Of a stretch of 33,261 nt of DNA, positions 1 to 33,261 are shown one piece after another; position 1 is the stretch's first letter, and every line of letters begins with the position of its first letter. The translations under genes were made by a program, and so were the position numbers. The notes under the pieces are model-generated. The model was not told the origin of the DNA, did no database searches, and worked only from the letters and a program-made list of their open reading frames with translations. Source of the stretch: a virus; IMG/VR virus record IMGVR_UViG_3300046002_004610, positions 1 to 33,261 of that record; one strand, written 5' to 3'.

Positions 1-1
1 G

Positions 2-934
2 ACTATAGTCAAATACAATTCAAGCGGAACAATTCAATGGCAAAGAACCCTTGATGGGGCCTCCACTAATGAAACCCCTTACAGAATTGCGCTTGATTCT
101 TCTGAAAATGTGTATATAACAGGTAGAACACCAACCAATTTATTATTAGTAGCTAAATACAATTCTAGTGGCACAATTCAGTGGCAAAGAACGCTTTCAG
201 GCGGCTCTAGGGCAGGAGGCGACCTAGGCGGAATAGCCGTTGATTCATCCAGCAATGTTTATATTTTAGGAGCGGCATCGTCCGGCGGTGAATTTGTAAT
301 AGCCAAATACAATACAAGTGGAACAATTCAGTGGCAAAGACTTCTTGGTTCGGGTCTCACCGCTACTGCAAACGGACTAACTGTAGACTCATCTGCAAAT
401 GTTTATATTTGCGGAAGTTATAACAATTCAATTCAGATAGCCAAATATGACTCCAGTGGAACAATTCAGTGGCAAAGAAATCTAGGCACATCCTTATCTG
501 GCCGAGCAATAGCTGTTGATGCATCAAGCAATGTGTATATTGCAGGGAGCAGTGGGAGCGGTACACCCGGAAGTTATATAGCCAAATATAACTCCAGTGG
601 AACAATTCAATGGCAAAGAAGTTTAACCAATTTTACTTTTTGTCAGGGAATAGCCGTTAATTCTTCTGGAGACAGTGTTTATGTATCGGGGACTACACAG
701 CCTTCTGGAACAAGAATATTTTTTGCAAAGTTCCCGGGAGATGGATCAGCGACCGGGACGTATACGTTAAATACGTATAACTATACGTATGCAGTATCTT
801 CTTTAACAGATGCTGCTACGAGCCTTACAGACGCGGCAGGAAGTTTGACAGACGCGGCAGGAAGTTTAACTGGGGGGACTCTAACTCTCCCGGGGTCCGC
901 TAGTGCCATGAACTATGCACTCACATCGCTTTAG
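2..934 (+). CDS. Beta-propeller (SBBP-type) repeat virion protein, 5' partial
   Basis: The frame is open from the left edge, so the N-terminus is missing; 310 codons are visible. Five near-identical blades of about 46-50 residues each carry the core AKYNSSGTIQWQR followed by a segment like GIAVDSSSNVYI. This is the pattern of SBBP/WD-like beta-propeller repeats. The C-terminus changes to a low-complexity stretch with four SLTDAAG-like units. It lies directly upstream of virion structural genes, so a surface-exposed fibre or appendage role is inferred, possibly in adhesion to the host. The ATG at 110 is internal to the repeat array and is not the true start. Family recognition is good; the role is inferred from context. 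Confidence 0.75.
   Translation, partial: TIVKYNSSGTIQWQRTLDGASTNETPYRIALDSSENVYITGRTPTNLLLVAKYNSSGTIQWQRTLSGGSRAGGDLGGIAVDSSSNVYILGAASSGGEFVIAKYNTSGTIQWQRLLGSGLTATANGLTVDSSANVYICGSYNNSIQIAKYDSSGTIQWQRNLGTSLSGRAIAVDASSNVYIAGSSGSGTPGSYIAKYNSSGTIQWQRSLTNFTFCQGIAVNSSGDSVYVSGTTQPSGTRIFFAKFPGDGSATGTYTLNTYNYTYAVSSLTDAATSLTDAAGSLTDAAGSLTGGTLTLPGSASAMNYALTSL
9..620 (+). repeat. Five imperfect direct DNA repeats of about 40 bp (propeller blades)
   Basis: Copies of a roughly 40-bp unit ending in CAATGGCAAAGA or CAGTGGCAAAGA lie near 9-47, 151-190, 301-340, 439-478 and 580-619, spaced 138-150 bp apart. They encode the conserved strand of each propeller blade. Their DNA identity is higher than in the intervening blade sequence, which makes them possible substrates for blade gain or loss by recombination. 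Confidence 0.8.
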
Positions 935-948
935 TAAATAGGATTTTT

Positions 949-2814
949 ATGCCATTAAAAAAACTTGTTCTTAAGCCCGGTGTAAATCGAGAAAATACCC
1001 CCTACACAACGGAAGGGGGCTGGTACGAATGCGACAAAGTCCGTTTTCGTCAGGGCACGCCTGAAGTGATTGGAGGTTGGACACGTGTGTCCAACAACAC
1101 CTTCAATGGGGTTTGCCGTTCTCTATGGAACTGGGTAACCCTGTCCAAAAAGAACTTTGTAGGCGTAGGCACCAACACAAACTTTTATCTCGAGCGCGGA
1201 GGCCTTTACTTTGACATCACTCCTTTTCGCGCAACGGCTACGTTAAACAACCCATTCACCGCTACAAACGGAAGCCCCGTGATTACGGTGTTTGACCTAG
1301 CCCATGGGGGAATTAGTGGGGACTATGTTGCAATTACCGGGGCACTCACGCTTGGCCAATTTATTACGGCGGCTGTTTTAAACCAGACATACGAAATAAC
1401 TGTAATAGACAATGACAACTACACCATTTCTGTTGGAGTAAATGCAGGGCCATCTGACACAGGAAATGGCGGCGCAACCGTAACGATTGGATATGAGATC
1501 TCTCCGGGGCCTGAAATTGTACAACCCCTTTTTGGCTGGGGCGCGGGCACTTGGGGGCAGGGCGTGTGGGGAAACACCGGGGCCGCGTCTACAGAGTCTC
1601 TTCGCATCTGGAGCCAAACCAATTTTGGTGAGGACCTTGTATTTGGCCCACGCGGAGGGGCTATTTACTATTGGGAGGCGGATCTAGGTGAAACCACTCA
1701 CGGCGCTGAAATTGGCACATTGGCCGGGGCCGACGAAACACCTTTGGTCCAGAATTACCTATTGGTCTCTGATGCCAGTAGGTTTGTATTTGCTTTTGGC
1801 ACTAATGAAATTGGTAGTGGAGTCCTAGACCCGATGTTGATTCGTTGGTCTGATCAAGAAAGCATTGTTGATTGGAATCCCGTTGCAACAAACCAAGCTG
1901 GTAGCCTACGCTTGTCGCGTGGCTCCTCGATCATTACGGCCATACAAACTCGCCAAGAGATTGTGGTGATCACTGATTCGACTGTGTACTCTCTTCAATA
2001 CTTGGGCGCTCCCCTTGTGTGGGGCACTCAGTTATTAGGCGACAACATTTCCATTGCCAGCCAAAACGCAGCGTCTCTTGCCTCTGGTGTTGTGTTTTGG
2101 ATGGGGGTGGATAAGTTCTACTTGTACGATGGTACTATCAGGACGCTGACGTGTGATCTTCGTAAATACATTTTTAGTGACATTAACAGAGCGCAGTTTC
2201 AACAAGTATTTTCAGGAACCAATGAGGCATTTAACGAGGTCTGGTGGTTCTACTGCGCTGAGGGGTCAGTTGTTGTAGATAGATATGTGATTTATAACTA
2301 TCTTGAAAACATATGGACATACGGAACAATGGAGCGTAGCGCGTGGCTTGACTCTGGTTTACGTGATTTTCCACTTGCCGCTTCTTACAATAACCTGCTT
2401 CTCAACCATGAGGCCGGTGTAGATAATAACGAAGGTGCTTCGGCAGCGGCTATCAACGCCTATGTGCAATCCGCACAATTTGACCTTGATGATGGACACA
2501 ACTTCTCTTTCATTTGGCGCATGTTGCCTGACATCCGGTTCCAAGGCTCAACAGCAAATAGCCCTGCGGTAACGATGACGTTGTATCCATTGAAGGGCAG
2601 CGGCTCAGGGTATACCACCCCTGCGTCAGTAGGCGGATCAAACGATGCGGCAGTGGTGCAGTCCGTTTCATATCCTGTAGAACAGTACACTAACCAGATC
2701 TACACCCGTGTGCGTGGCCGTCAGTTGGCCATACGAATTGAATCCGATCAATTGGGCACGACGTGGCAACTGGGGTCAACCCGTATAGATATTCGTCAGG
2801 ATGGCAGACGATGA
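949..2814 (+). CDS. P22 gp10-like packaged-DNA stabilisation / head-tail structural protein (probable)
   Basis: A 621-aa protein starting MPLKKLVLKPGVNRE, followed by EGGWYECDKVRFR and PEVIGGW, a signature I know from a large family of phage structural proteins. The middle holds a Trp-rich part (SLRIWSQTNFGEDL, GGAIYYWEAD) also typical of that family. The C-terminus (RVRGRQLAIRIESD, ending in IDIRQDGRR) resembles the end of P22 gp10-type proteins, which plug the portal after packaging. Residues about 90-180 look like an inserted beta-rich domain, making it longer than P22 gp10 (about 470 aa). The next gene starts inside its stop codon (ATGA at 2811). That it is a virion protein is fairly sure; the gp10 assignment is from memory of the family. 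Confidence 0.65.
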   Translation: MPLKKLVLKPGVNRENTPYTTEGGWYECDKVRFRQGTPEVIGGWTRVSNNTFNGVCRSLWNWVTLSKKNFVGVGTNTNFYLERGGLYFDITPFRATATLNNPFTATNGSPVITVFDLAHGGISGDYVAITGALTLGQFITAAVLNQTYEITVIDNDNYTISVGVNAGPSDTGNGGATVTIGYEISPGPEIVQPLFGWGAGTWGQGVWGNTGAASTESLRIWSQTNFGEDLVFGPRGGAIYYWEADLGETTHGAEIGTLAGADETPLVQNYLLVSDASRFVFAFGTNEIGSGVLDPMLIRWSDQESIVDWNPVATNQAGSLRLSRGSSIITAIQTRQEIVVITDSTVYSLQYLGAPLVWGTQLLGDNISIASQNAASLASGVVFWMGVDKFYLYDGTIRTLTCDLRKYIFSDINRAQFQQVFSGTNEAFNEVWWFYCAEGSVVVDRYVIYNYLENIWTYGTMERSAWLDSGLRDFPLAASYNNLLLNHEAGVDNNEGASAAAINAYVQSAQFDLDDGHNFSFIWRMLPDIRFQGSTANSPAVTMTLYPLKGSGSGYTTPASVGGSNDAAVVQSVSYPVEQYTNQIYTRVRGRQLAIRIESDQLGTTWQLGSTRIDIRQDGRR

Positions 2815-3446
2815 GCTTTATCGTCAAAACTGATTTTGAATTAAGCAGGACAATTGCGCCAAACTTGCCGCGTGCACCAAATGAGTACACGCCCCTTTAT
2901 CAAGACCAATTCAACAACGTACTGCGCCTGTACTTCAACCGCCTAGATAACATTATTGGGCAGTTGGAAACTCTTTCGGTTCCGTATGGGGCGTTCTCCA
3001 GCGACCAAGACCAAACTGCGACAGCGAACACCGCCACGCTGATGACGTTTAATACCACGGACTTTGCGAACCAAGTGTCAATCAGTTCGTCTCAAATTAC
3101 GGTGGGGACTGCTGGTATCTACAACCTTCAGTTCAGCGCTCAGTTTCAAAACACGGACACTGCTTTTCAAGATGTCTACATTTGGTTAAAGCAAGATGGG
3201 GTAAATATTCCCGGGTCAACTGGCTTTGTGTCTATTCCAAACAGACACGCTGGAGTAAATGGGCATTCAATTGTTGGCTGGAATTATTTTTTGAGCATGG
3301 CGGCAAACGACTATGTGGAAATCTACTGGTCTGTACCTACCACCGATGTAAGCATTCAACATCTTGCTGCTTCCGGTACGCCAACCAAGCCGTCTACCCA
3401 GTCCGTGGTAGCCACAATGACATTTGTCTCCGCGCTCCCCCCGTGA
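2811..3446 (+). CDS. Virion protein with C-terminal C1q/TNF-like jelly-roll domain
   Basis: The ATG at 2811 overlaps the upstream stop (ATGA) and gives 211 aa; the in-frame ATG at 2763 lies in the previous gene and is less likely. The N-terminal about 60 residues (NEYTPLYQDQFNNVLRLYFN) form a short helical, attachment-like segment. Residues about 65-211 show the alternating beta pattern of C1q-like phage domains: a YGAFSSDQDQTAT opening, then IYNLQFSAQF, WLKQDGVNI and NYFLSMAANDYVEIYW. In phages this fold occurs in head or tail fibres and decoration proteins that bind surfaces. It sits among structural genes in a translationally coupled operon. The fold is judged from pattern only. Confidence 0.7.
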   Translation: MSFIVKTDFELSRTIAPNLPRAPNEYTPLYQDQFNNVLRLYFNRLDNIIGQLETLSVPYGAFSSDQDQTATANTATLMTFNTTDFANQVSISSSQITVGTAGIYNLQFSAQFQNTDTAFQDVYIWLKQDGVNIPGSTGFVSIPNRHAGVNGHSIVGWNYFLSMAANDYVEIYWSVPTTDVSIQHLAASGTPTKPSTQSVVATMTFVSALPP

Positions 3447-3464
3447 TACGATCAAGAAACCCTT

Positions 3465-5825
3465 ATGGCACAAGGAATTAACATGGCAACAGCAAATCCC
3501 CAAGGCATCATGGCCCTTCCAATGGAAGGCGCACCTGCCGACACTGGCGCACCCCCAGATACTGGCGCACCGGCTCAACCTCAATTGGGGTTAGATGATT
3601 CCTATGACGCGGTACAACAGGGTCTGCAAAATGCCAGTCCTGATGCATCTTCGGCGGTTAATGCGGAATTAGCCAAAATTGTTCCGCAGTTGGATCAGTT
3701 GCCTGATGAAGTGCTGGATCAGTTGCTGCAAATCGTCCAGTACATGCACGATAGGCCTGAAGAGTATGCACAACTCTTAAAAGATTTGGTCGATGAGGGA
3801 ATTGTTGAAGAAGGTGATTTTCCTGAAGAGTACGACCCTGAGTTCTTGGCCACCTTGGGCATGGTCATTATGCAGGCCCGAAAAACTCGGCAAGCAGCAC
3901 AACAAGGCGCTATGCCTATCCAACAGGCTCCCGTTCCTCCAGCCAATATGGCGCGGGGCGGGATCGCTGAAGCAGCACACATGGTTGCCTCCCGTGGTCG
4001 TGGCCAAGATACCATGCTGGCGCACATTACTCCCAGAGAAGCCCAAATGCTTCGTTCCAAGGGTGGTATGGGCACCATCAATCCTGCTACAGGCCTGCCT
4101 GAGTATGGGTTTTGGAAAAATGTTACTAAAGCAGTTAGCGGAGCCGTTAAGGGTATAACTGGCGCAGTTAGTGGAGTTGTTAAGGGCGTTGCCGGTGCTG
4201 TTAAAGATATCGTATCCAGCCCAGTTGGCAGGGTGTTGGCCACCGTTGCGTTAGCCACGTTCCTTGGCCCGGGGGCCTTTGGTGTTGCAGGATTGAATCT
4301 TGGTGCAACAGCTTCCATGGCGTTGGCCTCTGGCGCAGTAACTGCACTGGGCGGAGGCAACATCAAGGATGTATTGAAGAGCGCGGCCATTGGCGGCGCA
4401 ACAGCTTTCTTCGGCGCTCCCGGTGGACCGGTTTCCAATTTTGTTGGAGGCGCTGTAACAAACGCTGCTGGCAATGCAGCCATTAGCTCCGGCATCGTTG
4501 GGACAGGTATTGGATTGCTGTCTGGCCAGAAACTGCAAGATGCTGTTAAGAGCGGAATAACTGCTGGTGCAATCTCAGGCCTGTCTACAGGAGCCACTAA
4601 AGGCTTTGACGCACAAATTGAAGCTCCTAAGTTAGATCCTATTGCCGAGATGGCCAAGAACCAAGCAGGTGAAAACGTATCAGGAAAATTTAATCCTGAT
4701 ACAGGAAAGTTTGAATTACCTGAAGTTGTCAATCGTGACACGATAGCTGGGCAAAACGCTGCTCCTGTTCGTAATCCTGATGGAACTACCACGGCACTTT
4801 TGGGCAGAGCCGCCCCCGATGCAACTGGGCAGGCCCCCCGTATTACCTATGGGAATGGCCCTACTGCTACAGACCCCTTGGGCGACTTCATCCAGCAAAA
4901 TGAGGCTGCCCGCGAGCTTGCTAGTACGCCTGCGCGTACTGCCCCGCCTGCACAAGGCTATCAAACCCCAACCGTAGGTCAGTCCCTTAAAACGATGGGC
5001 GGCGGTATTTCAGACATTGCACAGGGAGATTTCTCTAAGGGCTTTGAAGGTCTTAGTAAGGGCGCAGGAGATTTGTTTCTCCCCAGTTCTCCAACTCCTT
5101 CCGATGTCATGGGCTCGAAGAGCTACACTGACCTTGTCAATCGTGGCCTGACCCCCGATAAAGCTTTTGAGATGGCCTCAAAAGAGCTTGCGCCCAGCAT
5201 GATTCGTTCATATGGCCCCGCCGTTGCCGCAGGCCTTGGTATTGCAAGTTTGGGAGGTGCATTTACGCCAACTCCTTCTCAGCCTACTCAATTACAGAGC
5301 GACATCAATCAGCGTTTGGCGGATGAAAAAGCCCGTGTGGCGGCAAACCCCGGAGCTTACGTGCCACAGGGTCTGGAGCGTTTTGGTATTCAGTACAACG
5401 AGCGAGGGGAGATTACAGGCTCTCAGCCCTTCAATCCTCAGCCTGTAGGTCCCACGGAAGTGGCCGGTAATTACATGCCCTACACACCTTCTCCATACAT
5501 GACCCCCAGCGGGGCAATTGGCGGTTCTCAACCTATCTATCAGCCGTACAACACAGCCAGTATGTACACAAACCTGATGCCTCCGCAATACCGTGCAAAT
5601 GGTGGTATTGCTTCTTTGGCCAAGGGCGGGTATCCTCGGCGCACTGGTCAAATTAGTGGTCCGGGGACCCCGACCTCTGATTCAATCCCTGCAATGCTGT
5701 CGGACGGCGAATTTGTCATGACAGCCAAGGCCGTTCGCGGCGCAGGCAAAGGCAATCGCTTAGCTGGCGCAAAGAAAATGTACGCTTTGATGCATCAACT
5801 TGAACGTAACGCTGCACGGGGATAA
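3465..5825 (+). CDS. Large internal-type virion protein with glycine-rich core and SDGEFVM C-terminal motif
   Basis: About 786 aa. An acidic, Pro/Gln-rich N-terminus (1-160) contains MARGGIAEAAHMVASRGRG. A Gly/Ala/Val-rich hydrophobic core (about 215-385) could insert in or cross a membrane. The tail (about 700-786) carries ANGGIASLAKGGYP and then SDSIPAMLSDGEFVMTAKAV, a motif I associate with many short-tailed phage virion proteins. A role as an internal or ejection protein is inferred. The start is uncertain: the ATG at 3483 has a better ribosome site (AAGGA about 3473-3477) than the ATG at 3465, which would remove six residues. Confidence 0.6.
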   Translation: MAQGINMATANPQGIMALPMEGAPADTGAPPDTGAPAQPQLGLDDSYDAVQQGLQNASPDASSAVNAELAKIVPQLDQLPDEVLDQLLQIVQYMHDRPEEYAQLLKDLVDEGIVEEGDFPEEYDPEFLATLGMVIMQARKTRQAAQQGAMPIQQAPVPPANMARGGIAEAAHMVASRGRGQDTMLAHITPREAQMLRSKGGMGTINPATGLPEYGFWKNVTKAVSGAVKGITGAVSGVVKGVAGAVKDIVSSPVGRVLATVALATFLGPGAFGVAGLNLGATASMALASGAVTALGGGNIKDVLKSAAIGGATAFFGAPGGPVSNFVGGAVTNAAGNAAISSGIVGTGIGLLSGQKLQDAVKSGITAGAISGLSTGATKGFDAQIEAPKLDPIAEMAKNQAGENVSGKFNPDTGKFELPEVVNRDTIAGQNAAPVRNPDGTTTALLGRAAPDATGQAPRITYGNGPTATDPLGDFIQQNEAARELASTPARTAPPAQGYQTPTVGQSLKTMGGGISDIAQGDFSKGFEGLSKGAGDLFLPSSPTPSDVMGSKSYTDLVNRGLTPDKAFEMASKELAPSMIRSYGPAVAAGLGIASLGGAFTPTPSQPTQLQSDINQRLADEKARVAANPGAYVPQGLERFGIQYNERGEITGSQPFNPQPVGPTEVAGNYMPYTPSPYMTPSGAIGGSQPIYQPYNTASMYTNLMPPQYRANGGIASLAKGGYPRRTGQISGPGTPTSDSIPAMLSDGEFVMTAKAVRGAGKGNRLAGAKKMYALMHQLERNAARG

Positions 5826-5828
5826 ACG

Positions 5829-7382
5829 ATGGCAACAGAAACCACAGAACAAATAGTCCGGGAATCGCCGGAAGTTGAAGCGTATAAGCTAAATATGATG
5901 AGGGCCGCTGCGGCCTTACGTCCCCCAACGCTGCCCGAATACCAAGTAGCCGGATTTGCACCGCAGCAAACTGCTGCCATGCAAGCAGGGCAACAAGGTA
6001 TTGGCGCATATTCTCCTTATTTGCAAGCCGGTCAAGCGGCACTGACCGCCGGTACTGCCACGACAGGAGAAGCGGCAGATGTTCTTCGTGGTTCTGATAC
6101 CCGTGGACAATTCGCTGCGGCGCAACAGGCCTACAACCAAGCTGCCGTTCCTGCTTCCCAGATTGGTCAATTGTCCAATGTGGCAGGCGTGGGTATTGGC
6201 AACATTGCTGCGGGTATTTCTGATATTGATCGTGCCCAGCAAATGGCGCAATTGTCTGCGCAGGCGAATTTACAGCCTTCCCAGCAGATGATGATGAATG
6301 CTGCGCAACGAGCCGAGCTTGCTGCGTATCAACCCGGGTTTATTCAAGGGCAGGGCGCACTGCAATCTGGCATTGGCGCACTGCAAGGGGCGGCGCAACA
6401 ATATGATCCATCCTCTGCTCAGGCGTACATGAATCCGTATCAGCAGCAGGTTATCGATGAGGCGATGCGCCAGATAGACCGCCAAGGTGCAATTCAACAA
6501 ACTAACTTACAGAGTCAAGCTACACGTGCGGGAGCTTTTGGTGGCTCAAGGGAAGGGGTACAGCGGGCGGAACTTGGTCGTAATTTAGCTGAAACTAAAA
6601 ACGCTGCGATCATTAATGCACTACAGCAAGGGTATGGTACTTCTCAACAGCAAGCACAGCAGGCTTTCGAGCAGCAACAGCAACGACAACTGGCCCAAGG
6701 ACAGGGTTTGGCCCAAACTGGTGCCACAGCCGGAAGCCTTGCCTCACAGCAGGCAGGTCTGCAACAAGCAGGCGCTCAGTATGCGGGTAATATTGGGCAA
6801 AACATTGGTGCGCAAGAAATGCAGCAGGCGGGCCTTGGTCAAAGTGCCGCGAGCCTGTATGGGCAACTGGGTGCCCAGCAAGCGGGCACGGCGGGCCAGT
6901 ATGCAAATATTGCGGGCCAGCAAGCAAATATACTTGGGCAGCAGTCTCAGTTGCAACAGCAGTTGGGGCAAGGTATTGGCTCATTGGCTGGTCAACAGTT
7001 TGGTATTGGCTCACAGATGTCGCAAGGCCTTGGTGCTTTGGGCGGCCAGTTGGGTCAATTGGGTGTTCAGCAAGGTGCTATGGGTCAGGCTGCACAACAG
7101 CTTGGCCAAGGCGATGTAAACTTCTTGTACAACCTCGGTTCTCAGCAACAGAGACAACAACAAGCGGTGCTGGATGCCCAGCGGGCTTCGGCAATGCAGA
7201 CCGCTATGCAGCCGTACCAACAGTTGGCATTCCAATCGGATATTTACAAAGGCGCACCGTCTACGCAAATGGCAATAACATCTCAGGCCTCCCCAACACC
7301 AAGTCCGTTCCAGCAGATTGCGGGTTTGGGAACGGGCATTTTGGGCACTGCCGCAGCAGTAAACAAATCAGGCCTCTTTTAA
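5829..7382 (+). CDS. Gln/Ala/Gly-rich virion protein (probable internal protein)
   Basis: 517 aa starting three bases after the previous stop. The N-terminus contains RPPTLPEYQVAGFAPQQTAA. The middle (about 195-270) has a better-defined helical region with YMNPYQQQVIDEAMRQIDRQ and AGAFGGSREGVQRAEL. Residues about 270-440 are low-complexity heptad-like Q/G/A repeats. The C-terminus ends with a short hydrophobic stretch (GLGTGILGTAAAV). I know similar Gln-rich proteins next to SDGEFVM-type proteins in podovirus-like genomes, where they are usually annotated only as structural. The exact role is unknown; long helical or coiled-coil assembly inside the virion is an inference. Confidence 0.55.
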   Translation: MATETTEQIVRESPEVEAYKLNMMRAAAALRPPTLPEYQVAGFAPQQTAAMQAGQQGIGAYSPYLQAGQAALTAGTATTGEAADVLRGSDTRGQFAAAQQAYNQAAVPASQIGQLSNVAGVGIGNIAAGISDIDRAQQMAQLSAQANLQPSQQMMMNAAQRAELAAYQPGFIQGQGALQSGIGALQGAAQQYDPSSAQAYMNPYQQQVIDEAMRQIDRQGAIQQTNLQSQATRAGAFGGSREGVQRAELGRNLAETKNAAIINALQQGYGTSQQQAQQAFEQQQQRQLAQGQGLAQTGATAGSLASQQAGLQQAGAQYAGNIGQNIGAQEMQQAGLGQSAASLYGQLGAQQAGTAGQYANIAGQQANILGQQSQLQQQLGQGIGSLAGQQFGIGSQMSQGLGALGGQLGQLGVQQGAMGQAAQQLGQGDVNFLYNLGSQQQRQQQAVLDAQRASAMQTAMQPYQQLAFQSDIYKGAPSTQMAITSQASPTPSPFQQIAGLGTGILGTAAAVNKSGLF

Positions 7383-7388
7383 GGAAAC

Positions 7389-9788
7389 ATGATGAAAGAT
7401 TCAGCAGTTCTCAAGCGTTCCATGTTTTCTGATAAGTTGCCCAAGTCTGTGCGCAACAGCGGAATCATGGCTGGGTTTGAAGATGACGAGATGTTGGAGC
7501 CTCCAGAGCAAAATGAGATGCCTCAGATGGCGCGTACGCCACAAAATCCAGAAATCTTGATGAACAACATGCGGGGCGACATGCGCTCTGTTGATGCACG
7601 GTACCAAGAGCTTGCCCAGATGGTGGGCGAAGAAGCTGCTCAGGAGACTCCTCCTGAAGTCTTGGCCATGCTTCAAATGCAGTTTGGGCAGCAGCAGGGA
7701 GGTATTGGTGCGTTGCCGCAAGGCGCGGGCATGATGCCTCCTCCAATGGGCGGTGGCGAACCCATGGGAGCACCCGGCGGGGCCCCTGCAATGCCCTCCC
7801 CACAAGGAGCTATGCCGCCCGGCATGGAGAGTGCTCCCCCTTTCCCTCAAGGCGGGGCTGAACAGGCTCCGCCTACCCCTGATGGCATGCCTCCAATGCA
7901 GGCAGCGGCAGGTGCGTTTGTCAATGCTGGCACCCGTGCTGCGCAATTTATTGCGGATAAAGCTTCAACGTACGGCCCACGTGTAAATCAGTATCTGGGC
8001 AATTTGATGATGTCGCCACAGCCAACAATTCAGCGCCTGACCGGCGGCCAGCCTGCAATGAATTTGACTCGTCAAGGGGCACAGTCGTTGGTACAAAACC
8101 CTGTGACAGGTGAAATTGTGCAGGGCACAGGCACCAAACTGGCCCCGTACACCACAATGGGGGGCTTGCAGTCACCCACCCTTACACAAGGTATCAGCCA
8201 AGGTGTTGAGCGTTTGGCGGCGGAATACCCACGCGCTGCTTCTCTGATGGCTCCTGTTGCTGCGGCATTCACTGCTGCCGCTGGTCCGATGCTGGATAAC
8301 CCTTCTGCGTCTACTCCGATGACACCGGAGCAGCAGGCCAAGTACGATGCCACCATGGCACAGATTGATGCTGTCAATCGTCCCGCTCGTATGCAAGGCA
8401 TGGAAAATGTAAAGAAGGGTGAAATAGGGAAAAACATTCCCACCGTCTTTACCCCCGATCCACGCCCCGCCTTTATTGGTGGCGGACCGTTTGATGGTGT
8501 GACCCCAATCCCAATGTCAGAAACAACGGAAGAAGCACCGGCAACAACCGAGGACTTCATTAACCAGAACTTGGCCAAGCCTCAGTTTAAAGAGCTGAGC
8601 CGTATTGAACGCATCAAAGCCGCTCAGGAAGAGTACACGCCGTTGTACAAAGAACTGATTGGTGATTCAAATGAGGATGCCAAAACAAATGCAATGCTGC
8701 TTTTGGCCGATGCCGGATTTAAGCTGGCCTCAACTTACAGGCCTACGCTTGCCATGGCCGTTTCCGAAGCAGCAAAAGATCTTCCACGTGGCTTTGCAAA
8801 CATCATTGCACAGGCCAAGGATCGCGACATCAAGCTCAAGACCGCAGCACTTACTCAAGCCATCTCCGATGTGCAAGAGCAAGACAAATACGCTCAGGCG
8901 CTCAAGTTGCAAATTCTTAAAGGCGACTACGACCTGCTTAAGACACAAGCCAAAGAAGGCGCTGTTGTCATGGAAGATGCGGGCTTGGGCGGTCGAGTAT
9001 CCAAGACTAAGTCAGGCAGCTTTGTTGGTTTTAGTTTAGACCCGAAAGATCCCGCAGTTACTTCCGCCCTCAGCAGCCGATACACGCTACGTGACACAGA
9101 CAACCCGTTTGTGATGAACCGTGGTGAAGCTCCTACAACTGTTGAGACCAATAAAGACGAACGGGTCAAGCTGGGTAATGCCTTGCGTAACATTGACAGC
9201 AATTTGGCAACAATCGACAACATGAAGGGCACTGTAGAGAGGGCCTATAGCCCCGGCACATGGTTCGCGGACAAAGTCAACAACATCTTCGTTCCTATCT
9301 CTGGTGGACTGATCAAGCCAAACTTTGATACCGCTGGCGCGGTTACACAACTGAAAAATGACTTCAGTAGGGTAACCAAGAACTCTGCCGCTGCCGCTGA
9401 ATCAGGACGCATTTCCAATCAGCAACAAGAGTGGGAGCGCGAGAACGCAGGCATGTTGGCCAACCCCGCAGGCTTCTTTGAGAACCCTGAATTGGCTGCA
9501 AAGAACCTCACATCATTGGAAGCCACAAACCGCAATATGCGTCAGCAGATCCTGACTCAGTTGGGCTATGAGAAGAACGACTACGTGATGACTGCCCCTA
9601 ACACTGGAACAAAGAACGATCCTTACCAGATCAGTTCCGATCCAAGGGAGCAGCAGATCATGTTTAACTTCCTTGGCAGTACCTTTGGTCGAGTACAAGA
9701 CCCCAAAGCAGTCGTGTACCTGAGACTGCCCAATGGTAAAGTGGATGCATTCAATCCCTCTCAATTGCGTGCACAAACAGGACGTTAA
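7389..9788 (+). CDS. Large virion-associated protein, Met/Pro/Gly-rich linker plus helical C-terminal half
   Basis: 799 aa; AAGGAAAC at 7381-7388 is the ribosome site just before the tandem ATGATG. Residues about 1-100 are acidic and helical (MARTPQNPEILMNNMRGDMR). Residues about 105-170 form a disordered Met/Pro/Gly/Gln linker. The C-terminal half (about 380-799) is regular alpha-helical sequence with blocks such as EEYTPLYKELIGDSNEDAK and SRVTKNSAAAAESGRISNQQ. The position between the Gln-rich protein and the 1139-aa protein suggests a virion or ejection complex component. No enzymatic motif was recognised. Confidence 0.55.
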   Translation: MMKDSAVLKRSMFSDKLPKSVRNSGIMAGFEDDEMLEPPEQNEMPQMARTPQNPEILMNNMRGDMRSVDARYQELAQMVGEEAAQETPPEVLAMLQMQFGQQQGGIGALPQGAGMMPPPMGGGEPMGAPGGAPAMPSPQGAMPPGMESAPPFPQGGAEQAPPTPDGMPPMQAAAGAFVNAGTRAAQFIADKASTYGPRVNQYLGNLMMSPQPTIQRLTGGQPAMNLTRQGAQSLVQNPVTGEIVQGTGTKLAPYTTMGGLQSPTLTQGISQGVERLAAEYPRAASLMAPVAAAFTAAAGPMLDNPSASTPMTPEQQAKYDATMAQIDAVNRPARMQGMENVKKGEIGKNIPTVFTPDPRPAFIGGGPFDGVTPIPMSETTEEAPATTEDFINQNLAKPQFKELSRIERIKAAQEEYTPLYKELIGDSNEDAKTNAMLLLADAGFKLASTYRPTLAMAVSEAAKDLPRGFANIIAQAKDRDIKLKTAALTQAISDVQEQDKYAQALKLQILKGDYDLLKTQAKEGAVVMEDAGLGGRVSKTKSGSFVGFSLDPKDPAVTSALSSRYTLRDTDNPFVMNRGEAPTTVETNKDERVKLGNALRNIDSNLATIDNMKGTVERAYSPGTWFADKVNNIFVPISGGLIKPNFDTAGAVTQLKNDFSRVTKNSAAAAESGRISNQQQEWERENAGMLANPAGFFENPELAAKNLTSLEATNRNMRQQILTQLGYEKNDYVMTAPNTGTKNDPYQISSDPREQQIMFNFLGSTFGRVQDPKAVVYLRLPNGKVDAFNPSQLRAQTGR

Positions 9789-12700
9789 ATGGCCACTCTC
9801 ACAAACACTCGCGGCGAAACAATTGACCTGACCACCGGAGACGTTGTGGGACGCGTGGAGGGTGCACCTGTTGAAGCTGAGCCACGGAAAACGAAACAAG
9901 AGACCCCCTCTTCGGCAATGGACACCGTCAACCAGTTGTCGTGGGGGTTTAACTCTGCACTTTTTGCTCTGCCTGATGCCGCTCAAAGAGCGATTGGTAG
10001 TGGATTGGGAATGAAAGAAGACGAAATCTTTCAATTCACCCGACTATTTAATAAAGGGGAGAAAGCTCCCCAAAACACGGTAGACCGCTACACCCGCGCC
10101 GTTGGCGAAGGTGTGGGCGGAACTCTGCCATTCACAGGAATTTTGGCGTGGGCAGCGAAAAGTCGCCCACTTATCACTGCTGCCCAAACCTCGGGCACAG
10201 GAATCTTAAAAGGAATTGCAAATGACGCTATCAGCTTTGTTCAAAAAAATCCAAGGCTCGCTGCTGCAACTGACATCGCGTTTGGTGCAGGTTACGAAGG
10301 ATTTCGCCAAGCGGTGGAAGAAAACGTCAGCGACGACAACCCCAACAAAGGACTCTACACCGAGCTGATGCCCATGGCGGCATTCATGGGCCTGCCCCTT
10401 GCAATGCAGCTCAGCCCTACCCGTGGCGCTGCCAAAGCGGTTGGAGACAAGGTCAGCGGATTTATTCCAAGGAAGGCCGACCTTGGTGCAGTGGAGCAAG
10501 AGGCGATTGAATCGCTCCCCGGTGTCTACAACCTCCCCGTTATTAACATTGTTCCCCGCATGCTGATGAAACGTGCAGAGAGCAAGTTGGAAAAGGTGTT
10601 TGGACCAATCGCCGAGAGCCCCGAAGCACAACAAGCGCTTGCTCAATTGCAGTCCCATTTGGCTGACCCACGAGTGGCAGATGTGTTCTTGGTGGGCGGC
10701 AAACCAACCTTTGACGTGGCTGAGCAGACCATGTTTGGTCCGTTGTTGACAGAGAAAGCAAAACTACTTGAGCAGCTTGGACCTAAGGAGTTGGCCAGCG
10801 TCAAGCTGCGAATTTCTGAGAACCAGCAAAAGCTCAATAGCCTGTTCCAGTCCTTTGCACCCGAGGCACGTAAGCCCATTGAAGAAGCGTTCATGGCTGC
10901 TCAGGCTGACCGGCAAGCGTTCTTTGAAGGCATGCTGAAACAGAAGTCTGACCTGACTGCTGCGGAAGTTGCAGCGGTGTCCGAGCGCCTTGGACCACAG
11001 GACATCAGCAACCTCAACAACGAGTTGCGTGGGGTGTTGATGGCCAACATGGAAATGAGCGCTGGTCAACGTCGTGGCATTTTGCGTAGGATGGGCATGA
11101 CTGAAGGCATGACCGAGGAAGGCTTACCGCTGGCCACGCGCCAAGATGGTAAATCCTTGTTTGATTCTCAGGACATGGAAAATGCTGCGACAAAGCTGAT
11201 TGAAAAATACAAGCCTGAGCGCCCATCTTTGAGCGTTCAAATCCCTGAGCCTATTCGCCTGTTGGAGCGCTTCGTTAAATCTCAACAAGTTGCTCGCGAA
11301 AAGATGGAAAACGACATGCTGGGTCAGTTGACCAAGCAAGCTATTGATGAGCAATTTAAGCTGATTGGATATCGACCCGGTGGGGAAGATGAAAAAGCAT
11401 ATGTAGATGCCATCTTAAGCGTGGTCCGTGGAGAGAAGACCAAGGCAGGAAAGCGCAAAGCTACGCTTGCTGAACTGGCTCCTGCTGCCAACGAGCAGGG
11501 CATCGTTCGTTTTCCAACGGCTATTCCCGGTCGCAAGATTGAAATTAATCCGGAAAAGATCAGGGCCGATGCCAAGCAGATTGCTGAAGCCAACACCCAA
11601 GTGGACATCAACGTCCCCGAGGCGCTGGATTACTTGGCTGCTGCACAGCGTTTCCGCAACGATTCGCTCACCCGCTACAACACCGCCCTACAACGTGGTC
11701 GCACCCGTTTGACAGACGCTCAGCGTTATTTGGACACCGGCGACTCGGTGTACAACGACATTGAGAACTTGGTGAAGGAAAACGTACCAAAGATCAGCAG
11801 GAACTACGATGAGTTGAACACCGTCCTGAACGATTACAGGGATGTGTATCAACGCAATCTGCCACTGCTTACCACACAGAAAACCAAAGGTGGTTTGGAG
11901 TTCTCACTGCCAAATGAAGCATTGCTGCAAAAAGCGTTTCAAAACGCTGATAGCTTAAAGCAGCTTCAGTTGACATTGCAGAATACCCCTCAGGCTGAGA
12001 GCCTGTTGATGCGTGGCACGGTGGACTGGTTGCGCACCAAGGGTGCCGTGAACAAAGACGGCTTGGTCGACCCTAAGCAAATCCGTTCCATCTTGGACAA
12101 GAATCAAAACATTGTCAACGCCTTGCCCGCAGATGTTCGTGCAAAGGTGCAAGACGAAGTTGCCTTGGCCGATGCCTACGTTGCCCGCTTGGGTGAGTTG
12201 GATCAGCGCATGGTGACTGCAAAGAATGCAGAACTGGATACCCTGTTGTCCAAAGCTGCCCGCACCGATGCCGATCCCCGCCAAACCCTAACCAAGGCAT
12301 TGACTGATCCCGCAATGATGCGTACGTTGGTCAATGGCATGGGCAAAGACCCAGAGATGCTGGCTGCTTTGCGCCGTTCCGTGTGGGATGTGGCAACAGA
12401 AGGAGCCCAGTCCGGCGGTGCGTTGAAGGGTTTCCTTGACACAAATCAAAAGTCGCTAAAGATTTTGTTTGGCGACACGCAGCACCTGAAAGACTTAAAC
12501 ACGCTGGCTGACCTGCAACGCAGGGTCAATGCATTTGCCGATGTAACTGGCCAGATTCCGTTGTTTGAATCGATTGATTCCAGCTTGAAACGGGTGATGG
12601 GTTTCGGTGTGCAATTTATGACCACCACGGCCCGCGAAGCAATGGTCGGTCGTATCAGTCCTGAGTCAGGTGCTTTGGCACTATTGCTTCGCATGACCGC

Positions 12701-13208
12701 CAGTGCCGAGAACCAGTTGTATCAGCGCATCTTCACCAAGGCTTTGGAAGACCCCGCCTTTGCCCAAGCAATCACCCACGTGGGAACGCCTGCCCAAGGT
12801 GCTAAGGCGGCGGCTCAGTTAGAAGGTATCGGGGCGAACATGTCCCAAATCTTCAACGAGCCCCTCAGGACCACTGCCCCCGGTATTGCTCAACGCATCA
12901 TCCGTCAGGAATTGCCGCAGGAGCAGTTGCAGGGTCGTCAGGCAGACATTGGAGACATGAAAAGTTTGCCGGTTGTTTCACGTGAAACATCTGCCAAACA
13001 GATGCTCAAGGCTCTCCCGCCAGCGCCCGCGACCCGTGGCTATGAATTCAACCCCCGTGTGTCCACTACGCCCCCAACAGGCACAGGCGGCATGGGACAG
13101 GTGCAGTTGATGTATCCGTCCATGTTCCCCAACGATCCAATCAGTGGTCTGTTGCAGCAACGACAAGCAATGATTCAGGGCGGGCAGCGGCCCGTGCCCG
13201 GACAATAG
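9789..13208 (+). CDS. Very large helical internal virion / DNA ejection protein (probable)
   Basis: 1139 aa; the ATG immediately follows the previous TAA. The N-terminus has a small beta-like segment (LTNTRGETIDLTTGDVVGR), then amphipathic and hydrophobic helices (FNSALFALPDAAQRAIG, LPFTGILAWAAK, MPMAAFMGLPLAMQL). From about 250 to 1000 it is almost entirely helical and charged. Its size, helical content and place at the end of the virion gene block match podovirus internal (ejection) proteins such as T7 gp16 or P22 gp16/gp20 in general character. No transglycosylase active-site motif was seen, so no enzymatic claim is made. The coding sequence holds a perfect parS site near its 3' end, at codons 1062-1068. 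Confidence 0.55.
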   Translation: MATLTNTRGETIDLTTGDVVGRVEGAPVEAEPRKTKQETPSSAMDTVNQLSWGFNSALFALPDAAQRAIGSGLGMKEDEIFQFTRLFNKGEKAPQNTVDRYTRAVGEGVGGTLPFTGILAWAAKSRPLITAAQTSGTGILKGIANDAISFVQKNPRLAAATDIAFGAGYEGFRQAVEENVSDDNPNKGLYTELMPMAAFMGLPLAMQLSPTRGAAKAVGDKVSGFIPRKADLGAVEQEAIESLPGVYNLPVINIVPRMLMKRAESKLEKVFGPIAESPEAQQALAQLQSHLADPRVADVFLVGGKPTFDVAEQTMFGPLLTEKAKLLEQLGPKELASVKLRISENQQKLNSLFQSFAPEARKPIEEAFMAAQADRQAFFEGMLKQKSDLTAAEVAAVSERLGPQDISNLNNELRGVLMANMEMSAGQRRGILRRMGMTEGMTEEGLPLATRQDGKSLFDSQDMENAATKLIEKYKPERPSLSVQIPEPIRLLERFVKSQQVAREKMENDMLGQLTKQAIDEQFKLIGYRPGGEDEKAYVDAILSVVRGEKTKAGKRKATLAELAPAANEQGIVRFPTAIPGRKIEINPEKIRADAKQIAEANTQVDINVPEALDYLAAAQRFRNDSLTRYNTALQRGRTRLTDAQRYLDTGDSVYNDIENLVKENVPKISRNYDELNTVLNDYRDVYQRNLPLLTTQKTKGGLEFSLPNEALLQKAFQNADSLKQLQLTLQNTPQAESLLMRGTVDWLRTKGAVNKDGLVDPKQIRSILDKNQNIVNALPADVRAKVQDEVALADAYVARLGELDQRMVTAKNAELDTLLSKAARTDADPRQTLTKALTDPAMMRTLVNGMGKDPEMLAALRRSVWDVATEGAQSGGALKGFLDTNQKSLKILFGDTQHLKDLNTLADLQRRVNAFADVTGQIPLFESIDSSLKRVMGFGVQFMTTTAREAMVGRISPESGALALLLRMTASAENQLYQRIFTKALEDPAFAQAITHVGTPAQGAKAAAQLEGIGANMSQIFNEPLRTTAPGIAQRIIRQELPQEQLQGRQADIGDMKSLPVVSRETSAKQMLKALPPAPATRGYEFNPRVSTTPPTGTGGMGQVQLMYPSMFPNDPISGLLQQRQAMIQGGQRPVPGQ
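12974..12989. promoter_or_regulatory. Canonical 16-bp parS (ParB-binding) palindrome inside a coding sequence
   Basis: TGTTTCACGTGAAACA is a perfect palindrome and equals the consensus of chromosomal parS sites bound by ParB in many bacteria. It encodes V-V-S-R-E-T in the 1139-aa virion gene. No parA or parB gene is in the window, so any binding would need the host's ParB or one encoded elsewhere. The sequence identity is certain; function is inferred. Confidence 0.7.
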
Positions 13209-13217
13209 GAGTAAGAC

Positions 13218-13592
13218 ATGCAGATGATCGGACAGTTAGTTGCAACCATGTTCCTGAGCCGTGAGATAGCCCATCGTGCGCATTTGACTGTGACAGGGCC
13301 CGGCAGCTTTGCCAAGCACTCTGCTTTGGGCGAGTTTTATCCAGCCATCATTGATATTGCCGACGGCATCACCGAGGCGTATCAAGGTCGCCATTCCATT
13401 ATTGAGATTCCCTACTTGGAAGCGCCTGAGGACTACAGTGACATCATCAAGATTTTGGAAAATCACATGGATGACATTGAAAGCATTCGGTATGCTGCGG
13501 TGGACAAGAAGGACACTCCAATCCAGAACATGATTGACGAGGCAGTGGGCACTTACTTGAGTGCCTTGTACAAGCTCAAGAACTTGAAGTAA
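13218..13592 (+). CDS. Small Dps/ferritin-like protein
   Basis: 124 aa, preceded by AGGAGTAAG at 13207-13215. The segment REIAHRAHLTVTGPGSFAKH followed by ALGEFYPAIIDIADGITEAYQG resembles the Dps ferroxidase helix-loop-helix. H22, H34, D49 and E53 match the spacing of the Dps di-iron ligands (His31, His43, Asp58, Glu62 in Listeria Dps numbering). The position of Asp47 is Gly38, with Glu39 beside it. The protein is shorter than full Dps (about 150-165 aa), so it may be a reduced four-helix bundle. I recall phage proteins of this kind filed under a DUF (DUF5856). It sits between the last virion gene and the lysis genes. Iron or DNA binding is unproven. Confidence 0.6.
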   Translation: MQMIGQLVATMFLSREIAHRAHLTVTGPGSFAKHSALGEFYPAIIDIADGITEAYQGRHSIIEIPYLEAPEDYSDIIKILENHMDDIESIRYAAVDKKDTPIQNMIDEAVGTYLSALYKLKNLK

Positions 13593-13599
13593 TACACAT

Positions 13600-14295
13600 G
13601 TGGACCCGCTCAGCATCCTCTTTGCCGCCAATGCTTGCGTCACTGCCATCAAGGAAGGCTGCAAGCTGTATAAGCAAGCTAAGACTACCTTCATGGAAGT
13701 CAAAAGCACTGTTAACGAAGTCGTTGGAATCGCAAAAGAGGTTAGGGGTTTCTGGTCAAAGCTGGGAGAAATGTTTGGTGCAGGTACTGCACCTGTCTCA
13801 CAGGGAAAATCGCCCCAGCCTGTGGCGAAAAAGAAAGAAGCCTACGTTGCCGTTGACGAAACCCAAGTCATGGCAGACATCGTTACACAGCTTTCTCAGT
13901 TTTTTAAACTTCAAGAACAGCTTGCCGACCACATAAGGGAAGAAGAAGAAAAAAGCAAAACCATTTACAGCCCCGATGCCAACTTGATGGAAGCCGCCCT
14001 GAAGCGGGTAATGGCTCAAGACCAGATGGCGGCGTTGGAGGTGGAAATAAGAGAGGCGATGGTGTACGGCGCTCCCAAAGAGATGGGGGCTTTGTATAGC
14101 AAAGTCTTTGATATGCGGGATGTCATCAAAGTAGAGCAGGACAGAGCAAGGAAAAAACGGGATGATGAGTCATGGCAACGCAAGGAGGAAGAACGGCGTC
14201 TAAGGGAAAGGCAGGCGTACCTGTTGGTAACTATCCTATTCCTCCTGTATATGTGGTTGCTCCTCGGCCTCTTAAGCAAGATTGGGAAAGCGTAA
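13600..14295 (+). CDS. Phage membrane-anchored protein with C-terminal transmembrane helix
   Basis: 231 aa using a GTG start at 13600; the ATG at 13598 opens a shadow frame. The N-terminus is MDPLSILFAANACVTAIKEG. The middle is a long charged helical region with coiled-coil character (FFKLQEQLADHIREEEEKS, then RARKKRDDESWQRKEEERR). The last about 26 residues form one hydrophobic helix (YLLVTILFLLYMWLLLGLL) followed by Lys, a tail-anchor layout. It leads directly into membrane and lysis genes, the next start lying in its stop (TAATG). Function is unknown; I do not recognise a named family, though a lysis-related or virion-membrane role is possible. Confidence 0.6.
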   Translation: MDPLSILFAANACVTAIKEGCKLYKQAKTTFMEVKSTVNEVVGIAKEVRGFWSKLGEMFGAGTAPVSQGKSPQPVAKKKEAYVAVDETQVMADIVTQLSQFFKLQEQLADHIREEEEKSKTIYSPDANLMEAALKRVMAQDQMAALEVEIREAMVYGAPKEMGALYSKVFDMRDVIKVEQDRARKKRDDESWQRKEEERRLRERQAYLLVTILFLLYMWLLLGLLSKIGKA

Positions 14296-14477
14296 TGGGT
14301 TGGATAGCGGCTTGTGTGCTTGTAATATTGTTGCTACCTCTTTTGGGGATGTTGTACATGGACGTGCTGCAAACCAAAAAGGAAGCCCAAGCGCAAATTG
14401 AAAAAGTGGAAAAATTGCGTAGACAAGTTGAAAAGGAAAAAAGAGATGATTCCAATAGTAGCGTCCCTCCTCGGTAG
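14295..14477 (+). CDS. Small i-spanin-like membrane protein
   Basis: 60 aa; the ATG overlaps the upstream stop (TAATG), which favours it over the in-frame ATG at 14172. The layout is an N-terminal transmembrane helix (about residues 3-20, WIAACVLVILLLPLLGMLY) followed by a charged coiled coil (about 28-50, KKEAQAQIEKVEKLRRQVEK) and a short polar tail. This is the topology of inner-membrane spanins (Rz-like), and it sits next to a holin-like gene and an endolysin gene. It is short for an i-spanin, and no outer-membrane lipoprotein partner was found, so the assignment is tentative. Confidence 0.5.
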   Translation: MGWIAACVLVILLLPLLGMLYMDVLQTKKEAQAQIEKVEKLRRQVEKEKRDDSNSSVPPR

Positions 14478-14958
14478 CCTTGCCCAAAACGGGCTTGGGC
14501 TACTATCGTCTGCCATCCAAGCCAAAGGCAAAGAGGTGGTGGAAAAAACGCTTGGCGTAAAAATCCCCGATGACCCGACACCTGAAGATGTATCCAAGTT
14601 GCGTGAGTTGCAGTTTGCTCATGAAGAGCGTCTTCTGGAGTTAGGCATTGAAAAAGCCAAAATGGAATTGGCTGAGATGGAAATGTATGCCAAGGCTGCG
14701 CAGAGTGATGCCGAAAACATCACAGACCGCTGGCAAGCAGATATGGTGTCAGACTCTTGGTTGTCCAAGAACATCCGCCCCATGAGCTTGATTGCCATCT
14801 TCTTTGGCTATTTCTTGTTTGCCATGATGAGTGCTTTTGGCTGGGACGCCAATGAGTCCTACGTCCAGTTGCTTGGCCAATGGGGCATGCTTATCATGGG
14901 TGCATACTTTGGCGGCAGAACCATTGAAAAGCTGGCAGAAATGAAAGGCAGAAAATGA
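14446..14958 (+). CDS. Holin-like protein (GTA/3TM-type architecture)
   Basis: 170 aa from the ATG at 14446, which has GGAAAAAAGAG just upstream and begins inside the spanin-like gene; an in-frame ATG at 14398 is less likely. The N-terminus is weakly hydrophobic (IVASLLGSLAQNGLGLLSSA). Then comes a long charged amphipathic helix (about 50-105, LRELQFAHEERLLELGIEKA), then SDSWLSKNIRPMSL leading into two hydrophobic helices (about 115-135 and 143-158) and GGRTIEKLAEM. This layout is familiar from phage holins related to the gene-transfer-agent 3-TM holin family. The neighbouring endolysin supports a role in timed inner-membrane permeabilisation. Confidence 0.65.
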   Translation: MIPIVASLLGSLAQNGLGLLSSAIQAKGKEVVEKTLGVKIPDDPTPEDVSKLRELQFAHEERLLELGIEKAKMELAEMEMYAKAAQSDAENITDRWQADMVSDSWLSKNIRPMSLIAIFFGYFLFAMMSAFGWDANESYVQLLGQWGMLIMGAYFGGRTIEKLAEMKGRK

Positions 14959-15296
14959 GTTTATCTGACGAACAAGCCGCATTCCTGCTGGATGCCTGCA
15001 AACTCATTACCTACGCCACGGAACAAGGCTTTAAGGTTACCGGTGGAGAACTTGCCCGTACACCTGAGCAGCAAGCTATTTACCTCAAGACAGGCCGCTC
15101 GAAGACCATGAAGTCTATTCACCTGAAGCGGTGCGCCATAGACTTGAACTTCTTCAAGGATGGGAAGATAATTTGGGACAAGGCCACCATTGCTCCGTTA
15201 GGCGCATACTGGGAGTCTCTGCACATAAAAAACCGTTGGGGTGGGAATTTCTCCAACCTTGTAGACTGTCCTCACTTTGAAAGAAATGTAGGCTAA
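14955..15296 (+). CDS. Endolysin: M15-family peptidase (L-alanyl-D-glutamate / D,D-peptidase type)
   Basis: 113 aa; the start overlaps the holin-like stop (ATGA). Zinc-ligand motifs of the M15 peptidases are clear: S-x-H-x6-D in SIHLKRCAIDLNFF (H56, D63) and the C-terminal CPHFE (H107). E87 in YWESLH and D104 are further conserved acidic positions. It should cleave the peptide stems of murein in the periplasm after holin action. There is no signal peptide, so it depends on the holin for access. Length and motif order fit a compact single-domain phage endopeptidase such as the T5-type enzymes. Confidence 0.85.
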   Translation: MSLSDEQAAFLLDACKLITYATEQGFKVTGGELARTPEQQAIYLKTGRSKTMKSIHLKRCAIDLNFFKDGKIIWDKATIAPLGAYWESLHIKNRWGGNFSNLVDCPHFERNVG

Positions 15297-15297
15297 T

Positions 15298-15456
15298 ATG
15301 AAAACAAAACCCGTTTGGGACAAACCCCGGCCCAAGGGCCTCGGACCCTCAAAGCAGCTCACCACTGCCAAGAAATCTAAAGCCAAGGCGGCAGCCAAGA
15401 AAGCTGGCCGTCCTTACCCCAATTTGGTTGACAACATGAGAGCAGCCAAGAGTTAG
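15298..15456 (+). CDS. Conserved small Lys/Ala-rich phage protein
   Basis: 52 aa, one base after the endolysin stop. The sequence begins MKTKPVWDKPRPKGLGPSKQ, continues with a basic Lys/Ala helix and ends AGRPYPNLVDNMRAAKS. I know this C-terminal GRPYPNLVDN motif from many unrelated phage genomes, so it is a real conserved gene although very short. Its strong positive charge suggests nucleic-acid or membrane contact, but the function is unknown. Its 3' end overlaps the stop of the convergent nuclease gene by four bases. Confidence 0.7.
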   Translation: MKTKPVWDKPRPKGLGPSKQLTTAKKSKAKAAAKKAGRPYPNLVDNMRAAKS

Positions 15457-16184
15457 CAGTTGCCGTCCTCCTCGGCATCCTTGGGCCCCGGCAGCGATGC
15501 TGGGGCCATTTTTTCAAACTGCTCTACCCGTTGCCACCACTTGTCCTTGTAGCCGTCAAACTCCCGGCCACAAGTCACAAACTCCTGCACTTCGTTGTCC
15601 TGCGCCACCATCATGATCACGCCGTGGTTGATCTCAGTACCGTGAACCGCGTTGTGCGCACAAGCATAGGCCGCCAGTTGGATAAAGTAATCCTCAATCC
15701 ACTTGCGCGGCTTCATTCGATTGGTCTGTTTAAAGTCAACAATTGAGGGTTCTCCCTTATAGACACCTATGCAGTCGGACGTTCCAGCGTATTTTTTCGG
15801 GTAATACAACGGGATTTCTGTCCCCCATACCTCGTTGACGTGCGGAAAAAATGTCTCAATCAGTTTGTAGCCCATGCGGTAGCCCTTGACTTGCAGCCAT
15901 GTCCGGGGTGCGGGTAAATCCCTATTCAACAGAAGTCGCTCGACCACGTTGTGCATGTGGGTGCCGACCGTGGCAGCCTCATTTTTGATCTGCTCTGCCT
16001 GCTCCCAACCAATCCTCTCGGCCCACGAATCAAGGTGTGTTCTGTCCTTTGTATCCGACAGGATACGAGTGACGCTAGGCATCTCATGTTCATTTCCATC
16101 GATTTTGTATACACGTCCGGTGGAGGTGTCTATTCTTTCGAGTTTTGTATACACATACTTGCGGCGAATTGGGATGAGTTGCAT
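15453..16184 (-). CDS. PD-(D/E)XK exonuclease, RecB/Cas4-like
   Basis: 243 aa if it starts at the ATG at 16184, which overlaps the helicase stop (TAATG); an in-frame ATG at 16196 would add four residues. Nuclease motifs are in order: GTHMHNVVE (H76/H78, the RecB-family N-terminal motif), G-T-S-D (D137), IVDFKQT (D150 and K152, the D-x-K core) and QLAAYA (Q169, Y173, the QxxxY motif). This is the arrangement of phage RecB-like single-strand exonucleases used in recombination or genome processing. It forms a two-gene minus-strand unit with the SNF2-like helicase, so the two proteins may act together on DNA ends. Confidence 0.85.
   Translation of the reverse strand: MQLIPIRRKYVYTKLERIDTSTGRVYKIDGNEHEMPSVTRILSDTKDRTHLDSWAERIGWEQAEQIKNEAATVGTHMHNVVERLLLNRDLPAPRTWLQVKGYRMGYKLIETFFPHVNEVWGTEIPLYYPKKYAGTSDCIGVYKGEPSIVDFKQTNRMKPRKWIEDYFIQLAAYACAHNAVHGTEINHGVIMMVAQDNEVQEFVTCGREFDGYKDKWWQRVEQFEKMAPASLPGPKDAEEDGNC
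15484..15514 (+). terminator. Intrinsic terminator-like hairpin for the virion/lysis operon, inside the antisense gene
   Basis: The GC-rich left arm 15484-15495 and right arm 15499-15507 (CAGC-GAT-GCTG closing loop, outer GGCC pairing with small bulges) are followed by six T residues at 15509-15514. It lies 28 bp past the last plus-strand gene, within the 3' part of the minus-strand nuclease gene. The stem is imperfect. Confidence 0.5.
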
Positions 16185-17635
16185 TAAATAATCCAATCTT
16201 TGAAGTTCTCGCCTAGCACTTGCGAGGCAATGTTGATCTTGTTCCTGAGCGCCTTGACGATGTGTTCGTCGACTGTGTCTTTGGCAATCAGGTCGACATA
16301 GGTTACCTTGTTGGTTTGACCAATACGATGCGCCCTGTCCTCTGACTGCAAGCGCACTTCCAAGTCAAAGCTGTTGCTGTAGTAGATCACCGTATTGGCC
16401 GCTGTAAGCGTCAAACCATAGCCGCCGGTGCGTGGGTTGCCAACAAAGAATCTAAGCTCGCTGTCAGGGTTCTGGAAGTCCTCGACGGCCTTTTCCCGGT
16501 CCTCATCTTCGGTGTCGCCGTAGTAGGTGGCAACAGAGGTCATGCCGTATTCCTTTTGCAGCGACAGCCGGATGTTTTCAATGTCCCTGCGGTAGTTTGC
16601 CCAAATGATTACCTTGCCACTGGTCTCCTCCAGCACAGCCATGAGTTCACCGATACGGTTGCTGGGGATGTCGATCTGTTGGCCATCATCGAGCTTGACG
16701 TGCCCGCAGCATATCTGATGCAGTCGCATGAGCTGGGTCAAAGCATTGTTGGTGCTCATCAAGTTGCCATCAACGAGCGCCAAGGCCATGAGCTTCATCT
16801 GGTCATAGTATTTTTTCTGCTCCGGGGTCAGCTCAACATCGCGGCGGGTGTAAACCTTGTCCGGCAGATCCAAGCATTCTTCTTTGGTCACCCGGAAGGA
16901 AAAACCGTTGAGCTTTTCCTGCAACTCATCGAGCCTGCGGTAGCCAACAATCTGCTTGAAGGTGTGCGTTGGCAGCCTGCGTTCAACAAGGATCGCGTAC
17001 CGTGCTTGGAAGGCGTAAAAGCTGGCGCTGTTCAGACAATCCGGCCCTAAGAATTCGCATTGGCTGTACAAGTCCAAAGGCGACTTGGTCACAGGGGAAC
17101 CGGTTGCAATCCTCCTGTACCGCGCCTCGCGGGCAACCTTGATGATGCTCTTGGTGCGCTTGGCGTTGGGAGTCTTGATCGTGGTGCTTTCATCCACTGC
17201 CATGAAGGCAGAGGTGACACGCAGGAATGTGCGTGCATAAGCTGTTCCTCTCTCTGTGCTGAACGCCTCAATATTCATGATCAGGATGCGCAGCTTGTCA
17301 ACGGAATTGAGCATCTCCTCCATCTCGAGTTTTTCCGCCTTACGGGGAGCAGGTGTCCAACATGCCATCTTGTAGCTGACATGGGCAGGCATATGCTTAG
17401 GTAGTTCGGACTTATACCAATTGCGGTACACCCCCTTGGGGGCCACAATCAGCATTGAGTCGATCTTGCCCTTGTCGTAAAGCATGGCGGCATTGTTGAT
17501 GAGCATAAAGCTCTTGCCCGTGCCCATTTCTGCAAACAAAGCTGCCTCCTGATGCTCCCAAAAGCGCTCTAAATACGCCGCTTGATGCACAAACGGCTTG
17601 TTTTTGAACGGATACCGCTCCAAAAAATAATTCAT
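16184..17635 (-). CDS. SNF2-like superfamily 2 DNA helicase/ATPase
   Basis: 483 aa from the ATG at 17635, preceded by GAAAGGCAGAAAG; upstream in-frame codons run into the promoter region. SF2 motifs are ordered: Q-motif-like FVHQ (17-18), Walker A AEMGTGKS (35-42), Ia LIVAPKGVYRNW, Walker B/DExx VDEST (147-151), motif III ATGSP (177-181), motif V GGYGLTLTAA and motif VI QSEDRAHRIGQ. The last is highly characteristic of SNF2/SWI2-type enzymes. In phages such proteins are single-subunit DNA translocases or helicases in replication and recombination cassettes. It lies upstream of, and is coupled to, the RecB-like nuclease and faces away from the rest of the replication genes. Confidence 0.88.
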   Translation of the reverse strand: MNYFLERYPFKNKPFVHQAAYLERFWEHQEAALFAEMGTGKSFMLINNAAMLYDKGKIDSMLIVAPKGVYRNWYKSELPKHMPAHVSYKMACWTPAPRKAEKLEMEEMLNSVDKLRILIMNIEAFSTERGTAYARTFLRVTSAFMAVDESTTIKTPNAKRTKSIIKVAREARYRRIATGSPVTKSPLDLYSQCEFLGPDCLNSASFYAFQARYAILVERRLPTHTFKQIVGYRRLDELQEKLNGFSFRVTKEECLDLPDKVYTRRDVELTPEQKKYYDQMKLMALALVDGNLMSTNNALTQLMRLHQICCGHVKLDDGQQIDIPSNRIGELMAVLEETSGKVIIWANYRRDIENIRLSLQKEYGMTSVATYYGDTEDEDREKAVEDFQNPDSELRFFVGNPRTGGYGLTLTAANTVIYYSNSFDLEVRLQSEDRAHRIGQTNKVTYVDLIAKDTVDEHIVKALRNKINIASQVLGENFKDWII

Positions 17636-17664
17636 TTCTTTCTGCCTTTCTTTGATAAAGGGTA

Positions 17665-17692
17665 TTGACAACCCGAAAAGATAGTGTACACT
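17665..17692 (+). promoter_or_regulatory. Sigma70-type promoter for the rightward replication genes
   Basis: TTGACA (17665-17670), a 16-bp spacer and TACACT (17687-17692). The -35 hexamer is perfect and the -10 matches 4 of 6. It is followed by a strong ribosome site, AAAGGAGAG (17709-17717), before the ATG at 17725. It lies in the only gap between divergent genes in this part of the window. Confidence 0.75.
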
Positions 17693-17693
17693 A
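17682..17693. promoter_or_regulatory. 12-bp palindromic operator candidate over the -10 element
   Basis: TAGTGTACACTA is a perfect palindrome covering the whole -10 hexamer of the rightward promoter, where a dimeric repressor would block polymerase. Because it is symmetric it also places TACACT on the opposite strand, facing the helicase gene. A related half-site arrangement (ACACTA-GGTGT, 29546-29556) lies in the spacer of the leftward promoter. No repressor has been tied to it. Confidence 0.45.
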
Positions 17694-17724
17694 AAAGCAC
17701 GTTTCGAGAAAGGAGAGCGTAAAC

Positions 17725-18054
17725 ATGGCAAAAGTTTTTATTGTGCAAGAGATGCCGAATCACGATATTGCGCCTGCAATGAAGTATGGGGACATGTTGG
17801 TTCTTTTAGAGCCAAATACCCAGATTGCATTCAGCACAGCACCGACGATTCGCATGCTGCGGCGCAAGCTGCGGGATTTTAAGGATGGGGACTACTTGTT
17901 ATTGACAGGTGACCCTGTAGCTATCGGCTTGGCCTGCTCGATAGCTGCTTTCTATAATGCTGGCCGCTATACAACTTTGAAGTGGGATCGCCGCGAAAGA
18001 ATGTATATTCCAATTAAAATTGACATAACCGAGAATGGAGAAAGAGATGAGTAA
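17725..18054 (+). CDS. Conserved phage protein of unknown function at head of replication operon
   Basis: 109 aa, first gene after the sigma70 promoter, with a strong ribosome site. It starts MAKVFIVQEMPNHDIAPAMK and has YGDMLVLLEPN and DGDYLLLTGDPVAIGLACSI, a pattern I recognise from many phage genomes just upstream of replication genes. The predicted structure is a mixed alpha/beta small domain; residues TGDPVAIGLACS near 61-72 are the most conserved-looking part. No catalytic motif is visible. Being first in the operon it is probably made early. Function unknown. Confidence 0.7.
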   Translation: MAKVFIVQEMPNHDIAPAMKYGDMLVLLEPNTQIAFSTAPTIRMLRRKLRDFKDGDYLLLTGDPVAIGLACSIAAFYNAGRYTTLKWDRRERMYIPIKIDITENGERDE

Positions 18055-18604
18055 TATCAATGAGATGTTTGAACAGGATGCTGGTGCACTGGTCGTTAAG
18101 AATGAGGACCTGCAATCAGTTGGTGAGTTGGCCAAGCGTGCCAAGCAACTTGAGAAAGAAATAGAGGAGCTAGAAGACACCGTCAAGGAACGCAAAGAAC
18201 AGCAACGTAAGTTGTTGGAAGAAAGCATTCCGGGCCGCCTGTCAGAGCTTGGCATGAAGTCGTTCAAGATGTCAGACGGTAGCCAAATCGACATCAAGGC
18301 GTTTTACAACGCAAGCATCAAAGAAGAGAACCGTGCACAGGCCTATGAGTGGCTACGCGGCAACGGCTTTGATGACATCATCAAGAACACCGTGTCTGTG
18401 CGCTTTGGTCGAGGAGAAGACCAACTGTGCGAGACACTACTGAACCAATTGCGTGAGGACAACTACCCAGTTGAACAAGCGCAAAAGGTCGAACCCCAGA
18501 CCTTGAAAGCTTGGGTTCGCGAGCAGGTGGAACGCGGAAGCGAGTTCCCCACAGAGCTTTTTGGCGTATACATCGGCCAAAGAGCAACCATCAAATCAGC
18601 ATGA
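18047..18604 (+). CDS. Coiled-coil protein of the replication operon, unknown function
   Basis: 185 aa from the ATG at 18047 (GGAGAAAGAG just upstream), overlapping the previous gene by eight bases. Residues about 25-60 form a strongly charged coiled coil (LAKRAKQLEKEIEELEDTVK). The rest is a compact alpha/beta region with KSFKMSDGSQIDIKAFYNAS and FGVYIGQRATIKSA. The coiled-coil start recalls Gam-type nuclease inhibitors and some DNA-binding accessory proteins, but I cannot confirm either. The position before an SSB-like gene points to a DNA-metabolism role. Confidence 0.65.
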   Translation: MSNINEMFEQDAGALVVKNEDLQSVGELAKRAKQLEKEIEELEDTVKERKEQQRKLLEESIPGRLSELGMKSFKMSDGSQIDIKAFYNASIKEENRAQAYEWLRGNGFDDIIKNTVSVRFGRGEDQLCETLLNQLREDNYPVEQAQKVEPQTLKAWVREQVERGSEFPTELFGVYIGQRATIKSA

Positions 18605-18620
18605 AAAAGGAAAATTGAAA

Positions 18621-19385
18621 ATGGCTAAAAACGAAGTAGCAGTGAAGAAAGAAGGCGCGTTAGTTTTATCTAATGACTTTGAGCAAGACAGTGGCGGCTT
18701 TGACGGCATGGGTCAGGAAGACTTTGCTCTTCCGTTCCTGCGCTTACTTACCAACACTTCCCCCGAAGTTGGTGAAGTTGAAGGAGCCATGCCCGGCATG
18801 GTTTACAACTCTGTCACCGGCGAGCTGTATGACGGCAAGAAAGGTTTGACAGTGGTTCCTTGCGCATATGTACGTCAGTACATTGAGTGGGCACCACGCG
18901 GTAGCGGCAGTGGCGCACCCATCGCTATCTACCCGGCAACGTCTGACATTTTGAGCCGCACGCACCGCGAACCGGGCGACAACAAAGACTACCTCGATAC
19001 CGGCAACTACATCGAGAACACGGCCAACCATTACGTGATGGTCATCAACGATCAAGGTTTCCCCGAAGCTGCTTTGATCACCATGAAGTCCACGCAACTG
19101 AAGAAGTCGCGCAAGTGGAACAGCATGATGATGTCCACCAAGATGATGGGTGCCAACGGTCCTTTCACTCCTCCCATGTACTCACACCTGTATCGTTTGA
19201 CCTCGCAAGCCGAGTCCAACGACAAGGGTAAGTGGTATGGATGGGAGATCGAGCGCATCGGCCCTATTGAAGACAAGAGCGTGTACCAAGCCGCAAAAGC
19301 ATTTGCTACTCAAGTAAATGCTGGCGAAGTCAAGGTCAAGCATGCCGACGAAGAAGTCGGTACAGCAGGACCAGCACCGTTCTGA
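18621..19385 (+). CDS. Single-stranded DNA-binding-like protein (probable)
   Basis: 254 aa from the ATG at 18621 with AAGGAA upstream. The core begins with ALPFLRLLTNTSPEVGE and GAMPGMVYNSVTGELYDG, then a beta-rich region (KKGLTVVPCAYVRQYIEW) and SMMMSTKMMGANGPFTPPMY. The end is acidic and finishes EEVGTAGPAPF, like the acidic tail plus terminal Phe of SSB and gp2.5-type proteins that recruit replication partners. Phage proteins of this type lie next to primase and polymerase genes. The OB-fold assignment is inferred from pattern and context, not proven. Confidence 0.55.
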   Translation: MAKNEVAVKKEGALVLSNDFEQDSGGFDGMGQEDFALPFLRLLTNTSPEVGEVEGAMPGMVYNSVTGELYDGKKGLTVVPCAYVRQYIEWAPRGSGSGAPIAIYPATSDILSRTHREPGDNKDYLDTGNYIENTANHYVMVINDQGFPEAALITMKSTQLKKSRKWNSMMMSTKMMGANGPFTPPMYSHLYRLTSQAESNDKGKWYGWEIERIGPIEDKSVYQAAKAFATQVNAGEVKVKHADEEVGTAGPAPF

Positions 19386-19388
19386 TTT

Positions 19389-19417
19389 GAGGGGGCATCA
19401 CGCCCCCTCTTTCTTCT
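19389..19417 (+). terminator. Intrinsic terminator between SSB-like gene and primase gene
   Basis: Perfect 8-bp stem GAGGGGGC (19389-19396), loop of five, GCCCCCTC (19402-19409), then TTTCTTCT. The T-tract is interrupted by C, so readthrough is likely. The primase start lies only seven bases after it. Confidence 0.8.
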
Positions 19418-19423
19418 ATAGAG

Positions 19424-20962
19424 ATGCCAATGGAACAACTACAACAATTTCAGGACATATTCAGGGGACTGGATATTGCCTATGGGACATACGTAATTAA
19501 GGCGGAAAGAGGCGATGGTAAGCAAGCAGGAAAGGCTACGGTTGTTAGAAAACCCCCAACAGATGACCTATGGCAAAAACACCTTGACGGCGTTGATCCG
19601 AGTCTGGGGATTATTCCAATCCGGGCGGATAACACCTGCATCTGGGGATGTATTGACATTGACCAGTATCCTTTGGACCACAAAGGCTTAGTTGAAAAAG
19701 TTTCGCAGTTGAAACTGCCGCTTGTTGTCTGTCGCAGTAAGTCTGGAGGCGCACATGTTTTTCTCTTTACAAAAGAACCGGCCCCAGCGCGGGATTTTCA
19801 ACAATACCTCAAGGATGCGGCAGCACTGCTCGGAGAAGCTGGCAGAGAGATTTTTCCTAAGCAGGCCGAAATCCTTGTTGATCGAGGAGACACCGGAAAC
19901 TTTCTCAACCTACCCTACTTCGGCGGTGACGCGGGAACAAGGTATGCATTCAATGTCGACGGTACGGCGGCAACCCTCGAAGAGTTCTTTGGACTATATG
20001 AGGCGAATGTCCAAGAGCTACCGCTCAATTTTCCTGAGCCGCCTAAGCAAGCGGAGAGTCCCATCAAAGATGGCCCTCCTTGCCTACAAGCTCTTTGCGC
20101 ACAGGGCTTCCCAGAGGGGACGCGCAATAATGGACTATTCAACATTGGGATCTATCTTAAGAGGGCCGCCCCCGGAAGTTGGGAAGACAAGCTTGTGGAG
20201 TACAACATCAAGCACGTGGCTCCCCCACTACCCAACAACGAGGTCCAAGTCCTTGTCAAGCAAGTCGGCAAGAAAGACTACCAATACAAATGTAAAGACG
20301 CGCCGCTCAACAGCTTTTGCAATTCGGGCCTTTGTAGATCGCGCAAATATGGCATCGGGGGAAATGGTCCTGATGCGCCTCAAATAGCATCCCTATCCAA
20401 GTACGCATCCGATCCACCGTTGTGGTTCTTGGATGTCAACGGCAAGCGTGTGGAGCTAGAAACAGAAAGCCTCTTCACCCAAGCTGCATTCCAAAAAGCA
20501 TGCGTAGAAAAACTTAACGTGCTGCCTCCTACCCTGCGCAAACAGGATTGGGAGAACATGCTCAATGCACTGCTCAAAGAGATGGTGGAGACAGAACAGA
20601 TCGCCGAGGCCAGTGAGGACACCAGCTTGATTGGTCGCTTCATGGACTTGCTTGAAGAGTTCACCACTCACATGCAGCAAGCAATGGACAGGGATGAAGT
20701 TTTGATGGGCCGACCATGGCGCGATGATGATGAAGCCAAGACGTACTTCCGGATGAAAGACCTTGACAACCATCTGAAGCGCAATAACTTTATTGGCATG
20801 ACTGCGCCTAAGATGGCGCAGAGACTGCGCGACATTGGCGGTGAGCCAATATCGTTGCTGCTTAAAGGCCGCGCTACCCGTTGCTGGCGCATACCCAGCT
20901 TTGGCAAACAAGATGCACCATTCGATACCCAAACCACACGCATTGAAGGGAGCCCGTTTTGA
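19424..20962 (+). CDS. Archaeo-eukaryotic-type (AEP, TOTE-like) primase / primase-polymerase
   Basis: 512 aa from the ATG at 19424; an ATG two codons later (19430) is equally possible and no strong ribosome site marks either. The N-terminal domain has the AEP catalytic signatures: IDID at 77-80 (D78, D80), RSKSGGAHVFLF with H111, and DRGDTGNFLNLPYF (153-166), all as in TOTE-type AEP domains. A Cys cluster C-x8-C-x4-C precedes SRKYGIGG and may bind zinc. The C-terminal part (about 340-510) is helical and ends in a winged-helix-like segment (FIGMTAPKMAQRLRDIGGEP). It should make primers for the family A polymerase encoded downstream. No DnaB-type helicase domain is fused. Confidence 0.82.
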   Translation: MPMEQLQQFQDIFRGLDIAYGTYVIKAERGDGKQAGKATVVRKPPTDDLWQKHLDGVDPSLGIIPIRADNTCIWGCIDIDQYPLDHKGLVEKVSQLKLPLVVCRSKSGGAHVFLFTKEPAPARDFQQYLKDAAALLGEAGREIFPKQAEILVDRGDTGNFLNLPYFGGDAGTRYAFNVDGTAATLEEFFGLYEANVQELPLNFPEPPKQAESPIKDGPPCLQALCAQGFPEGTRNNGLFNIGIYLKRAAPGSWEDKLVEYNIKHVAPPLPNNEVQVLVKQVGKKDYQYKCKDAPLNSFCNSGLCRSRKYGIGGNGPDAPQIASLSKYASDPPLWFLDVNGKRVELETESLFTQAAFQKACVEKLNVLPPTLRKQDWENMLNALLKEMVETEQIAEASEDTSLIGRFMDLLEEFTTHMQQAMDRDEVLMGRPWRDDDEAKTYFRMKDLDNHLKRNNFIGMTAPKMAQRLRDIGGEPISLLLKGRATRCWRIPSFGKQDAPFDTQTTRIEGSPF

Positions 20963-21210
20963 GATACATGACAATTGATGGACACGACAACGCAATCATT
21001 GGCCCGGCATTTATTTGGCGCGACCAAACTCACGTTTCTGTGCTTGTCTACAACGCTGAAACAATCAGAAACAACCTGATGGGGGACGGCATGTCCGCCG
21101 AGGAAGCGCGTGAGTACATTGAGTACAACATTGAGGGTGCTTACGTAGGCGAACATACGCCTGTGCTGGTCTGGCCAGACGACATGTGGGACGGGGAAAT
21201 GGATGACTGA
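20959..21210 (+). CDS. Small conserved phage protein (TTG start)
   Basis: 83 aa with a TTG start at 20959 that overlaps the primase stop. GAAGGGAG (20945-20952) is well spaced for TTG, while the ATG at 20968 would be too far away. The centre contains SAEEAREYIEYNIEGAYVGE then PVLVWPDD; EYNIEGAYVGE-T-P is a motif I know from small proteins of many phages. It is acidic, probably helix plus strand. Function is unknown. It is coupled to the next helicase gene by an eight-base overlap. Confidence 0.7.
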   Translation: MRYMTIDGHDNAIIGPAFIWRDQTHVSVLVYNAETIRNNLMGDGMSAEEAREYIEYNIEGAYVGEHTPVLVWPDDMWDGEMDD

Positions 21211-22705
21211 CATCCACAAAATCTTTGGCCCACCCGGGTGTGGCAAGACTACTTACCTGCTCAACGTGGTGGACAAGGAATTGGAGTCGGGGATTTACTC
21301 TTCACAAATAGGCTACTTTTCTTTCACCCGAAAGGCAGCCAACGAAGCGCGGGACAGGGCCATCACCAAGTTCCCTAATCTCAATGCCAAAACTGATTTC
21401 CCCTATTTCAGGACGTTACATAGTCTTGCATTTCAATGCCTTGGCGTGCGATCGGAGGACATCATGCAGGCGGAACACTTCCGGGAGTTCGCTGCCCAAG
21501 CAGGGATTGAGCTGAGCTTGTCCCACGACACCGAAGTCGACCTTGTCAAGCCTGATAACCCAATACTGAACGAGATCAACATCGCCCGAATCAAGGGCGA
21601 GGACTTGAAAACCCATTACAACAAGTGCGGCCTAGACATTGAGTGGCACCACTTTGAGTTTGTCGAGCGGACCTACCGTCATTACAAACGTAGCAAGAAC
21701 CTGCTTGACTTCACCGACCTGTTAGAGATGATCGTTAACGAACCCGAGCGCCTGCCCATGTTGGAAGTGCTGATCGTGGACGAAGCACAGGACCTTTCCC
21801 GCCTGCAATGGATGATGGTGGAAGCCCTGACCGTGAGATCAAAGCGGACATTTCTTGCCGGTGACGATGACCAAGCCATTTTCTTCTTCGCCGGTGCAGA
21901 CGTAAATAGCTTTCTTGCCTTTGAGGGCAGCGTCACGGTCTTGAACCATTCCTACCGCGTCCCTGCCAAGGTCCATACCTTGGCCAACAGCATCGTCAAG
22001 CGCATCCGCGAGCGCCAGCCAAAGGAATGGGAGTCCAGAGAATTTGAGGGCTTTGTCAAGACCTACCATCGGTTTGATGATGTTCCAGTGGAAAGCGGCC
22101 AGTGGCTCATCATGGCCAGCACCAACTACATGCTCAACCCCATCCACGAATGGCTCAAATCCATTGGAGTACTGTTTGAACGCAACGGGGTGCCAAGTCT
22201 TTCCCCACAGATCGCCCAAGCCGTATCGGACTGGGAACGCCTACGCAAGGGCCAGCCACTTGGTTTCACCAGCGTCCAGACGGTGTACAGGTATTTAGGT
22301 ACCAGCTCCGTGGCCCGGGGCTACAAAACATTTAAGACCGGCGACACCAACGGTCTGTACACCATTGATGAGCTGAAAGAAAAGCACGGCCTGCTGACTG
22401 ATGTCATCTGGCATGAAGCTCTCACCAAGATTGCTGACGACAAGAAAGATTACCTGATCTCCTTGCTGCGCCGGGGCGTGAAGCTCTCGCAACCGCCAAG
22501 GGTGCGCTTGTCCACCATCCATGGTGCTAAAGGCGGGGAGGCGGACAACGTCATGCTGCTGATGGATCTTTCACCAAAGTTTGCCAAAGAATATGCAAGC
22601 AACGCGGACAACGTACACCGATTGTTCTATGTCGGGGTAACCCGTGCCAAACAATCACTGCACTTAGTGCTGCCGAAACACACAGAAAAAGGATTCCGAC
22701 TGTGA
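21203..22705 (+). CDS. UvrD/Rep-like superfamily 1A DNA helicase
   Basis: 500 aa; the ATG at 21203 overlaps the previous gene. Motifs are ordered: Walker A GPPGCGKTT (9-17), Ia SFTRKAANEARDR, Walker B VDEAQDLS, motif III AGDDDQAIFFFAGA, motif IV LNHSYRVP, motif V LSTIHGAKGGEAD and motif VI LFYVGVTRAKQSLHL. It is shorter than host UvrD (about 720 aa), and closer in size to phage Dda-type helicases. It probably unwinds DNA in replication or recombination; 3'-5' polarity is expected from the family but not shown. The polymerase start lies in its stop codon (GTGA). Confidence 0.9.
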   Translation: MTDIHKIFGPPGCGKTTYLLNVVDKELESGIYSSQIGYFSFTRKAANEARDRAITKFPNLNAKTDFPYFRTLHSLAFQCLGVRSEDIMQAEHFREFAAQAGIELSLSHDTEVDLVKPDNPILNEINIARIKGEDLKTHYNKCGLDIEWHHFEFVERTYRHYKRSKNLLDFTDLLEMIVNEPERLPMLEVLIVDEAQDLSRLQWMMVEALTVRSKRTFLAGDDDQAIFFFAGADVNSFLAFEGSVTVLNHSYRVPAKVHTLANSIVKRIRERQPKEWESREFEGFVKTYHRFDDVPVESGQWLIMASTNYMLNPIHEWLKSIGVLFERNGVPSLSPQIAQAVSDWERLRKGQPLGFTSVQTVYRYLGTSSVARGYKTFKTGDTNGLYTIDELKEKHGLLTDVIWHEALTKIADDKKDYLISLLRRGVKLSQPPRVRLSTIHGAKGGEADNVMLLMDLSPKFAKEYASNADNVHRLFYVGVTRAKQSLHLVLPKHTEKGFRL

Positions 22706-24567
22706 AAACCATGCCCATGTTCCCGACAATCACCGAGTGGGTGCCGCCGGAGACTTTCCCCAATTTATCTACCGCTAAGGAGATTGCAATTGACCTCGAA
22801 ACTTGTGACCCGCATATGGAATCTTTTGGGCCGGGATGGCCCCGTAATGACGGCTTCATTGCTGGTTACGCTGTGGCTGTTGACGGCTGGAGCGGATACT
22901 ATCCTGTTGCTCACGGCGGTGGCGGCAATCTTGATAAACGTCTTGTTGAACGCTGGGTAAAAGACGTACTGGCTACAAATGCCGACAAGATCATGCACAA
23001 CGCCGCCTACGACTGTGGGTGGCTCAGGGCCAGTGGATTCACCGTCAACGGCAGGATTGTCGACACCATGCTCGCCGCGCCCCTGATAGATGAGAACCGA
23101 TTCAATTACTCTCTGAATTCTCTTGGTTTTGATTACCTCAAGGAAGTCAAGTCCGAAGCTGCATTGAAGCAGGCTGCTGCCGATTTTGGCGTTCATCCCA
23201 AGAAAGAGCTGTGGAAGCTCCCCGCCATGTATGTCGGGGAATACGCCGAGCAGGACGCGGCGTTGACCCTGAAGCTGTGGCATCACTTTAAGATAAAGCT
23301 GCGACAAGATGAAGTCGAATCAATCTTCGATCTTGAGACCGAAGTGTTCCCAGTCCTTATGAACATGACCCAGCGCGGCATCCGCTTTGACCGGATCAAG
23401 GCTGAGCAGTTGATCAGCAGGTTGCAACGCCGAGAAAAAGAAATCTACCAAGAGCTGAAGTCTACCTGTGGGTCCGGTGTGGATATCTGGGCTGCGCAGT
23501 CCATCGCCTTGGCCTTTGACAAGCTTGGCGTGGCTTACGGCAAAACAGAAAAGGGACTGCCGAGCTTTACCAAAGGGTTCTTGGAAACCTGTGAACATCC
23601 TGTGGCTAAGTTGATCGTTGAAGCCCGCGAGACCAACAAGACGCATAGTACGTTCTTGCAGCCATACTTGGACTTTAGCGCCAAGACCGGCAGGATTCAC
23701 CCGCATGTGAATCAGATGCGTAATGAGGACGGCGGCACGGTGACAGGACGGCTGTCCATGGCCAACCCAAACTTACAGCAGGTTCCTGCCCGCCACGAAA
23801 TCATCGGCCCGCTGGTGCGCTCGCTCTTTCTGCCCGAAGAGGGCGAATTGTGGGCTTCCAACGACTTCAGCTCCCAAGAACCGCGATTGTTGGTGCATTA
23901 CGCCCATCTTTTGGACCTACCCGGGGCGAACAGGATGGTGGACGCGTACAACAACGACCCCAACACCGACTTTCACCAAATGGTGGCGGACATGGCTGGG
24001 ATCAAACGCAAGGCTGCCAAGACGATTGGCCTTGGCTTGATGTACGGTATGGGCAAAGGAAAGCTTGGTGGCGAGCTGGACTTGTCCGCTGAGGAAGCTT
24101 CTGAGCTGATCAACACGTTCCACACCAAGGTGCCGTTTCTTAAAGGCACGGTGAACGCGGTCATGAAGCGCATTGAGCACCCAGCATCGGGCGGGTCTAT
24201 CAGAACCCTGCTTGGCCGCAAGTGCCGCTTCCCACTGTGGGAGCCGGTAGAGTGGGGCGTGAACAAGGCGCTGCCGCGTGAACAGGCAGTCATTGAATAC
24301 GGCCAACGGATCAAACGTGCGGGCACCTACAAGGGACTGAACAGGCTTATCCAAGGGTCAGCCGCAGATCAGACAAAAGCGGCCATGGTGGCGCTCGCTA
24401 AGGCAGGGTTTGACCCTATCTTGCAGGTACACGATGAGCTTGCGCTGTCGGTGACAAGTCGGGAGCAAGCACAGGCTGCTGCCGAGATTATGGCCAACGC
24501 TGTGCGCTTGGAAGTTCCCAGCCGCTGTGATGTGGAGATTGGCCCGAGCTGGGGTGAGGCAAAATAA
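22702..24567 (+). CDS. Family A DNA polymerase with 3'-5' proofreading domain
   Basis: 621 aa with a GTG start overlapping the helicase stop; AAAAAGGA about eight bases upstream supports it. Exonuclease motifs: AIDLET (D31, E33), HNAAYD (D104) and YAEQD (Y181, D185), all present. Polymerase motifs: TGRLSMANPNLQQVP (348-362), motif A NDFSSQEPR (D388), motif B KRKAAKTIGLGLMYG (435-449) and motif C QVHDE (H577, D578). No 5'-3' nuclease domain and no DnaJ-like insertion. It is the replicative polymerase, last gene of the plus-strand replication operon, followed by a terminator. Confidence 0.95.
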   Translation: MKTMPMFPTITEWVPPETFPNLSTAKEIAIDLETCDPHMESFGPGWPRNDGFIAGYAVAVDGWSGYYPVAHGGGGNLDKRLVERWVKDVLATNADKIMHNAAYDCGWLRASGFTVNGRIVDTMLAAPLIDENRFNYSLNSLGFDYLKEVKSEAALKQAAADFGVHPKKELWKLPAMYVGEYAEQDAALTLKLWHHFKIKLRQDEVESIFDLETEVFPVLMNMTQRGIRFDRIKAEQLISRLQRREKEIYQELKSTCGSGVDIWAAQSIALAFDKLGVAYGKTEKGLPSFTKGFLETCEHPVAKLIVEARETNKTHSTFLQPYLDFSAKTGRIHPHVNQMRNEDGGTVTGRLSMANPNLQQVPARHEIIGPLVRSLFLPEEGELWASNDFSSQEPRLLVHYAHLLDLPGANRMVDAYNNDPNTDFHQMVADMAGIKRKAAKTIGLGLMYGMGKGKLGGELDLSAEEASELINTFHTKVPFLKGTVNAVMKRIEHPASGGSIRTLLGRKCRFPLWEPVEWGVNKALPREQAVIEYGQRIKRAGTYKGLNRLIQGSAADQTKAAMVALAKAGFDPILQVHDELALSVTSREQAQAAAEIMANAVRLEVPSRCDVEIGPSWGEAK

Positions 24568-24589
24568 AGGGCCCCGAGGGGCCCTTTTT
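24566..24589. terminator. Bidirectional terminator between convergent operons
   Basis: AAAGGGCCC (24566-24574), loop CGAG, GGGCCCTTT (24579-24587), then more T on the plus strand. The A-rich start gives a U-tract on the minus strand too. It sits between the polymerase gene and the convergent minus-strand operon and overlaps the polymerase stop region. Confidence 0.85.
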
Positions 24590-24908
24590 AAAAGCGTAAC
24601 AGCTTCTTAAAGATTGTCCAAAATCTTGTCTTGGTGACCGCTGTATCTTCAAACAAATCCAGTTGCGTGATGGTGAAACGGTATTCCCCCTTCCCCCTTC
24701 CGGGGACAAGAACCGCTTCGATCTTGCTTTCGTTGGCCAAGCTCAGCCCACAACGGCGGACCATGGAAGCTGGCAGGTGCGTAAAAACTGCAATCTCCGT
24801 AGTTTTCATCGTGTAGTTGTTCGAGCGTAAAGCAGCGAGGAACAGGGCCCGGACTTCTGCCGGGTCCCTCTTCACAGGCATTGGCCGGACTTTGACTGTC
24901 TCGGTCAT
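24588..24908 (-). CDS. Small protein with possible winged-helix fold, last gene of leftward operon
   Basis: 106 aa; the start overlaps the upstream gene (24905-24908, ATGA type). After a basic lead, residues about 18-50 (AEVRALFLAALRSNNYTMK, then TEIAVFTHLPASMVRRC) read like a winged-helix DNA-binding fold, followed by a beta-hairpin-like ending (SKIEAVLVPGRGKGEYRFTI). It may regulate transcription, but this is inferred from pattern only. Last gene before the bidirectional terminator. Confidence 0.6.
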   Translation of the reverse strand: MTETVKVRPMPVKRDPAEVRALFLAALRSNNYTMKTTEIAVFTHLPASMVRRCGLSLANESKIEAVLVPGRGKGEYRFTITQLDLFEDTAVTKTRFWTIFKKLLRF

Positions 24909-25393
24909 CGGGCTCGTCCTTCCAGCCGGTCAGCAATTAAGGTAGCGTACCCAGCAATGTCAACCCAGTGATCGGTCACGTTAGGGTTGCCGTTGACAAT
25001 TCGGCCAATCTTGTGCACGATCATCTCCAAAGCTTCCCATTGGTCATCGGCAAAGGTCTTGTCATGCTTGGCAGCATGGGCAGCCATGGTGCGCTTAATA
25101 GCCTGCATGAGTTCCGCGCCGTCTTTAAACTTGCCGTAGTTCTCGGCCCGAGCGTCCAGTGTCTTGTCCACGGTAAAGGCCCAGTCCGGCAAACGTGGGT
25201 CCGGCATGGGAACCATTTCAGGGGGAGCAAAGGCTCCGAGCATCTGGGCTGCACAGTCCACTGCCTTCTTGCGCAACTGGTAACCCAATGACGGGGTAAT
25301 GCCAAACTTCTTAGCCACGGGGGCTACCTTGGCGTTTGGGTGATTCATGATGTATTCCATGAACTTCTTTGATTTACTGCTTTGCTTTCTCAT
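24905..25393 (-). CDS. HTH domain fused to DUF6378-like helical domain
   Basis: 162 aa. Residues about 8-45 (FMEYIMNHPNAKVAPVAKKF, then GITPSLGYQLRKKAV) look like a helix-turn-helix. Residues about 75-160 (TLDARAENYGKFKDGAELMQ, then QWEALEMIVHKIGRIVNG and DHWVDIAGYATLIAD) match a widespread phage domain I know as DUF6378, which is all-helical and somewhat like MazG-type folds. The D-x-W-x-D-I-A-G-Y-A ending is the hallmark. The stand-alone domain is common, while the HTH lead makes a sequence-specific regulator conceivable. The start overlaps the preceding ORF (ATGA). Confidence 0.7.
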   Translation of the reverse strand: MRKQSSKSKKFMEYIMNHPNAKVAPVAKKFGITPSLGYQLRKKAVDCAAQMLGAFAPPEMVPMPDPRLPDWAFTVDKTLDARAENYGKFKDGAELMQAIKRTMAAHAAKHDKTFADDQWEALEMIVHKIGRIVNGNPNVTDHWVDIAGYATLIADRLEGRAR

Positions 25394-25614
25394 ATCGGTG
25401 CGTCCTCTGTTTTGGTTAATAAATAGTACTTTCTCGCCTTTTCGGCATCCTTCTCATGCTTTCTATGAAGCATTTCCAATATTTTTGGGTCTACCCGTTC
25501 GAACGGATTCCACCCGTTTTTCTCTAACAGCGTTGAAACGGTCTCGACCCTCTTGTTTGATCGTTTCCGGGGAGACCGCAACTTCTTCAGTTGTAAATTT
25601 ATGTCCGTTTCCAC
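25390..25614 (-). CDS. Candidate small gene overlapping the zinc-ribbon gene out of frame
   Basis: The frame ends in an ATGA overlap with the HTH-DUF6378 gene, the coupling used throughout this operon. The likely start is a GTG at 25614, with GAAGGAGGGA just upstream (short spacing); an ATG at 25659 and an internal ATG (27 aa product) are alternatives. It encodes up to 74 aa: a basic N-terminus, then LLEKNGWNPFERVDPKILEM and a charged helix (HRKHEKDAEKARKYYLLTK). Without it, 69 bases after the zinc-ribbon gene would be empty. About 150 bases overlap that gene in another frame. Reality and start are uncertain. Confidence 0.4.
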   Translation of the reverse strand: METDINLQLKKLRSPRKRSNKRVETVSTLLEKNGWNPFERVDPKILEMLHRKHEKDAEKARKYYLLTKTEDAPI

Positions 25615-25696
25615 ACTCCCTCCTTCTTCTATATCTAGTTGGGCTGGACCGCGTCTCAAGGATCACGGACCACGCGCCGCATTCAGGACAATTCAT
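25463..25696 (-). CDS. NrdR-like zinc-ribbon protein
   Basis: 77 aa; the ATG overlaps the stop of the upstream 53-aa gene. The N-terminus has CPECG (C3, C6), then RYRRRRECGNGHKFTTEEV, closely following the NrdR zinc-ribbon pattern RRRRxCxxCxxRFTTxE, but with His (H32) in place of the fourth Cys. NrdR represses ribonucleotide reductase genes. This protein lacks the ATP-cone domain of NrdR (full NrdR is about 150 aa), so only the DNA-binding zinc ribbon is present. It may act as a small DNA-binding regulator of phage or host genes. Confidence 0.8.
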   Translation of the reverse strand: MNCPECGAWSVILETRSSPTRYRRRRECGNGHKFTTEEVAVSPETIKQEGRDRFNAVREKRVESVRTGRPKNIGNAS

Positions 25697-25854
25697 TTAG
25701 TCTCCATACAGGGATGCTTTTCCCCTTCTTTTTTGGTTATAAAAATAAGATGGCATTGCGTGCAGCGCCAAAGAGTGCCCTCTTCTACGACAGTACGGCG
25801 CAAGCCTCGCGGACCACGGGCCTTGCCAAAGAAAGTTTTTATCTTCTCAAGCAT
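25693..25854 (-). CDS. Small CxxC...HxC zinc-finger-like protein
   Basis: 53 aa, short but well supported: GGAGGAAAC sits just before the ATG at 25854, and the stop overlaps the start of the NrdR-like gene (ATGA). The sequence begins MLEKIKTFFGKARGPRGLRR and then has CTQC (C31, C34) and HPC (H47, C49), which could hold one zinc ion. The basic N-terminus could contact nucleic acid. It is the first of two consecutive small zinc-binding-type proteins. Function unknown. Confidence 0.65.
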   Translation of the reverse strand: MLEKIKTFFGKARGPRGLRRTVVEEGTLWRCTQCHLIFITKKEGEKHPCMETK

Positions 25855-26047
25855 TTTGTTTCCTCCATCGTCTACACAAATCTTTTGCCGCCTTGCTCTT
25901 TGGCTTCCTGTCGCACATCTCGCTTATGGATTTTTCTTTTGCTTGCATCCGCAACATGTGGGGCGTGACTGGTGGCGGCGGCTCGGGGAACAGGCCATTC
26001 CATCCAACAAAAGACAACACCGCACCTACTATGAGTCGGTCAATCAT
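25847..26047 (-). CDS. Small membrane-anchored protein with two conserved-looking cysteines
   Basis: 66 aa. An N-terminal hydrophobic helix (about 3-19, DRLIVGAVLSFVGWNGLF), then a Pro-rich turn (PEPPPPVTP) and a basic tail with C46 and C58 (EMCDRKPKSKAAKDLCRRW). The start overlaps the upstream gene (ATGA) and the 3' end overlaps the next one. It may be an uncleaved signal anchor. Function unknown. Confidence 0.65.
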   Translation of the reverse strand: MIDRLIVGAVLSFVGWNGLFPEPPPPVTPHMLRMQAKEKSISEMCDRKPKSKAAKDLCRRWRKQNA

Positions 26048-26256
26048 GCTTCCTCCTTATGCTCCGCAAGCCTCGCCTCAAGACGCTTGATACGTTCTTC
26101 GTTGTACTGCATGGCGGCATTGGCGTACTCAGCGGCGGTCTCGGCCTCCAGCTTGCGTAGATATGCATCTTGTAGTTCGGCGTAGATCACCTCTGAAATG
26201 GTCTTTGCCCTGAGAATGTCTTTGATGTACTTGATTGTTGTCTCTCGGAAGTTCAT
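26044..26256 (-). CDS. Small coiled-coil protein
   Basis: 70 aa, coupled at both ends by four-base overlaps. Almost entirely helical and charged; residues about 25-65 (LQDAYLRKLEAETAAEYANA, then EERIKRLEARLAEH) have heptad spacing typical of a coiled coil. It resembles small phage accessory proteins of unknown role. No motif beyond the coiled coil. Confidence 0.65.
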   Translation of the reverse strand: MNFRETTIKYIKDILRAKTISEVIYAELQDAYLRKLEAETAAEYANAAMQYNEERIKRLEARLAEHKEEA

Positions 26257-26639
26257 GTGTTCTTCTCCCTGAGTTTGGCTTCAACGGCATCTGCAAACCT
26301 AACCCAAAACGGCTTGCTGTCAACAATCTGTTTGACTTGGTCATAAATAAAAGATTGCTCCTCATCCGTCAGCCCGACCCATGTGCGCTGTGGTGGATGG
26401 GTGTAGAGGGGAATTTTGTCCAGCTTGATTGTTGTTGGCGTGTCCCATTTCACATAGTTATGTGCAAATTCAAGCCTACGCATTTCAACATTTACATACG
26501 CAAAAGGCTTTTGGCTTTCCAACTCTGCAATGGCTTTCTTGCCTGCTTGGATGGCTTGTTTACATTTGTCAATGTAAGGCTTGTCATCGCTCAACGCACA
26601 TTCCAATGCCTCTACCATCTGTTTCAATACTTCACTCAT
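26253..26639 (-). CDS. Phage accessory protein with WVGLTDEE module
   Basis: 128 aa. The N-terminal half is helical (MSEVLKQMVEALECALSDDK, then KCKQAIQAGKKAIAELESQK). The centre has KIPLYTHPPQRTWVGLTDEE, a segment I recognise from many small phage and prophage proteins, and the end is FADAVEAKLREKNT. A sibling module occurs in the gene at 26869-27048. Function unknown. Starts and stops overlap its neighbours by four bases. Confidence 0.7.
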   Translation of the reverse strand: MSEVLKQMVEALECALSDDKPYIDKCKQAIQAGKKAIAELESQKPFAYVNVEMRRLEFAHNYVKWDTPTTIKLDKIPLYTHPPQRTWVGLTDEEQSFIYDQVKQIVDSKPFWVRFADAVEAKLREKNT

Positions 26640-26872
26640 TTCTTCAAGCTCCTGATGTAGATTGCCAACGAACTGATGGTGTCTTTGCCAAAGCCTTGCA
26701 GCTTCTCAATGTGCTGTGCCACTTCTTCAATGGTGTCATTGCGTGATGGGTTTTTATACACATCCAAGTACGGCTCAAGCGCCGCCATCACCGACTCCTT
26801 GCGTTGCTTGGCTTGTCGTTCAATCTCGTTGAACGCTTCATCTTCAGGGTCTAGAAATCTTGATTCAGTCAT
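26636..26872 (-). CDS. Small helical phage protein, unknown function
   Basis: 78 aa, ATGA-coupled to both neighbours. The sequence contains DPEDEAFNEIERQAKQRKES and DTIEEVAQHIEKLQGFGKDT, all predicted helix, acidic overall. It lies between the two WVGLT-module genes. No recognised motif. Confidence 0.6.
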   Translation of the reverse strand: MTESRFLDPEDEAFNEIERQAKQRKESVMAALEPYLDVYKNPSRNDTIEEVAQHIEKLQGFGKDTISSLAIYIRSLKK

Positions 26873-27048
26873 GTGTTCCTCTTCTTTAAAAGTAGTTCGA
26901 GAGTTCTTGCAAACTGCTTTTGCTCTACAGGCATAATGTCTTTTTTGCGAATTTTTATGGTGATCCCATAGGCTACTTCAATCTCTTCCTCCGTCAGCCC
27001 TACCCACGGCTTCTTGTAATCTTGGATGTCATCGTCTTCTTCAGTCAT
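26869..27048 (-). CDS. Small protein with WVGLTEEE module
   Basis: 59 aa from the ATG at 27048, which has GGAGATAGGT upstream and overlaps the stop of the 40-aa membrane ORF; a TTG at 27075 is a weaker alternative. It is an acidic start followed by KPWVGLTEEEIEVAYG and a basic end TLELLLKKRNT. It matches the second half of the 128-aa protein two genes downstream (WVGLT-x-EE core and a K-x-N-T end), indicating a shared module. Function unknown. Confidence 0.6.
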   Translation of the reverse strand: MTEEDDDIQDYKKPWVGLTEEEIEVAYGITIKIRKKDIMPVEQKQFARTLELLLKKRNT

Positions 27049-27163
27049 ACCTATCTCCATTTTGTAAAAAATCAATCGCTGCTATCAGCATTGCCCCTAC
27101 GGCCAAGACCAACACGCCGCCAAGGAACAGAATCCCCACCCACGTCAATACATTTAGTAACAT
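27041..27163 (-). CDS. 40-aa single-pass membrane peptide
   Basis: The ATG at 27163 has an excellent ribosome site (GGGAGGT, five bases upstream). The product starts MLLNVLTWVGILFLGGVLVL, continues with a hydrophobic helix to about residue 30 and ends with a polar tail (DFLQNGDRYD). Its stop overlaps the next gene's start by eight bases. It overlaps the 3' part of the 64-aa coiled-coil ORF in another frame. Small membrane peptides are common in phage accessory regions; function unknown. Confidence 0.6.
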   Translation of the reverse strand: MLLNVLTWVGILFLGGVLVLAVGAMLIAAIDFLQNGDRYD

Positions 27164-27266
27164 CGCGTACCTCCCGTTCTAATTTGATAATGCGTTGGCG
27201 GAGCATGTCGTTTTCTACAAGCAACACGCGCCACGCATCAAGGACCAGTTTCGTATCCTCATCCAT
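27072..27266 (-). CDS. Small coiled-coil protein
   Basis: 64 aa; the ATG overlaps the upstream gene's stop by eight bases. Residues about 5-40 (LVLDAWRVLLVENDMLRQRI, then KLEREVRDVTKC) form a coiled coil. The last about 30 residues (GGDSVPWRRVGLGRRGN) are the second frame over the 40-aa membrane ORF and may be poorly constrained. Function unknown. Confidence 0.55.
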   Translation of the reverse strand: MDEDTKLVLDAWRVLLVENDMLRQRIIKLEREVRDVTKCIDVGGDSVPWRRVGLGRRGNADSSD

Positions 27267-28071
27267 TTACCAACTCTTTTTTTGAATGTGCTGTGTAACT
27301 ATGCTGCGCATAGCCAAATTCAATTTTCCCCACCATCATTTCATTGACCCACGTTCTGCGGCCACTTAAATATTGGCGGAAGTGCCCACGTCTTCTGTGC
27401 CTTCTGGGACTTGCGTGGCCATTGCCCGTTGCCACAATTTCTTCTTTTTCGTGTTGCGCTGTCACGTCAATCACCGTCCAAGTATAGATAGGCTTTTTGT
27501 TTTTACGCACCCGCTTTGCATTGGCCGCAGAGGGTATCGCCGTATATGCAGTCACTGTTTCTTTCAGATCAACCGACACATGCATGTACCTTAAATAGAC
27601 GCTCAGGACCATATCCATCCACATGGTGCCGAGGTACTCTTCGGGGCAGCTAAACGTATCGATATATTCCTTTTTTGCACTCTCAGGGTCCTGCTCCCGC
27701 ATAGCCTCAAGTATCTTATCGGGGCTGTACTTTTCCCCGATTCGTACAAGCTTTTCTCTCGTAGACGTGTGAACAATCTCTGCCACATCCCCGCCCTTCC
27801 CCCGGAGAAATACTTGCAGTTTTTCAGAGTGGCGTTCAATAGTTGTTGAAAGCGTTTGTCCGTTGGACAACTTGCGAACTATCCCCATTTTTTCAAATGG
27901 TAAAAACAAGCTTTTGATCTCACTTTCAAACAGATCAGGGAACTGTGGGCGAAGCTTAAGAAATTCTTCTTTTGAAAGCTCCTTCGCTTGACCAAGGTCA
28001 ATCCATGTGTAGTCCTCAGGATTACCATGGTCAAACTTTAGTGAAAATGATTCCAGAATATTTTCAGTCAT
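27259..28071 (-). CDS. Conserved phage protein with His/Arg-rich C-terminal motif
   Basis: 270 aa, the largest gene of the leftward operon, with GAGGAAAAGAG before the ATG at 28071. The N-terminal two thirds are mixed alpha/beta (WIDLGQAKELSKEEFLKLRP). The C-terminus contains KPIYTWTVIDVTA and then GNGHASPRRHRRRGHFRQYL and SGRRTWVNEMMVGK. I recognise the HASPRxHxRRGHxR...G...W/V...VG pattern from proteins spread through many phages and prophages, where it has no assigned function. The His/Arg cluster could bind metal or nucleic acid. No known enzyme motif was found. Confidence 0.7.
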   Translation of the reverse strand: MTENILESFSLKFDHGNPEDYTWIDLGQAKELSKEEFLKLRPQFPDLFESEIKSLFLPFEKMGIVRKLSNGQTLSTTIERHSEKLQVFLRGKGGDVAEIVHTSTREKLVRIGEKYSPDKILEAMREQDPESAKKEYIDTFSCPEEYLGTMWMDMVLSVYLRYMHVSVDLKETVTAYTAIPSAANAKRVRKNKKPIYTWTVIDVTAQHEKEEIVATGNGHASPRRHRRRGHFRQYLSGRRTWVNEMMVGKIEFGYAQHSYTAHSKKELVNG

Positions 28072-28094
28072 CTCTTTTCCTCAAGTAATGCCGA

Positions 28095-28250
28095 TCACGT
28101 AACCCAAAGATAAAAACCGTGCAAGATCCCAATCGGGAACATGATCGCGCCAGCAACCAAGAAGCCCCACAAGCTTTGTGAAAAGCAAGTAAAGACATGC
28201 GTCAACCACGCCGCAAAGCAGGCCATTCCAATAAAAGCTGCCCAGTTCAT
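28095..28250 (-). CDS. 51-aa two-helix membrane protein
   Basis: The ATG at 28250 overlaps the upstream stop (ATGA). The sequence starts MNWAAFIGMACFAAWLTHVF and has two hydrophobic helices (about 2-22 and 28-49) joined by a short polar loop, ending HGFYLWVT. I have seen similar small two-TM proteins in many phages. The alternative 91-aa reading in the same region (28081-28356) is a different, low-complexity frame and is rejected. Function unknown; membrane insertion is expected. Confidence 0.7.
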   Translation of the reverse strand: MNWAAFIGMACFAAWLTHVFTCFSQSLWGFLVAGAIMFPIGILHGFYLWVT

Positions 28251-28465
28251 GGTTGATCCCCCAGTCCGTTCTTGCGCTGCATGTACGCCAACCGCGCATA
28301 CAAATCGACCATGCTGTTTTGCAAGAATTCCTTGAGGTTGAGCGCGTTGTGCGCATCCCGGATCACCTGCCCCGGAACGCGGACCTCGGCCAAGCAGCCG
28401 TACTGCTCCAACGTGATCACCAAGGTGTCGTCCTCCTCTTCAATCATTTCAATTTGATTAGTCAT
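28247..28465 (-). CDS. Small accessory phage protein
   Basis: 72 aa from the ATG at 28465, preceded by GGAGGAATGA; an upstream in-frame ATG at 28498 lacks such a site. Acidic start (MIEEEDDTLVITLEQYGCLA) followed by a helical half (DAHNALNLKEFLQNSMVDLY). The stop overlaps the start of the 51-aa membrane gene. Function unknown. Confidence 0.65.
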   Translation of the reverse strand: MTNQIEMIEEEDDTLVITLEQYGCLAEVRVPGQVIRDAHNALNLKEFLQNSMVDLYARLAYMQRKNGLGDQP

Positions 28466-28466
28466 C

Positions 28467-28727
28467 TCATTCCTCCAGCATAAAGTTGGTTGCATCATTG
28501 TAAAAAGTCAAAAACATATCTATCGCGGAATGCTTGTCAAGGCCCGTGGCCTGCGCACCGCCCGCAGCAACCATCATGGCCGCTAAAACAGAAACCTTCG
28601 GTGAACTGGAATGCTTGAACATCGTCTTGGCAATCTCCACAGCACATGCCTGCGTCTCCGCCTTCACCCGCTTAATATCCTCAGGGGAAAGCTCCTTCCC
28701 CCCGCCTGTGCCGTTACTCAGTGTCAT
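28467..28727 (-). CDS. Small accessory phage protein, helical
   Basis: 86 aa from the ATG at 28727 (GGAGA with six-base spacing); the ATG at 28748 has no ribosome site. Gly-rich lead (GTGGGKELSPEDIKRVKAET), then helices (KVSVLAAMMVAAGGAQATGL, DKHSAIDMFLTFYNDATNFM). It overlaps the previous gene's end. Function unknown. Confidence 0.65.
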   Translation of the reverse strand: MTLSNGTGGGKELSPEDIKRVKAETQACAVEIAKTMFKHSSSPKVSVLAAMMVAAGGAQATGLDKHSAIDMFLTFYNDATNFMLEE

Positions 28728-28932
28728 TGGGCTTCTCCATGTAATCATTTAATGTCCTCTGCGACTCAATCAGCACAGTCACAACACCATGCAGTGCCCT
28801 TTGCGTCAACAGATCCGAGCCCTTGGCAATCAAACCAATCATGGCCATGGCCTCATTCATCGTGTTACACGCGTCAAGGACCATCCACGTGTTGACCTCG
28901 AAATAATTCAGGGGTTTTTCTTTCTTCGCCAT
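28714..28932 (-). CDS. Small accessory phage protein, helical
   Basis: 72 aa from the ATG at 28932 with AAGGAGAACGAA upstream; longer in-frame starts (29001) would run through this ribosome site. The sequence (MAKKEKPLNYFEVNTWMVLD, then TMNEAMAMIGLIAKGSDLLT) is all helical, with size and layout similar to its downstream neighbour. Function unknown. Confidence 0.65.
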   Translation of the reverse strand: MAKKEKPLNYFEVNTWMVLDACNTMNEAMAMIGLIAKGSDLLTQRALHGVVTVLIESQRTLNDYMEKPNDTE

Positions 28933-28973
28933 TTCGTTCTCCTTTTGGTTAGTAATAAGACTCACGGGCCGAA

Positions 28974-29252
28974 TCACGGCTGCGCCGCTTCGTCTGCACA
29001 ATACTGCATAGCGCCTAAGATGATCTCTTCCTTGACATCGTCAGACAAGAGTTCCGCAATGTCCACGCCGTCCAAATAAGCATAAAACACCGTCCAGTCC
29101 TCCTTCACGCCGACACTGGGGTCAGCAGCCTCGAATTCCAGCCAGCATTCCAACGTGTGTTGCTTCAAGTACTTGCCCGCGCCAGTCTCAAAAATATGGT
29201 TGTAAGACAGCAAGCCGTCATACGGGTTGTTGATAAGGGTGTAGTCAATCAT
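28974..29252 (-). CDS. Small acidic phage protein
   Basis: 92 aa, ATGA-coupled to the first gene of the operon. It contains NNPYDGLLSYNHIFETGAGK, LECWLEFEAADPSVGV and DGVDIAELLSDDVKEEIILG. Acidic, mixed alpha/beta. Unknown function; the early position near the strong promoter suggests it is expressed at high level. Confidence 0.65.
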   Translation of the reverse strand: MIDYTLINNPYDGLLSYNHIFETGAGKYLKQHTLECWLEFEAADPSVGVKEDWTVFYAYLDGVDIAELLSDDVKEEIILGAMQYCADEAAQP

Positions 29253-29488
29253 TGCTGGTCTCCAAAATCAGGGGTGGCCGATATGTACCAATGGTCAAGC
29301 TGCTCAAAGATGTCAAAGAAGTCGTCTTCAGTAAGTAGTGCGGTAATGTCCAAGGATAACGGACCGTGGACCACGGATACACTCTTTACTCGGGCTTCTC
29401 CAGCACTGTCCAAGCCGTAAGTTACTTGGACCGGGACTTTAATGGAAAGATCAGCTATCTGTAGCTGGGTTAATGGATCTTGACTCAT
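29249..29488 (-). CDS. First gene of the leftward operon, unknown function
   Basis: 79 aa; ATG at 29488 with AAGAAAGGATAGCAGA upstream, about 45 bases from the predicted transcription start. Beta-rich: LQIADLSIKVPVQVTYGLDS, ARVKSVSVVHGPLSLDITAL and DDFFDIFEQLDHWY. Acidic C-terminal half. It is the promoter-proximal gene of a roughly 4.9-kb train of small genes, typical of early phage accessory genes. No family recognised. Confidence 0.65.
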   Translation of the reverse strand: MSQDPLTQLQIADLSIKVPVQVTYGLDSAGEARVKSVSVVHGPLSLDITALLTEDDFFDIFEQLDHWYISATPDFGDQQ

Positions 29489-29530
29489 ACTCTGCTATCC
29501 TTTCTTGAATTACATGTGTTAGGGACACGT

Positions 29531-29559
29531 AGTATCATTTAGAAAACACTAGGTGTCAA
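29531..29559 (-). promoter_or_regulatory. Strong sigma70 promoter of the leftward accessory operon
   Basis: On the minus strand TTGACA (29559-29554), a 17-bp spacer and GATACT (29536-29531). Perfect -35 and ideal spacing. The spacer contains ACACCTAGTGT, an inverted repeat (ACAC/GTGT arms), and a second GTGT-N5-ACAC pair (29516-29528) lies at the expected transcription start. Confidence 0.75.
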
Positions 29560-29701
29560 GTACATTTTGTTGTGTTTTTCATAGGGGTTTTCCCTCATAT
29601 ATACTCAAATGGATATATAGAACAGGGTTTGTTATGCTATTTTGGGGTTCCCTATAGGAGTTTTTAGGGTAAGAGGTGTTTTTTTTATTTTTTTTGTGGG
29701 G

Positions 29702-29791
29702 ATAGACGTAATAGACGTAATGCCGTAATAAGTCAATTAAATCAATGACTTTTTGGTGTACAGTACATTACGTTGTAAGGATAGACGTAAT
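29702..29791. repeat. Iteron-like repeats ATAGACGTAAT
   Basis: ATAGACGTAAT occurs at 29702-29712 and 29711-29721 (9-bp period, sharing two bases), a degenerate third unit follows (ATGCCGTAAT, 29720-29729), and another exact copy lies at 29781-29791. The reverse ATTACGT is at 29767-29773. Direct and inverted copies within 90 bp suggest a multi-site protein-binding region. Confidence 0.6.
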
Positions 29792-29886
29792 TTACTGGGG
29801 TGTCCCTACGTTTAGAGGAGGTGGTTTTTTTTTTACTACTCTTCCTCCCCAGCCCCTATAGGGAGGGCTTTTGAATGAAGCTTGCC

Positions 29887-29915
29887 TTGACAGATAGAGT
29901 TACTATATCTATACT
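29887..29915 (+). promoter_or_regulatory. Strong sigma70 promoter for the terminase-side operon
   Basis: TTGACA (29887-29892), a 17-bp spacer and TATACT (29910-29915): perfect -35, 5 of 6 at -10, ideal spacing. It lies 40 bases upstream of the TTG start of the 71-aa gene and faces away from the leftward operon. Confidence 0.8.
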
Positions 29916-29954
29916 CTGTTGTTAATTAGTTTTTTCTTTTACGGGAGTTAGTCC

Positions 29955-30170
29955 TTGATACAGATCGAAGCAAATATACCCATCCCTGAGGACCGTACGA
30001 CCTACCCATTCAGGGACATGGACTCGGGCGATAGCATCCTGTTTAAGGACGAAAAGCAGGCCGCCTCGGCTAGGGTGGCAGCCATACGCTTTGCCAAAGT
30101 CCACAGGCCCGGTTGGACCTTCTCTATGCGCCGCGTGGAAAATGGTTGGCGCTTGTGGAGAACTGCATGA
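29955..30170 (+). CDS. Small conserved phage protein (TTG start)
   Basis: 71 aa with TTG at 29955; GGGAG (29943-29947) is correctly spaced and there is no nearby in-frame ATG before residue 22. The pattern IPIPEDRTTYPFRDMDSGDS followed by GWTFSMRRVENGWRLWRTA matches a small domain I know from many phages (YPF-x-x-M-x-x-GDS ... R-x-W-R-T). Basic, alpha/beta, possibly nucleic-acid binding. It precedes the small terminase gene (ATGA overlap). Function unknown. Confidence 0.75.
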   Translation: MIQIEANIPIPEDRTTYPFRDMDSGDSILFKDEKQAASARVAAIRFAKVHRPGWTFSMRRVENGWRLWRTA

Positions 30171-30826
30171 CCAAACGGGATGTTTGGAACGTGCCCCCAG
30201 TGGTCCCGGATAAGGCCAAGCAGAGGCTTGCGGGGGAAGTCCGACCCCTGAGGCAGCAAAAAGTCCTGAATGCTAAGGAATGGAAGTTTGTGCAGGAATA
30301 CGTGTCAGGCGATGGCAGGGTGACCTTGAAAGAGGCCGCGATGCGTGCTGGGTACAAAGAGGGCTCCGCATCGGTGATGGCGTGGAAGTTGACCAACCCG
30401 AAAGAATATCCCCATGTTGTGGCCGCGATTCAGGCCTATCGTGCCGAATTGGCATCGAAGTACAACACCTCATACGAACGCCACATGAAAGATTTGCAGG
30501 AAATTCGGGATAAGGCTTTGGCTGCGGGAGCGTTTGCTGCTGCCGTGCAGGCTGAATACCGGCGTGGCCAAGCCTTGGGCACCATTTACGTGGAACGTAA
30601 GGAAATCAGGCACGGGACAATTGACTCAATGTCGAAAGAGGAAGTTCAGCGTAAGCTGGACGAGCTGAAGCGGCTCTACGGTGGCCCGCCTCCAACTGCC
30701 TTGATTGACGCGAGCACGGGCAAAGTGCTTAACACTATTGACCGCGAGAAAGACCCGGAGTTTGATTCGGGCGTGGCCGATCCCCCGTTAGATGTTTTTG
30801 AGATAGACCGTGGCGACGACACCTGA
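30167..30826 (+). CDS. terS: Terminase small subunit (probable)
   Basis: 219 aa from the ATG at 30167, overlapping the previous stop; the ATG at 30113 is inside the upstream gene. Residues about 35-75 (LNAKEWKFVQEYVSGDGRVT, then KEAAMRAGYKEGSASVMAWK) form the helix-turn-helix start typical of Terminase_2-type small subunits. The centre (YNTSYERHMKDLQEIRDKAL, AAAVQAEYRRGQALGTIYVE) is the coiled-coil oligomerisation part, and SMSKEEVQRKLDELKRLYGG follows. It should recognise the packaging site and load the large subunit, which is not in this window. The next gene overlaps by 17 bases. Confidence 0.78.
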   Translation: MTKRDVWNVPPVVPDKAKQRLAGEVRPLRQQKVLNAKEWKFVQEYVSGDGRVTLKEAAMRAGYKEGSASVMAWKLTNPKEYPHVVAAIQAYRAELASKYNTSYERHMKDLQEIRDKALAAGAFAAAVQAEYRRGQALGTIYVERKEIRHGTIDSMSKEEVQRKLDELKRLYGGPPPTALIDASTGKVLNTIDREKDPEFDSGVADPPLDVFEIDRGDDT

Positions 30827-31232
30827 GGCGCGATTCTCTGCACGTGTGCGAGACGGGCTCAAGGCCTTGGGTTGCGATGTTGAGCGAATCGAAAACCGTG
30901 TGAATCTTGGCGTGTCCGATATGCTGGTGGGCGTGTCTGATTGCTTTGTCACCTTGGAATTAAAAGTGGTGCAAAGTGGTTTGAAAGTGAAATTGCGCCC
31001 GCATCAAATTGCTTTCTTGGTCCGGCATGCAGCCAAGGGCAGGCCTTGCTTTGTGCTTGTTTTGCGTGCGGGTGGTGCAGTGCTCAAGCCTGAGCGGGTT
31101 TTGCTTTATCACGGGCGTGATGCTGTTGCCCTTGCTGAAGAGGGCTTACGGCTGCCGCCGTTGGCGGAGTGGCCATCGCGGGGGATGAATTGGGCGGAGC
31201 TTAAAGAAAAACTATCGACACCGGCGAACTGA
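30810..31232 (+). CDS. VRR-NUC / Hjc-like PD-(D/E)XK nuclease
   Basis: 140 aa with a GTG start at 30810 inside the terminase gene end. It has RIENRVNLGVSDMLVG (D37), CFVTLELKVV (E50, K52) and LRPHQIAFLVRHA (Q66), the G-x-x-D ... E-x-K ... Q core of small PD-(D/E)XK nucleases related to Holliday junction resolvases and VRR-NUC proteins. Such enzymes resolve branched DNA before packaging. Position just after the small terminase supports a packaging-linked role. The C-terminal about 50 residues are extra to the core. Confidence 0.8.
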   Translation: MATTPEARFSARVRDGLKALGCDVERIENRVNLGVSDMLVGVSDCFVTLELKVVQSGLKVKLRPHQIAFLVRHAAKGRPCFVLVLRAGGAVLKPERVLLYHGRDAVALAEEGLRLPPLAEWPSRGMNWAELKEKLSTPAN

Positions 31233-31300
31233 TCGAAAAAAACAATTGGACAATTTGCCTCGGTTTGGCAAAATAGGTGCTGTCGCGATGGTGCGGCAAA

Positions 31301-31312
31301 CAGAAAGGATAG
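31301..31312 (+). repeat. Conserved ribosome-site leader CAGAAAGGATAG (also at 31738-31749 and 32615-32626)
   Basis: The same 12 bases precede the starts at 31316, 31754 and 32631. A near copy (AAGAAAGGATAGC, minus strand, about 29506-29494) precedes the first leftward gene at 29488. AAAGGA is the Shine-Dalgarno core, but identity extends on both sides. Bases 31254-31272 just upstream also form a TTTGCC-N7-GGCAAA inverted repeat. Confidence 0.6.
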
Positions 31313-31315
31313 AAG

Positions 31316-31519
31316 ATGAAGACATACATTGTTTTAATCGTTGCTGGCGATATTGACTGCATTGAAGAAACGCTGGGCGACCTAGTGCATATTGAAGAAT
31401 ATGCGACCCTCTGCGTTAACGAGCAGGCTTGCTCGTTTGAAGACGGCCAAGTGTCGAACCCGGAATATTTAAACACTTTGGCGCAAAGTGTTTCGGCTGC
31501 TGTTAGGGGGAAAATATGA
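31316..31519 (+). CDS. Small acidic phage protein, unknown function
   Basis: 67 aa with a strong ribosome site (AGAAAGGATAG). MKTYIVLIVAGDIDCIEETL starts a beta-alpha unit with ferredoxin-like character; the rest is acidic (HIEEYATLCVNEQACSFEDG) with three Cys in total. The next gene starts in its stop (ATGA). No family recognised. Confidence 0.65.
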   Translation: MKTYIVLIVAGDIDCIEETLGDLVHIEEYATLCVNEQACSFEDGQVSNPEYLNTLAQSVSAAVRGKI

Positions 31520-31749
31520 GAAAACCCGTTTGCGTTTATTGGGCGCACGCCCGCCGAGACGACCCTTCTATGATTTTCAAATTAAAACGCGAGGCGCTAC
31601 AGTGGGGGCGGGATAATTTCGACGGGGTTTTTATTGTCGAACCGATCAATAAAGCTAAGCTATCGGAACGGCTGGACTATTTAAAAAATCAATTGGGAAT
31701 TGTGCCGGAGCTGGCCTACACTAGCCGCTCATTAATTCAGAAAGGATAG
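31516..31749 (+). CDS. Small phage protein, unknown function
   Basis: 77 aa, ATGA-coupled to the previous gene. Sequence MRKPVCVYWAHARRDDPSMI, then NFDGVFIVEPINKAKLSERL and a basic end. It is alpha/beta in pattern; HARRDD near residue 11 is the only distinctive stretch. It may be co-translated with its neighbour as a pair. Confidence 0.6.
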   Translation: MRKPVCVYWAHARRDDPSMIFKLKREALQWGRDNFDGVFIVEPINKAKLSERLDYLKNQLGIVPELAYTSRSLIQKG

Positions 31750-31753
31750 AGTC

Positions 31754-32455
31754 ATGTTGAAAACCGTTGCAATATCAGCCAACAAAAAAACCGGCCCGAT
31801 AGCAGTTACTTATCGCGCTGGCGAACATGAGACTTATGGCACGTGCCCGCGCACGTGTGCGCTGCATCCCAAAAGCGAAACCGGCACGGATCATATCGAC
31901 GCGGATTATTTGGCTGCCGTATATGACGCGGTACCGCGCCGGGGTATGGCGTGGGCTTATTCTCATTTTGCCGCTGAGGCGCTGCCGATACCGGCACCGG
32001 GTAAAACGACAATTAACGCGAGCTGCGACACCATCGCGGACGCGGTGCGTACTGTCGAGCTTGGCCGCCCGGCGGTTTACGCTGCACCGGTGGACACTGC
32101 CGAAAGCTGGCCGCGCAAAATTCACGGGGTGACATTTGCCCGCTGCCCCGCTGAGCTGGCCGAATCGTTTACATGTGCGGATTGTGGCGGTGGCTCCCCA
32201 TTGTGCGCACGTGGTGACCGTGATTTTGTCGTCGTATTTGTTGCCCATGGCACCGGAAAAAAACGAGTAGGCACGGATAACCCGGGCGGCTGCTACGCTG
32301 CCAGCGGCCCGACCGCTATTCAATGGCACGGCACGCGCAAAACCGGACACGCGAACGATTCGCAAACGGTGCGGGACTTTGCCCGGGCGCTGCCGGTGGG
32401 CTCGATGTTGCGGCACCATATCGCGGGAGATATTGGGCGCGAGGTGGCTGTATGA
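31754..32455 (+). CDS. Cysteine-rich phage protein of unknown function
   Basis: 233 aa with CAGAAAGGATAG upstream. It starts MLKTVAISANKKTGPIAVTY and contains TYGTCPRTCALHP (C31, C35), C91, C131, TCADCGGGSPLC (C141, C144, C151) and C180. FVVVFVAHGTGKKRVG (158-173) follows the second cluster. The clustered Cys pairs suggest zinc or iron-sulfur binding; the C-x3-C / C-x2-C-x6-C spacing is not a standard ferredoxin or radical-SAM motif. I recall similar sequences in phages under a DUF but cannot name the reaction. The 21-aa membrane ORF starts in its stop. Confidence 0.65.
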   Translation: MLKTVAISANKKTGPIAVTYRAGEHETYGTCPRTCALHPKSETGTDHIDADYLAAVYDAVPRRGMAWAYSHFAAEALPIPAPGKTTINASCDTIADAVRTVELGRPAVYAAPVDTAESWPRKIHGVTFARCPAELAESFTCADCGGGSPLCARGDRDFVVVFVAHGTGKKRVGTDNPGGCYAASGPTAIQWHGTRKTGHANDSQTVRDFARALPVGSMLRHHIAGDIGREVAV

Positions 32456-32517
32456 TATTAATTGGCGCGGTTTTATTGTGGCTTTTTATTGGGTGGCTGC
32501 TCGATAGATACGGTTAA
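32452..32517 (+). CDS. 21-aa hydrophobic membrane peptide
   Basis: ATG overlaps the upstream stop (ATGA). The peptide is MILIGAVLLWLFIGWLLDRY plus Gly, one transmembrane helix with an Asp-Arg end. Its coupling to a real gene and its composition support translation, but it is short enough to be fortuitous. Confidence 0.4.
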   Translation: MILIGAVLLWLFIGWLLDRYG

Positions 32518-32549
32518 TTGAAAACCCCGAACCGATAGGAATAATTCAA

Positions 32550-32577
32550 TTGACCGGTGCGGACAATAGACTAGAAT
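32550..32577 (+). promoter_or_regulatory. Sigma70-type promoter for the DUF932-like gene
   Basis: TTGACC (32550-32555), a 16-bp spacer and TAGAAT (32572-32577): five of six matches in each hexamer. It lies in a 113-bp gap just upstream of the ribosome site (32615-32626) and the ATG at 32631. Confidence 0.65.
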
Positions 32578-32630
32578 TCAACACATCAGAAGCCGGGCGG
32601 CTTTTGATTCAACTCAGAAAGGATAGCAAA

Positions 32631-33261
32631 ATGGCTCACATGATAGACAACACTACCGGCACAAATGCAATTGCATATGCAGGCAAAACACCTTGGCACG
32701 GTTTAGGCCAAGCTTTGAGCGCTGATGCGGACATTCAGACATGGACACGCGAGGCGGGTTTAGCTTATGACGTGCTTGAATCCCCCGTACTGTTTCGCAC
32801 CGCAGCAGCGAGCGAACCGGAAGCTTTCAAGGGGCGCAAAGTTTTACACCGCAGCGACACCGGCGCACCCTTGGCCGTTGTTTCGGACGGCTACCACGTG
32901 GTGCAGCCTGCCGAGGTTATGGGGTTTTTTGATAACTTGGTCAAGCTTGGCGGGTTTCAATTGGAAACGGCGGGCGCGTTAAGTTACGGGCGGCGCGTTT
33001 GGGCGCTGGCATCCGTGGGCGCTGGCGCGGATATTGTGGACGGTGACACCGTCAAGCCTTATTTGTTGCTGGGCACGTCATACGATGGAACCATGGCCAC
33101 AGTAGCAAAATTCACCACGGTTCGCGTGGTGTGCAATAACACCATAACGGCGGCGCTGGGAGATAACACGGCCACGGTTCGCGTGCTGCATAGTGAACGA
33201 TTCGACGCGGACGCGGTGCGCTTAGAGCTGGGCATTGTGGCAAATAACTTTGAGCGCTTTC
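32631..33261 (+). CDS. DUF932-like phage/plasmid protein, 3' partial
   Basis: The frame is open from the ATG at 32631 to the right edge (210 codons). The start NAIAYAGKTPWHGLGQALS and the later PLAVVSDGYHVVQPAEVMGF, GRRVWALASVG, KPYLLLGTSYDGTMATVAKF and TTVRVVCNNT follow the DUF932 (phage/plasmid-like TIGR03299) pattern: W-H-G-L-G near the N-terminus, V-S-x-x-Y-x-x-V-Q, and R-V-V-C-x-N-T. These proteins are spread over phages and plasmids; their function is not established, though links to recombination or plasmid maintenance have been suggested by gene context. It has its own promoter. The full family length is about 300-400 aa, so a third or more is missing. Confidence 0.85.
   Translation, partial: MAHMIDNTTGTNAIAYAGKTPWHGLGQALSADADIQTWTREAGLAYDVLESPVLFRTAAASEPEAFKGRKVLHRSDTGAPLAVVSDGYHVVQPAEVMGFFDNLVKLGGFQLETAGALSYGRRVWALASVGAGADIVDGDTVKPYLLLGTSYDGTMATVAKFTTVRVVCNNTITAALGDNTATVRVLHSERFDADAVRLELGIVANNFERF

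Follow-up and report, generated by a model that had tools for sequence, protein, structure and literature searches.

The locus raises the question of why an exact bacterial centromere site should lie within a virion gene of a phage in which no parAB is visible. When a canonical parS is brought into a cell with chromosomal ParB, ParB–CTP clamps load on it and spread along the DNA. The window (i.e. the whole stretch of DNA analysed, a 33-kb IMG/VR virus record of 33,261 nt) represents about half of a genome, its relatives being 52–62 kb in length. The features that bear on the question are as follows.

12974..12989, no strand assigned: exact palindromic parS, TGTTTCACGTGAAACA, predicted host-ParB loading site
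9789..13208, plus strand: 1139-aa virion protein, probable ejection/DNA-transfer protein, with parS in its C-terminal linker; longest ORF of the window
7389..9788, plus strand: 799-aa large protein placed in the same virion-gene run by its position; context only
22702..24567, plus strand: family A DNA polymerase used for phage placement (75% identity to DSL-LC04, 52% to Pelagibacter phage HTVC023P); context only

The original prediction of a canonical chromosomal parS at 12974–12989 is confirmed as an exact match. The site conforms to the 16-bp palindrome TGTTNCACGTGNAACA of chromosomal-type parS, and a scan allowing up to three mismatches finds no other match in the window. It is in frame with ORF 9789–13208, where it takes up the last base of V1062 and the codons V1063, S1064, R1065, E1066 and T1067, giving the V-V-S-R-E-T peptide that had been read from it. 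The gene is indeed the longest ORF of the window, and the location, given earlier as its last fifth, is more precisely the final 7%, in a variable linker directly before a conserved C-terminal motif (S/A-A-x-x-M-L ... P-P-A-P-x-T-R-G). One reading frame of parS contains a stop codon, one reads F-H-V-K and one reads V-S-R-E-T, the mild one; V-S-R-E-T recurs because the remaining frames give a stop or FHVK, and where the site lies in a gene, the linker accommodates it as x-V-[S/P]-R-[E/G]-T.

Searches of Pfam and PHROGs with the 1139-aa protein gave nothing above cut-off, and no cultured phage relatives of it were found by tblastn (protein) or blastn (gene end). An hhalign profile comparison aligned its C-terminus with a protein of DSL-LC04 (OR003939) annotated as ‘DNA transfer protein’ (E 1.2e-5, 46% over 54 columns), the gene of which adjoins the same helicase/nuclease pair. 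A virion/ejection role is likely. The nearest relative of the polymerase is that of the lake phage DSL-LC04 and, among other cultured phages, that of Pelagibacter phage HTVC023P; from this kinship the hosts of the ∼60-kb aquatic clade are probably Gram-negative and non-spore-forming. The polymerase and a UvrD-like helicase adjoin a primase with an AEP-TOTE type archaeo-eukaryotic primase domain (19424–20962). At the other end of the window, an ORF at 110–934 that adjoins the virion genes is repeat-rich, with repeated ‘AKYNSSGTIQWQR ... VDSSSNVYI’ units, and a tail-fibre-like role for its product is a guess.

The chance expectation first given for the site (33261/4^16 = 8e-6) is arithmetically right but post hoc, as it applies to one chosen word. 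Relatives were therefore fetched by similarity to the 1139-aa protein, blind to parS (53 relatives), and the whole records were then scanned. The parS core with two degenerate positions, GTTNCACGTGNAAC, occurs at 22 exact sites in 18 of 50 records (window included), whereas the reversed pattern gives none in the same records. Six of the ten IMG/VR relatives of 52–62 kb are positive, with one or two copies each and nine sites in total, against about 0.035 expected in these ten near-complete records (588 kb, 4^-12). Exact parS is absent from the other four, G009, G018, G042 and G036, of which G036 has a copy with one mismatch. Scans of DSL-LC04 and HTVC023P found no exact site. The exact 16-mer is also carried by a 58-kb relative from an independent metagenome-bin collection (L224 / CAIRTT010000055.1). 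This contig of the window phage family was assigned to an Armatimonadetes MAG, which probably reflects a binning error and is possibly a hint of the host. Across IMG/VR the exact 16-mer is present in at least 120 stretches vs 1, 10, 5 and 7 for four permuted palindromes of the same composition, an over-representation in viral contigs of at least ∼10- to 100-fold (loci L012–L131) that is a lead rather than a census, since some of the contigs may come from bacteria or plasmids and be wrongly classed as viral. The parS of the window is more than a chance match, given its recurrence in relatives. A chance match or contamination by host-origin DNA, which the window by itself would allow as a single 16-mer picked post hoc, is rejected by this recurrence and these controls and by the embedding of the site in a homologous phage gene across many contigs, and is left with negligible probability.

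Whether selection acts on the DNA or on the peptide is a separate matter. Within the close clade, codon conservation at parS is only moderate, ranking 28th among 342 six-codon windows. Most of its distinct alleles keep the 14-mer core intact, whereas in L002 the CACGTG core is broken and in L004/L006 one arm is broken, with no second site within the incomplete records of these three. In L008 both degenerate positions are changed to give GTTCCACGTGGAAC, a perfect palindrome of the Pseudomonas aeruginosa type (PMC4368675). The close clade is thus insufficient to settle selection, and it is the distant relatives that settle it. The site is found at the same linker in four separate tree lineages (the window clade, L156, L157/L166 and L169–L171/L180), the proteins of which are 50–60% identical and share the codon at only ∼40% of identical residues, i.e. 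synonymous sites are saturated. Despite this saturation, GTT-[TC]CA-CGT-G[AG]A-ACA is retained across all four, and the tolerated residue changes, S/P and E/G, are those for which the two N positions in TGTTNCACGTGNAACA leave room. In L169–L171 and L180 the P-V-V context is lost and the peptide is now N-V-S-R-G-T, yet TGTTTCACGTGGAACA is still kept. The fetched family loci have 25 V[SPTA]R[EGKRQ]T pentapeptides in their long ORFs, and 23 of these are spelled as GTTNCACGTGNAAC, a count that includes some duplicate fetches and reverse-strand readings of one site. In the genes' own usage, GTT makes up ∼0.2, TCA ∼0.1, CGT ∼0.45 and GAA ∼0.5 of their synonyms, and the product of such frequencies, taken by hand, gives a chance parS spelling in one lineage a p of order 0.005. 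The synonymous-codon comparison proposed with the original prediction thus comes out in its favour when the distant lineages are counted: the site is conserved as DNA beyond coding need, with some drift, both synonymous and non-synonymous, and some decayed alleles in the close clade, L002 being one case of free codon variation.

The original prediction placed parS in the largest structural gene; in the clade the site is not confined to this 1139-aa gene. Lineages without the site in that gene often carry it elsewhere. In G015, G019 and G031 (and in G036 with one mismatch) it directly follows the SLT transglycosylase domain in a second large virion protein, where it likewise encodes V-S-R-E-T, and in G034, G040, G025 and the MAG contig it lies between genes or within short ORFs. 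In two phages, G031 and G044, it forms the centre of a 28-bp perfect palindrome outside long genes, GGGCCATGTTTCACGTGAAACATGGCCC (GGGCCA-parS-TGGCCC; L205:7834-7861 and L209:328-355). A flank similar on one side to this palindrome is seen in L094. In all, at least seven distinct places of parS are found in the clade. Judging by the relatives, a second parS of the window phage may lie ∼20–24 kb downstream of the gene, slightly past the right end of the window. With copies in a different virion gene or in intergenic DNA in some members, parS is not bound to one gene, and its retention together with its shifting place is as expected of a short cis element that may act from anywhere. These observations also bear on the possibility that the peptide is what is selected (e.g. 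because virion proteins need it for processing or interaction), with the palindrome as a by-product. V-V-S-R-E-T occurs in two distant lineages as well as in the greater part of the window clade, the SLT virion protein shares V-S-R-E-T and the L002 allele is one case of free codon variation, all of which would suit such a motif. Peptide-level selection is nevertheless rejected on the codon evidence, as the parS spelling prevails where codons elsewhere are saturated and persists in the N-V-S-R-G-T lineage; the intergenic copies, moreover, encode nothing. We regard it as highly improbable.

If the DNA is what is selected, the protein that reads it has to be considered. Profiles for ParB_N (PF02195), HTH_ParB (PF17762) and ParA (PF13614) gave no match at E ≤ 1 in any of 16 family records (the window, the ten near-complete relatives, DSL-LC04 and others), and the same profiles matched in control genomes. 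The impression that no parAB is visible is thereby borne out for the window record and extended to the 52–62 kb relatives by the genome search that had been called for. A complete ParABS cassette, with cognate parA and parB in the genome, is found in none of the 16, and a partition cassette of the phage's own, including one of the phage-plasmid kind, is rejected on this basis. Phage-plasmids such as P1 and extrachromosomal mycobacteriophage prophages likewise have phage DNA partitioned through a centromere site, but they encode their own ParA/ParB. As the phage has no recognisable ParB, the reader is either the host ParB or a protein that escapes recognition. The latter could be a diverged ParB-like clamp encoded by the phage, or a repressor with a parS-like operator; diverged ParB-fold proteins are known in phages (PMC12704722), and many genes of these phages are unannotated. 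Against this stand the failure of all three profiles at so permissive a threshold, the shifting of the coding-linker sites, which is unlike operators, and the tolerated variation, which equals that of the host consensus. A phage-encoded reader thus appears very unlikely.

Binding of the phage parS by host ParB is very likely and is our prediction. The site shares its 16-bp consensus with the chromosomal ParABS systems of Bacillus subtilis and P. aeruginosa, TGTTCCACGTGGAACG and TGTTTCACGTGGAACA having at most one mismatch outside the degenerate positions, whereas the window parS is not near oriC and is without parAB. P. aeruginosa ParB binds parS variants, and the variants seen in the phages match or closely resemble those (PMC4368675). 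The core of the original prediction, a phage parS that could load host ParB without a ParB of its own, is supported by conservation in distant relatives together with the lack of parAB.

Precedents for such an arrangement exist. A passage in PMC9437464, citing Meijer et al. 2005, has the phi29 genome trapped in the spore by host Spo0J/ParB. The phi29 genome (L225) contains four exact TGTTTCACGTGGAACA sites, at 10445, 15903, 17243 and 18760, and two exact parS are found in B103 (L228; 10120 and 15611) and one in Enterococcus phage Athos (L233; 4788). The phi29 and B103 sites are apparently at shared places, the end of gp10 near the start of gp11 and gp15, and some parS of phi29-type phages lie inside virion and lysis genes. 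Meijer et al. 2005 are said to have described parS sites in phi29 as well. Scans of eight other phages (seven phi29-like, KonjoTrouble among them in part, and the staphylococcal 44AHJD) found no exact parS. A tie to sporulation is not needed, since Athos, whose host is non-sporulating, has parS and the Bacillus phages PumA1, Sarmo and KonjoTrouble (in part) have none. The window clade shares with phi29-type phages the exact host-type parS without a ParB of its own and the lack of an integrase (tyrosine integrase, PF00589, 0/16 at E ≤ 1, covering tyrosine recombinases, with the window being a partial genome). phi29 and B103 are virulent Bacillus phages of the phi29 type (Salasmaviridae) with exact parS sites, host ParB exploitation being reported for phi29; phi29 itself is a 19-kb phage with protein-primed replication and a spore-former host, whereas the window clade is ∼60 kb, aquatic, has a family A polymerase and carries one or two sites whose place shifts between genes. 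Descent from Salasmaviridae (∼19 kb, protein-primed polymerase) is not indicated, the polymerase being of family A and the relatives ∼60 kb. A second precedent is SGI1, which exploits the ParABS of IncC plasmids through parS mimics (PMC10954446) and which is a parasitic element without matching ParAB that uses the partition system of another replicon, as the phage is predicted to do; SGI1 is an integrative mobilizable element on a plasmid system, whereas the window phage carries the chromosomal consensus. In the literature searched for parS in ParB-less phages (chiefly open-access journals), the phi29 mention and the SGI1 work were all that was found. Given phi29 and SGI1, the use of a resident ParABS by a ParB-less element was already known, so the ‘unusual virus-host centromere capture’ of the original prediction is supported as capture but is not wholly new. 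What is new is a ∼60-kb aquatic phage clade with shifting parS written into virion genes.

We therefore consider it likely that the 16-mer is a functional, selected, cis-acting parS of chromosomal type that loads host ParB and by which phage DNA may be retained, positioned or partitioned; very probably the phages of this clade borrow the host chromosome-sorting machinery as phi29 does. Host ParB dimers with CTP would load at the phage parS, close into clamps and slide onto adjacent phage DNA. The phage genome would then be a partition substrate that is held and moved by the host ParA gradient (and by SMC too, where ParB recruits SMC), and an infecting or stalled genome would remain tethered to the nucleoid, or to its origin region, and be inherited at division. 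The occasion for such retention may be slow host growth or a delayed lytic cycle, much as phi29 enters the spore with Spo0J. The site could occupy any place that tolerates the sequence and, because clamps spread, one or two per genome would be enough. No lysogeny or persistence genes were identified, so a carrier-state role is argued by analogy.

The same sequence evidence would also fit a decoy, in which phage parS titrates host ParB off the origin as copies multiply, stalling segregation and division in lytic growth. The lack of integrase in the 16 family records suggests lytic growth, and with one or two sites on each of many phage genomes the host's few sites would be outnumbered; yet most genomes carry only one or two sites and not arrays, and the phi29 precedent is one of genome entrapment, not titration. 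A decoy is thus an unlikely, though not far-fetched, main function, and titration may occur as a by-product in the late stage of infection. The most likely benefit is that a phage genome at rest, or one that develops slowly, is retained, positioned and partitioned; this is favoured by the phi29 analogy, the lack of integrase and the sufficiency of one or two sites.

Beyond the clade, the parS-bearing IMG/VR records show a similar lack of partition genes: among the matches listed, ParB_N is matched at E ≤ 0.1 in 6 of 100 records, and among the long records listed ParA is matched in 1 and integrase in 7 of 34. Also among the matches listed, about half of the sites lie outside ORFs of 100 aa, and the sites in coding sequence are more often than not in the VSRET frame (41 to 17). 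A blastn search of phage records with the N-padded 16-mer gave no match, the query being below the reach of the tool. Near-identical flanks (AGGCAA-parS-TTCATATCATTT) are shared by L055, L111, L121, L129 and L037, which probably belong to a single phage group whose short-ORF or intergenic parS is conserved. Tentatively, and at somewhat less than even probability, loading of host ParB on a borrowed parS may be common in phages without ParB, mostly without integrase and including phages of non-sporulators, where it would hold and partition genomes in persistent infections.

To our knowledge, it is usually assumed that phages without lysogeny genes gain nothing from the segregation of the host chromosome, phi29 and sporulation being the odd exception. 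The keeping, moving and regaining of parS in an unrelated aquatic clade, together with the strong IMG/VR excess in records mostly without ParB, points to host ParB as a target of phages in general and, if so, phi29 would be one example of a general phage–host centromere capture. The site would then be an inexpensive marker, readable from sequence, of phages that are likely to persist or to disturb segregation, and the persistence of non-lysogenic phages in slow-growing aquatic bacteria would become directly testable.
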